Origin: Salinirussus salinus
GTDB taxonomy: Archaea; Halobacteriota; Halobacteria; Halobacteriales; Haloarculaceae
Reading direction: 5' to 3'
Assembly: GCF_009831455.1 (NCBI RefSeq)
Contig: NZ_WOWO01000001.1
Span: 248,001-312,000 of the forward strand
Length of the DNA stretch: 64,000 nucleotides
Below the pieces are notes generated by a model. The model did not search any database. It was not told the DNA's origin and saw only the letters and a list, made by a program, of their open reading frames with translations. This document shows, piece after piece, positions 1 through 64,000 of this stretch. Within the stretch, counting starts at the first letter, position 1. Each line of letters starts with the position of its first letter. The position numbers and the translations under genes are program-made.

Positions 1-23
1 CCGTCGGCCGCGACCTCTGATCT

Positions 24-89
24 AATATTCGGCATTTACCGAATATTCTGAACACAATGATTTATTACTTTCGGCACGTACCGAATATA
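24..89 (+). promoter_or_regulatory. Promoter with two operator-like palindromes before the MarR/GbsR gene
   Basis: Site 1 (24-47) has perfect 9-bp arms AATATTCGG and CCGAATATT around 6 bases. Site 2 (66-89) has the same layout: TTCGG at 70-74 and CCGAA at 81-85, again with a 6-base spacer and 7 of 9 arm positions pairing. The centres lie 42 bp apart, about four helical turns, so a dimer on each would face the same side of the DNA. An A/T box TTTATTA (61-67) sits between them, 28 bases before the ATG at 92. Site 2 therefore covers the likely transcription start of a leaderless mRNA. Autorepression by the adjacent regulator is the simplest reading, but this is inference. Confidence 0.75.
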
Positions 90-91
90 CG

Positions 92-646
92 ATGACCACG
101 GACGACGACCGCGAGAACGAGACCGGCGAGCCGGAGGAGGTCGCGGCCGCCCGGGAGGAGGTGGTCGAGGCGATGGCCCGGGGCGCGGAAGTCTACGGGA
201 TCAAGAGCAGCTACGGCCGGCTCTACGGCACGCTGTACTTCGCGGACGGGCCGCTCTCGCTCGACGACCTCGTGGAGCGCAGCGGGTACGCGAAGTCGAC
301 GGTGAGCACCGCGATGAGCGCCATGGAGCGGTTCCACCTCGTGCGCCGGCGGTCGATCCCCGGCGAGGGCAAGAAGGCCTACTTCGAGGTCGAGCGGGAC
401 CTGTGGTACGCCTTCCAGCAGTTTCTCGACGGGCAGGTCCGCCGCGAGGTCGACGTGATGACCCGGGCGCTGGAGGACGCCGAATCCCGGCTCGAGGCGG
501 CCGAGGGCGAGGCCGCGGAGCACGCCCTCGAGCGGGTCCGCGAACTCCGGGGCGTCTACCGCCGCGGCGAGCAGGCGATCGACCTCCTGACGAGCCAGCG
601 TCTGGAGCGGCTGTCGGAACTGGTCGGGCGGCTCCGGGACGAGTGA
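92..646 (+). CDS. GbsR/MarR-type winged-helix transcriptional regulator
   Basis: 184 aa cytoplasmic DNA-binding protein. A winged helix spans about residues 35-100 (LSLDDLVERSGYAKSTVSTA is the recognition helix region). A charged, probably coiled helical tail (about 110-180) would dimerise it. The N-terminal helix with the IKSSYGRLYG pattern is typical of the GbsR branch of MarR proteins, which in bacteria control osmoprotectant uptake or synthesis. The ligand and targets here are not known. The ATG follows directly after an operator-like palindrome, which suggests autoregulation. It is followed by a long hairpin and then hmgA on the same strand, but the hairpin and a separate A/T box suggest hmgA is transcribed independently. 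Confidence 0.88.
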   Translation: MTTDDDRENETGEPEEVAAAREEVVEAMARGAEVYGIKSSYGRLYGTLYFADGPLSLDDLVERSGYAKSTVSTAMSAMERFHLVRRRSIPGEGKKAYFEVERDLWYAFQQFLDGQVRREVDVMTRALEDAESRLEAAEGEAAEHALERVRELRGVYRRGEQAIDLLTSQRLERLSELVGRLRDE

Positions 647-727
647 TACGGATTGCTGTGAGCCAGTACCGGATCGAGCGCACGACAGCGTGCGGCCGTC
701 TCGGTACACAGTCACAGCAACCCGTAT
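646..727. repeat. Long interrupted inverted repeat (hairpin) between the regulator and hmgA
   Basis: Outer arms 646-661 (ATACGGATTGCTGTGA) and 712-727 pair at 15 of 16 positions. Inner arms GTACCG (666-671) and CGGTAC (702-707) pair perfectly, and CGCAC (679-683) with GTGCG (690-694) closes the tip. The left arm starts on the last base of the upstream stop codon. It could be a transcript-end hairpin, or a copy of a dispersed palindromic element. I have an impression that similar sequences occur in other haloarchaeal genomes but cannot check it. No second copy was seen in this window. Confidence 0.8.
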
Positions 728-765
728 GAGAAACTGTTAGGGGGGTGGGCCGCCAGCCGGTGGGT

Positions 766-1998
766 ATGACCGACGGTACCGGCGGCGCGGCCGACCCGCA
801 GCGACTCGCCGACCGCGTCCGCGAGGGCGACCTGCGGCTCCACGAACTCGAGGACCACGCCGACCCCGGGACGGCGGCGACGGCCCGCCGCCGGCTGGTC
901 GAGGCCGAGACCGGCGCCGACCTCTCGGCGGTCGGCGAGTACAGCTTCGACCCGGCGGCGACCGAGGGCAACGTCGAGAACCTGATGGGCGGGGCGGGGG
1001 TCCCGATGGGGGTCGCCGGCCCCGTTCCCGTCGACGGCGGCGCCGCCGACGGCGAGTACTACCTCCCGATGGCCACCACCGAGGGCGCGCTCGTCGCCAG
1101 CGTCAACCGCGGGCTCGGGACCATCCGCGCCGCCGGGGGCGCGACCGCCCGCGTGACCGACTCGGGGATGACCCGCGCGCCCGCCTTCCGGGTCGAGGGC
1201 GTCGCCGAGGCTGCCGAGGTCGTCGAGTGGGTCGAGGCAAACGAGGACCGGCTCCGGGAGGCCGCCGAGGCGACCACCAGCCACGGCGAACTGCTGGAGG
1301 TGAGTCCCTACGTCGTCGGCGACTCGGTCTTCCTGCGGTTCGTCTACGACACAAAGGACGCGATGGGGATGAACATGGCCACCATCGCGACCCGCGAGGC
1401 CGCCGACGTGCTCGAGGCGGAGACGCCCGCCGAACTCGTGGCGCTGTCGGGGAACCTCTGCTCGGACAAGAAACCCGCCGCGGTCAACGCCATCGAGGGC
1501 CGGGGCCGGACGGTCACCGCCGACGTCCTCATTCCCCGCGACCTCGTCGAGGAGCGACTGGGGACGACCCCGGAGGCGATGGCCGAAGGAAACTCGCGGA
1601 AGAACCACGTCGGCTCGCTGAAGGCCGTCACCCTTGGGGGCAACGCCCACGCCGCCAACACCGTCGCCGCGGTCTTCCTCGCCACCGGCCAGGACGCCGC
1701 CCAGGTCGTCGAGGGGGCAAACGCCATCACCACCATGGAGGTCCGCGAGGAGGGGCTGTACGCCAGCATCTCGTTTGCCTCTCTTGAGGTCGGTACGGTC
1801 GGCGGCGGGACCGACCTCGCCACCCAGGCCGAGGGGCTCGAGGTCCTGGGGCTGGCCGGCGGCGGCGACCCGCCGGGGAGCAACGCCGACGCGCTCGCAG
1901 AGGTGATCGCAGTGGGGGCGCTCGCCGGCGAGATATCGCTGATCGCCGCCTTCTGCTCGCGTCACCTCGCCTCCGCTCACGAGGAACTCGGGCGGTAG
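766..1998 (+). CDS. hmgA: 3-hydroxy-3-methylglutaryl-CoA reductase (class I)
   Basis: 410 aa. Reduces HMG-CoA to mevalonate with two NADPH, the committed step to archaeal isoprenoid ether lipids, carotenoids and quinones; it is the target of statins. The sequence follows the known Haloferax enzyme closely from end to end. Visible motifs are the substrate segment ENLMGGAGVPMGVAGP (about 71-86), TTEGALVAS with catalytic Glu106, the DAMGMNM NADP-binding motif, the SDKKPA segment with the catalytic Lys, and a C-terminal His in SRHLASAHEELGR. The start at 766 matches the family N-terminus (MTDG..ADRVREGDLRLHELE); an in-frame ATG at 745 would add seven non-conserved residues. There is no membrane anchor, as in other archaeal forms. 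An A/T box near 732-740 fits a leaderless start. Confidence 0.97.
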   Translation: MTDGTGGAADPQRLADRVREGDLRLHELEDHADPGTAATARRRLVEAETGADLSAVGEYSFDPAATEGNVENLMGGAGVPMGVAGPVPVDGGAADGEYYLPMATTEGALVASVNRGLGTIRAAGGATARVTDSGMTRAPAFRVEGVAEAAEVVEWVEANEDRLREAAEATTSHGELLEVSPYVVGDSVFLRFVYDTKDAMGMNMATIATREAADVLEAETPAELVALSGNLCSDKKPAAVNAIEGRGRTVTADVLIPRDLVEERLGTTPEAMAEGNSRKNHVGSLKAVTLGGNAHAANTVAAVFLATGQDAAQVVEGANAITTMEVREEGLYASISFASLEVGTVGGGTDLATQAEGLEVLGLAGGGDPPGSNADALAEVIAVGALAGEISLIAAFCSRHLASAHEELGR

Positions 1999-2034
1999 CG
2001 GTTCAGTGAAGCGGCACCCGCGAGCCGCTCCCGC

Positions 2035-2439
2035 TCACACCCACTTTCGCGACTCCGCAGCCAGAAAGAGCACGCCCCCGATGACGACCACGAGTCCGAC
2101 GACGAGCAGCGTCCCGCTGCCCAGCATCGGCCCGACAGCGAGGAAGGTCCACCCCAGGCCCGCCACGCCGTGGGCCATCGCGACCGTCCGCTGGCCCGCC
2201 CGGTAGAAGACCACCGCACCGAGGTCGAGCCCGATGGCCAGCGCCACGCCGGCGAGCCCGAACATCGGGATCCGCGCGTCGCCGACCGCGAGGGGGTCGA
2301 CGACCGGCTCGGCGAGCAACAGCAACCCCGCCAGGCCGACGAAGCCGCCGACGACGTACCGCCCGACACCGGCCGACTCCGGTGACTGCGGCGACTCGGG
2401 CGACCCGCTGGGCGAGGGCCACTCGCCGTCGGAGCTCAT
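2035..2439 (-). CDS. Small four-helix membrane protein, unknown function
   Basis: 134 aa. The first ~25 residues are a Ser/Pro-rich cytoplasmic tail, followed by four hydrophobic segments (about 28-47, 54-76, 83-103 and 106-126) joined by very short loops and ending in SRKWV. I recognise no catalytic motif. It is the second gene of a pair: its ATG overlaps the TGA of the upstream zinc-ribbon gene (ATGA at 2436-2439), so the two are translationally coupled and probably work together. Confidence 0.75.
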   Translation of the reverse strand: MSSDGEWPSPSGSPESPQSPESAGVGRYVVGGFVGLAGLLLLAEPVVDPLAVGDARIPMFGLAGVALAIGLDLGAVVFYRAGQRTVAMAHGVAGLGWTFLAVGPMLGSGTLLVVGLVVVIGGVLFLAAESRKWV

Positions 2440-2957
2440 AGCAGCCGATACCCCCCACCGGCCTCGGTCACCTCGCCGGCCCGGACGAGCTTCTCTAAGG
2501 CACGCTCGGCGTACTCGCGGGAGACGCCGTGCTCGGCCGCGTAGGAAGCGACCTCGGCCTCGCTCGGCGCCTCGAGTTCCCGGAGCGCGGCCCGGACGGT
2601 CTCCTCGCGGCTCCGGGAGCCCCCGCCGCCGGCCGCGCGGTCGGCTGCCGCCTCCACCTCGCCGGTGTCGACGCCCACGCCCTCCAGGTAGGTCTCGTCG
2701 TCGACGCCCGCGTTCTCGAGGTCGTCGTCGAGTTCCGCGAAGGAGCCCACCTCGGCGAAGGCCTCGCTCTCGCCCTGCCGGCTGGCGAGCATCGACGCCC
2801 GGACCTCGCGAGCGTGGTCCTCGTCCTCGGTGGTCAGGAACTCCCGGCGGTACTCGTGTTTGCGGGAGGTCCCGCAGCGCGGACACTCGGTGCGCTCGGG
2901 GTCGCCCTCCACGATCCACAGCGCCGAACACTCCCCGCAACCGACCACCGCGTACAT
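2436..2957 (-). CDS. DUF5817-like zinc-ribbon and winged-helix protein
   Basis: 173 aa, a Halobacteria-type family. The N-terminus is a zinc ribbon (CGEC at residues 7-10 and CPRC at 25-28). It is followed by an acidic middle with a Gly/Ser linker near 110 and a C-terminal winged-helix-like part (about 115-173, SEAEVASYAAEHGVSREYAE). This suggests a nucleic-acid-binding or regulatory protein; targets are unknown. It is the first gene of a two-gene unit with the membrane protein. The DUF assignment is from memory of the family pattern; the zinc ribbon is plain in the sequence. Confidence 0.75.
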   Translation of the reverse strand: MYAVVGCGECSALWIVEGDPERTECPRCGTSRKHEYRREFLTTEDEDHAREVRASMLASRQGESEAFAEVGSFAELDDDLENAGVDDETYLEGVGVDTGEVEAAADRAAGGGGSRSREETVRAALRELEAPSEAEVASYAAEHGVSREYAERALEKLVRAGEVTEAGGGYRLL

Positions 2958-3074
2958 ACCCGGTCATGGGCGTCCGCGTGCATGAATCCGGCGGGCCAGG
3001 ACGGCGCCCCTCTCTGGAGCCGCCGCCAGGGTAATGTGGATGCTGGCCGAGGCTGGGGGCATGGGCGTGAGACC

Positions 3075-4142
3075 GTGACCGAGGGGACGACTGCCGGTGC
3101 TGGCGGGTGGCCGGGCCCGGCGGACCTCCTCGACGAACCGGCGCGGGAGACCGTCGACGCCGTCGCCGGCGGCGACGCCCGGGGTCCGCTCGCGGTCGTG
3201 GGCAGCCCCTTCGCCGGGCGCCGCGCCGTCCTCGACCACCTCGCCGACCGGCTGGACGCGACCCGCGTCCACGTCGGCCCGGCCGGGCCGGACCCCGGTG
3301 GGGGGACCGGCGGGATGGAGGCGGACGACCCCGACACCGGGGTCGACCTCCGGGTTCGGACCGGCCCGGACGCCGACGAGCCGGGACGGGAAACCGCCGA
3401 CGCCATCGCCGACGGGGGCGCGACGGTCGTCTCGGGCTGTCACCACCTCTACACCCGCCGGGTCGGCGGCTTCGAGCCGCTGGACACCTGCCTGGATGCC
3501 GTCGCCGGCGCCGACTCGACGGTCGTCACCGGCTGGAACCGGTACGCCTGGACGTATCTCGCTGCGGTCCGGGACCTCGACCGGACGGTCCCGGAGCGCG
3601 TCGAGGTCGGCCCGCTGGACGCGGCGGCGCTGTCGGAGCTTCTGCTGGCCCGGTACGACGACATCCCGACCTTCGAGCGCGACGACGACCTCCCGCTTTT
3701 CACCCGCCGACAGGTCTCCGTGGCGGGAGTCGACCTGTGGCTGCCGGCGCTGGACAGGGCAGCCCTCGCCGCCCGCCGCGGCGGCGACCCCGACCCCCGC
3801 GACGTCGTCTTCGAGCGCCTGGCCGCCGTCTCCGAGGGCAACGTCGGCGTCGCGACGACGCTCTGGGAGCGGGCCCGCGGTTCCGAGGTCCGGCCCAGCG
3901 ACGTGCCCGACGTCGACCAGCCGGGCCTGGACCGGGAGACGGCCTTCTGTCTGCGGGTCGTCCTCGCGAGCGAGCGCGCCCACCGGGCGGACCTGGCGGC
4001 GGTGGTCGGCGACGACACCGAGCGCGCGCTCGGGCGCCTCCGGCGGAACGACCTGGTGACCGTCGACGGTGACTGGGTCGCCCTCTCGCCGGCGGCGGTT
4101 CCGACGGCCGTCGCCGAGACCGAACGGGAGCGGATACTGTGA
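3075..4142 (+). CDS. P-loop-like protein with C-terminal helix-turn-helix, coupled to MscS
   Basis: 355 aa from a GTG start. A phosphate-binding-like loop GSPFAGRR (about residues 43-50) has Arg in place of the Walker A Lys. A Walker B-like hydrophobic run TVVSGCHH follows near 115-125. The middle (YDDIPTFE, LAAVSEGNVGVATTLWERA) resembles AAA/STAND ATPases, and the C-terminus (about 295-355) resembles a winged helix. I cannot name a family. The gene ends in a GTGA overlap with the mechanosensitive channel gene, so the products are made together. Open reading continues upstream to about 2529, but that part overlaps the opposite-strand DUF5817 gene and is not believable. Confidence 0.7.
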   Translation: MTEGTTAGAGGWPGPADLLDEPARETVDAVAGGDARGPLAVVGSPFAGRRAVLDHLADRLDATRVHVGPAGPDPGGGTGGMEADDPDTGVDLRVRTGPDADEPGRETADAIADGGATVVSGCHHLYTRRVGGFEPLDTCLDAVAGADSTVVTGWNRYAWTYLAAVRDLDRTVPERVEVGPLDAAALSELLLARYDDIPTFERDDDLPLFTRRQVSVAGVDLWLPALDRAALAARRGGDPDPRDVVFERLAAVSEGNVGVATTLWERARGSEVRPSDVPDVDQPGLDRETAFCLRVVLASERAHRADLAAVVGDDTERALGRLRRNDLVTVDGDWVALSPAAVPTAVAETERERIL

Positions 4143-4981
4143 GCGGAGTCGCCGCGGTTTCGGGGGCTGACCCGGTGTTACCTCTCGGCCTCACCGGCCT
4201 CCCGGTTGACCTTTCGACGCTGGCCGGCGCGCTCGCGGTGCTCGCGGGCGCGTACGTCGGGGCCCGCATCGTGGCCACGGCCCTGTCGGTCGCTGCGGAG
4301 TACAGCGGGAGCCGCCGCATCGGGATCAAGGTCTTCATCCCGGTCGCGAAGTTCGCCATCTACGGGACCGCGGTCTACCTCGTTCTGGGGCCGCTGTTCC
4401 GGCTCTCGGCGACCCAGTTGCTCGCCGTCTCCGGACTGCTCGCGGCGGCGCTGGGGTTCGGGCTGCGGGACCTTGCGGCCGGCGTCATCGGCGGGCTCGT
4501 CGTCATCGTCGAGAAGCCCTACCGGGTGGGCGACAAGGTGCGCATCGGCGACCACTACGGCGAGGTGACCGACATCAGCCTCCGCGCGACCCGGCTCGTG
4601 ACCGACGACGACACCGCGGTCGTCGTCCCGAACGCGACCTTCTTCACCGAGAACGTCGCCAACGTCAACAGCGGCGACCCGGAGATGATGGTCGTCACCG
4701 AACTCGCGGTCGCGCCCGAGGCCGACATCGAGCGCGCGGTCGACATCGTGGAGGACGCCCTCGTGACGTCGAAGTACGTCTACGTCGACGACGACCACCC
4801 CGTCGCTGTCCGCGTGGAAGACGAGGTCTACCACCGGACGGTCAGAGGGAAAGCCTACGTCGCGGACCTGCGCGACGAACTCGCCTTCAGTTCGGACGTG
4901 ACTCGCCGCGCGCTGGCGGCCTTCGAGGAGGCAGGGGTCGAGACGCCCGAGGTCCCCGACCGGGTGCCCGCCACGGAGTGA
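4139..4981 (+). CDS. Small-conductance mechanosensitive channel, MscS family
   Basis: 280 aa integral membrane channel that opens under membrane tension to release osmolytes during osmotic downshock. There are three hydrophobic helices (about 25-48, 68-90 and 95-118). The pore helix and beta-domain junction are characteristic: LLAVSGLLAAALGFGLRDL, then GGLVVIVEKPYRVGDKVRI, then GEVTDISLRATRL and the PNATFFTENVAN segment. The cytoplasmic alpha/beta domain completes it. The start is GTG at 4139, overlapping the stop of the P-loop gene (GTGA). That coupling is unusual for MscS and suggests a modulating partner. Confidence 0.93.
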   Translation: MSGVAAVSGADPVLPLGLTGLPVDLSTLAGALAVLAGAYVGARIVATALSVAAEYSGSRRIGIKVFIPVAKFAIYGTAVYLVLGPLFRLSATQLLAVSGLLAAALGFGLRDLAAGVIGGLVVIVEKPYRVGDKVRIGDHYGEVTDISLRATRLVTDDDTAVVVPNATFFTENVANVNSGDPEMMVVTELAVAPEADIERAVDIVEDALVTSKYVYVDDDHPVAVRVEDEVYHRTVRGKAYVADLRDELAFSSDVTRRALAAFEEAGVETPEVPDRVPATE

Positions 4982-5024
4982 GTCCCGACACAACCGTTTT
5001 GCGCCCCCTCGCCGAAATCCGGAC

Positions 5025-6413
5025 GTGTTCGAGCGCCGCGACCGCCTGGCCCGCTCGCCGCGCCACGACCTCGCGCTTCAGTGCATCGCGTCGGGGGTCG
5101 AGGCCGCCCACCCCGAGCGCGTCGTCCGTGAACGGGTCGCGGTCGACGGCGACACGCTCCGGGTCGCGCGGGGGACGGGCGCCGCCGGGGCCCACGAGGT
5201 CGACCTCTCGGCGGTCGACCGCCTCCTTGTCGTCGGTGGGGGGAACGCTGCTGGGACCGCTGCCCGGGCACTCGAAGGGGTGCTCGGCGAGCGTCTTGAC
5301 GACGGCGTCGTCGTCACTGACGACCCTGCGCCCTGCGACCGCGTCCGGGTCCGCGCAGGCGACCACCCCGTCCCCACGGCGCGCAACGTCGAGGGAACCC
5401 GAGAGGTGCTTGAGCTGACCCGGTCGGCCGGCCCGGACGACCTCGTGCTCGCGGTCGTCGCCGGCGGGGGGAGCGCCCTGCTTGCCGCACCGGTCGACGG
5501 CATCTCGCTCGCGGACCTGCGGGCGACGACCGAGGGACTGCTGGCAAGCGGCGCGGCCATCGGCGAGGTCAACGCCGTCCGCAAGCACCTCTCGGCGGTC
5601 AAGGGCGGCGGGCTGGCCCGGGCGGCCGCGCCCGCGCCCGTCGTCGGGCTCGTGTTCAGCGACGTGGTCGGCAACGACCTCGGGACGGTCGCCAGCGGGC
5701 CGACGGCCCCGGACCCGACGACCTACGCCGACGCGCTCGGGGTGCTGGACCGGTACGACGTGGCCGTCACGGAAGCAGTCCGCGAGCACCTCGACGCCGG
5801 GAAACGCGGGGAGCGCCCGGAGACGCCGGCCGACCCGGCGGCACTCGGCGACGTCACCAACCGGGTGCTCGCGGACAACCTGACAGCCCTGAAGGCCGCA
5901 GCCGACGTCGCTGCGGAGCGGGGGTACACGCCGCTCGTGCTCTCGACGCAGACCCGGGGGGAGGCCCGCGAGGCCGCCAAGACGCACGTCGCGGTCGCTG
6001 AGGAGTGCGCCGCGAGCGGCAACCCTGTCGAGCCGCCGGCGGTACTGCTGGCCGGCGGCGAGGTGACCGTCGCCGGCGCCGGTGAAGGGAATTCGGGGCG
6101 GGGCGGACCGAACGCGGAGTTCGGGGTGAGCGCGGCGCTGGAGCTGGCCGGTCGCGACCCCGCAACCGGCATCGTGGCCGCGAGCGTCGACACCGACGGC
6201 GTCGACGGCCGTTCGGAGGCAGCGGGCGCACTCGTCGACCGCGACACGGCCGAGAACCCGACGGCCGCGCGCGAGGCGCTCGGGACCCACGCGACGGCGC
6301 CATACCTCGCCGACCGGGACGCAGCGGTCGTCACGGGGCCGACGGGGACGAACGTCAACGACCTCCGGGTGTTCGTGGTCGGGGAGCACAGACCGGGCGA
6401 CACCAACCATTAG
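5025..6413 (+). CDS. gckA: Glycerate 2-kinase, GckA/MOFRL family
   Basis: 462 aa. Phosphorylates D-glycerate to 2-phosphoglycerate, feeding the lower Embden-Meyerhof pathway; in archaea it serves glycerol/glycerate use and the semi-phosphorylative sugar routes. The N-terminal DUF4147 domain holds VVGGGNAAGTAA (about 70-81), the AGGGSALL loop and the NAVRKHLSAVKGGGLA segment. The C-terminal MOFRL domain holds GEGNSGRGGPNAEF and the closing TGTNVNDLRVF. The start is GTG at 5025, giving the family N-terminus (FERRDRLARSPRHDLALQCI). Length is normal. It stands alone between unrelated genes. Confidence 0.93.
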   Translation: MFERRDRLARSPRHDLALQCIASGVEAAHPERVVRERVAVDGDTLRVARGTGAAGAHEVDLSAVDRLLVVGGGNAAGTAARALEGVLGERLDDGVVVTDDPAPCDRVRVRAGDHPVPTARNVEGTREVLELTRSAGPDDLVLAVVAGGGSALLAAPVDGISLADLRATTEGLLASGAAIGEVNAVRKHLSAVKGGGLARAAAPAPVVGLVFSDVVGNDLGTVASGPTAPDPTTYADALGVLDRYDVAVTEAVREHLDAGKRGERPETPADPAALGDVTNRVLADNLTALKAAADVAAERGYTPLVLSTQTRGEAREAAKTHVAVAEECAASGNPVEPPAVLLAGGEVTVAGAGEGNSGRGGPNAEFGVSAALELAGRDPATGIVAASVDTDGVDGRSEAAGALVDRDTAENPTAAREALGTHATAPYLADRDAAVVTGPTGTNVNDLRVFVVGEHRPGDTNH

Positions 6414-6437
6414 GGGGTTCGCGCCGACGGACCGGGT

Positions 6438-6776
6438 ATGGAAACGATGGCACCCGCGGACGGCGAGACGGTCGAGGCGGTCGAGGGCGTCCACCTCACA
6501 CAGCTGGCCGCCGACGAGCGGATGAGCGTCCAGCACTTCCACATCGAATCCGGGGCGACGGTTCCGGAGCACAGCCACCACCACGAGCAGGCCGGGTTCG
6601 TCGCCGGCGGCGCGCTCACCTTCTCCGTCGACGGCGAGACCCACGTCGTCGGCACCGGCGAGTCCTTCGTCATCCCCGGCGACGAACCCCACGCCGCGGA
6701 GAACCGCGGGGACGTCCCGGTGAGAGGCGTCGACGTCTTCAGCCCGCCGCGGACGGACCCCGACTGGGGCGAGTGA
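6438..6776 (+). CDS. Small cupin-domain protein
   Basis: 112 aa single beta-barrel cupin. Metal-binding motif 1 is in PEHSHHHEQAGFVAGG (about 40-55; His ligands plus Glu) and motif 2 is in GDEPHAAEN (about 78-86). Such single cupins are often metal-binding sugar- or thiol-related enzymes or sensors; substrate cannot be told. It starts 24 bases after the glycerate kinase gene on the same strand and may share its transcript. ATG 6438 is taken; an in-frame ATG follows three codons later. Confidence 0.85.
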   Translation: METMAPADGETVEAVEGVHLTQLAADERMSVQHFHIESGATVPEHSHHHEQAGFVAGGALTFSVDGETHVVGTGESFVIPGDEPHAAENRGDVPVRGVDVFSPPRTDPDWGE

Positions 6777-6858
6777 ACCGCGGTCTGCAAGGGCAGTTTG
6801 CGGGCTCGCTTCCGACGACACCGAAACGCCCGAGTGGCCGGGCGTCGACCCGCCACAC

Positions 6859-7098
6859 ATGCCCTCCGTCACGCCCCGCGACAACAGGGAGATGCTTCTC
6901 GGCGTCGAACTCACCGTTCTCGGCGGCTTTCTGACCACCTGGGGGCTGGTCGCCTCCTTCATGCCGCTGGTGCTGTTCGGCGTTCCGCTCGTGCTGTTCG
7001 GCTTCTGGGTGACCGTCGACACCTACGCGAACGGCGCAGACCCGCGCCGTGACGCCCGCCAGGCTGGCGGTGCCGAGTCCGAGCCGCCGGAGCGCTAA
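6859..7098 (+). CDS. Small two-helix membrane protein, unknown function
   Basis: 79 aa. Two hydrophobic helices (about 13-35 and 37-52: VELTVLGGFLTTWGLVASF, VLFGVPLVLFGFWVTV) separated by a tight turn, with a charged cytoplasmic tail rich in Arg, Glu and Pro. No family motif is recognised. The acidic composition of the tail supports real coding. Confidence 0.6.
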   Translation: MPSVTPRDNREMLLGVELTVLGGFLTTWGLVASFMPLVLFGVPLVLFGFWVTVDTYANGADPRRDARQAGGAESEPPER

Positions 7099-7207
7099 CC
7101 CGGCGGATCGACCTCGGGAGGGTCGCCGGTGAGCGCTCCGCCGCCGGAGCTGGAGTTCGGTGTGGATGGCCGGTTCGGCAGTCAGCGGCGGGACGGCGGC
7201 ATTCGCG

Positions 7208-8782
7208 TCAGGACTCCGCCCGGTCGCGGAGCTTGTACCGCTGGATCTTGCCGCTCGGGTTCTTCGGGAGCTCGTCGACGAACACGTACCGCCGCGGGCG
7301 TTTGAACTCGGCGAGTTGCTCTGAGTCGAGGCAGTACCGGTCGAGTTTCTCCTCCAGCCCCTCACGGTCGGCCCCCTCGCTCGGAACGACGTAGGCCGTC
7401 ACCGCCTCGCCCCACTGGTCGTCGTCGGTGCCCACGACGCCGGCATCTGCCACGAGGTCGCTCTCGTACAGCACCGCCTCGACCTCGGTGGGGTAGATGT
7501 TCTCGCCGCCGCTGATGATCATGTCGTCGACCCGGTCGACGAGGTAGATGAACCCGTCCTCGTCTTCGTATCCGAGGTCGCCCGTGAAGAACCAGCCCTC
7601 GCGGATCGCGTCGGCAGTCTTCTCGGGACGATTGAGGTAGCCCTCCATCATGCACGGCCCGGTGAGGATGATCTCCCCCTCCTCGCCGGGCGGGACGGTG
7701 TCCGCGGGCGTGACCAGGTCGTCCGGGTCCTCGGTGGACGTCGGTTCGACGATCCTGGCGTCGTGGTTCGGGAGCGGCACGCCGACGCTCCCGAGTTTCT
7801 CGACGACGTCCTCCGGCTCGATCGCCACCGCGACCGGCCCCATCTCCGTCATCCCGTAGGCCGTGCTCACGACCTCGCCGAACGTGTCGACCAGGTCCTC
7901 CAGCAGCGGCCGCGGCATATCCGAGGTCCCGTACCCGATGCTCTCGAGGCTCTCGCCCGCGAAGTCCGTCTCCTCCTTGCTGTCGAGCACCTGCTGCCAC
8001 GTCCGCGAGGGGAGGCTCATCGACGTGACTCGTTCCTCGTCGACGAGTTCGAGCGCCAGTTCCGGGTCGAAGCCGCTGAGGACCACCGATTTCCCGCCGA
8101 CGTTGACGCCCGGAAGCAGGCTGCAATTGAGCGCCGCGTTGTGGTAGAGGGGCATCATGATGATCCCGACGCGGTTCCGCGACATCCCACCCATCATCGC
8201 CATGTTGTGATAGGTCGCGTTCTCGTGGGTGTGGAGGACGCCCTTCGGCCGGCCCGTCGTTCCGCTCGTGTACATGATCGCCCAGATATCCCCGGGATCG
8301 TTCGACGCGGCCGGGGGTGTTTCGACGGCGTCCTCGAGCAGCTCGTGGAACCCGACCGCGTACTCCGGGACCGGATTCGAACCGTCGTCGAAGTACACGA
8401 ACCGGTCCGCGGTCAGGTTCTCGCGGACGTTCTCGACTGTCCCCCGGACGCTTTCGTCGAAACAGACGACTTCGGCCCCCGAGTCGTCGAAAATATACGC
8501 GGCCTCGTCCGGGGCCAACCGGTAGTTGACCGGGCTGAACACCCCTCCTGCACGCGGAATGCCGTAAATCGAGACGACCATCGGGACGGAGTTATGAGAC
8601 ATGACCGAGACGGTATCGCCCTTCGAGACCCCCAGTTCCCGGAGCGCGTTCGCGAACCTCGTCGCCCTCGCGTCCAGTTCCGCGTACTCCAGCCGGACGT
8701 CCGCCTCCGGATACACGAGCGCCTCGTCGTCGGGGTATTTCTCCGCGGACCGGGTCAGCGTCTCCGGGACAGTCGGTAGCAT
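7208..8782 (-). CDS. AMP-forming acyl-CoA synthetase
   Basis: 524 aa member of the adenylate-forming enzymes. It activates a carboxylic acid (probably a fatty or branched acid) to acyl-AMP and then acyl-CoA. The ATP loop YTSGTTGRPKG is at 171-181, the AYGMTEMGP motif and the GWFFTGDLG hinge region (about 394-402) follow, and the C-terminal domain ends in NPSGKIQRYKLR with the catalytic Lys near 514. The chain length it prefers cannot be read from sequence. Base composition is slightly less GC-rich than its neighbours. An A/T-rich promoter box lies at 8807-8816 and a palindrome farther upstream. Confidence 0.9.
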   Translation of the reverse strand: MLPTVPETLTRSAEKYPDDEALVYPEADVRLEYAELDARATRFANALRELGVSKGDTVSVMSHNSVPMVVSIYGIPRAGGVFSPVNYRLAPDEAAYIFDDSGAEVVCFDESVRGTVENVRENLTADRFVYFDDGSNPVPEYAVGFHELLEDAVETPPAASNDPGDIWAIMYTSGTTGRPKGVLHTHENATYHNMAMMGGMSRNRVGIIMMPLYHNAALNCSLLPGVNVGGKSVVLSGFDPELALELVDEERVTSMSLPSRTWQQVLDSKEETDFAGESLESIGYGTSDMPRPLLEDLVDTFGEVVSTAYGMTEMGPVAVAIEPEDVVEKLGSVGVPLPNHDARIVEPTSTEDPDDLVTPADTVPPGEEGEIILTGPCMMEGYLNRPEKTADAIREGWFFTGDLGYEDEDGFIYLVDRVDDMIISGGENIYPTEVEAVLYESDLVADAGVVGTDDDQWGEAVTAYVVPSEGADREGLEEKLDRYCLDSEQLAEFKRPRRYVFVDELPKNPSGKIQRYKLRDRAES

Positions 8783-8806
8783 GGCGCAACCATCTGTACC
8801 GACCGT

Positions 8807-8816
8807 CTTGTATGTA
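8807..8816 (-). promoter_or_regulatory. Probable core promoter of the acyl-CoA synthetase gene
   Basis: On the minus strand TACATACAAG lies 25-34 bases before the ATG at 8782, the usual distance for a leaderless haloarchaeal transcript. It shares the CATACA core of the palindrome at 8918-8934, so one regulator might touch both; that is inference. Confidence 0.5.
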
Positions 8817-8917
8817 CCCCCGACCCCCCGCCACGCCGGCCACCGCGGGGCCTGTCGGTGCGCCCCGCTCTGACCACGAAACCGTGGTGGACGTGTGACC
8901 CGGAGAATTGCCTGCTA

Positions 8918-8934
8918 CATACAGAGGCTGTATG
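8918..8934. promoter_or_regulatory. Perfect 17-bp palindrome upstream of acyl-CoA synthetase
   Basis: CATACAG (8918-8924), spacer AGG, CTGTATG (8928-8934). It lies in the 195-bp gap between the downstream end of the cupin gene and the acyl-CoA synthetase start, 136 bp before that start. It has the size of a TetR- or GntR-type operator. No regulator gene is adjacent. Confidence 0.55.
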
Positions 8935-8977
8935 CAACGCGGGGGATCGATAAAACGCGTCTTGTCGGGGACGGGAC

Positions 8978-9469
8978 CTACATCTGGAGTCCGTGTTCTT
9001 CACACAGTCGTGGAATACTCTCGAAGTCAACCTCGAACCCGTAGCGCTCGTTGATTGCCTGATACCCGGCCATTTTTTCCTCGTCAGTTGGATCCAGCGG
9101 GAACAGTTCGGCAACTTCCTCGAAGAGCCCCGAGAACTCGCCCGGCACGATGATCTCGAGGAGCTGGAGCGGGTCGTCACCGGCGTTCCAGAAGGTGTGC
9201 CAGATGTCCCGGTCTTTCACGACGAACTCCCCCGCTGGGACCGTTGAGATTTCGTCGTCGGCGAGAACAGTCATCTCGCCGTCCAGCACGTAGGAGACCT
9301 CGTCTTCACGGCTATGGCGGTGCAGCGGCGCGGCGAGCGAGTGGGGTGCGAGCTCGTGTTCCACCACTGCCACACTGGCTTCGTTTTCGTCCGCTGAGAC
9401 TGCGAGTTTCGCTCCGAGTTGACCTAGTTTGACGTCGTATTTCGCCGGGGGTGTGGCTTGTGAACTCAT
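8978..9469 (-). CDS. Cupin-domain protein (quercetinase-like fold)
   Basis: 163 aa. The cupin metal site is clear: HRHSREDEVSYVLDGE gives His50, His52 and Glu56, and IWHTFWN gives His91. A C-terminal helical tail (about 110-163) with many acidic residues ends in CEEHGLQM. Substrate unknown. The ATG at 9469 is preferred: it begins with a normal cupin N-terminus and has an A/T box (about 9496-9502) 27-33 bases upstream, whereas longer upstream reading gives basic, low-quality sequence. The gene is less GC-rich than its surroundings and lies downstream of a repeat shared with the ester-cyclase region at 56.6 kb, which suggests an accessory gene. Confidence 0.82.
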   Translation of the reverse strand: MSSQATPPAKYDVKLGQLGAKLAVSADENEASVAVVEHELAPHSLAAPLHRHSREDEVSYVLDGEMTVLADDEISTVPAGEFVVKDRDIWHTFWNAGDDPLQLLEIIVPGEFSGLFEEVAELFPLDPTDEEKMAGYQAINERYGFEVDFESIPRLCEEHGLQM

Positions 9470-9620
9470 CACAGGTACTGACGACGAGCGCCAGCATAAA
9501 CTAGCAATGATCCGTGCTAACTCGGGTGCCAGAGAGGGCCCGAAACGCTTCCATCTCATCGAGATTTGTCAACCGCACAACGTGACGATACCTTTTCTCT
9601 GGCCAGTGCAGCGACTGATC

Positions 9621-9680
9621 CGCGCCCTGTATTCAGCACGGCCGTTTCACCCTCTCACAGCTTGAGAGTCCCAACAGGGC
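9621..9680. repeat. Short dispersed repeat, copy A
   Basis: Matches 56602-56661 without gaps at 43 of 60 positions, with a core of 21/24 (9621-9644, CGCGCCCT.TATTCA.CAC.GCCG). Copy A is about 150 bp upstream of the cupin start and copy B about 120 bp upstream of the ester-cyclase start, in the same orientation relative to the gene. The surrounding 9470-9680 is A/T-richer than the rest of the region. It could be a remnant of an insertion element or a boundary of a mobile gene cassette; no transposase is present. Confidence 0.65.
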
Positions 9681-9725
9681 AAAAAACGAGTTACGAGCGC
9701 TTCCGGGCGTTCTGGCGGCTCCGCC
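9681..9725 (-). terminator. Probable terminator of icd
   Basis: Read on the minus strand after the icd stop, a small hairpin (arms 9714-9718 and 9721-9725) is followed after about 28 bases by a run of six T (9681-9686). U-rich runs are the usual archaeal termination signal. Confidence 0.55.
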
Positions 9726-9745
9726 GTCAGGGGACGAGCGACCCG

Positions 9746-11008
<1,263 letters not shown>

Positions 11009-11099
11009 TACGTCGCATTTCAGGGGCCGGGTCTAAATGTATGCCGCTTCCCTGCTAACGGTGATTATTAATCCTGTCATTGGCTGATCTCGGGGCGAT

Positions 11100-11801
11100 T
11101 CAGTCGAGGAGCGCGCCGGCCATCGCCCGGAACTCGCGGGGTCCGTTGCGAAGCAACGCCCGCGGGAACCGCTGCCGCGCACCCTCGAACGCCACGGCGA
11201 GTGCCGCGTCCGCGTCCTCGAACACGCCCGCCCCGTGCCCCACCAGCACGCGCTCGGGCTCGCAGTCCGCGAACCGCTCCCGCGAGGGAAAGAGTCTGCC
11301 GAGCGTCGGGAGTCCCAGCCGCTCCGGGCCGACGGTGAAGGCGTCGTGGGTGCTCAGGTAGTCGGGCACGTACAGCGTCCCGTCCGCCTCGCGGTAGGCG
11401 GCGACCTCCCGCCAGGCGTACAGCGGGCGCAGCGGGCGGAGGGCAAAGCCCGCCAGCTCATCCTCGACGCGGTCGACGCGGCAGTCGAGCCGGTCGGGCA
11501 CCCGGTCGAGCCAGCCGGGGACGGTGACCGGGACGTCGTAGCGGCGGGCGAACCGCGCGGCATCGCGGGCGTGGTAGTCCGAGAGCACCGCGACGCCGGC
11601 CACCTCGCCGAGCCCCGCGAGGAGGTCGTCGACGCCCGGCGCGTCCAGCGGGTCGAGCACCCAGACCCCCTCGTCGGTGGACACCGCGTGGCTGACGCGC
11701 CGTCCCGCCTCCTCGGGGTGGGCGAGCCAGCCGACGCCGTCTTCCCAGCGGTCGACCTCGCGGTACCGGTCGGAGTCAGTTCGGTCGTATGTCGGGGACA
11801 C
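11100..11801 (-). CDS. Degenerate metallo-beta-lactamase-like protein, unknown function
   Basis: 233 aa. The order of elements resembles the metallo-beta-lactamase fold: a strand with VWVLDPLDAPGVDDLL, a helix after LSDYHARDAARFARRYDVPV, a PDYLSTHD segment and a final GHGAG. However, the HxHxDH zinc motif is reduced to SDYHARDA, so at most a partial metal site remains. It may be a non-catalytic or altered member; this is inference from layout. It is divergent from the asparaginase-type gene with 59 bp between the two starts. Confidence 0.65.
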   Translation of the reverse strand: MSPTYDRTDSDRYREVDRWEDGVGWLAHPEEAGRRVSHAVSTDEGVWVLDPLDAPGVDDLLAGLGEVAGVAVLSDYHARDAARFARRYDVPVTVPGWLDRVPDRLDCRVDRVEDELAGFALRPLRPLYAWREVAAYREADGTLYVPDYLSTHDAFTVGPERLGLPTLGRLFPSRERFADCEPERVLVGHGAGVFEDADAALAVAFEGARQRFPRALLRNGPREFRAMAGALLD

Positions 11802-11860
11802 GTCCCCCGACGCGCTCCGGGGGGCGATATCTCTTTTCCTCCGGCGGTCGACGGGCCGGC

Positions 11861-12733
11861 ATGGAGCTACTCGTCCACGGCGGCGCCGGGAGCGAACCCG
11901 AGGAGCCCGACCGACGCTGGCGGGACCTGCGGCGGGCCGTCCGGCGCGGACGGAAGCGGGACCGCCCGCTGACGGCGGTTCGGGCCGCCGTCCGCCACCT
12001 GGAGTCCGCGCCGCGGTTCAACGCCGGCGTCGGGGGCGCCGTCCAGAGCGACGGCACCGTCCGGACGGACGCGGGTATTATGGGCAGCGACGGGGTCTGT
12101 GGCGCGGCCTGCGCGATGCCCGGGGTCGAGCACGCCGTCGAGGTCGCCCGGGTCGTCGCAGAGGAGACCCCGCACGTCTGTGTCGCCGGCGAGCGGGCGG
12201 TCGCGCTCGCGGGGGCGTTCGACGTCGGGACCGACCGGGACCTGTGGACCGAGCGCACCCGCGAGCGGTGGCGGGAGGCCGACGTCCCTGCGCCGGCGGG
12301 CGGGGACGGCGGAAGCGTCCGGGACCAGCTGGCGGCCGTCCGCGACCGGTTCGGCGGGACGGACACGGTGGGTGCGGTGGCGACCGACGGTGACCGGCTG
12401 GCCGCGGCCACCTCGACCGGCGGGCGGTGGTTCGCGCTCGCCGGCCGGGTCGGGGACGTCCCGCAGGTCGGCGCCGGCTTCTACGCGACGGCGCAGGCGG
12501 CCGCGAGCGCCACCGGTGAGGGCGAGGCCATCGCCCGCTTCGGCCTGGCGCGGCGGGCCGTGGCGGCGGTCGCCGACGGCGACGACCCCGGCACCGCCGC
12601 CGACCGCGTCGTCCGGGGCTTTGCGGCCGAGACCGGCGGCCGCGCGGGCGTCATCGTCGCCGACCGCTCGGGCCGGACCGGCCACGCTCACAACGCCGAG
12701 GCGATGGGAACGGCGGGAACCGGGCCGGGGTAG
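11861..12733 (+). CDS. Isoaspartyl peptidase / L-asparaginase, Ntn-hydrolase (threonine) type
   Basis: 290 aa. Members cleave themselves before a Thr that becomes the N-terminal nucleophile, then hydrolyse beta-aspartyl peptides or asparagine. The N-terminal LLVHGGAG, FNAGVGGAV.SDGTVRTDAGIM and the cleavage site TDTVGAVATD (Thr169) are present, with a further glycine-rich segment near 204-206 and the closing GVIVAD. Asp precedes Thr169, as in Taspase-like enzymes, where most plant-type asparaginases have Gly. ATG 11861 starts exactly at the conserved N-terminus; upstream in-frame codons read basic promoter DNA. Confidence 0.9.
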   Translation: MELLVHGGAGSEPEEPDRRWRDLRRAVRRGRKRDRPLTAVRAAVRHLESAPRFNAGVGGAVQSDGTVRTDAGIMGSDGVCGAACAMPGVEHAVEVARVVAEETPHVCVAGERAVALAGAFDVGTDRDLWTERTRERWREADVPAPAGGDGGSVRDQLAAVRDRFGGTDTVGAVATDGDRLAAATSTGGRWFALAGRVGDVPQVGAGFYATAQAAASATGEGEAIARFGLARRAVAAVADGDDPGTAADRVVRGFAAETGGRAGVIVADRSGRTGHAHNAEAMGTAGTGPG

Positions 12734-12755
12734 GCGGGCGGAGGCACTCGCCCGG

Positions 12756-12792
12756 GCCGTGAGAACACGGCGCCCGCCACCACCGGCTTTTT
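12756..12792 (+). terminator. Hairpin and T-run after the asparaginase-type gene
   Basis: GCCGTG (12756-12761), loop AGAA, CACGGC (12766-12771), then TTTTT at 12788-12792. The same T-run lies about 27 bases before the next ATG (12817), so it may double as the promoter box of the PerM-like gene. Confidence 0.45.
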
Positions 12793-12816
12793 GACGGGGC
12801 GGGGAGACCTGCGACC

Positions 12817-13989
12817 ATGCAGGCGCTGGACGACGTCGACCCCGGGCGGGTCGGGCTGGCGGGCTTCGGGCTCCTGCTCGCGCTGGTGGTCGTCTTCGTC
12901 GTCTACTCGTTTCTCGGCGTGTTCGTCCTCGGGATCTTCCTCTACTACGCGACCAGGCCGTTTCACCGGCGGTTCGACGCCTACCTGCCGGGGTCGGTCG
13001 CCGCGGCACTCTCGCTGCTCGTCCTGGCGGTCCCGGTCGTCGTGCTCGTCGCCTACACCGCCACCGTCGGCTACAGCGAACTCGCAGCGCTCGCGGAGAC
13101 GACCGGCGTCGACGCGCTGAACGGCGTGGTCCCGTCGGCCAACGTGACCGCGGCCGTCCAGGACCCCGGGTCGCTCTTGACCGACCGGGACCCCGGCCGG
13201 CTCGCCGACATCGCCCGGGCCGCGCTCGGCTACCTCGCGCTCGTGTTCTCGTCGGTGTTCGACATCGTCGTCGCCTTCACCATCGCCTTCTATCTCCTGC
13301 GGGACGGCGGCCGGCTCCGGGGGCTGCTCGAGAACTACCTCGACCGGCACAGCGACGCCCTCGACGGCGCGGGGCTCGACGACTACTTCGACGCCATCGA
13401 CGCCGACCTAGAGACGGTCTTTTTCGGCAACATCCTCAACGCCCTCCTGATCGCGGTCATCGGCGCCCTCTCCTACAGCGCGCTCAACGTCTTCGCGCCG
13501 GCGGCGTTCGACATCCCCTACCCCGTGCTGGTGGGCATTCTCGCCGGCGCGGCCAGCCTCGTCCCCGTGGTGGGGATGAAGATCGTCTACGTCCCCGTCG
13601 TCGCGTACCTGGGTAGCCGGGCGGCGCTGACAGGCGGCGGGTGGAACTTCGTGGTCGCGTTCGCCCTCGTCTCCGTGGTCGTGGTCGACACCGTCCCCGA
13701 CCTGGCGTTGCGGCCCTGGGTGTCCGGCGGGGACCTGCACCTCGGGACCGTCATGTTCGCGTACATCTTCGGCCCGCTGGTCTTTGGCTGGTACGGCCTC
13801 TTTCTCGGGCCGCTCGTGCTCGTGCTCGTCGTTCACTTCTACGACGTCGTGCTGGACATCGGCGCTGAAGCCGACACCCGTGACGACACTGGCGCCGGTG
13901 ACGGCACCGACGAGGACGCGAGCGGAGTAGATGAGGGGGGCGGAACAACCGAACCGGCAGCCTCCGGTGATACGGCCGACGGCAGCTGA
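12817..13989 (+). CDS. AI-2E/PerM family membrane transporter
   Basis: 390 aa integral membrane protein. Two N-terminal helices (about 14-48) and one near 58-78 are followed by an extracytoplasmic stretch, then five further helices. The VFSSVFDIVVAFTIAFYLLRDG and the AGAASLVPVVGMKIVYVPV segments are the family signatures. Members include the autoinducer-2 exporter TqsA and Na+(Li+)/H+ antiporters, so the substrate is open. The tail from about 350 is very acidic (DDTGAGDGTDEDASG) and looks disordered. It stands alone, upstream of a UspA gene on the same strand. Confidence 0.88.
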   Translation: MQALDDVDPGRVGLAGFGLLLALVVVFVVYSFLGVFVLGIFLYYATRPFHRRFDAYLPGSVAAALSLLVLAVPVVVLVAYTATVGYSELAALAETTGVDALNGVVPSANVTAAVQDPGSLLTDRDPGRLADIARAALGYLALVFSSVFDIVVAFTIAFYLLRDGGRLRGLLENYLDRHSDALDGAGLDDYFDAIDADLETVFFGNILNALLIAVIGALSYSALNVFAPAAFDIPYPVLVGILAGAASLVPVVGMKIVYVPVVAYLGSRAALTGGGWNFVVAFALVSVVVVDTVPDLALRPWVSGGDLHLGTVMFAYIFGPLVFGWYGLFLGPLVLVLVVHFYDVVLDIGAEADTRDDTGAGDGTDEDASGVDEGGGTTEPAASGDTADGS

Positions 13990-14047
13990 TCCCCAGGGTC
14001 CGGGAACGTCGGGAACCATTAACCGGGTGGTGGGTGTAGGCCCCCGC

Positions 14048-14932
14048 ATGTACGAACGGATACTGCTCGCGACGGACGGCAGCGACCACACCAGACGGGC
14101 GGCCGAGTACGTGCGGACGCTTGCCGACCGGTTCGACGCCGACGTCCACGTCCTCGCGGTGGCCGACGTCGGCAGCGTCTCCGTCGCCTTCGACACCGGC
14201 GGTATCGAGCAGGAGGTCATCGAGCGCCTCCAGCGCCAGTGCGAGGAGTGGGCCGAGGAGACCGGCGAGTTCGTCGACGCCGCGGAGACGGCGGTCCGCA
14301 GCGGCAAGCCCCGCCAGGAGATCCTCGACTACGCAGCCGAGCACGGCGTCGACCTCCTGGCCATGGGGACCCACGGCCGGACCGGGATCCGCAGGTACGT
14401 CATCGGGAGCGTGACCGAGCACGTCCTCCGGCGGGCGGAGGCGCCGGTGCTGACCGCGCGGGCCGACGAGGAGGCAAACGGCGGCGAGATCGACCGGGTG
14501 CTGGTTCCGACCGACGGCAGCGGTGCGGCGGAAGCCGCCGTCGACCACGCGGTCGCCGTCGCCGACGCCTGCGGGGCCGCCGTCCGGGTGCTCAGCGTCG
14601 TCGACACCCGCGCGCTCGCCGCTCAGTCCGAACTCGCTCCCTCGGATGCGGTGATCGAGAGCCTCGAGGAACGGAGCGAGCACGCCGTCAACGAGGTGGC
14701 CGAGCGCTGCGAGGAGGCGGGGCTGTCCGTCGAGACTGTCGTCGCCCGCGGCGCTCCCTCCAGGGCCATCTGCGAGGACGCCGACGAGAGCGGCGCCGAC
14801 CTGGTCGTTATGGGGACCCACGGACGCAGCGGACTGGACCGCGTGCTGCTCGGAAGCGTCGCCGAACGGACGGTCCGGCACGCGCCCGTTCCCGTGATGG
14901 CCGTCCGCGGCGAGGACTCCGGCGGGGAGTAG
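14048..14932 (+). CDS. Tandem universal stress protein (two UspA domains)
   Basis: 294 aa. Two UspA domains, about 1-140 and 150-290. Each starts with the Asp-containing strand (ERILLATDGSD, DRVLVPTDGSG) and ends with the nucleotide loop (MGTHGRTGIRRYVIGSVTEHV, MGTHGRSGLDRVLLGSVAERT), i.e. the GxHGRxG..xxxGS pattern of ATP-binding members. Both are intact, so the protein may form an internal dimer. ATG 14048 has an A/T box (CATTAACC, about 14015-14022) at leaderless distance. Soluble, cytoplasmic; role in stress tolerance is by family. Confidence 0.93.
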   Translation: MYERILLATDGSDHTRRAAEYVRTLADRFDADVHVLAVADVGSVSVAFDTGGIEQEVIERLQRQCEEWAEETGEFVDAAETAVRSGKPRQEILDYAAEHGVDLLAMGTHGRTGIRRYVIGSVTEHVLRRAEAPVLTARADEEANGGEIDRVLVPTDGSGAAEAAVDHAVAVADACGAAVRVLSVVDTRALAAQSELAPSDAVIESLEERSEHAVNEVAERCEEAGLSVETVVARGAPSRAICEDADESGADLVVMGTHGRSGLDRVLLGSVAERTVRHAPVPVMAVRGEDSGGE

Positions 14933-15024
14933 CCCGTCCGCGGTGGCGAGGCCGGGGGGGAGTGGCCGGATCGAGTGGCTCCGGAGTGGACAAAGGCTTT
15001 GCCCGCCACCGCTCAAGGGCGGGT

Positions 15025-15915
15025 ATGAGCGAGGTAGACCTGGAGGCCGAGCAGTACGAGAAACACCGCGAGGCCGGCGAGATACTCGCGACCGTCCGCG
15101 CGGAGGCCGTCGAGCGCGTCGAGGTCGGCGCCAGTCACCTCGAGGTCGCCGAGCACGTCGAGGACCGCATCCGCGAGCTCGGCGGCCAGCCCGCCTTCCC
15201 CGTCAACGTCAGCATCGACGAGGAGGCAGCCCACGCCACGCCCTCGGCAGGCGACGACAGCACCTTCGGCGAGGAGATGATAAACCTCGACATCGGCGTG
15301 GCCGTCGACGGCTGGCTGGCCGACTCCGCCATCACCGTCGACCTCTCCGGGAACGAGGACCTGGTCGAGGCCTCCGCCGAGGCCCTGGAGGCGGCCATCG
15401 ACCTCGTCGAACCCGGCGTCCAGACCGGCGAACTCGGCGCCGCCATCGAGGAGACCATCGACGGCTACGGCTACAACCCCGTGGTCAACCTCACCGGCCA
15501 CGGGCTGGGCCACTGGGAGCAACACACCGAACCCAACATCCCCAACCGCGCGGTCTCGCAGGGCGTCGAACTCTCGGTCGGGGACGTGGTCGCCATCGAG
15601 CCCTTCGCTACCGACGGCGCCGGCAAGGTCAGCGAGGGCAACGAGGAGGAGATCTTCGCGCTGGAACAGGAGCGGTCGGTCCGGAACCGGCAGGCCCGGC
15701 AGGTGCTCGAACAGATCACCGAACAGTTCCGGACACTGCCCTTCGCCACGCGGTGGGTCGACTCCTCGCGGGCGGAGATGGCCCTGCGCCGGCTCAAACG
15801 CCAGGACGTCATCCACGGCTATCCCGTCCTCAAGGAGGAGGAGGGGAAGCTGGTCAGCCAGAAAGAACACACCGTCATCGTCACCGAGGACGGCTGTGAA
15901 GTGACGACCCGGTGA
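15025..15915 (+). CDS. map: Methionine aminopeptidase, type II archaeal
   Basis: 296 aa. Removes the initiator Met from new proteins. The five metal ligands are visible: Asp89 and Asp100 (NLDIGVAVDGWLADSA), His159 (NLTGHGLGHW), Glu192 (AIEPFAT) and a C-terminal Glu in QKEHTVIVTEDG. The insert with a helical subdomain (about 205-260, EEEIFALEQ to ALRRLKRQ) marks type II. Length matches the archaeal family. The ATG at 15025 is the only start that gives the family N-terminus. Confidence 0.96.
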   Translation: MSEVDLEAEQYEKHREAGEILATVRAEAVERVEVGASHLEVAEHVEDRIRELGGQPAFPVNVSIDEEAAHATPSAGDDSTFGEEMINLDIGVAVDGWLADSAITVDLSGNEDLVEASAEALEAAIDLVEPGVQTGELGAAIEETIDGYGYNPVVNLTGHGLGHWEQHTEPNIPNRAVSQGVELSVGDVVAIEPFATDGAGKVSEGNEEEIFALEQERSVRNRQARQVLEQITEQFRTLPFATRWVDSSRAEMALRRLKRQDVIHGYPVLKEEEGKLVSQKEHTVIVTEDGCEVTTR

Positions 15916-15967
15916 GCGGGCCCAGCGAGGGGGACTGGTCACTCGCCAGCGAGAGAGCGGCCCGGAC

Positions 15968-16654
15968 TCACAGCGGGGTCAGAAGCGACGGCAGGGCGGT
16001 CGGCGCAACGGCGACGACGACCTGTCCGACGCCGGCGAGAACCACGATTGCGCCGGCGGCCGGCTCGAGCCGGCTGCCGAGGCCCGCGAGTCGACCGGCT
16101 GCCAGGTCGAGTCCGAACCCCACCGCGAGGGTCACGGCCAGAAGCGGCAGAGCGACGCCGGCGGCGTAGGCCACCACCACGGCGACCGCGACCGGCGGCG
16201 AGAGCGCGACTGCCTGGACGACGACCGCCAGAAAGACCGGCAGCACACAGCCGGCAGACGCTCCGGCGTAGCCGGCCCCGAAGAGCACGAACCCCGAGGT
16301 ACCGGCACGCCGGGCCGGCAGCGCGACCGTCAGCGCGGGACCGCGTCCGGTGAGCAGGCTGGCCCCGAAGGCGACCAGCGCGACACCGACCAGCGGTTCC
16401 ACGACCGGCAGCAACCGCGAGACCGGCCGGCCGGCGAGCACCGCCGCCCCCGCGAGCCCGCCGAGTGTCACGACGACGCCCACCCCGGCTGCGACGCCGC
16501 GCGCGACGATGCCAGCCGCTCGTCGGTCGTCGCCGACGGTACTGGCGTAGTACCCCACGTAGCCCGGGACCAGCGGGAGCGCACACGGCGACAGGAAGGT
16601 CAACACGCCGGCGCTGGCCGCGAACGCCAGGTAACTCCCAACCGGGTCGCTCAC
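15968..16654 (-). CDS. CcdA/DsbD-like thiol-disulfide membrane transporter
   Basis: 228 aa with about six membrane helices. It carries reducing equivalents across the membrane through two Cys: Cys24 in FLSPCALPLVPGY and Cys136 in GASAGCVLPV, the paired positions of CcdA. It is last in a four-gene run (Sco, TauE/SafE, TlpA, CcdA) and starts with a GTG that overlaps the TlpA stop (GTGA at 16651-16654). CcdA would keep the extracytoplasmic TlpA and Sco Cys pairs reduced, as needed for copper-site or haem assembly. That partnership is inferred from order and known bacterial CcdA-TlpA/ResA pairs. Confidence 0.88.
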   Translation of the reverse strand: MSDPVGSYLAFAASAGVLTFLSPCALPLVPGYVGYYASTVGDDRRAAGIVARGVAAGVGVVVTLGGLAGAAVLAGRPVSRLLPVVEPLVGVALVAFGASLLTGRGPALTVALPARRAGTSGFVLFGAGYAGASAGCVLPVFLAVVVQAVALSPPVAVAVVVAYAAGVALPLLAVTLAVGFGLDLAAGRLAGLGSRLEPAAGAIVVLAGVGQVVVAVAPTALPSLLTPL

Positions 16655-17187
16655 GAGTACTCACCGCCACCTGCGGCCCGTATCTCGTCGACGATCCGCG
16701 CGGCGGTCGTTCGCCCCGCGTGCGACCAGGTCTCGGTGCCGTCGGGCGCGACGACGACAGCCCTCGGGACGCTCGTTGCGCCGTAGCGCCGCGCCAGCGC
16801 CGTCCCGTCGTCGGCGGCGACGGTCCAGGTCCCGCCGTGGTCGGCCCACCACGAGGCGACCGCCTCGGTCGAGATACTCAGCCCGACGGGTTCGCTGGTC
16901 ACCGAGAGGAACTGGACGCCGTCGGGGACCTGCCTGTGGGCCTCGCCGACGGCGGACATCTGCGACGCACAGACGCCACAGGTGGTGGCGAAGAACTCGA
17001 CGAACGTCACGCGGCCCGGCTCCGGGACGGTCGCCCGGCCCGCCTCGCTCCCGGGGGCGTCGATGGTCTCGACGGTCACCGGCTCCGCCTCGCGTACGTC
17101 CTCGCCGGTGAGCGACTCGCCGAGGCCGTTGCATCCGGCAGCCGTCGTCGCGGCGGCGACCGAGGCGAGCAGCTCACGCCGCCGCAC
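16651..17187 (-). CDS. TlpA-like thioredoxin-fold lipoprotein
   Basis: 178 aa, exported. An Arg-rich N-terminus (MRRRELLASV) leads to a lipobox TAAGC with Cys19, so a lipid-anchored, probably Tat-exported protein. The thioredoxin fold carries the redox motif FFATTCGVC (Cys70, Cys73) and the cis-Pro region TSVPRAVVV. It resembles TlpA/ResA, which reduce Cu-A or haem-binding Cys pairs. GTG 17187 is chosen because a full Shine-Dalgarno sequence lies 5 bases before it; the GTG at 17196 sits inside that sequence. It overlaps ccdA. Confidence 0.86.
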   Translation of the reverse strand: MRRRELLASVAAATTAAGCNGLGESLTGEDVREAEPVTVETIDAPGSEAGRATVPEPGRVTFVEFFATTCGVCASQMSAVGEAHRQVPDGVQFLSVTSEPVGLSISTEAVASWWADHGGTWTVAADDGTALARRYGATSVPRAVVVAPDGTETWSHAGRTTAARIVDEIRAAGGGEYS

Positions 17188-17192
17188 GCGGG

Positions 17193-17200
17193 TCACCTCC
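17193..17200 (-). promoter_or_regulatory. Ribosome binding site that decides the TlpA start
   Basis: GGAGGTGA on the minus strand, complementary to the 16S rRNA 3' end, five bases before GTG 17187. Rare in this mostly leaderless genome and fitting for an internal operon gene. Confidence 0.7.
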
Positions 17201-17223
17201 GCTTCTCGTTCGCTCTGGCACGC

Positions 17224-18012
17224 TCACCACGGCTGGAAATGAGGCAGCGGGATCCCCGGCAGGACGACCCCGAGCGCCGCCAGCCCGTGCTGGAGCGGGA
17301 TGTACCCCAGGACGACGAAGGCGAGTCCGAGGACCCGGTGGAGCCGCTGGCGAGTGCCGACCTCCAGCCCGCTTGCCAGCGTCCCGGTCAGGAAGACCGC
17401 GGGGACGGTTCCCAGCCCGAGCGCCGCGAGCGCGGCCGCGCCCCCGACCGCCGAGCCCTGGACGAACGCGTACAGGTACGCCGGGTACAGGAGCGGACAG
17501 GGCAGGAGCCCGTGGACCGCGCCGAGCCCGGCGATGCGGTAGTCGCCGACCCACGCGTCGACCCGCGGAACCAGGGTGCCACGGACTGCGGCCGCGACCC
17601 GCCCGACCCCGGGGACTGGCACGCGCCGCGTGCCGCTGCCGGCGAGGTAGCTGGCGCCGACGGCGGCGACGACGGCCCCGACGAGGATGCCGGTCGCGGC
17701 CCGGACCTCCGTCGCCACGAGGGTCACGTCCCGGAGGCCGACGAAGACGAGCTGGCCGGCCAGCCCGAAGAGCCCGCCGAGCAGGGTATAGCTGGCCGTC
17801 CGCCCGAGATTGAACAGCGCGTGCTGCCGGACGGCCTGCGTCGTGAGGACGTCCTCGCGTCCCCCCGCGTCCATCCTGGCGGCGTAGGTCGCGACCAGCG
17901 GCCCGCACATCCCGATGCAGTGTGCGCCCCCGAGCAGGCCGACGAGCGCCAGCACCGGGAGGCCGAGTGTCTCCGTGCCGAGGAGGGGATTGGCCGGTGT
18001 GCATGTCGCCAT
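17224..18012 (-). CDS. TauE/SafE-like (DsbD_2) membrane protein
   Basis: 262 aa, about six membrane helices. The N-terminal motif GGAHCIGMCGPLV (His31, Cys32, Cys36) and the later HGLLPCPLLYPAY are typical of the branch found next to cytochrome oxidase copper and haem assembly genes, often called sulfite exporter-like or SafE. The two Cys-containing segments could bind copper or move thiol electrons. It starts 3 bases after the Sco stop and is followed by TlpA, so all belong to one operon. True substrate unknown. Confidence 0.82.
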   Translation of the reverse strand: MATCTPANPLLGTETLGLPVLALVGLLGGAHCIGMCGPLVATYAARMDAGGREDVLTTQAVRQHALFNLGRTASYTLLGGLFGLAGQLVFVGLRDVTLVATEVRAATGILVGAVVAAVGASYLAGSGTRRVPVPGVGRVAAAVRGTLVPRVDAWVGDYRIAGLGAVHGLLPCPLLYPAYLYAFVQGSAVGGAAALAALGLGTVPAVFLTGTLASGLEVGTRQRLHRVLGLAFVVLGYIPLQHGLAALGVVLPGIPLPHFQPW

Positions 18013-18015
18013 CAG

Positions 18016-18708
18016 TCAGGAGGTGGCCTCCACGACGGTCTCGACGTCCGAGAGGACGCGCTCGTGGTCCGGCCGGTCGGTCCGGTAGGCCCGTTCGACG
18101 ACCCCGTCCGGATTCCGGAGGAACGTCAGCGAGAGGTGCCGGAAGTCGTAGCCCGGGAGACGCCGGGACTCGCCCGCACCGACCCGCTCGAACGTGATGC
18201 CGAGCTTCTCGTCGACCACCGTCTCCGCGCGGGCCGCCGACTCCGGGCGCAGGAACCGCCAGTTCCCCGCCCCCATGTCGATGTTCATTTTGCGGGCGTA
18301 CTCCCTGAGTAGCTCGGCGTCGTCGCGCTCGGGGTCGAACGTGATCGCCAGGAACGTCACCTCGTCGCCGATACCCCGCTCGAGGGTTCCGTGCTGGACA
18401 CCCGCCAGCTGGCCGACGAGACGGACACACTCGACGGGACAGCTGGCGAAGAAGCCGGTCACGACCAGCGTCCCATCGATGGCGGTGCTGTCGACCACCT
18501 CGTCGGCCAGTGGGTCCGGTAGGCTGAACGCCGGCAGCGCCTCCCCGTGGGCCGGATACGGGAGGTCGCTGCTGTCGAACTGCCGGTCTCGCGGCGGGTC
18601 GAGAACAGTCTCACCAGCGGTCGTGCTGTCCCCGAGAACCGTGGTGAGACAGCCGGAACTCGCCGCGGCGACGCCGAGACCAGCCGCAAGGTAGGTTCGT
18701 CTCTCCAT
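18016..18708 (-). CDS. SCO1/SenC-family copper chaperone lipoprotein
   Basis: 230 aa. Twin-residue Arg N-terminus (MERRTYLAAG) and lipobox SSGC (Cys20) predict a lipid-anchored extracytoplasmic protein. The copper ligands of SCO proteins are all present: Cys90 and Cys94 (FFASCPVECV) and His191 (YDFRHLS). SCO proteins load or reduce the Cu-A site of haem-copper oxidases, and some serve N2O reductase. First gene of the operon. Its minus-strand promoter (TTACAT at 18733-18738) is preceded by an 11-bp element that is mirrored in front of the divergent HiPIP-NosL gene. Confidence 0.9.
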   Translation of the reverse strand: MERRTYLAAGLGVAAASSGCLTTVLGDSTTAGETVLDPPRDRQFDSSDLPYPAHGEALPAFSLPDPLADEVVDSTAIDGTLVVTGFFASCPVECVRLVGQLAGVQHGTLERGIGDEVTFLAITFDPERDDAELLREYARKMNIDMGAGNWRFLRPESAARAETVVDEKLGITFERVGAGESRRLPGYDFRHLSLTFLRNPDGVVERAYRTDRPDHERVLSDVETVVEATS

Positions 18709-18732
18709 CGATCGAGGCTCGTCAACTCACGG

Positions 18733-18794
18733 ATGTAAGCCGTCTGGTGCACCCTTCGAAAACTTCCGACAGCCACACCAGACGGCCTATTATT
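18733..18794. promoter_or_regulatory. Mirror-image divergent promoter between sco and the HiPIP-NosL gene
   Basis: Two perfect 11-bp inverted copies of CACCAGACGGC lie at 18776-18786 (plus strand) and 18739-18749 (minus strand), 26 bp apart. Each directly abuts an A/T box: CTATTATT (18787-18794) for the plus gene, starting at 18816, and TTACAT (18738-18733, minus strand) for sco, starting at 18708. Both boxes are about 25-27 bases from their ATG. The 11-mer thus occupies the BRE/activator position of both promoters, which implies one regulator acting on both. Confidence 0.82.
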
Positions 18795-18815
18795 GCCGCC
18801 GACCCAGCTTCCGGT

Positions 18816-19676
18816 ATGGACGGTCCGACCACCCCAGTTGACCGACGCAGACTGCTCGCGCTGATCGGTGCCAGTTCCGCTGTCGCCCTGGCGGGCTGTG
18901 CCGGCGGGGGCGACGACGGCGACGGCTCGCCTCCGACGGACACGCCGACGCCGAGCGACGTCGTCCCGGAGGAGTACCGGACCGCGGCCAGCCTGAACGA
19001 CAGACAGCGCGACCCTGATGCGCTCTCGGCCAAGAGCGACGTGAACTATCAGGACGAACCGGACGACGGCCAGCAGTGTTCGGGCTGTGCGTACTACATC
19101 CCGGACAGGAACGGCGACGGCGTCGGTGCCTGCTCGATCGTTGAGGGGAACATCGAGCCGAGCGGGTACTGCGTGAGCTACGCCGCACACGAGGAGGGAA
19201 CCAGTACGGACGGCGACAGCACCGGGGACGGCGAACCGTCGCTCGCGCCCGCCGACGTCCCCGGGGACGCGGAGTGTGCCGTCTGTGGCATGACCGTCGC
19301 GAACTTCCCGGAGTGGAACGCCCAGACGGTCCACGAGGACGACACCCGCGAGTTCTTCTGCACCGCCGGCTGTGCGACCACCTACTACGCCGTCACCGAC
19401 CAGTTCGCCGACACCGATGCGGCTATCGCAGGCCTCTGGGTCAGGGACTTCGACAGCCGGGAGCTGGTCGACGGCACGAGCGCGTCCTACGCGCTCGAGA
19501 CCGACTCCGACCGCGTCGACGACCCGATGCGGCTGAACCCCGCGCCGTTCGCGACCCGCGAGGACGCCGTTGCCTACGTCGAGGCGGTGGCTCACCTCAC
19601 CGTCGAGGACATCGTCGAGCTGTCGGCGTTCGACCGAGACCTGGCCGAGCAGTACCGCGGCCGGCTGATCGAGTGA
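18816..19676 (+). CDS. Fusion lipoprotein: HiPIP-like iron-sulfur domain plus NosL copper-binding domain
   Basis: 286 aa. Signal with DRRRLLALIG and lipobox ALAGC (Cys28). The first domain (about 50-125) has four Cys, C88-x2-C91-x14-C106-x12-C119, with YYIPDRNGDG and PSGYCVSY, the pattern of high-potential iron-sulfur proteins. An acidic linker (about 126-145) leads to a NosL domain (about 150-286) with ECAVCGMTV (Cys154, Cys157, Met159) and FFCTAGC. NosL binds Cu(I) for N2O reductase maturation. Joined, the two could pair an electron carrier with copper delivery. No nosZ is seen nearby. Start set by ATG 18816 with its A/T box. Confidence 0.87.
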   Translation: MDGPTTPVDRRRLLALIGASSAVALAGCAGGGDDGDGSPPTDTPTPSDVVPEEYRTAASLNDRQRDPDALSAKSDVNYQDEPDDGQQCSGCAYYIPDRNGDGVGACSIVEGNIEPSGYCVSYAAHEEGTSTDGDSTGDGEPSLAPADVPGDAECAVCGMTVANFPEWNAQTVHEDDTREFFCTAGCATTYYAVTDQFADTDAAIAGLWVRDFDSRELVDGTSASYALETDSDRVDDPMRLNPAPFATREDAVAYVEAVAHLTVEDIVELSAFDRDLAEQYRGRLIE

Positions 19677-19728
19677 CGGGTACCGGAAACGCCGGTGTGC
19701 GGGGTGAACACGCCGTCCGGTCCGTCTG

Positions 19729-20241
19729 TCAGTCGAGGAGCGCGTCGTCGACCAGCCGGGTGAACCGGTCGACCAGACGGTCCGGGGCCGAAGGCGAGAC
19801 CTCGTCGAGCAGTCGGCGCGTCTCGTCGGGTCGAGTCAGCCTGATGTGGCTCCGGCCGTGTTCGTCGTAACACTTCTCCGCGACACCCGCGTCGACGAGC
19901 GTCGAGACGTGCCAGGAGACCGTGCTCCGGGCCACGTCGAGGTCCGTTGCCAGGTCGGCGGCCGACGGCTCCGGCTCCTTGAGCGCGGCGACGATGATGC
20001 CCCGGACGGTTTCGCGCCGGAGGAGGGCGATCGTTCGCTGCTCCCAGGGGTCGTACCCCTCCGGGAAGTAGTGGGTACGGTCGCGGACCTTCGCGGTATC
20101 GAGCCCCCCCGCACGACGGAGCCGGCGGAGGTGGTACTGCGCCTGCCCGGTCGCGATGCCGAGGTTGCGGGCGAGTTCGTTGAAGTGGACGCCCGGGTTG
20201 GATTCGATGTGTCGGCGGATCGCCCGTCTCACCTCGCTCAT
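19729..20241 (-). CDS. Double winged-helix transcriptional regulator
   Basis: 170 aa. Two helix-turn-helix regions: about 5-55 (IESNPGVHFNELARNLGIAT) and about 85-150 (PSAADLATDLDVARSTVSWH). Between them lies a short linker with YFPEGYDPWEQRTIALLRRET, a pattern common in haloarchaeal regulators paired with membrane proteins. ATG 20241 is preferred; a GTG at 20307 would put a 19-bp palindrome inside the gene. It faces away from the NosL gene (convergent) and follows the DUF7471-like gene. It is the nearest candidate regulator for the Sco/NosL promoter. Confidence 0.82.
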   Translation of the reverse strand: MSEVRRAIRRHIESNPGVHFNELARNLGIATGQAQYHLRRLRRAGGLDTAKVRDRTHYFPEGYDPWEQRTIALLRRETVRGIIVAALKEPEPSAADLATDLDVARSTVSWHVSTLVDAGVAEKCYDEHGRSHIRLTRPDETRRLLDEVSPSAPDRLVDRFTRLVDDALLD

Positions 20242-20281
20242 GGGAGCCACTAGCCGCCTCTCGGTAAAGACACTCGCTGGC

Positions 20282-20300
20282 GTTCCCAGCTGCTGGGAAC
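20282..20300. promoter_or_regulatory. Perfect 19-bp palindrome before the winged-helix gene
   Basis: GTTCCCAGC (20282-20290), one base, GCTGGGAAC (20292-20300). It lies 41 bases before the regulator's ATG and 7 bases after the stop of the upstream membrane-protein gene. This is the expected place for an autoregulatory operator; a short transcript hairpin is the alternative. Confidence 0.6.
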
Positions 20301-20307
20301 GTAGCAC

Positions 20308-20628
20308 TCAGCCGGCCCGCGACGGCGTCCCGGTGCTGTACAGCGCGTACAGGACGAGCGTGGCGACTGCGAAATCCGAGCCGTGCTCGATGAGGTGGTG
20401 AACCGGCATCGGAACGATGCCGAGCACCGTCCCGAATCCGATGACCGACCGGGAGACGAGAATCCCGAGCGCGGCCGTCACCAGGAGGTAGACCCTCGTC
20501 CGTCGCCGGCGGTAGCCGACCAGCCCGGTCAGAAACAGCGTCGCTGTCCCGAGCGTCGCGAGGACGAGTACGGCGAGGATCGCCGCCGCCTCGGCCCCGC
20601 TCACCCAATCGGCCGCGGACGGGAACAT
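20308..20628 (-). CDS. DUF7471-like three-helix membrane protein
   Basis: 106 aa. Three hydrophobic helices (about 12-36, 44-63 and 80-97) with a conserved-looking PVHHLIEHGSD segment that supplies three His in a membrane-near loop, a possible metal or haem site. Proteins of this type often sit beside the double winged-helix regulator in haloarchaea; the family name is from memory. Upstream of and in line with the regulator, probably one transcript. Confidence 0.7.
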   Translation of the reverse strand: MFPSAADWVSGAEAAAILAVLVLATLGTATLFLTGLVGYRRRRTRVYLLVTAALGILVSRSVIGFGTVLGIVPMPVHHLIEHGSDFAVATLVLYALYSTGTPSRAG

Positions 20629-20995
20629 ATCCGCTCAACACACCTGAGCCGTGAGTGTGTTACGGGTTCCGCCGGAAAGCCCTCGCCTCTGGACCCTTCC
20701 CCGCGCTCCAGCCACGGCTGGCAGGGCCCCGGGCGACAGTGGAGCCCGCTACCCGTCCGCGCACGGACCGCTCGAGGCGCCCTGGCACGGCCCAGCGTCG
20801 TTCCGGGAGCCCCGGAGCGGCCGCGCTTTCGACGGGGCTACGGGAGCGGACTCACGGCCGTCGCGGAGTCGAGTCTCTCACCGGTCCGCAGGCAAGTCAG
20901 GAGTGGTGCCCCCACACCCGTGGGCTGTGCGGCAACCGGAAGGGGTGGCTGGTGTGGGTGAGAGCGGGTACGCGGATGTGGGGCGTGGATGGCAC
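20629..20995. other. 367-bp stretch without a convincing gene
   Basis: Open frames here lack the acidic bias of true genes. The part next to 20628 holds the minus-strand promoter of the membrane-protein gene (A/T box about 20650-20660). I see no RNA gene, repeat or further site. Confidence 0.5.
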
Positions 20996-21196
20996 CTACT
21001 CGTTGTTCATCCGGGTCGTCGTGGTGGTGCCACAGACGCGACACTCGCTGACGCGGTACGGCTCGCGGGAGAACTCCGCGTTGTCCGGCGTCGTGCTCTC
21101 GGTCAGGATCCGGACGTTCACCTCGTGTGGCGTCTCCCGGCCGCAGTCGGAACACGCTTCGGTCATCGTGGTGACCGCGTCGTTCGTGGTTGCCAT
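20996..21196 (-). CDS. DUF7835-like small zinc beta-ribbon protein
   Basis: 66 aa. Two CxxC pairs, CSDCG near residue 15 and CRVCG near 53, separated by a beta-rich segment with FSREPYRV, make a zinc ribbon. Small zinc-ribbon proteins are abundant in haloarchaea and mostly uncharacterised. An A/T box (minus-strand CTTTTTATCC, about 21222-21231) lies at leaderless distance from ATG 21196. Confidence 0.8.
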   Translation of the reverse strand: MATTNDAVTTMTEACSDCGRETPHEVNVRILTESTTPDNAEFSREPYRVSECRVCGTTTTTRMNNE

Positions 21197-21450
21197 CCTG
21201 CCTGTACCGTGTCCCGGAAGGGGGATAAAAAGGGTCGACCGTTGAGTCCGTTCGGACCGTTTTATCGACGGAGGGGAGCGAGATTGGTCGCCAAGCACCT
21301 CAGAAAACTCGAGACAGTTCACAACCGACTCTCAGGGAATATTTCGCCTCATTCCCGATGAACGGCCGATCCCTTTATGTACACCGTCACGCTCGCCGTA
21401 GAGGGAAAACGTGCGGTGGGGAGAGCCGAGGGCGTACCGGATCAGAGCGG

Positions 21451-22758
21451 TCACAGTCGGTCGAGAAAAGCGTCGAAAGCCCCGCTCTCGGGGTGGACAT
21501 GGCAGTACGTTCCCAGCGCCCGGTGTTCCATGAGTCCGTCCCGCCCGTCGCTGATGCCATCGCCCCGGGCGACGTCGAAGGCAAAGGAGGCATCGGAGCC
21601 GACGCTCGCGCTGGAGTAGTGAAACTCGTGGCCACGGAGCCTCCTGCCAGCCGCCGCGGTCAGCGCGCCGGTCCGCGCCCGGAGTTCGACGTGGTCGAGC
21701 GCCTGGTACCGGTCGTGCATCCGGACCTCCGTCGGGAGGATGCCCGCCATCTCGTGAGTCTGGCTGTCGGCCGTCGTCAGCGTCTCTGCCATGGCCATCA
21801 AGCCGCCACACTCCCCGTACACCGGGAGGCCCTCGGCGGCCCGGTCGGCGAGCCGGTCAAGGGTCGGGCTCCCCGCGAGCGCCTCCGCGTGGAGTTCGGG
21901 GTAGCCTCCCGGGAGGTACACCCCGTCGCAGTCGGGCAGCGGGTCGCCGGCAACGGGTGCGAACGTCACCACCTCGGCGCGGTCCCGGAGGCGCTCGACG
22001 GTCGCCGGGTAGGAAAAACAGAAGGCGTCGTCCCGGGCGACGGCGACGCGACGTGCCGTCCTCGAGCGGTCGGCACCGACGTCGACGGGCTGGGGGTCTC
22101 GAGGCTGGCGGGCGAGTTCCAGCAGCCGGCCGGTCCGGAGGCAGTCGGCAGCGGCGTCGAGCGCCTCGGCGTCGGGGGCGGAGTCCGCGCCCATCTCGAG
22201 CCCGAGATGCCGGTCCGGGATATCGAGGTTATCGCAGGGGGGTACGCGACCGAGATACGCGACGCCGTCGGGGAGCGCCTCGCGGACACCACGCTCGTGG
22301 CGACCGCCGGCCGTTTGCTGGGCGACCACGCCGGCGACATCGATGTCCCGGCCGGCCCTGGCGGCGTATTCGTGGAAGCCAAGCGCCGTCGCGCCGACGC
22401 TCTCCATGCCAGCGCTGGCATCGACGACCAGAACGACGGGGAGGTCGAGCGCCTCCGCGACCATCGCGGTGCTCGCAGCATCACCGTCGTACAGTCCCAT
22501 CATCCCCTCGACGACGCAGACGTCGCCCTCGCCGCGGTGGTAGTTGCGGACAAGCCCGTCCTTACCCTGGAGCCATGGGTCGAGTGTCCGGGAGGAGCGA
22601 CCGGTGACAGCCTCGTGGTGGCTGGGGTCGATGAAGTCCGGACCGGCCTTCGCCGGCTGGACCGCCTTCCCCTCCGCCTCGAGGGCGCGGGCGACCGCGA
22701 GAGCCGCCACGGTCTTGCCGACGCCCGAGCGCGTGCCACCGAGGACAAGCCCCTTCAT
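21451..22758 (-). CDS. cbiA: Cobyrinate a,c-diamide synthase
   Basis: 435 aa. ATP- and glutamine-dependent amidation of the a and c side chains of cobyrinic acid in cobalamin synthesis. An N-terminal P-loop GGTRSGVGKT (7-16), the DFIDPSHH substrate segment and VVEGMMGLYDG are typical. The C-terminal class I glutamine amidotransferase domain has YLPGGYPE, the nucleophile in YGECGGLMAM and a late His in HEFHYS. ATG 22758 is the conserved start. It is 40 bp downstream of cbiE on the same strand, forming a cbiE-cbiA unit. Confidence 0.95.
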   Translation of the reverse strand: MKGLVLGGTRSGVGKTVAALAVARALEAEGKAVQPAKAGPDFIDPSHHEAVTGRSSRTLDPWLQGKDGLVRNYHRGEGDVCVVEGMMGLYDGDAASTAMVAEALDLPVVLVVDASAGMESVGATALGFHEYAARAGRDIDVAGVVAQQTAGGRHERGVREALPDGVAYLGRVPPCDNLDIPDRHLGLEMGADSAPDAEALDAAADCLRTGRLLELARQPRDPQPVDVGADRSRTARRVAVARDDAFCFSYPATVERLRDRAEVVTFAPVAGDPLPDCDGVYLPGGYPELHAEALAGSPTLDRLADRAAEGLPVYGECGGLMAMAETLTTADSQTHEMAGILPTEVRMHDRYQALDHVELRARTGALTAAAGRRLRGHEFHYSSASVGSDASFAFDVARGDGISDGRDGLMEHRALGTYCHVHPESGAFDAFLDRL

Positions 22759-22798
22759 GGCCGGGGAGGGCGTGTCGGGCGGCGCAACGCTCGATCGC

Positions 22799-23587
22799 TC
22801 ATCCGTCGCCCCCCGTGGCGGCGGCCGGGCCCGGCCCGGATTCTGGCGCCCGGACGACAAGGACCGACAGGTCGGAGAACGCCGTCCCTTCGGGCCCGTC
22901 ACCGGTGTCGCCTGCGAGGGTTCCCAGAGGAGAGCGCGTCGTCGTCTCTCCCGGCCGGGTCAGCCGCTCGAACACCAGCGCATCGAGCCCCGGGTCGACG
23001 CCGCGGTCGAGGGCGTACCTCGCCAGGTCCTCCGGCATCCAGTCGTACGGACGGGGAATGACCAGCAGGTGTCGCCGCCCGGCCGTCCGCACCAGACGGT
23101 CGAGCGTCTCGTCGACCGGACCTCGCCGGTGGAGCGAGAGGACCGCCGACCGCTCCAGTGGCGTCCGCGCCCGGCTGGCCGCGACCTGTACCGACGATAC
23201 CCCCGGTACGACACGAACCGGCCCGTCCACCGACCCTTCGACTTTCTCGAGAAACTGGTACCCCGAGACGTTCGGGTCACCCATCAGCACGGCGACCCCA
23301 TCGTCCCCCCCGGCAACGCGGTCGCCGAACCGCTCCAGCGCCGCCGCCTCGTCGTCGTATCCGCAGGCGATGACCGTCGCGTCGGTAGCATCACGTGCCA
23401 GGTCGACGACCGTCTCGAACCCCACGACGATGTCGGCCTCAGAGAGGAGCCCGCGGGCGCGACCGGTCAGGTGCCCCGGGCCCGGCCCGACGCCGACAGC
23501 GTGGGCGGTTACCTCCCCGTGCGGCGGCTCCGGGCTCCGTGCCGCGTTTCCCCCCGGCGTCGATCCCCTCTCAGGCGTTTCTGTCAT
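22799..23587 (-). CDS. cbiE: Cobalt-precorrin-7 (C5)-methyltransferase
   Basis: 262 aa. SAM-dependent methylation at C5 of the corrin ring, in the anaerobic cobalamin pathway. The tetrapyrrole methylase fold is clear: VGVGPGPGHLT (about 31-41) near the N-terminus, VLMGDPNVSGY, and PGVSSVQVAASRA. The first 27 residues and the last 12 are low-complexity extensions. It is divergent from the surface B12-binding protein across 95 bp; both belong to B12 metabolism, so the shared region may be co-regulated. No cobalamin riboswitch is apparent. Confidence 0.9.
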   Translation of the reverse strand: MTETPERGSTPGGNAARSPEPPHGEVTAHAVGVGPGPGHLTGRARGLLSEADIVVGFETVVDLARDATDATVIACGYDDEAAALERFGDRVAGGDDGVAVLMGDPNVSGYQFLEKVEGSVDGPVRVVPGVSSVQVAASRARTPLERSAVLSLHRRGPVDETLDRLVRTAGRRHLLVIPRPYDWMPEDLARYALDRGVDPGLDALVFERLTRPGETTTRSPLGTLAGDTGDGPEGTAFSDLSVLVVRAPESGPGPAAATGGDG

Positions 23588-23650
23588 AGGTTTCCCTCGG
23601 TCGCGTCGCAGTCTGTTTCACGCTGCACAAGTCTAGTTTAGATAAGTAAA

Positions 23651-23657
23651 TATTTAT
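23651..23657 (+). promoter_or_regulatory. Promoter box of the B12-binding surface protein gene
   Basis: TATTTAT, 26-32 bases before ATG 23683, inside an unusually A/T-rich run (23632-23660) that contains the perfect palindrome TAAATATTTA (23647-23656). A short or leaderless transcript is expected. Confidence 0.65.
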
Positions 23658-23682
23658 TGGACAGGGCTCACACCGGGGACGC

Positions 23683-24801
23683 ATGGACAGGACGGTGTTG
23701 GTGGCGGTTGTCGTTCTCACCGCAGCATTCGTGCCCGCGGTGGCAGGTGCACAGACAGCAGACGGTGACTGTTCGTTCCCGGTCGAGCGAACAGACGTGA
23801 CCGGCACGGAGGTCCGTGTCACAGAGGAACCGACGCGCGTGGTGACGCTGAACCCGAGTGCGGCACAGACGATGTGGGAGATCGGCGCACGGGAGAAGGT
23901 CGTCGGCGTCACGAAACACGCGTCGAACCTCGACGGCGCCGCCGCGAAGACGAACATCTCCGGCGCGGGGCAGACGATCAACAACGAGGAAGTCGTCGGG
24001 CTCGAGCCCGACCTGGTGCTGGCTCCGAACACGGTCACCAACGACACCGTGGAAAAGCTCCGGGACTCGGGGCTGACGGTCTATCGGTTCCGGGAGGCCG
24101 AATCCATCGACGACATCAAGCGAAAGACGGTGATCATCGGGGAGCTGACCGGGGAGTGCGCCGGCGCGGCCGAGACTGTCGAGTGGATGGAGTCGCGGCT
24201 CGCGACCGTCGACCAGGCGGTCGAAGGAGCCCAGCAACCCGACGCCATCTACGTCTTCTACAGCTATACCTCCGGACAGAACACGTTCATCCACACCCTC
24301 ATCGAGCGGGCCGGGGGCGACAACATCGCCGCGGATGCCGGCATCAAGGGGTACAAGCCGGTCAACCAGGAGGTGATCGTCAACCGCAACCCCGAATGGA
24401 TCCTGCTCAACGATGACTGGGACGAGGTGCCGAACAACGCCGCCTACAACAGCACGACCGCCGTCCGGGAGGACAACGTCCTCGTCATAAACAAAAACCA
24501 CCTGAACCGGCCCGGGCCACGGGTCGTCTACGCACTGACGACGATGGCCGAGACCTTCCATCCGGAGGCCTACGCAGCCGCGAATACGACCGACACGACG
24601 GCCGCGTCGAGTGGGACCGACACGGCGGTCGAGACGGCGACGGAGACGGCAACGGGGACGGCCGGAGACGGACAGTCGACGATGTCCACGCCGGCCGAGC
24701 AGACGACGGGTGGCGGCAGTCCGGGCTTCGGTGCCGTCGTTGCACTCCTCGCGCTCGTGGTGCTCACCGCCGGGGCGGTCGGTGCTGGCCGGGAAAGATG
24801 A
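23683..24801 (+). CDS. BtuF-like substrate-binding protein with PGF-CTERM anchor
   Basis: 372 aa surface protein. A Sec signal (about 1-24) is followed by a periplasmic-binding fold of the BtuF/FhuD type (RVVTLNPSAAQTMWEIGA, GLEPDLVLAPN, YFYS-like strands), a Thr-rich linker (about 297-345) and a C-terminal sorting signal SPGF plus one hydrophobic helix and Arg, i.e. PGF-CTERM, which archaeosortase replaces by a lipid. It probably captures cobalamin or a precursor. No BtuC/BtuD permease or ATPase is adjacent. Its TGA overlaps the next ATG. Confidence 0.88.
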   Translation: MDRTVLVAVVVLTAAFVPAVAGAQTADGDCSFPVERTDVTGTEVRVTEEPTRVVTLNPSAAQTMWEIGAREKVVGVTKHASNLDGAAAKTNISGAGQTINNEEVVGLEPDLVLAPNTVTNDTVEKLRDSGLTVYRFREAESIDDIKRKTVIIGELTGECAGAAETVEWMESRLATVDQAVEGAQQPDAIYVFYSYTSGQNTFIHTLIERAGGDNIAADAGIKGYKPVNQEVIVNRNPEWILLNDDWDEVPNNAAYNSTTAVREDNVLVINKNHLNRPGPRVVYALTTMAETFHPEAYAAANTTDTTAASSGTDTAVETATETATGTAGDGQSTMSTPAEQTTGGGSPGFGAVVALLALVVLTAGAVGAGRER

Positions 24802-25697
24802 CCAGCTCCGACCTGACCGTCGTTTCGACGACCCCGTCGGGGACGGAGATCCTGTTCGAACTCGGGGTCGAGCCCGCGGCGGTCTCTCACGCCTGCGACT
24901 GGCCGCCGCGGGCGGCCGAACTTCCGTCGGTCGACAGGTCACGGGTGGACGCCGACCGGAGCAGACAGCGAGACGAGCAGGCGGCCGGCGATGTCTACGA
25001 CGTCGACGTCGGGCTGTTGCGCGACCTCGCCCCGGACTTGGTCGTCACGCAGTCGGTCTGTGGGGTCTGCGCGGTCGACGAACAGCTGGTCGAGACACAC
25101 CTGGACGACCTCCCGACGACCCCGCAGGTGCTGCCGCTCTCGGCTGCGGACCTGGAGGGGGTGGCCGGATGTATCCGGGAGGTCGGGAGGGCAGTCGGAC
25201 GAACCGACCGGGCCGAAGGGATTGTCGACCGCCTCGAGTCGCGCGTAGAGCAGGTCGGCGAGCGCACGGCAGCCGTTACACACCGGCCGAGCGTCGTCGT
25301 GCTAGAGTGGATGGACCCGATCCACGCCGCCGCGAACTGGGTGCCGGAACTCGTCTCGGCGGCCGGCGGTCGCTACCCGCTCGCGGAGACAGGACAGCGG
25401 TCCCGCGAACTGGCCTGGCAGGAAGTCCGGGCGGTCGACCCGGAGGTGCTTGTGGTGGCGCCGTGCAGTGCCAGCCCCAAGTGGGCCCTCGAGCGGCGCG
25501 ACGAACTCCGGTCCCGCCCGGGGTGGGATGACCTGCGGGCCGTTGAGGAGGGGCGGGTGTATGCGCTCGACGGACGGTTGTTGAGCAGGTGGACGCCGCG
25601 CCTCGCCGACGCGCTCGAACGGCTTGCGGGCATGTTTCACCCCGGGCTCGCCGCCGGGACTGCCGAGGTGCGACCGCTGGCCGACCGAGGGCGGTGA
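24798..25697 (+). CDS. Cytosolic cobalamin-binding-protein homologue
   Basis: 299 aa. The same BtuF-like fold (VVSTTPSGTEILFELG, LRDLAPDLVVTQSVCGVCAV, VLEWMDPIHAAANWVPELV, VVAPCSASPKWALE) but without any signal peptide, so it should stay inside the cell. It overlaps the surface binding protein by ATGA (24798-24801). A cytosolic partner could buffer or hand on imported corrinoid, or sense it; this is inference from location and lack of a signal. The SVCGVC motif and a late PCSAS Cys are worth noting as possible ligands. Confidence 0.83.
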   Translation: MTSSDLTVVSTTPSGTEILFELGVEPAAVSHACDWPPRAAELPSVDRSRVDADRSRQRDEQAAGDVYDVDVGLLRDLAPDLVVTQSVCGVCAVDEQLVETHLDDLPTTPQVLPLSAADLEGVAGCIREVGRAVGRTDRAEGIVDRLESRVEQVGERTAAVTHRPSVVVLEWMDPIHAAANWVPELVSAAGGRYPLAETGQRSRELAWQEVRAVDPEVLVVAPCSASPKWALERRDELRSRPGWDDLRAVEEGRVYALDGRLLSRWTPRLADALERLAGMFHPGLAAGTAEVRPLADRGR

Positions 25698-25745
25698 GCG
25701 CCCACCGAAGGTGAAGCGTAAGCCGTTGGCCGTACATGCGGGGGC

Positions 25746-26288
25746 ATGGACCAGGTGTTTGCCCCGTGGCGCATCGACTGGGTCGAGCGGTCCGACCGTA
25801 ACGCGGAGTTCGAGGGGTGTGTCTTCTGTGGGATCCCCGAGCGGGACGCCGACCGGGAGTACAACCTGCTCGCGCGCGGCGAGGACGCCTACATCCTCCT
25901 GAACAACTACCCCTACAACCCCGGGCACGCGATGGTCATCCCCCACCACCACACGGGCGACTACCGCGAACTGGACGACGCGGCGCTGCTGGCAAAGGAG
26001 CGGCTCGTCCAGCGACTCGTCGACGCGATGGACGACGCCCTCTCCCCAGACGGCTACAACGTCGGCTACAACCTCGGCGGGGCGGCCGCGGGTGGTTCCA
26101 TCGGCGAGCACCTCCACGCCCACGTCGTCCCCCGCTGGGGCGGGGACACCAACTTCATGCCCGTCGTCGGCGACACGAAGGTGATCGTCGAGGCCGTCGC
26201 CGAGACCTACGACCGCCTGCGCGAGGCGCTGGCCACCCAGGAGGGCGTGACCGACCGCGGGGAGGGGGCGCTCCGGGTGGAGCGGTAG
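25746..26288 (+). CDS. HIT-family nucleotide hydrolase/transferase
   Basis: 180 aa. The histidine triad is EHLHAHVVP with His122, His124 and His126; a zinc pair is CVFC (25-28) and NPGHAMVIPHHHTGD completes the site. The N-terminal FAPWRIDWVE is typical of the archaeal/actinobacterial AP4A phosphorylase-like branch. It likely cleaves dinucleoside polyphosphates or nucleotide conjugates. Cytoplasmic; single gene with ATG 25746 just after the conserved start. Confidence 0.9.
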   Translation: MDQVFAPWRIDWVERSDRNAEFEGCVFCGIPERDADREYNLLARGEDAYILLNNYPYNPGHAMVIPHHHTGDYRELDDAALLAKERLVQRLVDAMDDALSPDGYNVGYNLGGAAAGGSIGEHLHAHVVPRWGGDTNFMPVVGDTKVIVEAVAETYDRLREALATQEGVTDRGEGALRVER

Positions 26289-26327
26289 TCCGGGGCCAGC
26301 CGAACGAAGCGGCTTTGAGCGGGCGGG

Positions 26328-27269
26328 ATGAAGGGGGAGGCGATGTCGCGACGGACCGCGCTCCGGCGGGTCGGCCTCCTCGTCCTGGGGGTCAACGCCG
26401 TCCTGTTCGTCGCGAAGGGCGGGGTCTACTTGGAGACCGGGAGCCTCGCGGTCGGCTCCGAGGCCGTCAACAGCCTCGCCGACACCGTCTACAGCCTCGT
26501 GGTCGTCGCGGGGCTGTATCTCACCACCCGCCCGCCCGACTTCGAGCACCCCCACGGCCACGAGCGCATCGAGCCCTTCGTCTCGCTGTTCGTCGCGCTG
26601 GGCATCTTCGCGGCTGGGGGGGCCGTCCTCTGGCAGGCCGGCTCAGCCGTGCTCGAGGGGAGCGTGACGGTCAGCCGGAGCCCGGCAGCGGTGGCCGTCC
26701 TCGCCGGGACCGCGGCCGCGAAGTACCTCCTGTATCGGTACTGCCTGCGGGCCGGCACCGAGAACCGCTCGCCGGCGCTCGTGGCGACGGCGCTGGACAA
26801 CCGCAACGACATCCTCACCGCCGGCGCGGCGCTGGCCGGCGTCCTCGGCGCCGGCCTCGGGTATCCCGTACTCGACCCGCTCGCTGCGGGGGTCGTCGCC
26901 GTCGGCATCCTCTACACTGGCGTCGAGGTCGTCCGGGACAACGTCGACTACCTGGTGGGGGCGGCCCCGCCGGAGGACCTCCGGGCGGAGATCGTCGAGC
27001 GCGCGCTCGTCCACGAAGACGTCGAGGGGGTCCACGACGTGATCGCCCACTACGTCGGCCCGGAGATCGACGTCAGCCTCCACGTCGAGGTGTCGGGCGA
27101 CCGCACCCTCAGGGAGGCCCACGACATCGAGACCGATATCGTCGAGCGGATCGGCGAACTCCCGGAGGTCGACGACGTGTTCGTCCACGTCGACCCCAAG
27201 GAACTGGGCGAGTGGAAGGAGGACGCCGATGTCGACCGGCTCGTCCAGGACGACGAAACTGATATATAA
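26328..27269 (+). CDS. Cation diffusion facilitator metal exporter
   Basis: 313 aa. Six helices are expected, with the HPHGHER loop after helix 3 and a C-terminal cytoplasmic domain (about 215-300) with DVEGVHDVIAHYVG. The transport site differs from zinc exporters: helix 2 has NxxxD (VNSLAD) and helix 5 has DxxxD (DNRND) instead of DxxxD/HxxxD. DxxxD in helix 5 is known from Mn-type members, so manganese or iron is more likely than zinc. ATG 26328 or 26343 (MSRRT) could be the start. Confidence 0.88.
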   Translation: MKGEAMSRRTALRRVGLLVLGVNAVLFVAKGGVYLETGSLAVGSEAVNSLADTVYSLVVVAGLYLTTRPPDFEHPHGHERIEPFVSLFVALGIFAAGGAVLWQAGSAVLEGSVTVSRSPAAVAVLAGTAAAKYLLYRYCLRAGTENRSPALVATALDNRNDILTAGAALAGVLGAGLGYPVLDPLAAGVVAVGILYTGVEVVRDNVDYLVGAAPPEDLRAEIVERALVHEDVEGVHDVIAHYVGPEIDVSLHVEVSGDRTLREAHDIETDIVERIGELPEVDDVFVHVDPKELGEWKEDADVDRLVQDDETDI

Positions 27270-27345
27270 AACACCGTGGTCGGTTGTCTCCGCCTGCAAC
27301 CGTGGCTCCGGATATTATACACCCGGTATCGAAGTGGACCCACGG

Positions 27346-28911
27346 ATGAATTCGGATCTTCCGGGAGAATCCCGAGGGGTGAACAGCCCGGGTCGGGGCG
27401 TGTCGGTGCGAACCACCCTCGCGGCGCTGGCCGTCGCCGGCGCCGTCGTTGCGGGGCTGACGCTGCCGGCAGTCGGAACCGCCGCAGCCGACGAGGGCGA
27501 CGTGCTGGTGGTGCAGCCGACGGTCTCGCCCGCACAGCCGACGACCGACGAGAACTTCACCGTCACGGCGCGGCTGACCAACGTCGCCGAGACCGGCAAC
27601 GACCGCTACTACGTGGAGTCGGTCGCGGTCCGCAACGGCAGCGACGAGTCGAGTACGCTGTACGGGCGCAACGACGACTTCCAGGCCGTCCTGGCGGGCG
27701 AGACGACCGGACAGCCCGTCGAGGTCGACGTCGACGAACCCGGCAACCGGACGCTGTACCTCCACACCGAACTCCAGCTCCAGTCCGGTGAGACGGTCGA
27801 CGTCGTCCGGCCGCTGTCTCTGGTCGTCCGCGACCGGCATCCGTCGATGTCGCTGACCGCCAGCGGAGTCGGTCCGGCCGGCGAGACACAGCTGAACCTG
27901 ACCGTCGCCAACGGTCTCGAGACCGACATCAGGGGCCTGACGGTCGACGTGTCCGCGACGAACACGACCGTCGAGGACAACCAGCGGGTCGGGGCGTCAC
28001 TGACACCCGGCGACGCCCGCACCTTCCGGTTCACCGGGACCGAGACCGTGGCTGGACCGCAGACGGCCACCGTGACACTGTCCTACGCGACCCCGGACGG
28101 CGACCAGCGGACGGTCACCCGCGAGCTGTCTGCGGTCGCGCCCGAGCCGGAGGCGGTGGACCCGTCGCTGGACCTCACCGCGGACCCGGTCGGCGTCAGT
28201 GGCGAGACGGCGCTGTCGGTGACGGTGGTGAACCCGCGCGAGTCGCCGGTCCGCGCGGCGGCCGTCGAGCTTGAGGCGGACTCGCTTGAGCTCGCGGAGG
28301 ACCGACAGCTACGGCCGCGGGTCGACGGGGGGAGCGAGGCGACCTACACCTTCGAGACCGGACAGGTAACTCCCGGCGAAAAGACGGTGCAGGCAACCCT
28401 GACGTACACGACGGCCGACGGGACGGAACGCCGCGTCACCGAGCAGCTCTCGGCGACCATCGAGCGGGTCGACAACCCCGGGAACGTGAGTCTGACCGGG
28501 CTCCGCGTCACACAGCAGAGCGGCCGGCTATCGGTCCGCGGGAGCGCGAGCAACGTCGGCGGGACCAACGTCTCCGGCGTGGTCGTGAGTGTCGCCGACG
28601 GCGACGGCGTCGGCCCGGCCCAGTCGGAGGCGCGGTTCTTCGTCGGGAACGTCCCCGGTGGGGACTTCACCTCCTTCGAGGTGAACGGACAGCTCCGGAC
28701 ACCCAACGCGAGCAGCGTGACCATCCCGCTCCGGGTGAGTTACGTCACCGACGGCGTCCGCACCGAGCGAGTCGTCGAGGTTCCCTACCGGCCACAGCCC
28801 GACCGGCCCACCAGCCAGCCCGAGGGTGGCGGACCGCCGCTGGTCGCCGTCGGCGCGGCTCTCCTCGCTGTCGGCGGCGTCGCACTCGGCTGGCGGCGGC
28901 TCCGGGGGTGA
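27346..28911 (+). CDS. Secreted CARDB-like repeat protein with C-terminal membrane anchor, partner of an ABC exporter
   Basis: 521 aa. A signal region (about 20-48) precedes three or four beta-rich repeats (each about 100 aa with DLTADPVGVSGETALSVTVV-type starts) of the CARDB/NEW3 kind. One C-terminal helix (about 497-517) and RRLRG anchor it. It leads an operon with a LolD/MacB-type ATPase (start 3 bases after its stop codon) and permease. A/T box at about 27312-27319 (ATATTATA); a 6-bp inverted repeat CGGTTG/CAACCG (27281-27302) lies just upstream as a possible operator. The earlier open reading overlaps the end of the CDF gene and is not used. Confidence 0.83.
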   Translation: MNSDLPGESRGVNSPGRGVSVRTTLAALAVAGAVVAGLTLPAVGTAAADEGDVLVVQPTVSPAQPTTDENFTVTARLTNVAETGNDRYYVESVAVRNGSDESSTLYGRNDDFQAVLAGETTGQPVEVDVDEPGNRTLYLHTELQLQSGETVDVVRPLSLVVRDRHPSMSLTASGVGPAGETQLNLTVANGLETDIRGLTVDVSATNTTVEDNQRVGASLTPGDARTFRFTGTETVAGPQTATVTLSYATPDGDQRTVTRELSAVAPEPEAVDPSLDLTADPVGVSGETALSVTVVNPRESPVRAAAVELEADSLELAEDRQLRPRVDGGSEATYTFETGQVTPGEKTVQATLTYTTADGTERRVTEQLSATIERVDNPGNVSLTGLRVTQQSGRLSVRGSASNVGGTNVSGVVVSVADGDGVGPAQSEARFFVGNVPGGDFTSFEVNGQLRTPNASSVTIPLRVSYVTDGVRTERVVEVPYRPQPDRPTSQPEGGGPPLVAVGAALLAVGGVALGWRRLRG

Positions 28912-28914
28912 GCG

Positions 28915-29586
28915 ATGGTCGTCAGCACCGTCGACGCGGTCAAGGAGTACGAAAGCGGCGACCGGACGCTGCGGGCACTGAAGGGCGTCTCGCTGTCCAT
29001 CGACCCCGGCGAGTTCGTCTCCGTCGTCGGGCCCAGCGGGAGCGGCAAGTCGACGCTTCTGAACCTGCTCGGCCTCCTCGACGAGCCGACCGAGGGAACG
29101 GTGACGGTCGCGGGGACGGAAGTGTCGGCGCTGTCGACCCGCGAACGGACCGACATCCGCCGCGAGACCGTCGGCTTCGTCTTTCAGGACTTCTACCTGT
29201 TGCCGACGCTGACTGCCCGCGAGAACGTCGCCGTCCCTGGGATGGTGAGCGACCGGTCGCGCCTCCTGGAACGGGCTGACGACCTGCTCGCGCGGGTCGG
29301 GCTGGATGACCGCCTGACCCACTATCCCGACGAACTCTCCGGCGGGCAGAAACAGCGGGTCGCCATCGCCCGCTCGATGGTCAACGACCCCGACGTTCTC
29401 CTGGCTGACGAGCCGACGGGGAACCTCGACCGGGAGACGGGCAGTCGGGTGCTCGACGTGTTCGGTCAGTTCACCGACGAGGGGGTCGCCGTCGTGACCG
29501 TTACCCACGACGCGCAGGTCAGCGACTACGCCGACCGGACGGTCGAACTCGTCGACGGCGTGCTGACGCCGGAGGGACGCATATGA
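28915..29586 (+). CDS. ABC transporter ATP-binding protein, LolD/MacB type
   Basis: 223 aa. Walker [10 protein letters not shown] (about 38-46), Q-loop [16 protein letters not shown], signature [14 protein letters not shown], Walker [14 protein letters not shown] and the switch His in VTHD. All catalytic residues are intact. The family powers lipoprotein release or macrolide/peptide export (mechanotransmission). Its stop overlaps the permease ATG. Confidence 0.95.
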
Positions 29587-30707
29587 TAGAGCGGTTTCCG
29601 GTGATGGCGCTGTCCTGGCGGAACCTCTCCCGGGCGAAGGCCCGGTCGGCACTTGCCACGCTCGGTATCCTGATCGGCGTCGTCGCCATCGTCTCGCTGG
29701 GTATGTTCGGTTCGACGCTGCAGCTTTTCTTCCTGCAGGACGCACAGGACGCACTCCGGACGGTCTCGGTCTCGCCCGGCGAGGACTACGACGGGCAGCG
29801 CCTCGACCGCGACGACGTCGCCCGGCTGGAGCAGCTGAGCGGCGACCCGGTCTACCCGGTCAAGCGGAGCGTCGGCGCCGTCGCGTCCGGCAACACGCGG
29901 GCGTCGGCCCGGGTGACAGCGATGTCGAATCCGGGAGCGTTCGTCTCCGCGAGGGACGGTACTGTCCCCGACGTCTGGCGGTCCGGGGCGCTCGTCGGGG
30001 CTGACCTCGCGGACCAGCTCGATGTCGAGGCTGGCGACGGCATCACCGTCGACGGACAGACGTACCACGTCGTGGCCGTTCTCGAAGAGTCCTCGCAGAC
30101 GTCCTTCGTCCAGGCCGACAGCAGCGTCCTGCTGCCGCCCCGGCAGGTCGGCGGTGACGGGTTCGACACCGCGTACGTTCGCACGGACAGCCCGAACGAG
30201 GCGTTCGAGACTGCCGACCGGCTCCGGGACGAACTCAACAGCGACCGCCGGACCCGCTATCAGGTGTTCGACCTCGAGGCCCAGATCCAGCAGTTCCGCG
30301 AGCAGATCGGTGTCATCCAGACGTTCCTGCTGGGCGTGGGGGCGGTCTCGCTGCTGGTCGCGGCGGTCTCGATCCTCAACGTCATGCTGATGAGTGCCAT
30401 CGAGCGACGCGAGGAGATCGGCGTCCTCAGGGCGGTCGGATACCACCGGCTGGACGTCCTCCGGCTGATGCTGACCGAGGCAGCCCTGCTCGGTGTCGTG
30501 GGTGCCGTCGGGGGCGTCGTCGTGAGCGTCGGGCTCGGCATGGTGATCAACGAACTCCTGCTCGGCGACCCGATGGCCTTCACCGAGGGAGCGTTGAGCA
30601 ACGTCGCCCTGGGTGTGGTATTCGGTGTCGGTGCCGCGCTGCTGAGCGGGCTCTACCCGGCCTGGAAGGCCGCGAACGCCCGGCCGGTGGAGGCGCTGCG
30701 GGACTGA
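29583..30707 (+). CDS. FtsX/MacB-type ABC permease
   Basis: 374 aa. One N-terminal helix (about 17-40) is followed by a large extracytoplasmic MacB_PCD-like domain (about 45-230) and three C-terminal helices of the FtsX fold (LLVAAVSILNVMLMSAIERREEIGVLRAVGY). It begins with ATGA overlap on the ATPase gene. Together with the CARDB-like protein it forms a three-gene unit; the secreted protein may be the substrate or a periplasm-side adaptor. Confidence 0.93.
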   Translation: MIERFPVMALSWRNLSRAKARSALATLGILIGVVAIVSLGMFGSTLQLFFLQDAQDALRTVSVSPGEDYDGQRLDRDDVARLEQLSGDPVYPVKRSVGAVASGNTRASARVTAMSNPGAFVSARDGTVPDVWRSGALVGADLADQLDVEAGDGITVDGQTYHVVAVLEESSQTSFVQADSSVLLPPRQVGGDGFDTAYVRTDSPNEAFETADRLRDELNSDRRTRYQVFDLEAQIQQFREQIGVIQTFLLGVGAVSLLVAAVSILNVMLMSAIERREEIGVLRAVGYHRLDVLRLMLTEAALLGVVGAVGGVVVSVGLGMVINELLLGDPMAFTEGALSNVALGVVFGVGAALLSGLYPAWKAANARPVEALRD

Positions 30708-30800
30708 CACCGCCGCCGTAACTCGGACCGGGACGGAACGCACGTCATTACGGGTGAGGAGCCCGCCACGGTAAAGTGACTCCGAACGCGAGACACGGGA

Positions 30801-32510
30801 GTGAACCTCCTGTCGTGGCCGGTGCTGGGGTCGCTGTCGGCCGCGCTCGGCTCCGTCTATCTGCTCTCGCGGCTGTACCCCCTCCGCGACCGACCGGGTG
30901 CGCGGTGGTTCCTGCTCGTCATCGCCATCCAGACCGTCATGTGTGCGGCCTACGCAGCCGGACTCGCCCTCCCGACCGGGATGGGCGGGCTCCGCTGGCT
31001 GCTCGAGGTCCTGACTGTGGGGATGCTGTTCTGGCTGGGCGTCCCCTTCCTCGGGTTCGCGCTGGCCTACACCGGTCGCGGCGACGCGCTCGACTCCTGG
31101 TGGTTCCGGCTGTTGCTTGGGCTGGAGGTGCTGACGGCGCTCGTGCTCGTCACCAACCCCTACCACGGCCTGTTCTGGTCGGACTTCCAGGTCCGGGCGG
31201 TCTTCGGTGCCACCGGCGCAGTCTACGACTTCGGCCCCTGGGCCTTCGTCGGCGCGGCGCTCAACACCGCTACCGTCGGCGCGGGGACGATGCTTCTGTT
31301 CGAGACGGTGCTCAGCTACGGGCCGCTGTACCGCAGGGAGGCGTTCGCGGTCGGCGCGAGCGCGCTCCCGCCGGCCTTCGGGGTGGTGGTCTGGCTGCTC
31401 AAGATCGGCCCCGACGCCGCGCTCAACCTCACGCCGGTCCTCTTTCTCCCTCACGTCGCGCTCGACACCTACGCCTTCGTCGGTAACGACATGTTCGAGT
31501 ACCTCCCCGCGACCCGGCGGGCCGCCGAGCAGTCGGCCATCGACGCGCTCGGGACGCCGGTGGTCGTCCTCGACGAGCGCGGCCGGGTCGTCGACGCCAA
31601 CGACGCCGCCGGGACGCTGTTCCCCGGCGGCACCGGGACAGCCCGGACCCGCCACGTCGGGGCCGCCCTCGACGCCGAGGTCGACCCCGAGGGTGGCCCA
31701 CAGCGGCTCTCGCTGTCACGCGGGGGTCGGACCCGGGAGTTCCGTATCACGCCGGCCCGCCTCGAGGACTCGGGCGGCGGCCACGTCGGGTACACGCTCG
31801 TCTTCCAGGACGTCACCGAGGCGGTCCGCCGCGAGCAGCGCCTCTCGGTGCTCAACCGCGTCCTCCGGCACAACCTCCGCAACGACCTCTCGGTCGCGAT
31901 GGGCTACGTCGAGGTGTCGGCCGACCGGGTCGAGGACGAGGCGGTCCGGGAGATGCTGGAGAGCGCGGAGGGGACTCTGGAGGACCTCGTGACCACCGGC
32001 GAGAAGGCCCGGCTGGTCGAGGAGACCGTCCGGCGGGCCGGCGCCGACCCCGAGCCCGTCGACCTCGGCGCCCTGGTCGGCGACACCGCCGACGCCCTCG
32101 GGAGCGACTACCCGGCGGCGACGGTCACCGTCGACAGCTCCGACGTGACGGTGACGACCAACCGCGCGCTGGTCGCGGCCGTCCTCGAGGAACTCGTCGA
32201 GAACGCCTGCGAACACGGCGGCGGGGAGGTGACGGTGAGCGCGAGCCAGGTCCACGGGGATGGCGGCGAGGGCGACCGCGGGGGCGCGACGCTCACAGTC
32301 GCGGACTCGGGTCCGGGGATCCCCCAGCAAGAGCTCGAGACGCTCGGCGGCGAGGAGGAGACCGACCTCCGGCACGGCAGCGGGCTCGGCCTGTGGGTCG
32401 TCCGCTGGGGGACGGAGCTCCTGGGTGCGGACCTGACCTTCGAGACCGGCGCGGACGGGACGACCGCGACGGTCCGGCTGCCGGACCGGGGAGTCGACGG
32501 CGCCGACTGA
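30801..32510 (+). CDS. Seven-helix membrane sensor histidine kinase with PAS domain
   Basis: 569 aa. About seven helices (1-235) of the histidine-kinase 7TM sensor type are followed by a PAS domain (about 240-342, ALGTPVVVLDERGRVVDANDAA), then a kinase core: H-box HNLRNDLS with His357, N-box ELVENACEHG, G1 DSGPGIP and G2 GSGLGLWVV. Starts at GTG 30801 with an A/T box near 30770-30777. No response-regulator gene is near, as is common in haloarchaea. It is convergent with the halocyanin-PQQ fusion (18-bp gap); ligand unknown. Confidence 0.9.
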   Translation: MNLLSWPVLGSLSAALGSVYLLSRLYPLRDRPGARWFLLVIAIQTVMCAAYAAGLALPTGMGGLRWLLEVLTVGMLFWLGVPFLGFALAYTGRGDALDSWWFRLLLGLEVLTALVLVTNPYHGLFWSDFQVRAVFGATGAVYDFGPWAFVGAALNTATVGAGTMLLFETVLSYGPLYRREAFAVGASALPPAFGVVVWLLKIGPDAALNLTPVLFLPHVALDTYAFVGNDMFEYLPATRRAAEQSAIDALGTPVVVLDERGRVVDANDAAGTLFPGGTGTARTRHVGAALDAEVDPEGGPQRLSLSRGGRTREFRITPARLEDSGGGHVGYTLVFQDVTEAVRREQRLSVLNRVLRHNLRNDLSVAMGYVEVSADRVEDEAVREMLESAEGTLEDLVTTGEKARLVEETVRRAGADPEPVDLGALVGDTADALGSDYPAATVTVDSSDVTVTTNRALVAAVLEELVENACEHGGGEVTVSASQVHGDGGEGDRGGATLTVADSGPGIPQQELETLGGEEETDLRHGSGLGLWVVRWGTELLGADLTFETGADGTTATVRLPDRGVDGAD

Positions 32511-32528
32511 GCGACGGCGGTCGGTGAC

Positions 32529-34412
32529 TCAGTCGTCCGACCCGCGGAGCCGCTGCAGGCCGGCGGCGCCGAGCAGGCCGAGCGCGGCACCGACTGCGGT
32601 GAACCCCGGCGAGCCGCCGCCGGGGGTCGAGCCGCCGGGTGCCCCGCCGGTGGAGCCGCCACCAGTTGCGTCCCCGGTAGCGTCGGTGGCCCGCTGTCGG
32701 GCCGTCGCCCCGGTGAGCACGTGGAGCCCGAACGTCCCGTCAGTCGAGTTCGTGTTGACGAACAGCGTCCCGCCGGCGACCAGCACCGAGCTGCCGAACA
32801 CCGAGGGCGTCTGCCCGGTCCGGGTCTGCTCGCCGAGCTCGACCGTCCACAGCCGGTCGCCCGAGGCGGCGTCGAAGCCGTGGACCGCCTCGTCCCGTTC
32901 GGCGGAGCCGTCCTCCTCGACGCCGCCGACGAAGTACGTGTTCGCGGCGTAGACGACGCCGCCGGCAACGGCGGGCGGGCTGACGAACCCCCGGGTTCGC
33001 CTGCGCCACCGCCTGTCGCCGGTGGCTGCGTCGAGGGCGTAGAGACGGTAGTCGTTGCACCCGACGTAGACGGTTCCCGCGGCTCCCGCGACACCGCTCC
33101 CGGATGGGAGGACCGCCAGGCCCCGGGCGCGGCTCCCGAGGCCGGCGGTCCAGCGCTCGCGGCCGCTTACGGCGTCGATGGCGTGGACGGCGTGGGAACC
33201 GCTGCCGACGTAGACCGTCCCGTCGGCAACGGTCGGTCGGGTCGGCGGGTACGACTCCCGTTCGAACCGCCACCGCTCCCGACCCTCGCCGTCGAGGCCG
33301 GCGGCCCACAGCACCGGGTCCTGGCGGTCAGTCCCGTAATGGCGCGTCCCGGTGGCGAGGAGCCCCCCTTCGACGGCAGCGATCCCCTCGACGGCCCCTC
33401 CCGGCCGGCGGTTCCACCGCACCTCGCCGGTGGCGGCGTCGAGCGCCGCCAGGCCGCCGTCGCCGGCCACGAGCAGGCGCCCGCCCGCGACCTGGACGTC
33501 GTTTGCCAGCCAGTCGGTGACCTGTGCTCGCCGGCGCCACCGCGGCTCCCCGCTCGCGGCGTCGAGACAAACGACGTCACCGGCCTCGGTCGTGAGGTAG
33601 ACGGCGTCGGCGGTGGCGGTCACCGCGACACCCGCCGGGCCGGTCCACAGGTGTCGGCCGGTCGCCGCGTCGAGCGCGACCGTCCGGTCGGGACTGCCCA
33701 GCGAGACGACGAGCCGCCCGCCGGCCAGCACCGGTGCCCACGTGAAGTCGCGGAAGGCGACCGTCCCGCTCTTGCGGACGTCCTCGACGGGGCCGACCGT
33801 CGCGGGGTTGTGCCGGGTGTTCGCCGCGTCGAACCCCCGTGACGGCCACGCCGCTGTCGGCGCGGCAGCCAGCCACTCCCCTTCGGGTGCCGGCTCGGGG
33901 GTCGGGGTCGGCGTCGGCGCGGGGGTCCGCGTGGGGACGCTCCCGACCGCGACCGCTCCTCTCATGCCCAGCGCCCGGTGTGGCGCACAGTAGTACGGAT
34001 AGACTCCCTCCTCCTCGAAGGTGTACTCGAAGTTGACTCCCGGCTCCGAGACCACGTCGCCCGAGTCGAAGCGCCCGTCCTCGGCGACGACGCTGTGTGT
34101 GCCACTGCCGGTCCACTCCCACCGGACGGTCGCGCCGGGGTCGACCCGGACCGCCGGCGGACCGAAGCCGTAGGGGCCGCCGTTTGCCTCGACGCCGACG
34201 CTCACTGTGACGTCGGCCCGTCCGCGCATGTCGGCGGTCGTCCCGTCGTAGTTGCCGACGCCGTCGAGCCAGCCGCCGTAGTCGGGTTCGGCCGCGCCCC
34301 CGCCTGCTCCGCCGCCGGCCTGTGCGGCCGCCGTGCCGGACGGGAGCGCTGTCCACCCCAGCGCCCCCGCGGCGAGTCCCAGGGCAGTCCGGCGGTCGAC
34401 CGAGCGTTCCAT
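32529..34412 (-). CDS. Halocyanin domain fused to a PQQ-like beta-propeller with PGF-CTERM anchor
   Basis: 627 aa surface protein. A signal with DRRTALGLAAG (Tat-like, about 1-30) is followed by a halocyanin/plastocyanin domain (about 50-157) with all type-1 copper ligands: His106, Cys142, His145, Met150. A Pro-Thr linker (about 160-180) leads to a PQQ-like beta-propeller (about 190-570) with repeated GxVYVG..YALDAATG.RRW blades. It ends with a Gly-Ser-Thr linker, SPGF, one helix and a basic tail. The usual quinoprotein active-site residues are not evident, so it may be an assembly or substrate-binding propeller rather than a dehydrogenase. Confidence 0.9.
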   Translation of the reverse strand: MERSVDRRTALGLAAGALGWTALPSGTAAAQAGGGAGGGAAEPDYGGWLDGVGNYDGTTADMRGRADVTVSVGVEANGGPYGFGPPAVRVDPGATVRWEWTGSGTHSVVAEDGRFDSGDVVSEPGVNFEYTFEEEGVYPYYCAPHRALGMRGAVAVGSVPTRTPAPTPTPTPEPAPEGEWLAAAPTAAWPSRGFDAANTRHNPATVGPVEDVRKSGTVAFRDFTWAPVLAGGRLVVSLGSPDRTVALDAATGRHLWTGPAGVAVTATADAVYLTTEAGDVVCLDAASGEPRWRRRAQVTDWLANDVQVAGGRLLVAGDGGLAALDAATGEVRWNRRPGGAVEGIAAVEGGLLATGTRHYGTDRQDPVLWAAGLDGEGRERWRFERESYPPTRPTVADGTVYVGSGSHAVHAIDAVSGRERWTAGLGSRARGLAVLPSGSGVAGAAGTVYVGCNDYRLYALDAATGDRRWRRRTRGFVSPPAVAGGVVYAANTYFVGGVEEDGSAERDEAVHGFDAASGDRLWTVELGEQTRTGQTPSVFGSSVLVAGGTLFVNTNSTDGTFGLHVLTGATARQRATDATGDATGGGSTGGAPGGSTPGGGSPGFTAVGAALGLLGAAGLQRLRGSDD

Positions 34413-34521
34413 GCCTGGACGTGTCCGAACGGCGGCATAAAACTGGCCACTTGGGTGCGCCGTCGTGCGGTCCGGAGTGTGCACTCCCGTGCTCGATGTC
34501 CAGTCCCGGCGTGTCGACGGC

Positions 34522-35781
34522 TCAGACCAGCTCGCCCAGCGCGTACACCGTGTTGTGGCCCGTAATTTCGACGGTCACGAAGTCGCCGAGCTCCACACCC
34601 CGCGACTCGGCGCCGGGGATAGCGACCTGCCGGTAGGCCGAATCGTAGCCGACCATCGAGTCGTCGGTGCCGTCCTCGACGACCAGCACCTCGCTCTCCC
34701 GGCCGACCATTCCCTCGTGGGCCGCGCCGACGACGTCCATCTTCACCTCGACCATCTCGGAGGAGCGGTCCTTCTTCGTCTGGCCGCCCAGCCCCTTCAT
34801 GTCGGCGGCGTCGGTGCCGGGGCGCTTCGAGAAGCGGGTGACGTTGACCTTCTCCGGGCGGGTCTCCCGCAGCAGGGCGAGGCTCTGCTCGTGGTCGCGG
34901 TCGGTCTCCGTGGGGAAGCCGACGATGAAATCGGTCGAGAGCGTCCAGTACTCCAGGTTCTCGTCGAAGGTCTCGACGACCTCGACGTACTCCCGGACGG
35001 CGTGCTGGCGGCGCATCTCCCGCAACACGTCGTCGCTGCCGGACTGGACCGGCGCGTGCAGGAAGTTGTACAGCTTCTCGTTGTCCGCGAACACCCCGGC
35101 CAGCTCCTCCCGCACCCCGTGGACGCCGGCGGGGTTGGCCATCCCCACCCGGACGCGGAAGTCGCCGTCGATATCGCAAATCCGGTCGAGCAGTTCGGGC
35201 AGGAGACTCTCGCCCTGGTTGCGGTCCCAGCCGTAGACGCCGGTGTCCTGGCCCGTCACGCGGAGCTCCTTCGCGCCGGCGTGGACGAGCGACCGGGCCT
35301 TCTCGACGTTCTCATCGACCGTGGGGGAGTCGATCCGGCCGGTCGCCTGCTTGGTGATGCAGTACGAGCAGTCGCTCATGCACCCGCGCGCGATGGGGAG
35401 GATGCCGACCACGCCGTCGAGCACGGGGTCGGTGTCACCGGTGACCGTCGGGCACTCCCCGTTGAGGACGTACTCGGGGACGTCGTCCCAGTGGAGGAGT
35501 TCGGCGTCGACGCCAGCCTCCTCGAAGGCTTCGCCCTGGGCCAGCGCCATACATCCCGTGACCACGAGGTCGGCGGGGGTCTCGGCGTCGAGTTCGCGGG
35601 CCCGGGCGAGCATGTTGTGCTCGGTCTTCTCGAGGACCGTACAGGTGTTGAGGATGGCCACGTCGGCGGCCCCGGGGTCCGGCGCGGGCCGGTGGCCGCC
35701 CTCCCGGAGCGCCCGCTCGATCTCGCGGGCCTCACCCCTGTTGGAGGTGCACCCGTAGGTCTCGATGTGGTACCGGGCCAT
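34522..35781 (-). CDS. tRNA t6A37 methylthiotransferase (MtaB/CDKAL1 type)
   Basis: 419 aa. Converts N6-threonylcarbamoyl-A37 of tRNA to its 2-methylthio form. The N-terminal UPF0004 domain has three Cys (YGCTSN, NTCTV, TGCMA) for a second iron-sulfur cluster. The radical SAM core has RGCMSDCSYC (three Cys of the 4Fe-4S cluster), APVQSGSD and the IVGFPTET strand. A TRAM domain closes it (about 350-415). Archaeal members have this e-MtaB arrangement. ATG 35781 gives the conserved MARYHIETYGC start. Confidence 0.93.
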   Translation of the reverse strand: MARYHIETYGCTSNRGEAREIERALREGGHRPAPDPGAADVAILNTCTVLEKTEHNMLARARELDAETPADLVVTGCMALAQGEAFEEAGVDAELLHWDDVPEYVLNGECPTVTGDTDPVLDGVVGILPIARGCMSDCSYCITKQATGRIDSPTVDENVEKARSLVHAGAKELRVTGQDTGVYGWDRNQGESLLPELLDRICDIDGDFRVRVGMANPAGVHGVREELAGVFADNEKLYNFLHAPVQSGSDDVLREMRRQHAVREYVEVVETFDENLEYWTLSTDFIVGFPTETDRDHEQSLALLRETRPEKVNVTRFSKRPGTDAADMKGLGGQTKKDRSSEMVEVKMDVVGAAHEGMVGRESEVLVVEDGTDDSMVGYDSAYRQVAIPGAESRGVELGDFVTVEITGHNTVYALGELV

Positions 35782-35909
35782 ATCACGACCTGGGTGTCCG
35801 CGGGCAAAAGCGCGACGGACCGCGACGGGCGAGCTCCGGGTGCCGTGAGACGGGGAGGGAACCACCCTGCCGACGGTAGCGTTAACACGCTCGCTGCCCG
35901 TGTAGGGGT

Positions 35910-37538
35910 GTGCGCATCCGTCCCTCCGGGACCGTGCGGGTGACGGCGCTCGGCGTCGCAGTGTTCGCCTCGGGGGTCTCCAGCATGGGGCTGGAGATCC
36001 TCGCCGGCCGGCTGCTCGCGCCCACCTTCGGCAGCAGCGTCTTCACCTGGGGGTCGGTGATCGGCGTCTTTCTCGCGGCGCTGGCGGCCGGCTACTGGCT
36101 GGCCGGCCGGCGGGCCGCCGAGGGTGCCAGCCGTGGGGCGCTGTCCTCCCTGCTGTTGCTCGCCGCCGCCTACGTCGCGCTGGTCATGGTCGGCGCCCAG
36201 CCGCTGGTGGGGTGGCTCGCCGCGCTTCCGGTCCCGGACCGCTTCGCGCCGCTGTTGCCGGTGACAGTCCTCTTCGGCCCGCCGACTGTCCTGCTGGGCT
36301 TCATCAGCCCCTACGGCGCGGAACTGATGGACAGCGACGGCCCGGGCGACGCCTCCGGCCACGTCTACGCGCTGGGGACCGCCGGCTCGCTGGTCGGCGC
36401 CTTCGGAACCACCTTCCTGCTGTTGCCCGAACTGGGGATCGCCGGGACGGAACTGGTCTGCGGGCTCGTCTTGGTCGGGGCGGCAGCCCTGCTGACGGCC
36501 CGGCGGGGGGGCGAGGACCCGGCCGCCGACCGGACCGGTCGCTACGGCCGCGCGCTCTCGCGGGCGCTGCCGGTCGCGCTGCTTCTCGTCGTCGCCTTCG
36601 CCTTCGTCGGTGCGACGCCAGTGGGCGGGGCCGTCATCCACCAGACCCAGACGGAGTACCAGCAACTCCAGGTCACCCAGGAGGGGGATATCCGGACGCT
36701 GTACCTCGACGGCGCGCCACACAGCGCGATGGACGTCACGGAGCCCGACCGGTACGTCTTCGAGTACACCCGCTACTTCCACCTGCCCCACCTGATACGC
36801 GACGAGCCCGATGTCGAGCGGGTGCTGTTCGTCGGCGGCGGCGGCTTCTCCGGCCCCAAGCGCTACCTCAGCGAGTACCCCGACGCGACCGTCGACGTCG
36901 TCGAACTCGACCCGGCGGTCGTGCGGGTCGCCCGGGAGTACTTCGCGGTCCCGGACTCGCCGCGGCTGACCGTCCACACGATGGACGGCCGGCGGTTCCT
37001 CCGGGAGACCGAGCGCACCTACGACGTCGTCGTGCTCGACGCCTACCGGGCCGACGAGGTGCCCTATCACCTCACCACCGTCGAGTTCATGCGCCTGGTC
37101 GAGGACCGCCTCGCGGACGACGGCGCCGTGGTCGCGAACCTCATCTCCGCGACCGAGGGGTCGGCCTCGACGTTCTACCGCGCGGAGTACCGGACCATGG
37201 ACTGGGCCTTCGGCCAGGTGTACAGCTTCCCCACGAGCGACACCGGCGCGCTGCAGAACATCGAACTCGTCGCCACCAAGACCGACCGGAGGGTCACGCA
37301 GGCGACGCTGCGCGAGCGCAACCGCGCCCGCGACGTCGGGCTGGACCTCGCCGACGCCGTCGACAACTACCGGGTCGATGTCCCCGTCCGGGACGCGCCA
37401 CTACTCCGTGACGGCGACGGGACTGCCGCCGACCTGGTGGCCAGCCAGGTCGACCGCCGGTACGTCGTCGAGCGGACAAACGGGAGCGCCGTCGCGTCGG
37501 GACCGGACACTTCCTCGCCGTCGCTCGCCGCACCGTAG
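35910..37538 (+). CDS. Membrane protein fused to a spermidine-synthase-like domain
   Basis: 542 aa. The N-terminal half (about 1-235) has seven or so helices with FASGVSSMGLEILAGRLLAPTFGSS, the fused MFS/spermidine synthase signature. The C-terminal half (about 245-500) is the SpeE Rossmann fold: VLFVGGGGFSGPKRYL, VDVVELDPAVVRVAREYF, and DVVVLDAYRADEVPYHL in place of the usual polyamine-site DxxDP motif. The amine-binding acids look altered, so polyamine synthesis is uncertain. Starts at GTG 35910 with an A/T box (GCGTTAAC, 35879-35886). Confidence 0.87.
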   Translation: MRIRPSGTVRVTALGVAVFASGVSSMGLEILAGRLLAPTFGSSVFTWGSVIGVFLAALAAGYWLAGRRAAEGASRGALSSLLLLAAAYVALVMVGAQPLVGWLAALPVPDRFAPLLPVTVLFGPPTVLLGFISPYGAELMDSDGPGDASGHVYALGTAGSLVGAFGTTFLLLPELGIAGTELVCGLVLVGAAALLTARRGGEDPAADRTGRYGRALSRALPVALLLVVAFAFVGATPVGGAVIHQTQTEYQQLQVTQEGDIRTLYLDGAPHSAMDVTEPDRYVFEYTRYFHLPHLIRDEPDVERVLFVGGGGFSGPKRYLSEYPDATVDVVELDPAVVRVAREYFAVPDSPRLTVHTMDGRRFLRETERTYDVVVLDAYRADEVPYHLTTVEFMRLVEDRLADDGAVVANLISATEGSASTFYRAEYRTMDWAFGQVYSFPTSDTGALQNIELVATKTDRRVTQATLRERNRARDVGLDLADAVDNYRVDVPVRDAPLLRDGDGTAADLVASQVDRRYVVERTNGSAVASGPDTSSPSLAAP

Positions 37539-37548
37539 CCCTGGGCAG

Positions 37549-38226
37549 TCACTCCGCGCCGGCGTCCGCACCGTCCTCGGGGGCGCCGACGCTGTCCAGG
37601 TACTCCCGGACGATAACGTCGCCGCTGGAGGCGCCGATCCGCTCGGCGCCGGCCTCGAACATCGCTTGCGCCTCCGCCCAGGAGCCGACGCCGCCGCTTG
37701 CCTTCACCGGGAGGTACTCGCTCATCACCTCGACGTCGGCGACGGTCGCCCCGCCCTCCGAGAAGCCGGTCGCGGTCTTCACGAAGTCGGCGCCGGCGTC
37801 GCGGGCGGCCGCACAGGCCCGCCTGAGCTCCCCCTCCTCGAGCAGCGGCGCCTCGACGATGACCTTCACCGGGACCTCGACCGCGTCGACGACCACCTCG
37901 ACGTCGGCCTCGGTTGCCCCGTCCTCGCCGGCCAGCAGGGGACCGAGCGCGGCCACCATGTCGACCTCGCTGGCGCCGTCGGCCACCGCCCGTTCGGCCT
38001 CCGTCGCCTTGACCGCGGGCTGGTGGTTGCCGTGCGGGAAGCCGACGACGGTCACGACCTCGACGTCGGGGGCTGCCCCGACGGCTGTCGGGACGTACCG
38101 CGGCGGGACGCAGGCTCGCATCCCGAGGTCGGCGGCGGTCTCGACCACCTCGCGGACGTCCGCGGCGGTCGTCGTCGGCCCGAGGACGGTGTGTTCGATG
38201 CGTGCGGGGACGTCTGACTCGTCCAT
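37549..38226 (-). CDS. deoC: Deoxyribose-phosphate aldolase
   Basis: 225 aa. Splits 2-deoxyribose 5-phosphate to acetaldehyde and glyceraldehyde 3-phosphate, the end of deoxynucleoside breakdown. Key residues: Asp89 (EVDMVAALG), Schiff-base Lys150 (DFVKTATGF) and Lys175 (LPVKASGGV). Soluble TIM barrel of normal length. The ATG at 38226 is preferred; earlier in-frame reading is in the promoter. Its 3' end lies 10 bp from that of the spermidine-synthase-like gene. It begins a nucleoside-related block that runs to 46 kb. Confidence 0.94.
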   Translation of the reverse strand: MDESDVPARIEHTVLGPTTTAADVREVVETAADLGMRACVPPRYVPTAVGAAPDVEVVTVVGFPHGNHQPAVKATEAERAVADGASEVDMVAALGPLLAGEDGATEADVEVVVDAVEVPVKVIVEAPLLEEGELRRACAAARDAGADFVKTATGFSEGGATVADVEVMSEYLPVKASGGVGSWAEAQAMFEAGAERIGASSGDVIVREYLDSVGAPEDGADAGAE

Positions 38227-38363
38227 GACCGCCCCGACGGCCGGGGACGCCAAAACTCCCGGTGGCGGACGACGGGCCGGCCACCCCGACAGGCCGACGG
38301 CAGCCCGGTGCCCTCAGCCGGGTGACCGACAGGGTTTTGCGGCCGCCGTATCACACATCCGAT

Positions 38364-39215
38364 ATGCAGGTCCCGTTCAGCGGGTTCGAGGTGCCCTCGC
38401 TGCTGTACCTCGTCGTGTTGCTGGCCGGGCTGGTGACGGTCGCCGCGCTGCTGTACGTGACCCGCCCGCCGGTCACCCAGCGGACCGTGCTGGCGTTCGC
38501 CCCCTGGGTCGCCAGCGGGGCGGCCCTGCACGTGTTCTACCAGCTCGGCTCCCGTCCCGGACAGCAGGTCTATCCCGGGTGGGCCGAGCCGCTCTTTGCC
38601 GCCCCCGCGGTCTACGTCACTACCTTCGTCGTCATGGGGGTGGTCTGGCTGGCGTCGATGGTACTCGGCACGGCCCGGGGGGGCGAACGGCTCGCGACGC
38701 GGTATCTCGGGGTCGTGGGTACCGGTGTGCTGCTGGCGCTGGTCGGGTTGCTCGTCTGGCAGGCGCTGGGGCCGGCGCTCTCCCCGCAACCGGTCGCACC
38801 GCTCCTGACGCTCATCGGAACCGCCGCGCTGACCTTCGTCGTCTACATGCTCATCGGGACCTGGCGGACGTGGGTGCTCGCCGAGGCCCGCCTGGTCGGG
38901 GGGCTTGTGCTTTTCGCCCACCTGCTCGACGGCATCTCGACGGCCGTCGCCGTCGACGTGTTCGGGACGACCGAGCGCTCGCTGCTCCCGGCGCAGATCA
39001 TGGAGTTCGCCGGAACGCTGCCGACCGAACCCTACCTCGGCACCGGCTGGCTGTTCGTGGTCGTGAAGCTCGCCGTCGCCTCGCTGATCGTCGTCGCCTT
39101 CGCCGACTACGTCCGCGAGGAGCCCGTCCGCGGGAACCTCCTCTTTGCCGTCATCATCGCCGTCGGGCTCGGCCCGGCGATGAACAACCTCTTCATCACC
39201 TTCCTCGGGGTCTGA
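38364..39215 (+). CDS. DUF63 family membrane protein
   Basis: 283 aa with about eight helices. The DUF63 signatures are APWVASGAALHVFYQLG, the central TWRTWVL, HLLDGISTAVAVD and the C-terminal GLGPAMNNL. The function is not known; it is widespread in Euryarchaeota. Transcribed away from deoC; A/T box GGGTTTTGC (about 38333-38341). Confidence 0.9.
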   Translation: MQVPFSGFEVPSLLYLVVLLAGLVTVAALLYVTRPPVTQRTVLAFAPWVASGAALHVFYQLGSRPGQQVYPGWAEPLFAAPAVYVTTFVVMGVVWLASMVLGTARGGERLATRYLGVVGTGVLLALVGLLVWQALGPALSPQPVAPLLTLIGTAALTFVVYMLIGTWRTWVLAEARLVGGLVLFAHLLDGISTAVAVDVFGTTERSLLPAQIMEFAGTLPTEPYLGTGWLFVVVKLAVASLIVVAFADYVREEPVRGNLLFAVIIAVGLGPAMNNLFITFLGV

Positions 39216-39312
39216 GCGCGGGCTGAACGCCGCCCGCGCCACGCCGCAGTGTGGGCCCCGGGCCACGAGCACGGGACGGCCGACTTTTAGTGACGCCGCA
39301 CGAACCCCGGTC

Positions 39313-40038
39313 ATGGCGAAACAGCCACACCTGCTTGTCGAGGACGGCGAGCTGGCCGACGTCGCGCTCGTCCCGGGGGACCCCGGCCGGGTCGACCGGA
39401 TCGCCGGCCACTGCGCCGACGCCGAGACCGTGTCGCACAACCGCGAGTACAAGGTCGTCAACGCCACGTACAAGGGGCGGCCGGTGACGGTCTGCTCGAC
39501 GGGGATCGGCGCCCCCTCGACGGCCATCGCGGTCGAGGAGATGGCGGCGGTCGGCGTCGAGCGGTTCGTCCGCGTCGGGACCTGCGGCGCCCTCCAGGCT
39601 GGTGTCGAGGTCGGTGACATGGTGGTCGCCAACGGTGCGGCGAAAGAGGAGGGAACCACGAAACGGTACGAGGCCGCCGAGGTTCCGGCCGTCCCCGACT
39701 TCGAGACGCTGGCGGCGCTGGTCGAGGCCGCCGAGGACAACGGCGAGACCGTCGAGGTCGGCCCCGTCGCCACGGACGACGCCTTCTACGCCGAGACCGA
39801 CGAGTACGTCGCCGAGTGGGAGGACGCGGGGCTCGCGGCCGTCGAGATGGAGGCTGCGGCCATCTTCACACTCGCCCGCCGGAAGGGGCTGGGGGCGGGC
39901 GCCATCTGCACCGTCGACGGCAACCTCGTCACCGGCACCCAGAAGGGCGAAACCGACGAGGACGAGCTGCCCGAGAAGGCAAAGAACAACGTCGGCCGCG
40001 CTATCGAGACCGCGCTGGAGGCGACCACGCGGCTGTGA
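39313..40038 (+). CDS. Uridine/purine nucleoside phosphorylase
   Basis: 241 aa. Phosphorolysis of nucleosides to base and (deoxy)ribose 1-phosphate. The trimeric/hexameric PNP-UDP fold: VALVPGDPGRVDRIA (about 17-31), STGIGAPSTAIAVEE, RVGTCGALQ for phosphate binding, and EMEAAAIFTLARRKG with the ribose-binding Met-Glu pair. Whether uridine or purine nucleosides are preferred cannot be read. Fits with deoC and the nucleoside-type ABC importer nearby. Confidence 0.93.
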   Translation: MAKQPHLLVEDGELADVALVPGDPGRVDRIAGHCADAETVSHNREYKVVNATYKGRPVTVCSTGIGAPSTAIAVEEMAAVGVERFVRVGTCGALQAGVEVGDMVVANGAAKEEGTTKRYEAAEVPAVPDFETLAALVEAAEDNGETVEVGPVATDDAFYAETDEYVAEWEDAGLAAVEMEAAAIFTLARRKGLGAGAICTVDGNLVTGTQKGETDEDELPEKAKNNVGRAIETALEATTRL

Positions 40039-40075
40039 CGGACAGCTTTAGGCCGCTCGCGCACCCCGTCGGGGC

Positions 40076-40948
40076 ATGGAGATCGCAGTCACCGGCGGGC
40101 GCGGGCAGACGGGACGGTGGGTCGTCGACCGCCTCGCCGCCGACCACGATGTCACCTGTCTCGACCGGGCGCTCCCGGAGGAGGGCCACCCGGCCGTCGA
40201 CTACCGCGCGCTTGACCTGACCGACGCCGGCGGCGTCTTCGACGCCGTCACCGCCATAGAGCCCGACGCCGTCGTCCACTGGGCGGCCATCCCCGTCGCC
40301 GGCCAGCACCCCGGCGTCGACCTCTACCGCAACAACACGCTCGCGGCCCACGCGGTGCTCTCGGCGGCCGGCCGCGTGGGTGCGCGCGTGGTACAGGCCT
40401 CCTCCGACGGCGCCTACGGCTTCTTCTTCGCCGAGGAGACCCCGCTGCCGGAGTCGCTGCCGGTCACCGAGGAGCATCCCCTTCGACCGGAGGACCCCTA
40501 CGGCCTCTCGAAGGTCGTCACCGAGGAAGTCGGGAAGACTGTGGCCCGCCGGGACGGCGTCCCAGTCCTCTCGCTGCGGCCGACGTGGATCCAGGAGCCC
40601 GGCGTCTACCCCTGCCGGGACCCCGACTACGTCGACGACCTCGCGGCAGGGGCGGGCAACTTCTGGTCGTACGTCGACGTCCGGGACGTGGTCGACATGG
40701 TCGAGGCGGCGCTGGCAGCAGACGTCACGGGACACGAGGCCTTCAACTGCGCCGGCCCGGACAACGCGCTCGGCCGCCCCCTTCGGGAGCTGGTGGCGGA
40801 ATTCTACGGCGACCTGCCCGCCGACTGTACGGTGGAGGGCGACGCCTCGGTCTACGACCTCACAAAGGCCCGGGAGCTGCTGGGGTGGGAGCCCACCCGG
40901 TCCTGGCGCGAGGCCGCCGACGAGACGGTCCCGGCGCCGCAGGTCTGA
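40076..40948 (+). CDS. NAD-dependent epimerase/dehydratase (extended SDR)
   Basis: 290 aa. Rossmann motif TGGRGQTGR (about 6-14), the catalytic SSDGAYG and Tyr-Lys in DPYGLSK, then RPTWIQEPGVYP. Sugar substrate unknown; such proteins in haloarchaea include sugar 1-dehydrogenases and epimerases. It follows the phosphorylase by 37 bp, so the pair may be one transcript acting on the released sugar. Its stop codon directly abuts the stop of the permease gene on the other strand. Confidence 0.87.
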   Translation: MEIAVTGGRGQTGRWVVDRLAADHDVTCLDRALPEEGHPAVDYRALDLTDAGGVFDAVTAIEPDAVVHWAAIPVAGQHPGVDLYRNNTLAAHAVLSAAGRVGARVVQASSDGAYGFFFAEETPLPESLPVTEEHPLRPEDPYGLSKVVTEEVGKTVARRDGVPVLSLRPTWIQEPGVYPCRDPDYVDDLAAGAGNFWSYVDVRDVVDMVEAALAADVTGHEAFNCAGPDNALGRPLRELVAEFYGDLPADCTVEGDASVYDLTKARELLGWEPTRSWREAADETVPAPQV

Positions 40949-42013
40949 TCACTCCTCCCCGTCGTAGGGCTCGCCCAGCGCCGACGGCACGCGGGTCCGC
41001 CGGACCAGCGTGATGGTCACGAGGACGACCACGAACGGGAGGATCCCGAACAGCTCCGACGGGATGTCGAGTGCGCCGATCTGCTGGAGGCGCAACTGCA
41101 GGGAGTCGAAGCCGGCAAACAGCATCGCGCCGCCGACGGCGGCAAAGGGGTTGTAGTTGCCGAAGAGGTAGGCGACGATGCCGAGAAAGCCCCGGCCGCC
41201 GATGCTGGTCTGGCCGACGGCGACGAACGTTCCTAACTGTCCGACCGTGAACCCCGCGCCGCCGATCCCGGCCAGCACACCCGAGACGAGGACGCCGGCG
41301 TACCGCACCCGGGAGACGCTGACGCCTGCGGTGTCCAGCGCCTTCGGATTCTCGCCGGCGGCCCGGATGCGCCGCCCCAGCCGCGTGTACCGCAGCGCGT
41401 ACCACGCCAGCGGTGTCGCGAGGAGCATCATGTAGACGACCGGCGAGGCGTCGAACAGGACCGGCCCGACGACGGGGACCTGTGAGAGCAGCGGTATCGG
41501 CCACGTCCCCAGCGTGCCGATCGTCGGGCTGGAGCTGTCGAACAGAGTCAGCGTGATGAAGGGGGCCAGCCCCAGCGCGACCAGCCACACCGCCAGTCCG
41601 GCGATGACCTGGTTCGACCGGTACCGGACGGTGAGGACGGCGAACACCCCCGCGACGAGCACGCTCACGAGGACGCCGGCGACGAAGGCGAGCCACAGTG
41701 CCGTCGGCCCGGTGACGCCTGCCCACGGGAGCCGCCGGGCGACGATGACGCTCGTCAGCGCGGAGACGATGAGAAACCCCTCGATGCCGATGTTGATGAC
41801 GCCAGCCCGTTCGGCGAAGATGCCCCCGAGCGCGGCGAAGGCGATGGGGACGGTCAGGCGCAACACGGAGCTCGCGTACCCGACGTCCAGCACGGCCCCG
41901 AGCATCCGGCCGGGGACCGACTCGGCGGGCACGGCCAGCCGCAGGGCCGCGAGCACAGTTAAGACGGCGGCGGCACCGAACACCCACCGCCGGGCGGTCC
42001 GCGTGGCGCTCAT
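40949..42013 (-). CDS. Nucleoside-type ABC transporter permease (second)
   Basis: 354 aa with about nine helices. The AGVINIGIEGFLIVSA motif and GENPKALDTAGVSVSRVRYAGVLVSG (EAA-like loop) mark the BPD_transp_2 branch of BMP-type nucleoside importers (NupQ/YufQ type). Overlaps the first permease by ATGA (42010-42013). Last in a four-gene importer operon. Confidence 0.92.
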   Translation of the reverse strand: MSATRTARRWVFGAAAVLTVLAALRLAVPAESVPGRMLGAVLDVGYASSVLRLTVPIAFAALGGIFAERAGVINIGIEGFLIVSALTSVIVARRLPWAGVTGPTALWLAFVAGVLVSVLVAGVFAVLTVRYRSNQVIAGLAVWLVALGLAPFITLTLFDSSSPTIGTLGTWPIPLLSQVPVVGPVLFDASPVVYMMLLATPLAWYALRYTRLGRRIRAAGENPKALDTAGVSVSRVRYAGVLVSGVLAGIGGAGFTVGQLGTFVAVGQTSIGGRGFLGIVAYLFGNYNPFAAVGGAMLFAGFDSLQLRLQQIGALDIPSELFGILPFVVVLVTITLVRRTRVPSALGEPYDGEE

Positions 42014-43203
42014 CCGGCCTCCCCCCCTGCGGGCCGGAGCCGGCCCCGACGCCGGAGGTACCGGCCGGCGATGCGGAACAGCTCCGGCGTCGCCACCAGC
42101 AGGATGACCAGCCCGCGGAGCACCTCGACCAGGTCACGCGGGATGCCGAGCTGGAAGTTGATCGCCAGCCCGCCGCTCTGGAGCGCGCCGAACAGCACCC
42201 CCGACGGCACCAGCGCGAGGGGGTTGTTGCCAGCGAGCACGGAGACGGCGATCCCGTCAAAGCCCAGCGCCGGGATGCCGGTCTGCCACCGCCCCACCAC
42301 CATCATCACGTACAGCGCGCCGCCGAGGCCGGCGACGGCGCCGGCGATGGTCATCGACAGCACCGTCGTCCGGGCGGCGTCGACGCCGCCGAAGACGGCC
42401 GCGGCCCGCTGGCGGCCCAGCACCCGGATGTCGTACCCCAGCGTCGTCCGGTTGAGCAGCCACCAGAACCCGACGACCAGCGCGAGCGTCGCCGCCAGCA
42501 CCGCCACCGAAAAGCGCGCCCCCGTGGGGAACAGCCACGGCCGCAGCACCGCGGCCTCGGGGATCGAGCGGCTGACCGTCCCCTGGATGCCCGGGTCGTT
42601 GAAAAAGCGCTTGACGAGGACGATCGCGACCGCCGTGGCGATGAAGTTCAGGAGTAGCGTCGAGATGACCTCGTTGGTGCCGTAGCGGGCCTTCAGCACG
42701 CCCGGCAACAGCCCGTACAGCCCCCCCGCGAGGGCGCCGGCGACCAGCCCCGCCGGGACCAGCACCGCCGTCGCGAGCAGGCCCCCGCCGGACACCAGGG
42801 GGCCGAGCCACAGCAGCGTGACTGTCGTGCCAAGCGCCGCGAGAACGAACTGCCCCTGTGCCCCGATGTTGAAGAGGCCGGCGCGGTACGGGATGGCGAA
42901 GGCGAGCCCGGTGAACACGAGCAGCGTCATCCGCTGGAGGGTCAGCGCCTGGTTGAGCTGGGTGCCGAAGGCGCCCTGGTACATTGCGGCGTACACCTCC
43001 ACCGGGTCGAAACAGAAGCTCGTCCCGAACAGGAACAGGGTGGGCTCGCGACAGCTGGCGATGTACCCGGACCCGAGCACCACGAACCCGCCCAGCACCA
43101 GCGCGGCGACCACGGCCGCGACGCTGACCAGCGCCCGCTCGAGCCCGGACAGCCCCGCTGCCCGCCGGAGCAGGCGGCTCAGCCACGCCGGGAGCCTGCT
43201 CAT
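42010..43203 (-). CDS. Nucleoside-type ABC transporter permease (first)
   Basis: 397 aa. N-terminal helix and a periplasmic insert (about 50-80, SGYIASCREPTLFLFG) are followed by the core with AGLFNIGAQGQFVLAALG and GRQRAAAVFGGVDAARTTVLSM. YufP/NupP type. ATGA overlaps on both sides link it to the ATPase and the second permease. Confidence 0.92.
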   Translation of the reverse strand: MSRLPAWLSRLLRRAAGLSGLERALVSVAAVVAALVLGGFVVLGSGYIASCREPTLFLFGTSFCFDPVEVYAAMYQGAFGTQLNQALTLQRMTLLVFTGLAFAIPYRAGLFNIGAQGQFVLAALGTTVTLLWLGPLVSGGGLLATAVLVPAGLVAGALAGGLYGLLPGVLKARYGTNEVISTLLLNFIATAVAIVLVKRFFNDPGIQGTVSRSIPEAAVLRPWLFPTGARFSVAVLAATLALVVGFWWLLNRTTLGYDIRVLGRQRAAAVFGGVDAARTTVLSMTIAGAVAGLGGALYVMMVVGRWQTGIPALGFDGIAVSVLAGNNPLALVPSGVLFGALQSGGLAINFQLGIPRDLVEVLRGLVILLVATPELFRIAGRYLRRRGRLRPAGGEAG

Positions 43204-44762
43204 CGTCCGGCCTCCGCCAGCCCCTCGGGGCGCTCGCCGGCCATCAACAGCCCCAGTTGCTCCTCGGTCACGGCGTCGGGGTCGACCACGTCGACGAACT
43301 CGCCCTCGTACATCACGGCGATACGGTCCGAGAGCCCGACCACCTCGTCGAGCGACGCCGAGACGACGAGGACGGGGACACCACGGTCGCGCACCGCGAG
43401 CAGCTGCTCGTGGATGAACTCCTTGCTCCCGATGTCGACCCCGCGGGTCGGGTGAGCGGCGACGACCACGTCCGGGTCACGGGACAGCTCCCGGCCGACG
43501 ACGAATTTCTGCTGGTTGCCGCCCGAGAGCGACCGCGCGGTCGCGTCGGGGTCCGGCGGCCGCACGTCGTACTCCTCGATGATCGCCGCGGCGTGGTCGC
43601 GGGCGGCCGCCCAGTCGATGCTGCCCCGGTTCCCGAACGGCGCGCGGTGCTGGCTGCCCAGGATGGCGTTTGCCACGAGGTCGAAATCGAGCACGAGCGC
43701 CTCCTCCTGGCGGTCGCTCGGGACGTGTGCCAGCCCCCGGGAGAGCCGCTCCCGGCGGGAGAGCCCGGTGACGTCCTCCCCGCCGAACCGGACCGCGCCC
43801 GCCTCGGCCTCGCGGACGCCCGTGACGGCCTCGACCAGCGGCCCCTGGCCGTTGCCGTCCACCCCCGCGATACCGACGACCTCCCCCTCGTGCACGTCGA
43901 TGTCGACCCCGTGGACCGCCCGTTCGCCCCGGTCGTCCTCGACGGTCAGCCCCTCGACGGCCAGTCCGACGTCGCCGCCCGTCCCGCCGCGGGCCGCGCG
44001 CTCGACCTCGAGCAACACCTCCCGGCCGACCATCATCTCCGCCAGCTCCTCCCGGCTGGTGTCCGCGGCGTCGACGGTGTCGACGCGTCGCCCGTCCCGG
44101 AGGACGGTTATCCCGTCGGCGGCGGTCAGCGCCTCGCCCAGCTTGTGCGTGATGAAGATTATCGTCCCGCCCTGTGCGGTCAGTTGCTCGAAAATGCCGA
44201 ACAGCTCCTCGACTTCCTGGGGGGTGAGCACGGCCGTCGGCTCGTCGAAAATGAAGACGTCGGCCCCCCGGAAGAGGGTCTTGAGCACTTCGACCCGCTG
44301 GCGGGCGCCCATGCTGAGTTGCTCGACCGGCGTGTCCAGGTCCCCGGCCAGCCCGAGCCCGTAGCGCTCGCTCAGCTCGCGGACCTCGCGGTCGATGCGG
44401 GCGTCGTCGGTCTTCAGCCCGCCGTGGGTGACCGGCTCCCAGCCGAGCGCGATGTTCTCGCGGACGGTCATCGGCTCGACCAGCATGAAGTGCTGGTGGA
44501 TCATCCCGACGCCGGCCGCGATGGCGTCCTGCGGGGAGTCGAACTCGACGGCGTCGCCGTCCACCCGGACCTCGCCGGCGGTCGGCTCGTAGAGGCCGTA
44601 GAGGACGTTCATCAGCGTGGTCTTGCCGGCGCCGTTCTCGCCCAGCAGGGCGTGGACTGTGCCGCGCTCGACGGTCATGTCGACGTCGTCGTTCGCGACG
44701 ACGTCGCCGAACCGTTTCGTGATGCCCGACAGGCTGACTGCCGTTTCGATTGTGTCCGTCAT
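43200..44762 (-). CDS. Nucleoside-type ABC transporter ATPase (two nucleotide-binding domains)
   Basis: 520 aa. The first half has Walker A GENGAGKTT, signature LSMGARQRVEVLK and Walker B VFIFDEPTAVL. The second half has a degenerate Walker A (GVDGNGQGPL) and signature LSGGNQQKFVVGREL. This asymmetry is normal for the RbsA/YufO family that drives sugar and nucleoside importers. The ATG at 44762 opens with a standard N-terminus (MTDTIETAVSLSGITKRFGD). Overlaps the first permease by ATGA. Confidence 0.94.
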   Translation of the reverse strand: MTDTIETAVSLSGITKRFGDVVANDDVDMTVERGTVHALLGENGAGKTTLMNVLYGLYEPTAGEVRVDGDAVEFDSPQDAIAAGVGMIHQHFMLVEPMTVRENIALGWEPVTHGGLKTDDARIDREVRELSERYGLGLAGDLDTPVEQLSMGARQRVEVLKTLFRGADVFIFDEPTAVLTPQEVEELFGIFEQLTAQGGTIIFITHKLGEALTAADGITVLRDGRRVDTVDAADTSREELAEMMVGREVLLEVERAARGGTGGDVGLAVEGLTVEDDRGERAVHGVDIDVHEGEVVGIAGVDGNGQGPLVEAVTGVREAEAGAVRFGGEDVTGLSRRERLSRGLAHVPSDRQEEALVLDFDLVANAILGSQHRAPFGNRGSIDWAAARDHAAAIIEEYDVRPPDPDATARSLSGGNQQKFVVGRELSRDPDVVVAAHPTRGVDIGSKEFIHEQLLAVRDRGVPVLVVSASLDEVVGLSDRIAVMYEGEFVDVVDPDAVTEEQLGLLMAGERPEGLAEAGR

Positions 44763-44824
44763 CGTGTGCTCGCGTGGCGGCCGGGACACCCCGACCGCCG
44801 CGTCGCTCTCGTGCTCCGCTCAGG

Positions 44825-45985
44825 TCACGGCGTGGCCGGCACGTCGATGTTGCCCGCGGCGATCTCCTCTTTGGTGGCGGCGGCCGCGTCCTTGACCTCC
44901 TGTGGCACTTCCGTCCCGATGCTGTCGCTCCAGACGAGCTCGAACCCGCCCTCGCCGGCGCCGAGCTCGAACGTGTTGCCGCCCTGGAACTCGTCGTTGA
45001 CGACGTGCTCGACGGCGCGGAACGCGCTGGTGTCGACGCCCTTGATCATCGAGCCGAGGATGACGTTGGCGAAGTCCGGGACGGTCTCGGACTGGCGGCT
45101 GTCGGCGCCGAAGGCGAACACGCCGTTGTTCTGTGCGGCCCGGAACACCCCGACCCCACCGGCACCGGCGCCGTGGTAGAGCACGTCCGCGCCCTGGTCG
45201 ATCATCGACTGGGCGGTCTCCTCGGCAGCACCGGGACTGGAGAAGTCCCCGACGTAGCTCGACAGGACCTCGAACCCGGAGTCGACGGACTGGGCGCCGG
45301 CCCGGAAGCCGGCCTCGAAGGCCTGGACGACCGGCGCCTCGATCCCGCCGACGAACCCGAGCACCGTGTTCGAGGGGTCCGTCGAGCTGGGGCCCGCCGA
45401 AAACTCCATGGTCGAGAGCTGCGCGGCGGCCTGCCCGACGAGGTAAGAGCCCTGCTCCTCGGCGTAGACCCAGTTCTCGACGTTCGAGCGGTCGACGACC
45501 GCGTCCAGCTGCGCCCACCGCTGGTCGGAGAAGGTGTTCGCGTTCTCCTGGAGCGGCGCGACGTGCTCGAACCCGACACAGATGATGAGGTCGTAGTCGG
45601 GGTCGGTCGACCGGGCGAACCGCCGCTGGAAGGAGTTGAAGTCGCTCGTGCTCTGGGGCTCGGCGTTGTCGAAGCTGATGCCGAGTTCGTCTCTCGCCCG
45701 CCGGACCCCGCGGTTGGCGGCGTCCGAGAACGACTGGTCGCCCAGGCCGCCCCGGGCGTAGATGACGCCGACGTTGACATCCTCGCCCGGCAACGGCGTT
45801 TCGGTCTCGGCCGCGGTCCCGGCCGGCGTCTCACCGCCGCCGTTACCGCCGTCGTCGTCGCCGTTGCCGCCGCCGGCACCGTCGTCGGTCGTCCCGTCGC
45901 CGGGCCCGCGACTCCCCGAACACCCTGCGAGCCCAACTGTCAGTCCCACCCCGCTCGCTTTCAGTACGTCACGGCGCGATACCAT
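44825..45985 (-). CDS. BMP-family nucleoside-binding lipoprotein
   Basis: 386 aa. Tat motif SRRDVLK and lipobox LAGCSG (about 20-25) give a lipid-anchored binding protein. A Gly/Asp-rich linker (about 26-65) is followed by the BMP/PnrA fold: VGVIYARGGLGDQSFSDAA, FEHVAPLQENANTF, GADVLYHGAGAGGVGVF. PnrA-type proteins bind purine nucleosides. It starts the operon; ATG 45985 follows the promoter with the 16-bp palindrome. Confidence 0.92.
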   Translation of the reverse strand: MVSRRDVLKASGVGLTVGLAGCSGSRGPGDGTTDDGAGGGNGDDDGGNGGGETPAGTAAETETPLPGEDVNVGVIYARGGLGDQSFSDAANRGVRRARDELGISFDNAEPQSTSDFNSFQRRFARSTDPDYDLIICVGFEHVAPLQENANTFSDQRWAQLDAVVDRSNVENWVYAEEQGSYLVGQAAAQLSTMEFSAGPSSTDPSNTVLGFVGGIEAPVVQAFEAGFRAGAQSVDSGFEVLSSYVGDFSSPGAAEETAQSMIDQGADVLYHGAGAGGVGVFRAAQNNGVFAFGADSRQSETVPDFANVILGSMIKGVDTSAFRAVEHVVNDEFQGGNTFELGAGEGGFELVWSDSIGTEVPQEVKDAAAATKEEIAAGNIDVPATP

Positions 45986-46010
45986 AGGCGACGGGTTGGG
46001 GGGGGAACGG

Positions 46011-46033
46011 ATATATATTGCCACTTGTGGCAA
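46011..46033 (-). promoter_or_regulatory. Promoter and 16-bp palindrome of the nucleoside importer operon
   Basis: ATATATAT (46011-46018, minus-strand TATA box) lies 26-33 bases before the ATG at 45985. Directly upstream and touching it is TTGCCAC-TT-GTGGCAA (46018-46033), perfect 7-bp arms. A protein here would cover the BRE and TATA, so it is a likely repressor site. Its regulator is not among the neighbours. Confidence 0.72.
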
Positions 46034-46095
46034 CTTACGACCATGGTGCTGAACGGGGTCGGTGGCGCCGGCGCGGCCGGAAACGGCGGCCGCGG

Positions 46096-47367
46096 TCAGA
46101 ACTGGTCGCCGTGGCGCCAGTCGGCCTCGTACTCCGACTGGCTCTCCGTCACCTCGTCGATGTCGGTCCCGAGCGTCGCCAGCTTGCGCTCCGCAACCTC
46201 GCGGTCGACCCGGTCGGGGACGCTGTACAGCCCCGGCTCCAGCTCGTCGTGTCGCTTCGAGAGGTCGTAGGCCGCCATGAACATCATCGCGAAGGTCATG
46301 TCGATCACCTCTGCGGGGTGGCCCTGGCTGTAGGGGCCGGTGAGATTGACGAGCCGGCCCTCGCTGAGCAGGTCGATGTGGCGGCCATCGGGCAGGTGGT
46401 ACCGTGTGACCCCCTCCTTGGGTTCGCTCGTTCGGTCGGCCATCGCCGCCAGGTCGTCGACGACGATCTCCACGTCGAAGTGGCCGGCGTTGGCGAGTTT
46501 CGCGCCCGACTCCATGGCCTCGAAGTGCTCCCCGCGGATGATGTCGCGGTTGCCCGTCGCCGTCAGGAACAGGTCCCCCTCCGGCGCGGCCTCGGCCATG
46601 TTCGAAACCCGGTGGCCGTCCATGTGTGCCTGCAGCGCCCGCCGGGGGTCGACCTCCGTGACGACCGTCTCCGCGCCCAGCGAGCGGAGCTTGCTGGCGA
46701 CCCCGCGGCCGACGTAGCCGTAGCCGGCCACCACGGCGGTCTTCCCGGCGACCATGGCGTTTGTCGTGATCATCACGTTCGCCAGGGCGGACTCGCCGGT
46801 CCCGTGGACGTTGTCGAAGAAGTGTTTCATCGGCGTGTCGTTGACGCCGTAGACCGGGAATTCGAGCACGTCTTCGCGGTCCATCGCCTCCAGCCGGGTG
46901 ATCCCGGCGGTGGTCTGCTCCCCGCCCGCGAGCACCTTCCGGGCGACCTCGGGGTGGGCGTCGTGGACCTTCGCGATCAGTTCACAGCCGTCGTCGAGGA
47001 TGATGTCGGGCTCCCGTTCGAGCAGAGCGTGCTGGGCCTCCTCGAACTCCTCGTCGGTCATCCCCTCGCGGGCGAAGGCCTCGTACCCCTCCTGGGCGTC
47101 GAGGAACTGAACCACGTCGCCGTGGGTCGACTGCGGCTCGGAGGGCGCGAACAGGACTTCGGCGCCCGCCGCGCGGAGCGTCTCGATGAGCACGCCGGTC
47201 TTAGTCTCCAGGTGCGAGGCCACCGCGACCGTCAGCCCGTCGAAGGGCCGTTCGCGGCCGAACTCCTCGGCAAAGGACCGCAGTAGCGGCGTGTGGTCAC
47301 GCGTCCACACGAGCGGGTCGTCGGTCTCCGGTTCCGTCTCCTGGTCCTCGAGCGTTCCCGATGGCAT
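46096..47367 (-). CDS. ahcY: S-adenosylhomocysteine hydrolase
   Basis: 423 aa. Cleaves SAH to adenosine and homocysteine, keeping SAM methyltransferases active. Substrate segment ASHLETKTGVLIETL, ILDDGCEL, the QTTAGITRLEAM segment, NAD motif VVAGYGYVGRGVA and the closing NLTGPYSQGHPAEVIDMTFA are present. ATG 47367 is chosen from several upstream possibilities because the N-terminus reads acidic and family-like from there. The adenosine it makes fits near a nucleoside block, but it is a housekeeping gene. Confidence 0.95.
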   Translation of the reverse strand: MPSGTLEDQETEPETDDPLVWTRDHTPLLRSFAEEFGRERPFDGLTVAVASHLETKTGVLIETLRAAGAEVLFAPSEPQSTHGDVVQFLDAQEGYEAFAREGMTDEEFEEAQHALLEREPDIILDDGCELIAKVHDAHPEVARKVLAGGEQTTAGITRLEAMDREDVLEFPVYGVNDTPMKHFFDNVHGTGESALANVMITTNAMVAGKTAVVAGYGYVGRGVASKLRSLGAETVVTEVDPRRALQAHMDGHRVSNMAEAAPEGDLFLTATGNRDIIRGEHFEAMESGAKLANAGHFDVEIVVDDLAAMADRTSEPKEGVTRYHLPDGRHIDLLSEGRLVNLTGPYSQGHPAEVIDMTFAMMFMAAYDLSKRHDELEPGLYSVPDRVDREVAERKLATLGTDIDEVTESQSEYEADWRHGDQF

Positions 47368-47557
47368 ACTCCGACTCTCGGACCGGCCCCTCAAAGGGGC
47401 TACGAGTCGGGCCGGTCGTCGGCGGCATCGGTATCGACCGGTCGCCGGCTGCAACCGGTTTCGGGCGGTGTGTAGCGGGCGGCGACAGGCAGCAGACAGC
47501 AGCCGGCGGTCGGCGCCGGGAGCGTTAAGGGCGGGACTCCGAAAGGGAGCACCGGAC

Positions 47558-49063
47558 ATGTGCCCGAACCCGCGAGACCGTGTGCGCCGGCTGCTCGGAC
47601 GGGCACGGCGGGCCGGGCGACGCCGGCGTCGGGCGCTGCGCCGGCACCTCGAACGAACCCAGACCGTCGTCCACCTCTCGGTGCTCCTGCTCGTGCCGCT
47701 TCTGATCGGGCTGGTCACCTATCTCTCGAACGCCGTCTCGGAGCTCGCCTTCCTGCTGTTCCCGCCGCTCGCCTCCGGGGCGTACACGCTGTTCGCGGAC
47801 CCGGAGGGGCGGTACGCCTCCGTCTCGCGGTTCGTCGGCGGGCTCACCGCCGGCGCGGTCTGTGGATGGGTCGCCGTCGCCGGCGCGGGGCTGGTCTACG
47901 AGACGCCCGCCGGCGAGGTCAACGCCTTCGCCGCGGCGCTCGCGGTCTTTCTGACCGGGCTGGTGACCTGGCTGCTCGACACCGAGGAGCCGGCGGCGTT
48001 CTCGACGGCACTGTTGACCCTGTTCGTCCACGCCCGGGTCGAGCGCCCCGGGCTGTACGTGCTCAGCGTGGCCGCCTCGAGCGCGGTCGTCGCCGGGGGG
48101 TTTGCCCTCTGGCGGCGCAGCGTCTACGAGCAGCGCGACCGCTACCTCTACGAGGCCGCCAGAGGCGACGACCACGTCCTCGTGCCGATGCGCGGGCCGC
48201 GGGCCGAGACGACCGCCGTCCTGGCCGCCCGCCTGGCGGCGGCCCACCGCGCCGGGAAGGTCGTCCTGCTCGACCTCGTCGAGGAGGACTGGCTGGCCGA
48301 GGCCGAGCGGGCGCTCATCGCGGAACACGGCGCGGCCCGGCTCGCGAACGGCGGCCCAGGGGCCGGCGGCCGCGCCGCGGGCGACGCGGGTACCGGTCGG
48401 GGGGAGCCGGGCCGCCCGGCCGACGGCAGCGCCGTCTCGGAGGCGGTGAGCCGGCTGGAGGTCCAGGCCAACCGCGTCGAGACGCTCGCGGGGGTCCCCT
48501 GCGAGGTGGTGGTGGCGGTCGCCGGCCAGAACCCCGGACGGACCGCGCTCGACGCCGCGACCCGGACCAACTGCGACCTCATCGCGGCCCCCTACGAGAG
48601 CGCTGACGGGCGCCTCGCGCCCTTCGTCCGGACGCTGTTTCGCGGCGAACAGGACGTCCTCGTCCACCGGGCCACGGCCGAGCGGACCGCGTGGGGGCGG
48701 GTGCTCGTCCCGGTCCGCGGGACCAGCGACGTCGCCCACGGGATGGTCGACTTCGCGACCCGGCTGGCCGGCGAGACCGGTTTCGTCTCCGTCGCCACCT
48801 GCATCGACGGGGGCAGCGAGCGCGACCGCCGCCGGGCGGAGTCGATGCTCTCGGACCTCGTCGAGCCCTTCGAGGGCGACATCGAGACCCGGGTCGCCGC
48901 CACCGATATCGGCGACTTCCTCGCGCGCAACGGCCCCGGATACGACCTCGTCGTCATGGGTGCCAGCCGGGACCGGAGCCGGGCCTCGCGGCTGGTCTCG
49001 CCGCCGACCTTCCGGCGGGTCGGCGACCTCGACGTCGACGTGGCTATCGTCGACCGGAACTGA
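47558..49063 (+). CDS. HPP-type membrane domain fused to two UspA-like domains
   Basis: 501 aa. A basic N-terminus (about 1-35) precedes four or five helices (about 38-185) with ELAFLLFPPLASGAYTLF, the HPP-family signature (named after a His-Pro-Pro motif; here FPP). Two UspA-like domains follow: about 205-365 (DHVLVPMRGPRAETTAVLAARL) and about 370-500 (GRVLVPVRGTSDVAHGMVDFA) ending in DLVVMGASRDRS. HPP proteins include a cyanobacterial nitrite transporter. A Gly/Ala-rich insert (about 265-295) is low complexity. ATG 47558 has an A/T box (GCGTTAAG, 47522-47529). Confidence 0.82.
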   Translation: MCPNPRDRVRRLLGRARRAGRRRRRALRRHLERTQTVVHLSVLLLVPLLIGLVTYLSNAVSELAFLLFPPLASGAYTLFADPEGRYASVSRFVGGLTAGAVCGWVAVAGAGLVYETPAGEVNAFAAALAVFLTGLVTWLLDTEEPAAFSTALLTLFVHARVERPGLYVLSVAASSAVVAGGFALWRRSVYEQRDRYLYEAARGDDHVLVPMRGPRAETTAVLAARLAAAHRAGKVVLLDLVEEDWLAEAERALIAEHGAARLANGGPGAGGRAAGDAGTGRGEPGRPADGSAVSEAVSRLEVQANRVETLAGVPCEVVVAVAGQNPGRTALDAATRTNCDLIAAPYESADGRLAPFVRTLFRGEQDVLVHRATAERTAWGRVLVPVRGTSDVAHGMVDFATRLAGETGFVSVATCIDGGSERDRRRAESMLSDLVEPFEGDIETRVAATDIGDFLARNGPGYDLVVMGASRDRSRASRLVSPPTFRRVGDLDVDVAIVDRN

Positions 49064-49080
49064 GCCGGCCGCGCCGGCGG

Positions 49081-49644
49081 TCAGACCCCCGGCACCGTCG
49101 CCACGAACAGGAACGTCTCGGGGCGCTCCTCGAGGCGTTCGAGCGTCAGCCCCGCCTCCGAGAGCTGGTCGCGGACCTCCGCCGGCGTGTACCGCTCGGC
49201 GACCGGTGGGCCGGCGTCGCCCGCCCCGTCACCGCTCCAGTCGGCGGCGACGAGCCGCCCGCCGGGCGCGAGCACGCGGGCGAGTTCCGCGAGCGCGCCG
49301 GCGGTGGCGAACTCGTGGTAGGTCATCGTCGAGAACGCCGCCTCGACGCTGCCGTCGGTGAGAGGAAGCGCGTCGGCGACGGCCGTGACCGGGGAGACGT
49401 TGTCGGGGATCCCCTTCTCGCTGTAGAAGGCGTGCATGGCGGGCTGGACGTCGACGGCGAGCACGCGGCCGGCCGCCACGGCAACGTCGTCGGTGTAGAA
49501 GCCGGTGCCGCTGCCCACGTCGATGACGGTCTCCGTCCCGTCGAGCGACAGCGCCCCGAGCAGTTCCTCCGCGGAGACCCGGCGGTACCGCTCGGGTCCC
49601 TCCAGTCGGTCGGCTTTCGCCGCGTCGAACGTGTGATGGCCCAT
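49081..49644 (-). CDS. Class I SAM-dependent methyltransferase
   Basis: 187 aa. Motif I VIDVGSGTGFYTDDVA (about 40-55), VLAVDVQPAMHAFY, ADALPLTDGSVEAAFSTMTYHEF and LAPGGRLVAADW. Length fits a small-molecule or quinone-type methyltransferase; substrate unknown. Convergent with the HPP-USP gene (17 bp apart). Confidence 0.88.
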   Translation of the reverse strand: MGHHTFDAAKADRLEGPERYRRVSAEELLGALSLDGTETVIDVGSGTGFYTDDVAVAAGRVLAVDVQPAMHAFYSEKGIPDNVSPVTAVADALPLTDGSVEAAFSTMTYHEFATAGALAELARVLAPGGRLVAADWSGDGAGDAGPPVAERYTPAEVRDQLSEAGLTLERLEERPETFLFVATVPGV

Positions 49645-49712
49645 CGGCTGCCGGGAGGAGCCGGCGACGCTTCAGTCTGGCCCCCGAGCCGGCGCAGGCG
49701 TTTCGCCGGCCG

Positions 49713-50879
49713 TCAGTCCCGGCCGTCCCCGTCGGACTCGAGCAGGCGGGTGGCGACCCCCTCGACGTCGCTCCCGGAGAGCGCCGACCGGACGAGCAGC
49801 TGCCCGCCGATGACGGTGGGGCTCAGCACGGTATCCGCGCCGGCACGCCGGAGCTTCTCGACGTTCTCGCGGGCAGTGGCGGCGGCGACGATCCGGACTT
49901 CCGGGTTGAGCTCGCGGGCGGTCAGGATAGCGAAGGCGTCGTCGGCGTCGTTCTCCGTGGCGGCGATGACCGCCCGGGCGCGGTCGACCCCCGCGTCCCG
50001 GAGGGGGTCCTCGTCGCTGGGGTCGCCGGCGACGACGTTGATGTTCTGACTCCGGAGCCGGGAGACGCGGTCCTCGTCGTCGGTGACGACCACGAACTCC
50101 GTGTCCGCGAGTGCCTCCATGAGCGGTTCCGTCAGCTCGCCGTAGCCGAGCACCAGCACGTGGTCCTCGAGCAGGTCGTACTGTTTGTCAGACATGGTTC
50201 CGAGCGCGTGCGAGAGGCGTGCCTCGATGGCCGGACCGAGCACCGAGCCCAGCGCGATGGCGAAACTGGCCGTCCCGAGGACGACCACCGAGATGCTGAA
50301 CAGCCGGGCCTGGGCGGACTGGGCGGTCACGTCGCCGTAGCCGACGGTGCTCGCGGTGACGATGGTGTAGTACAGCGCGTCCGTCGGATTGGCGACGCCT
50401 GCGAACTGGTCGCGCAGCGCGTACGCGCCCGCCGTCCCGTAGACCAGCGTCCCCGCGAGCGCGAAGATGGCTGCCTGCTGGGCCGTCGAGAGCGCCACCG
50501 GCCGGTCGAAGCGCTTCCGGTTCAGAAAGAGCGTCGGCAGCGAGAGCAGCGACAGTGCCACCAGCGGCAGCGAGAAGACGCTGGCCTGGACCAGCCCCTG
50601 GGCCGCAGTCACGGGGAAAAGCACCGTCGTCGAGTACCAGGCCGCCCGGTAGCCCCGGCGCAGCCCCCACGCGCCGAGCAACATCAGAAAGCCCGTCAGC
50701 GTCCCGGTAAAGCCCGCGGTCTGCCGGACGGTCTCCGGGACGAAGGTCGCCAGCGGACCCGACACCTGCTGGGTGGCGATGTTGGCGATGCCGGTCGCGA
50801 GCGAGAGCAGCGCAACCAGCGTCGTCAGCAGGACCGCCGCGCGCGCCGCGAACAGCGCCCGCCGCGTGGCCGTCGCCAT
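49713..50879 (-). CDS. Potassium channel with RCK (TrkA-N) domain
   Basis: 388 aa. Four helices (about 13-32, 58-75, 82-100 and 103-120) precede the pore unit: helix about 135-155, selectivity filter TVGYGD (178-183), and helix about 190-215. The RCK_N domain begins near 236 (HVLVLGYGELTEPLMEAL) and includes VVTDDEDRVSRLRSQNINVVAGD. It lacks a clear RCK_C domain. It is transcribed away from two RCK_C-bearing membrane proteins, 109 bp between starts, which might supply that half. Confidence 0.92.
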   Translation of the reverse strand: MATATRRALFAARAAVLLTTLVALLSLATGIANIATQQVSGPLATFVPETVRQTAGFTGTLTGFLMLLGAWGLRRGYRAAWYSTTVLFPVTAAQGLVQASVFSLPLVALSLLSLPTLFLNRKRFDRPVALSTAQQAAIFALAGTLVYGTAGAYALRDQFAGVANPTDALYYTIVTASTVGYGDVTAQSAQARLFSISVVVLGTASFAIALGSVLGPAIEARLSHALGTMSDKQYDLLEDHVLVLGYGELTEPLMEALADTEFVVVTDDEDRVSRLRSQNINVVAGDPSDEDPLRDAGVDRARAVIAATENDADDAFAILTARELNPEVRIVAAATARENVEKLRRAGADTVLSPTVIGGQLLVRSALSGSDVEGVATRLLESDGDGRD

Positions 50880-50988
50880 AGCCGTGTCGTCGGAGTCGGG
50901 TCTCTAAAGGCTTCGCGTCCGCGCCCGGGCCGCCCGGGACCGGACCCGCGCCGACAGCCATTTCATCCGGACGGTCGAACCGGGGGCA

Positions 50989-52269
50989 ATGGCCTCGCTC
51001 CCGGTGGAAGTGCTTCTCGGCATCTATCTCGGGCTCCTGGTCGGGGTCATCCCGGCGCTGGTCTCCTGGGGGCTCGCGTTCGTCTTCAGGTACACCATCG
51101 ATATCACTATCCCCGCGTTCGGGGTGACGGTGCTGGCGGTCGCGCTCGCCGGGGTCAACGGCGGGCTGCTCGCGCTTGCGGACAAGACCATCACCCAGAA
51201 CCCCGACGCACCGCGACTGGTCACCGCCATCGTCGTGGTGGCGATGCTGGCGATGTACGCCCACCAGAAGGGCGATACGATGGGCGCGGAGTTCCCCCGC
51301 CGGCTCACGCTGTCGGGGCTGCGCAGCCGGACGCTCTCGACGGAGCTCGCGGACATCGTCGGCGGCGACGAGGTCCGGGTGCGCGTGGTCGGCGAGGTGG
51401 GCGACGTGGAGGGGTACCCGCCGCTTCCCGAGGACCTGCGGGCCGACCTGCGGGCCGTCGAGCGGCGCTTCCCCGCCGACCTCCGGCTGGACGAACTTGA
51501 GACCCGGGTTGCCGACCGGCTCCGGACGGAGTTCGACCTCGCGGACGTTTCGGTGTCCGTCGACGAACGCGGCCGGGCGACGGTCAGTGCCGCCCCGCCC
51601 TTTTCGGGGCTCTCGAAGCGGGTAGACGAGGGCCGCCAGGCCGTCTCCGTCGCGACACTCGTCCCGACGGGGCTGGCCCGCGGCGACGAGGTAACTGTCG
51701 CCACCCCCGACGCCGAGGTGGCGGGGACGGTCGTCAGCGCCCGGACCGACGGTGCGGGAGCGACGACGCCGGCAGTCAGCCAGCCAACCGCGCCGGCCGA
51801 GGACGGCCCGGACGATGAAGACGGCGGCGACGGCCACCGTCCGGCGCCCGTACGGGCACCCACGACCGACGGCGGCGAGGGGCGACTGACCGTCGCCGTC
51901 TCCCGGGCCGACGTGAAGACGCTGCTGGGCGTCGACCGGGCGAAGGTGGTCGTCGAGTCCAGGGGGACCCGCCGGGAGTACGAGGCGGTGTCGCTGTTGC
52001 GCCGGGCCGGGCGGCGGGTCCGCCGGCTGACCGTCGGGGACGGGAGCGCGCTCGCCGGCCGGAGCGTCGGGGCCGCCCGCGTCCGCGAGGAGTTCGGGGC
52101 GACGGTACTCGCCGTCCGGACGGCCGACGGCTGGCAGTTCGCGCCGGGCGGCGGGACGACACTCGACCCGGACGACGAGCTGTTCGCGGTCGGCGAGCCC
52201 GACGCACTCGAGGGGCTCGCCGATGCACTGGCCGGACGCCGGACCGGGACAGGGGGCGGTGACGACTGA
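50989..52269 (+). CDS. Membrane protein with C-terminal RCK_C (TrkA-C) domain, first of a paralogous pair
   Basis: 426 aa. Three helices (about 8-30, 37-62 and 70-92). A soluble part follows with VGEVGDVEGYPPLPEDLR (about 138-155), then RLDELETRVADRLRTEFDLADVSV. A Pro/Asp-rich linker (about 260-290) leads to an RCK_C domain (about 340-420) with VGDGSALAGRSVGAARVREEFGATVLAV and LDPDDELFAVGEPDAL. RCK_C binds c-di-nucleotides or metals in K+ transporters. There is no transport core I recognise. Overlaps the next gene by one base (TGATG). Confidence 0.8.
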   Translation: MASLPVEVLLGIYLGLLVGVIPALVSWGLAFVFRYTIDITIPAFGVTVLAVALAGVNGGLLALADKTITQNPDAPRLVTAIVVVAMLAMYAHQKGDTMGAEFPRRLTLSGLRSRTLSTELADIVGGDEVRVRVVGEVGDVEGYPPLPEDLRADLRAVERRFPADLRLDELETRVADRLRTEFDLADVSVSVDERGRATVSAAPPFSGLSKRVDEGRQAVSVATLVPTGLARGDEVTVATPDAEVAGTVVSARTDGAGATTPAVSQPTAPAEDGPDDEDGGDGHRPAPVRAPTTDGGEGRLTVAVSRADVKTLLGVDRAKVVVESRGTRREYEAVSLLRRAGRRVRRLTVGDGSALAGRSVGAARVREEFGATVLAVRTADGWQFAPGGGTTLDPDDELFAVGEPDALEGLADALAGRRTGTGGGDD

Positions 52270-53456
52270 TGGCGCTGGTCGGCAGTGTGGCGCAGCTCGC
52301 CGCACAGCTGGCCGGGCTCGCGGTCCTCGCCGGCGGGGTCGCGGCGGCCGTCGCGGTCGCCCACCGGTGGTACGTCCGCGAGCGAGTGCCCCGGGGGCTG
52401 GCGCTGTTGTTCGGGCTCGCGGCCGTCGCGGTCTACCTGAACACCACGACCGCGCTCGGGGAGGCGATCACCGGCTCCGGGGACGCGGCGACGGTCCGGG
52501 CCGCCCTGTTCAACATCGTCGCATTCGGCAGCGGGACCGGCGGCGCGTTGCTCGGGCGGCGGGCCGGTGACCGCTTCGCCGTCGAGGCCGTCACCGGCGG
52601 CGAGGAGGCCGTCGACGGCGGCGTCGGCCGGCTGGTCCGGACCGTCGGGCGAGCCATCAGGGTGGAGCTCCCGGAGGAGGTGGGCGACGTCGTCGGCTAC
52701 GACCCCGTTCCCCGGGAGACGAAAGAGCAGCTCGCCGGGACGACGTTCGTCTTCCCGCGCGGGCTCACCGTCGCGCAGCTTCGCGACCGGCTGGTCGAGC
52801 GCCTCAGGAGCGACTACGCCGTCGGGCACGTCGACGTCGACCTGACACAGGAGGGGTCCGTCGAGTACCTCGCCGTCGGTGCCCGGGCGGCCGGCATCGG
52901 ACCGACCCTGCCACCGGGGACGAGGGCCGTCGCGGTCAGGGCCGACCCCGCCTTCGCGGCCAGCGCCGGCGACACCGTTCAGGTCTGGGAGACCGACCCG
53001 ATGGAGCGGGTGCTCACCGCCGAACTCCGCGGGACCAGCGGGGACGTCGCCACCCTGGCGGTCGACGCCGCCGACACCCCGAAGCTCGACCCGGACACCG
53101 CGTATCGGCTGGTCACGCTCCCCGCCGACGACCGCCCGGACCGGGAGTTCGTCTCGCTGCTGCGGGCCGCCCGGGAGACGTTCAGCTCCGTCACCGTCGC
53201 CGCCGACAGCCCGCTCGCGGGGGTCCCGGTCGGCGCACTCTCGCCCGTGGTCGTCGCCGTCGAATCACCAGATGGCGGGACCGTTACGCTGCCAGAGCGC
53301 GACCGCACGCTCGCTGCCGGGGACACGCTCTTCGCCATCGCGTCCCCGGAGGCGCTTCGGCGGCTGGAGCGGGCCGCCGACCCGGCCCGCGGAACGGAGT
53401 CCGGGGCCGACCCGGGCGGCGCGGTCGCGGCCGCGGACCGGCCGGGGTCGCGGTGA
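52269..53456 (+). CDS. Membrane protein with C-terminal RCK_C domain, second of the pair
   Basis: 395 aa. Three hydrophobic segments (about 8-32, 43-62 and 78-100) and a soluble region clearly related to the preceding protein: EEVGDVVGYDPVPRETK and GLTVAQLRDRLVERLRSDYAVGHVDVDL align with GEVGDVEGYPPLPED and LDELETRVADRLRTEF. The RCK_C part (about 295-380) reads VAADSPLAGVPVGALSP and LAAGDTLFAIASPEAL. It is a diverged tandem duplicate, and the two products probably form a hetero-oligomer. Confidence 0.8.
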   Translation: MALVGSVAQLAAQLAGLAVLAGGVAAAVAVAHRWYVRERVPRGLALLFGLAAVAVYLNTTTALGEAITGSGDAATVRAALFNIVAFGSGTGGALLGRRAGDRFAVEAVTGGEEAVDGGVGRLVRTVGRAIRVELPEEVGDVVGYDPVPRETKEQLAGTTFVFPRGLTVAQLRDRLVERLRSDYAVGHVDVDLTQEGSVEYLAVGARAAGIGPTLPPGTRAVAVRADPAFAASAGDTVQVWETDPMERVLTAELRGTSGDVATLAVDAADTPKLDPDTAYRLVTLPADDRPDREFVSLLRAARETFSSVTVAADSPLAGVPVGALSPVVVAVESPDGGTVTLPERDRTLAAGDTLFAIASPEALRRLERAADPARGTESGADPGGAVAAADRPGSR

Positions 53457-53522
53457 GCGGCGGGGGTCGGGTAGCGGTGCCCAAGGGTTAGGGTTTTGCT
53501 GCCAGGGCGCCGAGCCCCGGGC

Positions 53523-53798
53523 GTGCAGTGGAAGCTGTTCGCGACCCTGGCCGAGACCGCCGGCAGTGAGGTGACCGTCCCGGCCGACGGCGAGACGACC
53601 CTGCGGGAGGCCCTCGACGCGCTGCTGGCCGCCGAGCCGGCCCTCGAGGACCAGATCCTCGCGGAGTCCGGCGAACTCCGCGAGCACATCCGGCTGCTCC
53701 ACGAGGGCGAGGACCCCTTCGCCGCGGGGGCGGGCTGGGAGACGCGCGTCGCGCCCGACGACGAACTCGCGGTTTTCCCGCCGGTCAGTGGCGGTTAG
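53523..53798 (+). CDS. samp1: Small archaeal ubiquitin-like modifier protein 1 (SAMP1)
   Basis: 91 aa. A beta-grasp ubiquitin-like protein that is adenylated by UbaA, then conjugated to Lys or used as a MoaD-like sulfur carrier. It begins MQWKLFATLAETAGSEV from GTG 53523 and ends in LAVFPPVSGG, the diglycine tail exactly as in Haloferax SAMP1. The GTG is chosen since upstream codons read promoter DNA (A/T box GGTTTTGC region about 53490-53497). Its last bases overlap the opposite-strand GNAT gene. Confidence 0.95.
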   Translation: MQWKLFATLAETAGSEVTVPADGETTLREALDALLAAEPALEDQILAESGELREHIRLLHEGEDPFAAGAGWETRVAPDDELAVFPPVSGG

Positions 53799-54682
53799 AG
53801 TTCGGTCGCAAACACCAGCCCACCCTGGTCGAAGGTGGCGCGGGCAGCCCCCGCGTCCGCGGTGTGTCGCGGGGTCGCGGGGGCGCACACGCGGGCCTCG
53901 TCGGCGCCCGCGCGGGCGGCGTCCGCGCGGACGGCGTCGAACAGCCCCTCACCGGCGCCGGGCTCCCAGGCCGCCGCGGCGTAGTCGGCCACCGCGCCAT
54001 CGCGGTGGTCGGGGTCGCGGGTCTCGAGCCGGACTGCCATCGCCCGCGTCCCGCCGTCGAGTATCGCGAGCGGCGACGCCGCTTCGACCCGCTCGCGGGT
54101 GAGTTCGGTGAACGCCCACGGCTCCCCGTCGGCCAGCGCCAGCCCGGAAAGGGCCGTGCGGGCGTCGCTGTGACTCCAGCAGTGCCAGGCCCGCCCGGGG
54201 TCGCGGTTGACCTCGCTGTCGACAGCCCTCTCGGCCGCGTCGACCCGGAGAAACCGACAGCCGGCGCGCACCTCGAACCCCACGGTCCGGGACTGACCCA
54301 TGCCGGCGGGGTTCCAGTCGAAGACGAGGTTGCGGGCGACGCGGGCGCCCCGCTCGCGGAGCCACTCGAAGAGGTACTCGACCAGGGCCGCCCCGTGGCC
54401 CGCGCCGCGGTGGTCGGGGGCGACGCGGATCCCCTGGAGCCACCCCTCGTCCTCCGCCAGCAGCTTCGCCTGACAGACTGCCACAACCCGGCGGTCCCCG
54501 CTTCCGTTCTCGTCTTCCGCCTCGACCTCGACGACCGCGGTGTGCTGGTCGGGACCGTCGGTCTCGACCCACTCCGGGAAGACGTCGGGGATGTAGTCCT
54601 CGGCCTCGCGGTCGGGCCAGGTCCCCTCGGTGAAGGCGGCGACCTCGTCGTGGTCGTCGGCGCGGGCCTGTCGGACGCTCAT
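53795..54682 (-). CDS. GNAT-family N-acetyltransferase, extended
   Basis: 295 aa. The acetyl-CoA site is GIRVAPDHRGAGHGAALVEYL (about 92-112; only the R-x-x-G-x-G/A core is diagnostic). The protein is longer than a single GNAT domain: a second half (about 170-295) with AFTELTRERVEAASPLAIL may be a second, degenerate GNAT fold. Substrate unknown. The ATG overlaps the gatD stop (ATGA at 54679-54682), so it is co-translated with gatD. Confidence 0.82.
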   Translation of the reverse strand: MSVRQARADDHDEVAAFTEGTWPDREAEDYIPDVFPEWVETDGPDQHTAVVEVEAEDENGSGDRRVVAVCQAKLLAEDEGWLQGIRVAPDHRGAGHGAALVEYLFEWLRERGARVARNLVFDWNPAGMGQSRTVGFEVRAGCRFLRVDAAERAVDSEVNRDPGRAWHCWSHSDARTALSGLALADGEPWAFTELTRERVEAASPLAILDGGTRAMAVRLETRDPDHRDGAVADYAAAAWEPGAGEGLFDAVRADAARAGADEARVCAPATPRHTADAGAARATFDQGGLVFATEL

Positions 54683-55920
54683 CGCCAGGGAGTCGAGCGG
54701 TCCTGGATCTCGCCGGCCAGCGACTCGCTCATCGCGTCCGCGACGGAGTCGGCGTTCGCCAGCACCCACATCAGTTTGACCATCGCCGTCCCCGGGAGGG
54801 TGTCCTCGCCCTCGACGACACCGGCGTCGAGCAGGTCCCGGCCGGTGTCGTAGACCCGGTCACAGACACGGCCCTCGATGCACTGGCTGGTCATCACGAC
54901 GTGGGTGCCGCCGTCGACCAGTTCCTCGACGGTGTCGATCCACGCGGTGTTGACGTGGCCCAGCCCCGTCCCCTCGATGACCACGCCGTCGCGGTCCGAG
55001 AGGGTTGCGAGCAGTTCCGGATCCGTCCCGGGTGTGAACTTCAGCAGGTCGACCGACTCCTCGAGGTCGGGGTGGAGCGCGAGTTCGGTCTCGCCGCGTT
55101 CTTCGTACGCCCGCCGGAAGGAGACCTCGCGGGACTCGTAGACCACCTCCCCGAGGGGGTTCGCGCCGACGGTCTCGAAGGCGTCCCGGCGGGAGGTGTG
55201 GTTCTTCCGGACTCGGGTGCCGCGGTGCAGCGCACACCGCTCGTCGGACTCGTCGGCGTGCATACACACGAGCACCTCCGCGCAGTCGCTTTTCGCGGCC
55301 TCGACCGCACAGACCGCGTTCATCACGTTGTCGGAGGAGGGCCGGTCCGCCGAGCGCTGGCTGCCGGTGAACACCACCGGGACGGGGGTGTCGAGCATGA
55401 ACGAGAGGGCGGAGGCGGTGAACTGCATCGTGTCGGTGCCGTGCATCACGACGACGCCGTCGGCGCCGGCCTCGATCTCCTCGTGGACGGCCTCGGCCAG
55501 CTCCTGCCAGACCTTCGGGGTCATGTTCTCCGAGAGGATGTTGGCGACGACGCGGCCCCGGTAGTTGGCCAGCCCCGCGAGCTCGGGGACCGCTCGCAGG
55601 ACGTCCTCGGCGTCGAACTGTGCGGTGACGGCGCCGGTCCGGTAGTCGACCGTCGAGGCGATGGTCCCGCCGGTGGAGATGAGCGAGACCGTGGGGAGGT
55701 CGTCGTCGAACTCGATGGCCGACTCGCCCTCGGTCTCCCCGGTCTCGATGTCGTAGACGCCGGACTCGAGCACCTCGACCGTCGCCGCCTCGCGGTCGAC
55801 GCCGACATTGTAACCGCTCTCGCGTTTCACCACGATGTGCTCGGGCGTCGAGGAGGGGAGGACGACCCCCTCGAAGCTGTCGCCGCCGCGCTCGACGCGG
55901 ACCCTGTCGCCGGTGTTCAT
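54679..55920 (-). CDS. gatD: Glutamyl-tRNA(Gln) amidotransferase subunit D
   Basis: 413 aa. With GatE it converts Glu-tRNA(Gln) to Gln-tRNA(Gln) in Archaea; GatD is an asparaginase-like subunit that releases ammonia from Gln or Asn. An N-terminal beta domain (about 1-70) precedes STGGTIAS with Thr86, then MHGTDTMQFTASALSF and FTGSQRSADRPSSDNV. The start at 55920 gives the family N-terminus (MNTGDRVRV). gatE is not in the window. Followed by the coupled GNAT gene. Confidence 0.94.
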   Translation of the reverse strand: MNTGDRVRVERGGDSFEGVVLPSSTPEHIVVKRESGYNVGVDREAATVEVLESGVYDIETGETEGESAIEFDDDLPTVSLISTGGTIASTVDYRTGAVTAQFDAEDVLRAVPELAGLANYRGRVVANILSENMTPKVWQELAEAVHEEIEAGADGVVVMHGTDTMQFTASALSFMLDTPVPVVFTGSQRSADRPSSDNVMNAVCAVEAAKSDCAEVLVCMHADESDERCALHRGTRVRKNHTSRRDAFETVGANPLGEVVYESREVSFRRAYEERGETELALHPDLEESVDLLKFTPGTDPELLATLSDRDGVVIEGTGLGHVNTAWIDTVEELVDGGTHVVMTSQCIEGRVCDRVYDTGRDLLDAGVVEGEDTLPGTAMVKLMWVLANADSVADAMSESLAGEIQDRSTPWR

Positions 55921-56006
55921 GAATCCGGGTTCGGGAAGGGCCGACTTGAAACCCGCGTTCGGGCCGGCCGAGTCGTTCATGCCGAAAATCTGAGCAGTGA
56001 AACGCG

Positions 56007-56480
56007 TTACTCGCCGGGCGGTTCGATGACACCTAATTGTCGCATGAGTCCGAGATTGTCCGGTTGTATCCACCATTCCGCGACCCTCCCATTCTCCAGG
56101 CGAAGGAAGGCCATTGTCTGGTGCTCGAACTCTTGCCCGGTTGGATCAATCCCCAAGAACTCACCGTCGTGGGTTCCACGCTCCGTCAGTCGGGCAGCGA
56201 CTGTATCACCTTCTGCGATTATATCATCGACAGTCACCGTGTAGTCTGAAAACGCACGGCGAGTCATTTTGAATCCTTCTTTGATCGCTTCGTGGCCACT
56301 GAAGTCACCCATCGGGGTGTGTTCCACAGCGTCCTCAGTGTAGAGTTCGTCAACTGCGTCGAGGCTTCCCTTCTCTACGACTTCTTCAATAATACGACGG
56401 GCGATACCCTTGTTTTCCTCGGCTGTTGTTGGCATTGTCTCCTCCGTTGGTGCGTTCGGCCCACAGCTCTCGCTGTCCAT
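56007..56480 (-). CDS. SnoaL-like ester-cyclase-family protein, lower-GC accessory gene
   Basis: 157 aa. NTF2-like cone fold of the SnoaL polyketide-cyclase superfamily: NKGIARRIIEEVVEKGSLDAVDELYTEDAVEHTP, FSGHEAIKEGFKMTRRAFSDY, ERGTHDGEFLGIDPTG and the closing EWWIQPDNLGLMRQLG. Typical for 'ester cyclase' annotations; the real substrate is unknown. The start may be 56480 or, more likely, ATG 56435 (MPTTAEEN). GC content falls visibly compared with the neighbours and codon choice is mixed, which points to recent transfer. Copy B of the 60-bp repeat lies about 120 bp upstream. Confidence 0.87.
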   Translation of the reverse strand: MDSESCGPNAPTEETMPTTAEENKGIARRIIEEVVEKGSLDAVDELYTEDAVEHTPMGDFSGHEAIKEGFKMTRRAFSDYTVTVDDIIAEGDTVAARLTERGTHDGEFLGIDPTGQEFEHQTMAFLRLENGRVAEWWIQPDNLGLMRQLGVIEPPGE

Positions 56481-56601
56481 ATCCCAACGCGAACGCTTCT
56501 ATAATTTCTACGTAGACCGTGTTAACAGTTGGTCCACCCGCTGAGAGATAGCGAGAATTCGGCGTGACACACAAACAACACTCACAAATAACTGCTGTAT
56601 T

Positions 56602-56661
56602 CGCGCCCTCTATTCAACACAGCCGCTGAAACCTATCACTGACTAATGGTTTCAACAAGGC
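56602..56661. repeat. Short dispersed repeat, copy B
   Basis: Counterpart of 9621-9680 (43 of 60 identical, no gaps; core 21/24). It is inside an A/T-rich 271-bp gap (56481-56751) between the ester-cyclase gene and the ArsR-type gene. Otherwise the gap holds only likely promoter DNA for the ester-cyclase gene. Confidence 0.65.
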
Positions 56662-56751
56662 CGAACTCTCTTGTTGTTCGCGGCTTCGCTCCCGAATCCT
56701 CCTAACCGCACACAAACGGGCCGGCGGAGCTACAAATACATACTGGGGCGC

Positions 56752-57441
56752 TCAGTCGGGGAGTCGCCAGCCCTCGTCGTCCTCGACGACGACGTCGCGC
56801 CCGGCGAGTTCGGTCAGGACCTGCTCGACGACCCGCGGCGGGGCCTCGACCCGGCGGCTCACGGCCTCGGTGTCGCCGGGCTCGTCGGCCAGCGCCCGAA
56901 GCACCGCCGTCACCAGCCGGGGGTCGCCGTCCTCGACCTCCTCGGCGATGCGCTCGCGGAGGTCGGTGACCCGCCCCTGGGCCCACCGCTGTGCCATCGA
57001 CAGCTCGTTCTCGAGGCGCTCGAGCCGGCGGAGCTTGCGGGCCATCTCCGAGAGTCCCTCGACTTCGTCATCTCTATCTGCGCCGTCCCCGTCGTCGGCC
57101 CCATCGTCCCTGTCGACCTCGATGCTCAGGTAGCGCCACCGGGTCGTGTCCAGCCCCGAACTGGCCGGGTAGGCGCTCTTGGTGCCGAAATCGTACGGCG
57201 AGACGCTCACCTCCAGGCGCAGCGCCCGCGAGATGGAGAAGTACTTCCGCCGTTTCTCGTCGACTCGGCTCTCGACCAGCCCCGCCTCCTCGAGCTTCCG
57301 GAGGTGGTCGATGACCGCCTTCGGACTCACCCCGAGATACTCGCTTATCTCGGTCACGTAACAGGGCTTCCGGGCGAGCAACCGCAGGATCCGCCGCCGG
57401 TTCGCGTTCCCGAGAAGATCGAGGAGTTCGGCGGAGTCCAT
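56752..57441 (-). CDS. ArsR-type winged-helix transcriptional regulator
   Basis: 229 aa. The N-terminal winged helix (about 1-75) has LLGNANRRRILRLLARKPCYVTEISEYLGVSPKAVIDHL with the wing SRVDEKRRKYFSIS. A central acidic linker (about 110-130, DDGADDGDGADRDD) and a helical domain (about 135-229) with a possible second wHTH follow. Haloarchaea-specific layout; the ligand is unknown. The minus-strand promoter A/T box (CTTATACGG, 57467-57475) is at leaderless distance from ATG 57441. Confidence 0.87.
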   Translation of the reverse strand: MDSAELLDLLGNANRRRILRLLARKPCYVTEISEYLGVSPKAVIDHLRKLEEAGLVESRVDEKRRKYFSISRALRLEVSVSPYDFGTKSAYPASSGLDTTRWRYLSIEVDRDDGADDGDGADRDDEVEGLSEMARKLRRLERLENELSMAQRWAQGRVTDLRERIAEEVEDGDPRLVTAVLRALADEPGDTEAVSRRVEAPPRVVEQVLTELAGRDVVVEDDEGWRLPD

Positions 57442-57569
57442 TTACCAGACGTAACCGATAGCCGTATAAGAATGTGTCGTCGACAGAGCCGCCAGCCCGG
57501 ACCGGCCGGCCAGGTCGTCCCACTGCTGGTGACGGAGTCGAGATACCCGACGCGGCGCCGGTGGAGGTC

Positions 57570-58463
57570 CTACGAGTTCCCGGCGTTTCCGCCGCCCTGC
57601 CCGCTGCCGCGGTCCCCGGGCGGTCCGCGACCGTCGCCCCGTTCGCCGTCCTGGTCGCCGCTCTCTCCGTTGCCGGGGTCGTCAGGCGGCCCGCCGTTAC
57701 CCGGGCCGCCGGTCCCGTTTCCCGACTCGGTGGCGTTGTCCGGTGACTCGGGCGGTCCGTCATTCGGCGGCCCCTCTCCGGGCGGTCCGCCGGTCCCGGT
57801 TCCCGGCTGTCCGCGGGTTCCATCTCCCGGTGGACCCGCCTGCGGTGGCGTTCGATCGGGCGGGCCGGCACCCGGCGGCGGCCCGCGTCCCACGTCGGTG
57901 ATGTTGCGGGCCAGGGCGGCCACCTCGGGGCCGGTCGTGTTCGCCGCCCGGTCACGGAGCCGGTCGAGCCGCGTGGCGTTGACGCCGACCTGCCGGGCCG
58001 TCTCGTTCGCCTCGCTGACGGCGGTCCGGAGAGCGTCGACCTGGGCCCGGAGCGCGCTCGCCCGGGCGGTGTACGCCACCTCCGGGATCTCCCCGCGCAT
58101 GGCAGCGAGCTCCGCGGAGCGGTTCCGGAGCCGGTCGAGGCGACGTTCGAGGGCCGCTGCGCGACTCTCGACCGCCCGTTCGGGCTGAGCCGAGCGGTTG
58201 ACCGACGCCCGCCAGACGCCGGACTCGACGGAGCTGTTCGCGCTGGCGGCGCTGGCCTGCATGAAGGACGTCACTTGGGCGCCGAAGGAGCCGTTCGTCG
58301 TCCGGTTGTCGGCCCCGCCGTTCGCGGCCCCGTTGTCCCCAGCCCCGCTGCCGCCGGCCTGCGGGACCGGGTCGACCGGCGCGACCGCCGCGACCGGCGC
58401 GACGACAGTCATCCCGACGGCCGCGAGGACGGCGGCGACCGCGACCAACCGACTGGTGTCCAT
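57570..58463 (-). CDS. Secreted coiled-coil protein with Pro/Gly-rich tail
   Basis: 297 aa. A signal peptide (about 1-30) is followed by an N-rich stretch, a helical coiled-coil-like domain (about 75-185, ESRAAALERRLDRLRNRSAELAAM) and a long Gly/Pro/Asp-rich disordered tail (about 190-297). It resembles the haloarchaeal DUF7096 type, from memory. NxT/S sites (e.g. NRTTNGS, NETA) suggest glycosylation. A/T box ACTTAAATAC on the plus strand at 58488-58497 suits its minus-strand start. Confidence 0.75.
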   Translation of the reverse strand: MDTSRLVAVAAVLAAVGMTVVAPVAAVAPVDPVPQAGGSGAGDNGAANGGADNRTTNGSFGAQVTSFMQASAASANSSVESGVWRASVNRSAQPERAVESRAAALERRLDRLRNRSAELAAMRGEIPEVAYTARASALRAQVDALRTAVSEANETARQVGVNATRLDRLRDRAANTTGPEVAALARNITDVGRGPPPGAGPPDRTPPQAGPPGDGTRGQPGTGTGGPPGEGPPNDGPPESPDNATESGNGTGGPGNGGPPDDPGNGESGDQDGERGDGRGPPGDRGSGQGGGNAGNS

Positions 58464-58720
58464 ACCGCCACCTGGGACCTACCCCGACTTAAATACGGAG
58501 ACTCGTTTGGACCGTTCAATTGCCGCCGATACCGTCTGAATCCGTCTGAAAGCGTTCAAAACCCTCTCTCGACCTCTCGCAGCCAGTCCGGGATCGCGAA
58601 GCCCGAGACCCTGCGGGGATCCCCTCTGGACGTCTGCCCCCCCGCCCGCGGCCGACCCGCACAGCATTTGGGACGGCGGCAAGAGCTAAGTATGGGTAAT
58701 GATAACACACACCTGACCGC

Positions 58721-59044
58721 ATGTTCGAACGGTTCTCCCGCGGCTACTATCTGGGCCGACTGTACGTCGAACCCCGGGACGGTGACCCGGGGATGTGCCA
58801 CAGACAGCACGAGCAGGTGACCGAACGCCTCTACGACAGGGACGTCCCGCCGGTGATGAAACTCGGCCGGACACACTTCGCCGTCGAGGGCGCCGAGGGC
58901 GTCCCGGCCGACACCCTGACCGTCCCGCCCGGACTGCTCGAGGAGGAGGGGGTCACGAACCCGCCGACGCTGACGGAGGTCTTTCTCGCGAAGGACGACC
59001 GGGCCGCCCAGCTTTTGACGCTGGCCGAGTCCCCCGCCGTTTAA
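58721..59044 (+). CDS. DUF5802 family protein
   Basis: 107 aa. The start MFERFSRGYYLGRLYVEP is the family's hallmark, followed by VMKLGRTHFAVEG. Soluble, function unknown. It ends 26 bp before the aVms1-like gene on the same strand, so the two may be co-transcribed. Confidence 0.85.
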   Translation: MFERFSRGYYLGRLYVEPRDGDPGMCHRQHEQVTERLYDRDVPPVMKLGRTHFAVEGAEGVPADTLTVPPGLLEEEGVTNPPTLTEVFLAKDDRAAQLLTLAESPAV

Positions 59045-59070
59045 GCCCCTCGGCGCCCCGGCTCCGGGTG

Positions 59071-59964
59071 ATGCTGGACGACCTGCTCGGCCGGACGGAG
59101 CTGAAAGACCGGATCGCCGACCTCGAAGCCGAGAAGGCCGACCTGCAGGCACAGCTCGAGGCCGAGCAGGAGCGTCGCGCCGAGGCCGCGACCGCACGCC
59201 AGGAGGCCGAACGCGAGGTTAACAGGCTGGAGGACCGCGTCACGGAACTCGAGGACCGCGTCCGGCGGCTCCAGGAGGGCGAGGGCGACCTCGCTTTCCG
59301 CGCGGAGGCGAGCCTGCGGGGCGAGCGACTCGAGGAAGCACTCGCCCGGCTCGAACGCCTCGAGACCGGCCCGGAGGGGGTCCTGACCGCGATGGTCGCC
59401 GACGGCCACGACGTGCCCGAGGCCGTCCGGCGGGCGCTGGGCGAGCGGGCGGCGCTGGTCTCGCGGGCCGCCCCCTGCCTGGTCGTGGCCGACGACATGG
59501 GGCTGGTGGGGGCCTGCCTCTCGACGCCGGTGGCTCCGGACCCCTTCGTGGAGTGGGACGACCGGGCCCGCCTGGAGCGGGAGTGGTTCCAGCCCCGCGG
59601 CGAGTACACCCTCGCGCTCGTTCGCTCTGACCTGTTCGCGATGGGCGTCTACGAGGACGGCGAGCGGACTGCCTTCCACGGCTTCGACGAAGACATCAAG
59701 AGCCAGCATTCCAAGGGCGGCTTCTCGCAGGCCCGCTTCGAGCGGCTGCGCGACGAGCAGATCGACAACCACCTCGAGCGGTGCCGGGCGGCCCTGGAGG
59801 AGCGGCCGGTCGACCGGCTCTACCTGGTCGGCGAGCGGTCGGTACTGGGGTCGCTCGCGGACCTGGCGACGGTCACGGCGACCGTTGACGCGACCGGCGA
59901 GCCCGAGCCCGCGCTGGCGGACGCCGCCGAGGAGTTCTGGACGGTTCAGCTCCGGAGCGTCTGA
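59071..59964 (+). CDS. Archaeal Vms1-like release-factor-fold protein
   Basis: 297 aa. An N-terminal coiled coil (about 10-75, many LEDRVxxLEDRV heptads) is followed by an eRF1-like VLRF1 domain. It contains the catalytic-region motif GGFSQARFERLRDEQ with Gln220, the equivalent of the GSQ Gln in Vms1/ANKZF1, and HLERC. Vms1 frees nascent chains from stalled 60S (here 50S) subunits by cutting peptidyl-tRNA. The coiled coil may dock it to the ribosome. ATG 59071 is taken (GTG 59068 precedes it). It overlaps the next gene's stop tail-to-tail by 19 bp. Confidence 0.88.
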   Translation: MLDDLLGRTELKDRIADLEAEKADLQAQLEAEQERRAEAATARQEAEREVNRLEDRVTELEDRVRRLQEGEGDLAFRAEASLRGERLEEALARLERLETGPEGVLTAMVADGHDVPEAVRRALGERAALVSRAAPCLVVADDMGLVGACLSTPVAPDPFVEWDDRARLEREWFQPRGEYTLALVRSDLFAMGVYEDGERTAFHGFDEDIKSQHSKGGFSQARFERLRDEQIDNHLERCRAALEERPVDRLYLVGERSVLGSLADLATVTATVDATGEPEPALADAAEEFWTVQLRSV

Positions 59965-60944
59965 GCCGCGAGCGCCGCGAGCGCGAGCAGCGCCACCAGG
60001 AGTGCTGCGGGCGTGAATCCGGGGCTGCCGTCACCCGTCGTGACGGACGTCTCCGTACCACCCGTCGGTGTCTCGGTGGGTGGGGCCCCGGCAGGCGTCG
60101 CGGTCGGTGAATCCGCGCCCGGGGTCGCGGTAGACGGGCCGTCCGTCGGCGTTTCCGTCCCACCCTCGAAGGCGGTCACGTTCTCGACGCTCGTGGCGGT
60201 GGCGTTCGCGGGGAGGGGGCCGGCCGCGAGCGCGACCTGGAGCCGGACGGCGGGGTCGACCGTCTCCGTCGCGACCGCGAACCCGCGCTCTCCGGTGAAG
60301 TTCCCGGCCGCGACCACGTCGGCGAAGCGGGGCGTGATGCCCGCGGCGTTGACCACCGAGCCGTCCAGCCGGACGAGCAGGCAGTAGCCCGTCCGGTTGG
60401 CCCGGTCACAGCTCCCCGGGTTCGAGGTGTGATTCAGCCGGACCAGCGTGGCCGACATGTTCTGTGCCCCACCGGGTGTGAGATAGACGGGGAGGACGAC
60501 CGCGCCCGACCCCTGCCGGAGTCCGCCGGTCCCGCGGACGTCGGCGTTGGTGAACAGCGTGGCGTCGCCGCCCTCGGGCGTGCGCGCGGTGACGGTGACG
60601 TTGCCCCGCTGGAGCAGCAGGTCGACGACCGCGGGCGGCGCGGTCGGCTGGGCCTGCACGAGCAGCCCCCCCTCGGTCGTTCGGACGGTCCCGTTGTACC
60701 CCGGTGAGCCGGCGAGCCGGGCCTCGACGACGCCGGCGGCCCGCTCGCGCTCGGCGTCGGTCAGCGAGCCGTCGAAGGAGACCTCGATGGCCGTCCCGAC
60801 CGCGTCGTCGGCCCCGGAGCCGTTCGTCGGCGCGTCCGTCGGCGTCGCGGTCTGCGCGCCGGCGGGGGCGGCGACTGCCGCGGAGAGCGCGAGGGCTGTG
60901 AGAGTCACAGCGAGGAGGGCGACTGCGGGAAGCCTTCGTTCCAT
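59946..60944 (-). CDS. Surface protein with SecD-P1-like domain and PGF-CTERM
   Basis: 332 aa. Signal peptide (about 1-30), a domain like the P1 head of SecD (about 48-225: VEARLAGSPGYNGTVRTTEG, LLLQRGNVTVTARTPEG, VNAAGITPRFADVV), a Thr/Pro-rich linker (about 260-300) and a C-terminal SPGF-helix-RS. SecD normally carries this fold within a six-helix channel; here the fold is free and anchored. Divergent from the DUF1611 gene, with minus-strand box GATACTTACG (about 60966-60975). Confidence 0.82.
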   Translation of the reverse strand: MERRLPAVALLAVTLTALALSAAVAAPAGAQTATPTDAPTNGSGADDAVGTAIEVSFDGSLTDAERERAAGVVEARLAGSPGYNGTVRTTEGGLLVQAQPTAPPAVVDLLLQRGNVTVTARTPEGGDATLFTNADVRGTGGLRQGSGAVVLPVYLTPGGAQNMSATLVRLNHTSNPGSCDRANRTGYCLLVRLDGSVVNAAGITPRFADVVAAGNFTGERGFAVATETVDPAVRLQVALAAGPLPANATATSVENVTAFEGGTETPTDGPSTATPGADSPTATPAGAPPTETPTGGTETSVTTGDGSPGFTPAALLVALLALAALAAQTLRS

Positions 60945-61017
60945 ACTCCCCTGTTCCCGGAGCGGCGTAAGTATCCGGCGACACGGAACACTTAATCCCC
61001 GCCCCCGTTGTCCGGGT

Positions 61018-62037
61018 ATGCGAGTCGCCATCCTCGCCCACGGGAAGTTCCCCGGCCGCGCCAAGACCGCGGTCGGCCTGCTGCGCTACGGTGACCACGA
61101 GGTCGTGGCCGTGCTGGACCGCGAGCGCGCCGGCGACCGGGTCCGCGACCACCTCGACGGCGTCCAGGACGCCCCGGTCGTGGCGGGGATGGCTGACGCT
61201 CCCGACTGCGATGCGCTGGTGGTCGGCATCGCGCCCATCGGCGGCGGCTTCGAGGAGTCCTGGCGGCCGGACGTCCGAACGGCCCTCCAGCGCGGCTGTG
61301 ACGTAATCGCGGGGCTGCACTACTTTCTGGCCGAAGACGAGGAGTTCGCCCGCCTGGCCGAGGAGTACGGCTGCGAGCTGCGGGACGTCCGCCGGCCGCC
61401 CGACGACCTCACGGTCGCGGAGGGGACGGCGGGGGCGGTGGACGCGCGGGTGGTCTGTACGGTCGGGACGGACTGCTCGGTCGGGAAGATGACCGCCTCC
61501 TTCGAGCTGCGCGACGCCGCCCGCGAGCGGGGGCTCGACGCCGCCGTGGTCCCGACAGGCCAGACGGGGATCATGCTCGCCGGCTGGGGGATCGCGGTCG
61601 ACCGGGTCGTCAGCGACTTCGCCGCGGGCGCGGTCGAGCGGATGGTCCGGGAGGAGGGCGACCGGGACCTGCTGGTCGTGGAAGGACAGGGCGCGCTCGC
61701 TCACCCCGCGTACTCCGCGGTGACGCTCGCGATCCTCCACGGCGCCCAGCCCGACGCGCTCGCGCTCTGTCACGAGGCCGGCCGGGAGGCCGTCCACGGC
61801 TACGAATCGTTCTCGGTTCCGCCGGTCGAGGCGTACGCGCGGCTGTACGAGGACGTGGCCGCGCCGGTCAGCGAGTGTGCCGTTGAGGCCGGGATCCTGA
61901 ACACGTCTGGGCTGGCAGGGGAGGATGCTGCGCGGGAGGCTGTGGATGCGTATGCTGAGTCGCTGGGTGTGTCTGCGACCGACCCTGTGCGGTTTGACGC
62001 GGATGTGGTTCTGGATGGGTTGCTCGACTCTGAGTGA
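61018..62037 (+). CDS. DUF1611 family P-loop protein (DgcN-like)
   Basis: 339 aa. An N-terminal Rossmann-like part (about 1-95) precedes a P-loop domain with GTDCSVGKMT (150-159), VVPTGQTGIMLAGWG and VVEGQGALAHPAYS. In bacteria DgcN (DUF1611) acts in D-glutamate catabolism; in haloarchaea the substrate is not shown. No amino-acid racemase is beside it. A/T box CACTTAATC (about 60989-60997). Confidence 0.88.
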   Translation: MRVAILAHGKFPGRAKTAVGLLRYGDHEVVAVLDRERAGDRVRDHLDGVQDAPVVAGMADAPDCDALVVGIAPIGGGFEESWRPDVRTALQRGCDVIAGLHYFLAEDEEFARLAEEYGCELRDVRRPPDDLTVAEGTAGAVDARVVCTVGTDCSVGKMTASFELRDAARERGLDAAVVPTGQTGIMLAGWGIAVDRVVSDFAAGAVERMVREEGDRDLLVVEGQGALAHPAYSAVTLAILHGAQPDALALCHEAGREAVHGYESFSVPPVEAYARLYEDVAAPVSECAVEAGILNTSGLAGEDAAREAVDAYAESLGVSATDPVRFDADVVLDGLLDSE

Positions 62038-62093
62038 GTGCAGTCTGTGGTGTTTATTTTGTCAGTACCGGGTTCAGATCATCAAGAAAGCCC

Positions 62094-62175
62094 CGAGGCG
62101 TTGCGGTCGCGCGCCTCGCTGTGCGCGCTCCCGTCGGTCGCGTGCTTGCGTCGGCGTGCTTCCCGCAACGCCTCG
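62094..62175. repeat. Inverted repeat with perfect 13-bp arms
   Basis: CGAGGCGTTGCGG (62094-62106) and CCGCAACGCCTCG (62163-62175). GAAAG (62086-62090) and CTTTC (62179-62183) also pair outside a 3-4-bp bulge, so a stem-loop of about 98 nt is possible. The inner loop is G/C-rich and semi-repetitive. Possibly a REP- or MITE-like dispersed element. Confidence 0.75.
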
Positions 62176-62260
62176 CCCCTTTCAGTCCCACCCAGCACCA
62201 CACGCCTCCCCAGCCGATTCGCTCCCTCGCGTCGCTCGCTCGCTCATCCCTCGCACGCCG

Positions 62261-62288
62261 GCTGTCGCGGCAGAGCCGCCGCGACAGC
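62261..62288. repeat. Hairpin with perfect 11-bp arms
   Basis: GCTGTCGCGGC (62261-62271), spacer AGAGCC, GCCGCGACAGC (62278-62288). Follows the first palindrome by about 85 bp. Both lie in a stretch that could be one non-coding element; no T-run follows, so simple termination is less likely. Confidence 0.75.
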
Positions 62289-62453
62289 GCGCGCCCGCTC
62301 GTCTGTCCAGGTCAGGCGGGATCGAGGGGGGTGACGGGCGGCTTCTTTGATGGTTTCGGAAGTCGAAGCCCCAGAGTCGCAGAGTCAAACACCACGAGCG
62401 TGACCGGAAGGTCGTAGTGCAAGCTTCAAGACGGGGACCACCCGAGGGTGGGC

Positions 62454-64000
62454 ATGGACACCACGAAGGTCGAGTGGCGGGAGTGGGGGGCTGACGCCTT
62501 CGAGGCCGCGGCCCGGCGGAGCCAGCCGGTCCTGCTCGCACTGATGGCGCCGTGGTCCGCCGAGTGTCGCGAGATGGACGCGACCACCTACAGCGAGCCA
62601 CGGATCGCCGCCAACATCAACGACGGCTTCGTCCCCGTCCGGGTCGACGCCGACCGCCGCCCCCGGGTCCGGGAGCGGTACAACATGGGCGGGTTCCCCT
62701 CGACGGTCTTCCTGACCCCCGAGGGCGACGTCCTCACGGGCGCGACCGCACTTGGTGTGGAGGGGTTCCGCGGGATCCTCGACAGCGTGCGGCGCACCTG
62801 GGACGGCAAGGGCGAAGGCGCGGGCTCGGTCCCCCGGGCACTCCGGGACGCCGAGCCACCGGGCGGTCGGGTCGACGCCCGCGCGGAGGAGGCGATGGTC
62901 GAGCAGCTGCTCGCGGCCTACGACGACGAGTTCGGTGGCTGGGGCACCGACGTCAAGTTCCCGCTGCCCCGGACCGTCGAGTTCGCGCTCGTCCGGGCCC
63001 GCGACCAGGCCACCCGCACGCTGGAGGCCGTCCGGACCCACCTCCTGGATACGTACGACGGCGGCTTCTACCGCTTTGCGGGCAACCGCAACTGGACCAA
63101 CGCCCGCCGCGAGAAGCTCGCCGACGAGAACGCCGCCGTCCTCCGCGCCTTTGCCCACGCCTACCGCTACACCGGCGAGGAGTCCTACCGCGAGGCCGCC
63201 GAGCGGACCGTCGACTATCTGACGACGACGCTGTGGACCGGCGACGCCGTCGCCGCCAGCCAGGGCGGGGACCCCGAGTACTTTACACTCGAGCCCGCCG
63301 ACCGCGAGGAGGCCGAGGCGCCGCCGGTCGACGACACGGTCTTCGCGGACCGCAACGGGCTCGCTGTCGACGGGCTACTCACCTACGCTCGCTACACCGA
63401 CGACGACCGCGCGACCAGCTACGCCCGCCGCGCCCGCGAGCACGTCTGCGAGACCCTGGTCGACGGCGGCGAGGTCCGCCACTACGACGGCCCGGACAGC
63501 GAGGCCGGCCTGCTGGTCGACCAGGCCCGCCTGCTCCGTGGGCTGACGACCTCCTGGCAGGTGCTCGGCGAGCCCGGCCCCGCCCGGGCGGTCGCGGACT
63601 GGACCGTCGAGCACCTCCAGGCCGACCACGGCGCCTTCCTCGACGGGCGGCCGGGCGGGCCGGGCCTGCTCGACCGCCCGCTCGTGCCGCTGGATACCAA
63701 CGTCGACTGCGCGGACGCGCTGCTCGACCTGGCCTTACTGACCGGCGAGGACCGCTACCGGGAGGCCGCCCGCGCCGCGGTCGACGCCTTCGCGAACGCC
63801 GCCGAGCGGATGGGCGTGGAGGTGGCCGGCTACGCGACCGTCGCGGCCCGCCTGCTCGAGCCGGTCGCCATCGAGGTGGGTGCGCCCGCCGGCGACGACC
63901 TCCACCGCGCCGCGCTCCGGCTCGCCGACCACGAGACCGTCGTCGTTCCCGCTGTCGACTGCGAGGGCGCCCGGCTCGTCGAAGACGGGACGGTGACGGG
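62454..64000 (+). CDS. DUF255 / SSP411 (YyaL)-type protein, thioredoxin plus (alpha/alpha) barrel, truncated by window end
   Basis: At least 515 aa; runs off the window without a stop. ATG 62454 opens the protein. N-terminus: thioredoxin-like fold with FEAAARRSQPVLLALMAPWSAEC and GGFPSTVFLTPEGDVL (cis-Pro). Then glycosidase-like (alpha/alpha)6 helices (about 140 onwards, KFPLPRTVEFAL, GFYRFAGNRNWTNARREKLADENAAVLRAFA). The usual CHWCHVM motif is reduced to one Cys (Cys38), so it cannot act as a normal dithiol enzyme. Function unknown. Confidence 0.88.
   Translation, partial: MDTTKVEWREWGADAFEAAARRSQPVLLALMAPWSAECREMDATTYSEPRIAANINDGFVPVRVDADRRPRVRERYNMGGFPSTVFLTPEGDVLTGATALGVEGFRGILDSVRRTWDGKGEGAGSVPRALRDAEPPGGRVDARAEEAMVEQLLAAYDDEFGGWGTDVKFPLPRTVEFALVRARDQATRTLEAVRTHLLDTYDGGFYRFAGNRNWTNARREKLADENAAVLRAFAHAYRYTGEESYREAAERTVDYLTTTLWTGDAVAASQGGDPEYFTLEPADREEAEAPPVDDTVFADRNGLAVDGLLTYARYTDDDRATSYARRAREHVCETLVDGGEVRHYDGPDSEAGLLVDQARLLRGLTTSWQVLGEPGPARAVADWTVEHLQADHGAFLDGRPGGPGLLDRPLVPLDTNVDCADALLDLALLTGEDRYREAARAAVDAFANAAERMGVEVAGYATVAARLLEPVAIEVGAPAGDDLHRAALRLADHETVVVPAVDCEGARLVEDGTVT

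Follow-up and report, generated by a model that had tools for sequence, protein, structure and literature searches.

The stretch of Salinirussus salinus DNA analysed here (64 kb; hereafter, the window) carries two divergently oriented copper-chaperone genes on either side of a 107-bp intergenic region (18709–18815): an SCO1/SenC copper chaperone on the minus strand (SCO; 18016–18708; Pfam PF02630, 43.2 bits) and a NosL copper chaperone with an N-terminal HiPIP-like domain on the plus strand (18816–19676; PF05573 and PF01355, both above cut-off). Judging by gene order, SCO is likely the first gene of an operon (SCO–DsbD_2–TlpA-like–CcdA-like) that runs from 18708 down to 15968. The HiPIP-like region (PF01355) is fused N-terminally to NosL, and close full-length relatives of this protein are present in Salinibaculum and Haloarchaeobius. 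Adjoining NosL on the minus strand are genes for a tandem winged-helix (wHTH) protein of the HVO_0163 family (19729–20307; PF24266, 112.3 bits against a cut-off of 31), our candidate regulator, and for a small hydrophobic DUF7471 protein with an HHLIEH stretch (20308–20628; PF24283), which recurs beside the regulator gene.

The intergenic region contains two exact copies of CACCAGACGGC, one on the SCO side (18739–18749, minus strand) and one on the NosL side (18776–18786, plus strand), and, as an earlier sequence-only reading had pointed out, these identical 11-mers touch A/T boxes in both directions. Both boxes, TTACAT for the SCO promoter (18733–18738, minus strand) and TATTATT for the NosL promoter (18788–18794, plus strand), are TATA-like on the basis of the A/T enrichment at this offset among 84 collected sites, and they lie about 25–27 nt from the respective ATG; given the roughly 27 nt between TTACAT and its start codon, the SCO transcript is predicted to be leaderless. 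The two copies of CACCAGACGGC form an inverted repeat with 14-nt arms (one mismatch, 93% complementary) that stand 26 nt apart. An 11-bp perfect inverted repeat was rare in dinucleotide-shuffled copies of the intergenic region (P = 0.0007); over the whole window, 14 comparable repeats were found versus 4.5 in shuffles, so the pair by itself is only moderately surprising and constitutes weak evidence. What establishes the paired element as real is its conservation in relatives, described below, and not the repeat itself. With mismatches allowed, the paired arrangement was unique in the genome, and the runners-up had three mismatches, which is the control level. The 11-mer did less well as a promoter word in its own right. 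The same reading had proposed a genome search for CACCAGACGGC beside a TATA box; searching for the 11-mer gave nine exact copies where about five are expected, seven of them away from the SCO/NosL promoter and none of these seven with an adjoining A/T box. We therefore rejected it as a genome-wide promoter word: its frequency is near background, and only its CACCAGAC part, together with a TTCG further upstream, is conserved.

The conserved unit is a two-part half-site of 19 bp, TTCG-N7-YACCAGAC, with CACCAGAC as its second part; the terminal GGC of the 11-mer showed no preference among the 84 sites. Outside the positions fixed by the pattern, these sites preferred A after TTCG and YTAT at the TATA position, and in nearly all promoters the half-site was followed by a TATA box about 4 bp on and by the start codon 31–34 nt on. 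The half-site towards SCO (TTCGAAGGGTGCACCAGAC; 18742–18760, minus strand) matches the consensus exactly, and that towards NosL (TCCGACAGCCACACCAGAC; 18765–18783, plus strand) has one mismatch (T to C); their distances to the respective start codons are 33 and 32 nt. The two half-sites stand back to back with a gap of 4 bp, and the distal TTCG is about 18 bp from the TATA box, starting about 51 nt from the start codon. The proposal that one promoter module faces both directions thus holds for the conserved half-site, which is present towards SCO and towards NosL. Since the two copies differ (TTCG towards SCO, TCCG towards NosL), expression of the two genes need not be equal.

In Salinibaculum KK48 and in two species of Haloarchaeobius, the region between the SCO and NosL orthologues retains GTCTGGTGCA...YACCAGAC at an unchanged distance, and the dyad with the identical 4-bp gap is kept in both genera. 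As an unbiased test, we ranked SCO homologues of the class by protein homology alone and aligned the upstream regions of the best 30. The half-site was found with at most one mismatch in 28/30 of these promoters (exact in 24/30), many of the 30 loci being Halorubrum-like with a single half-site and many loci belonging to one genus (g26); only 0.03% of shuffled promoters reached the same level. The distance from the half-site to the start codon used was 32–34 nt in 29/30 loci. As many promoters carry one half-site only, we rejected the palindrome as an obligatory dyad, and where dyads occur their gaps vary (4, 11, about 29 bp or more). The module is an oriented half-site, of which the window carries two. 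A search of 392 Halobacteria genomes for the half-site pattern followed by an ATG at 26–46 nt was positive in 139, with well over 100 sites among the matches listed, compared with about 13 matches in all for the reversed pattern used as control. One genus (g43; L061–L066) contains several copies per genome of inverted repeats of the form GTCTGGTTGAGTGAATGTGTT...AACCAGAC; these probably represent mobile-element ends and were rejected as relatives of the box.

The genes behind the half-sites in 40 fetched stretches encode SCO, NosL, NosD, DsbD_2-like and DUF7350 proteins. The boxed NosD genes precede those for an ABC ATPase and a permease (NosF and NosY), and the DUF7350 target proteins have a P19/Tp34-like domain. 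Among homology-defined gene classes in the fetched stretches, a site with at most two mismatches preceded 22/30 nosD, 13/19 SCO and 9/15 NosL genes, as against 10/321 other genes, 0/37 HTH genes and 0/10 DUF7471 genes, counts that are illustrative given that part of the stretches was chosen by the site (the 30 SCO loci above are the unbiased test). For the present analysis, we defined the box of this copper-delivery regulon as TTCG-N7-YACCAGAC with at most one mismatch, a start codon 31–36 nt downstream, a TATA box between them and a gene of the SCO/NosL/NosD/DsbD_2/DUF7350 set; both promoters in the window fall within this definition. The genome of Salinirussus itself contains three clear half-site promoters and a weaker one. 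The clear sites precede SCO (exact), NosL (one mismatch) and an SCO paralogue (exact; C2:27687) that adjoins a nosLDFY-like cluster (L187, 3295–9585, contig C2), and the weaker box, TTCGACGGCCGGACCAGAA, lies 31 nt before the ATG of a DUF7350 gene that neighbours a second PF24266 regulator and a DUF7471 gene (L250; C3:513588–514082 region). Two family models found no full-length NosZ in this genome; therefore the client enzyme there is probably another copper enzyme, such as a CuA oxidase.

The candidate regulator has the HVO_0163-type (PF24266) architecture: HTH_HVO_0163_N as the first winged helix, followed by a second one recognized by HTH_20/HTH_5 at residues 104–145. Its AlphaFold model was weak (pLDDT 60), too weak for a fold search, with a secondary structure that agrees with this architecture; searching solved structures with the protein gave only marginal wHTH matches. 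Homologues are present in 334/392 Halobacteria genomes, usually in one copy, and nosL, nosD/F/Y, SCO or DUF7471 genes were neighbours at 29/30 best-matching HTH loci. Nearly half of the box sites (45/91) have a listed HTH homologue within 10 kb, compared with a purely positional expectation of about 0.7%; the other half have no HTH gene nearby. At the level of genomes, the homologue is present in 133/139 box-positive versus 201/253 box-negative genomes (odds ratio 5.7; Fisher P = 5 × 10⁻⁶, not corrected for kinship). Adjacency and co-occurrence thus make the nearby double-wHTH protein, which the sequence-only reading had put forward for binding tests, the leading candidate, and that a single regulator, possibly this protein, governs these promoters is well supported as a hypothesis. 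Some of the 201 genomes that have the HTH gene and no exact box may be explained by the box variants CACCACAC, CACCAAAC and ACTACGG, seen by inspection. The two recognition helices (ATGQxQYH and RSTxxWH) hardly vary among 37 proteins, as expected if one protein reads both parts of the site. The box was absent from the HTH gene's own promoter in 37/37 loci and from the region upstream of 20628 in the window, and autoregulation through TTCG-N7-YACCAGAC was accordingly rejected. The Haloferax volcanii homologue, HVO_0163, goes up under hypochlorite (PMC10294847). In two genomes (G059 and G101; L194 and L196), NosL stands beside a regulator-family gene with a variant site, TTCGAGGAACGTACTACGG, and the recognition-helix residues of these regulators differ (QHH for QYH and EYH for SWH), a possible change of specificity.

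We favour, with moderate confidence, a reading in which the two back-to-back half-sites, each before its own TATA box, are read by the HVO_0163-family protein as a candidate activator at both promoters. The gene adjoining NosL probably encodes this reader. By analogy, the protein probably activates rather than represses, because the box lies directly 5′ of the BRE/TATA at a fixed spacing, a position from which the haloarchaeal regulator OxsR activates (from 3′ sites it represses; PMC9426492). One winged helix of the tandem protein would contact TTCG and the other CACCAGAC, and the bound regulator would help TFB/TBP at both the SCO and the NosL promoter; coordination of the divergent pair is suggested by the fact that both promoters bear the same site. 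The genes that deliver copper to extracytoplasmic copper enzymes would then rise and fall together, in response to copper, oxygen/redox or a signal relayed by the DUF7471 protein, a possible sensor partner of HVO_0163-type regulators. We extend this only tentatively, and with less than even confidence, to a class-wide system in which a two-headed HVO_0163 wHTH protein with a membrane-like DUF7471 partner, using one winged helix per part of the site, would set the copper supply to extracytoplasmic copper enzymes.

The main rival keeps the half-site and the regulon and makes the HVO_0163-family protein an ArsR-like repressor that would cover the BRE and leave the DNA on a signal; we regard this as possible and, on balance, unlikely. 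ArsR-family proteins are mostly repressors, and the second winged helix matches ArsR-type models weakly. In addition, only about 4 bp separate the end of the proximal arm from the TATA box, and part of the box falls within the expected BRE, where occlusion might cause repression. The TATA box and the start nevertheless lie outside the site, a conserved Cys pair was not seen in the protein (C146, H150 and H154 are variable) and upstream sites of OxsR activate (PMC9426492). A distinctly more doubtful alternative grants the half-site and hands it to another reader, for example a Bat-type HTH_10 protein such as NarO, with the central CGAA-N4-TTCG-like sequence as a denitrification box. Although the centre in Salinibaculum is CGAAATACTTCG and CGAAYATDKTYG governs the nos and nor promoters of Haloferax mediterranei, the published box lies 66–79 nt from the ATG (PMC10062603) as against about 51 nt for TTCG in the window. 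Moreover, the window centre, CGAAAACTTCCG, has three mismatches to the CGAAYATDKTYG consensus and so is not such a box, and single-sided Halorubrum-like promoters keep TTCG-N7-CACCAGAC without a CGAA partner. We consider it very improbable that the reader is an alternative TFB, as had also been suggested, with CACCAGAC as an extended BRE for a specific TFB paralogue: the spacing between CACCAGAC and the adjoining TATA box is indeed constant, but specificity is not confined to a BRE next to the TATA box, given that the 19-bp two-part site reaches well past it to a conserved TTCG about 13 bp further upstream at fixed spacing, and the box, confined to copper-delivery genes, does not mark a broad promoter class. 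A chance inverted repeat without function, for which the excess of such repeats over shuffles in the window and the near-background frequency of the 11-mer could speak, merits practically no credence and is refuted by the comparative data, that is, by conservation at the same place in the 28 SCO promoters and over the nos/SCO gene set.

Respiration and denitrification in haloarchaea rely on copper enzymes. Yet none of the regulators annotated in Haloferax mediterranei was copper-specific in a published survey of that species' copper genes (PMC9240420), a gap that the conserved box and its candidate regulator open to short experiments. The box also links the widespread, uncharacterised haloarchaeal HVO_0163 family to a likely regulon and offers a clear example of the placement of archaeal activators on core promoters. 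If the tentative class-wide system is real, archaea would have a dedicated regulator of copper delivery, not of copper efflux.

In the open-licence literature searched, we came across no paper describing the box or the regulon; the box belongs with haloarchaeal upstream regulatory sites, and the specific regulon and its candidate regulator appear to be undescribed there. The denitrification box CGAAYATDKTYG (NarO-type; PMC10062603, PMC11218638) is likewise semi-palindromic and located upstream of haloarchaeal copper-enzyme genes, with nos among its targets. The present site differs from it in sequence, in that a single oriented half-site is enough and in abutting the TATA box, and its targets are copper-delivery proteins, whereas those of the denitrification box are reductases. 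The CG-rich motif of OxsR in Haloferax volcanii also lies just upstream of the BRE/TATA, is read by a small wHTH protein (a candidate in our case) and activates from the upstream position (PMC9426492); it differs in sequence, in its TrmB-like single-wHTH reader with a redox cysteine and in its hypochlorite-stress regulon. The bop upstream activator sequence, shared by bop and crtB1 (Bat/Brz), is another haloarchaeal case in which a single activator element placed before the core promoter coordinates several promoters, as the present box would; sequence, regulator family and genes differ, as far as the text cited in PMC3184054 and general knowledge of that system allow the comparison. Bacterial copper-responsive repressors of the CsoR/CopY type (PMC9240420) control copper-related genes as well, but these serve copper efflux, in contrast to the genes described here, which deliver copper to enzymes and whose candidate regulator belongs to another family.
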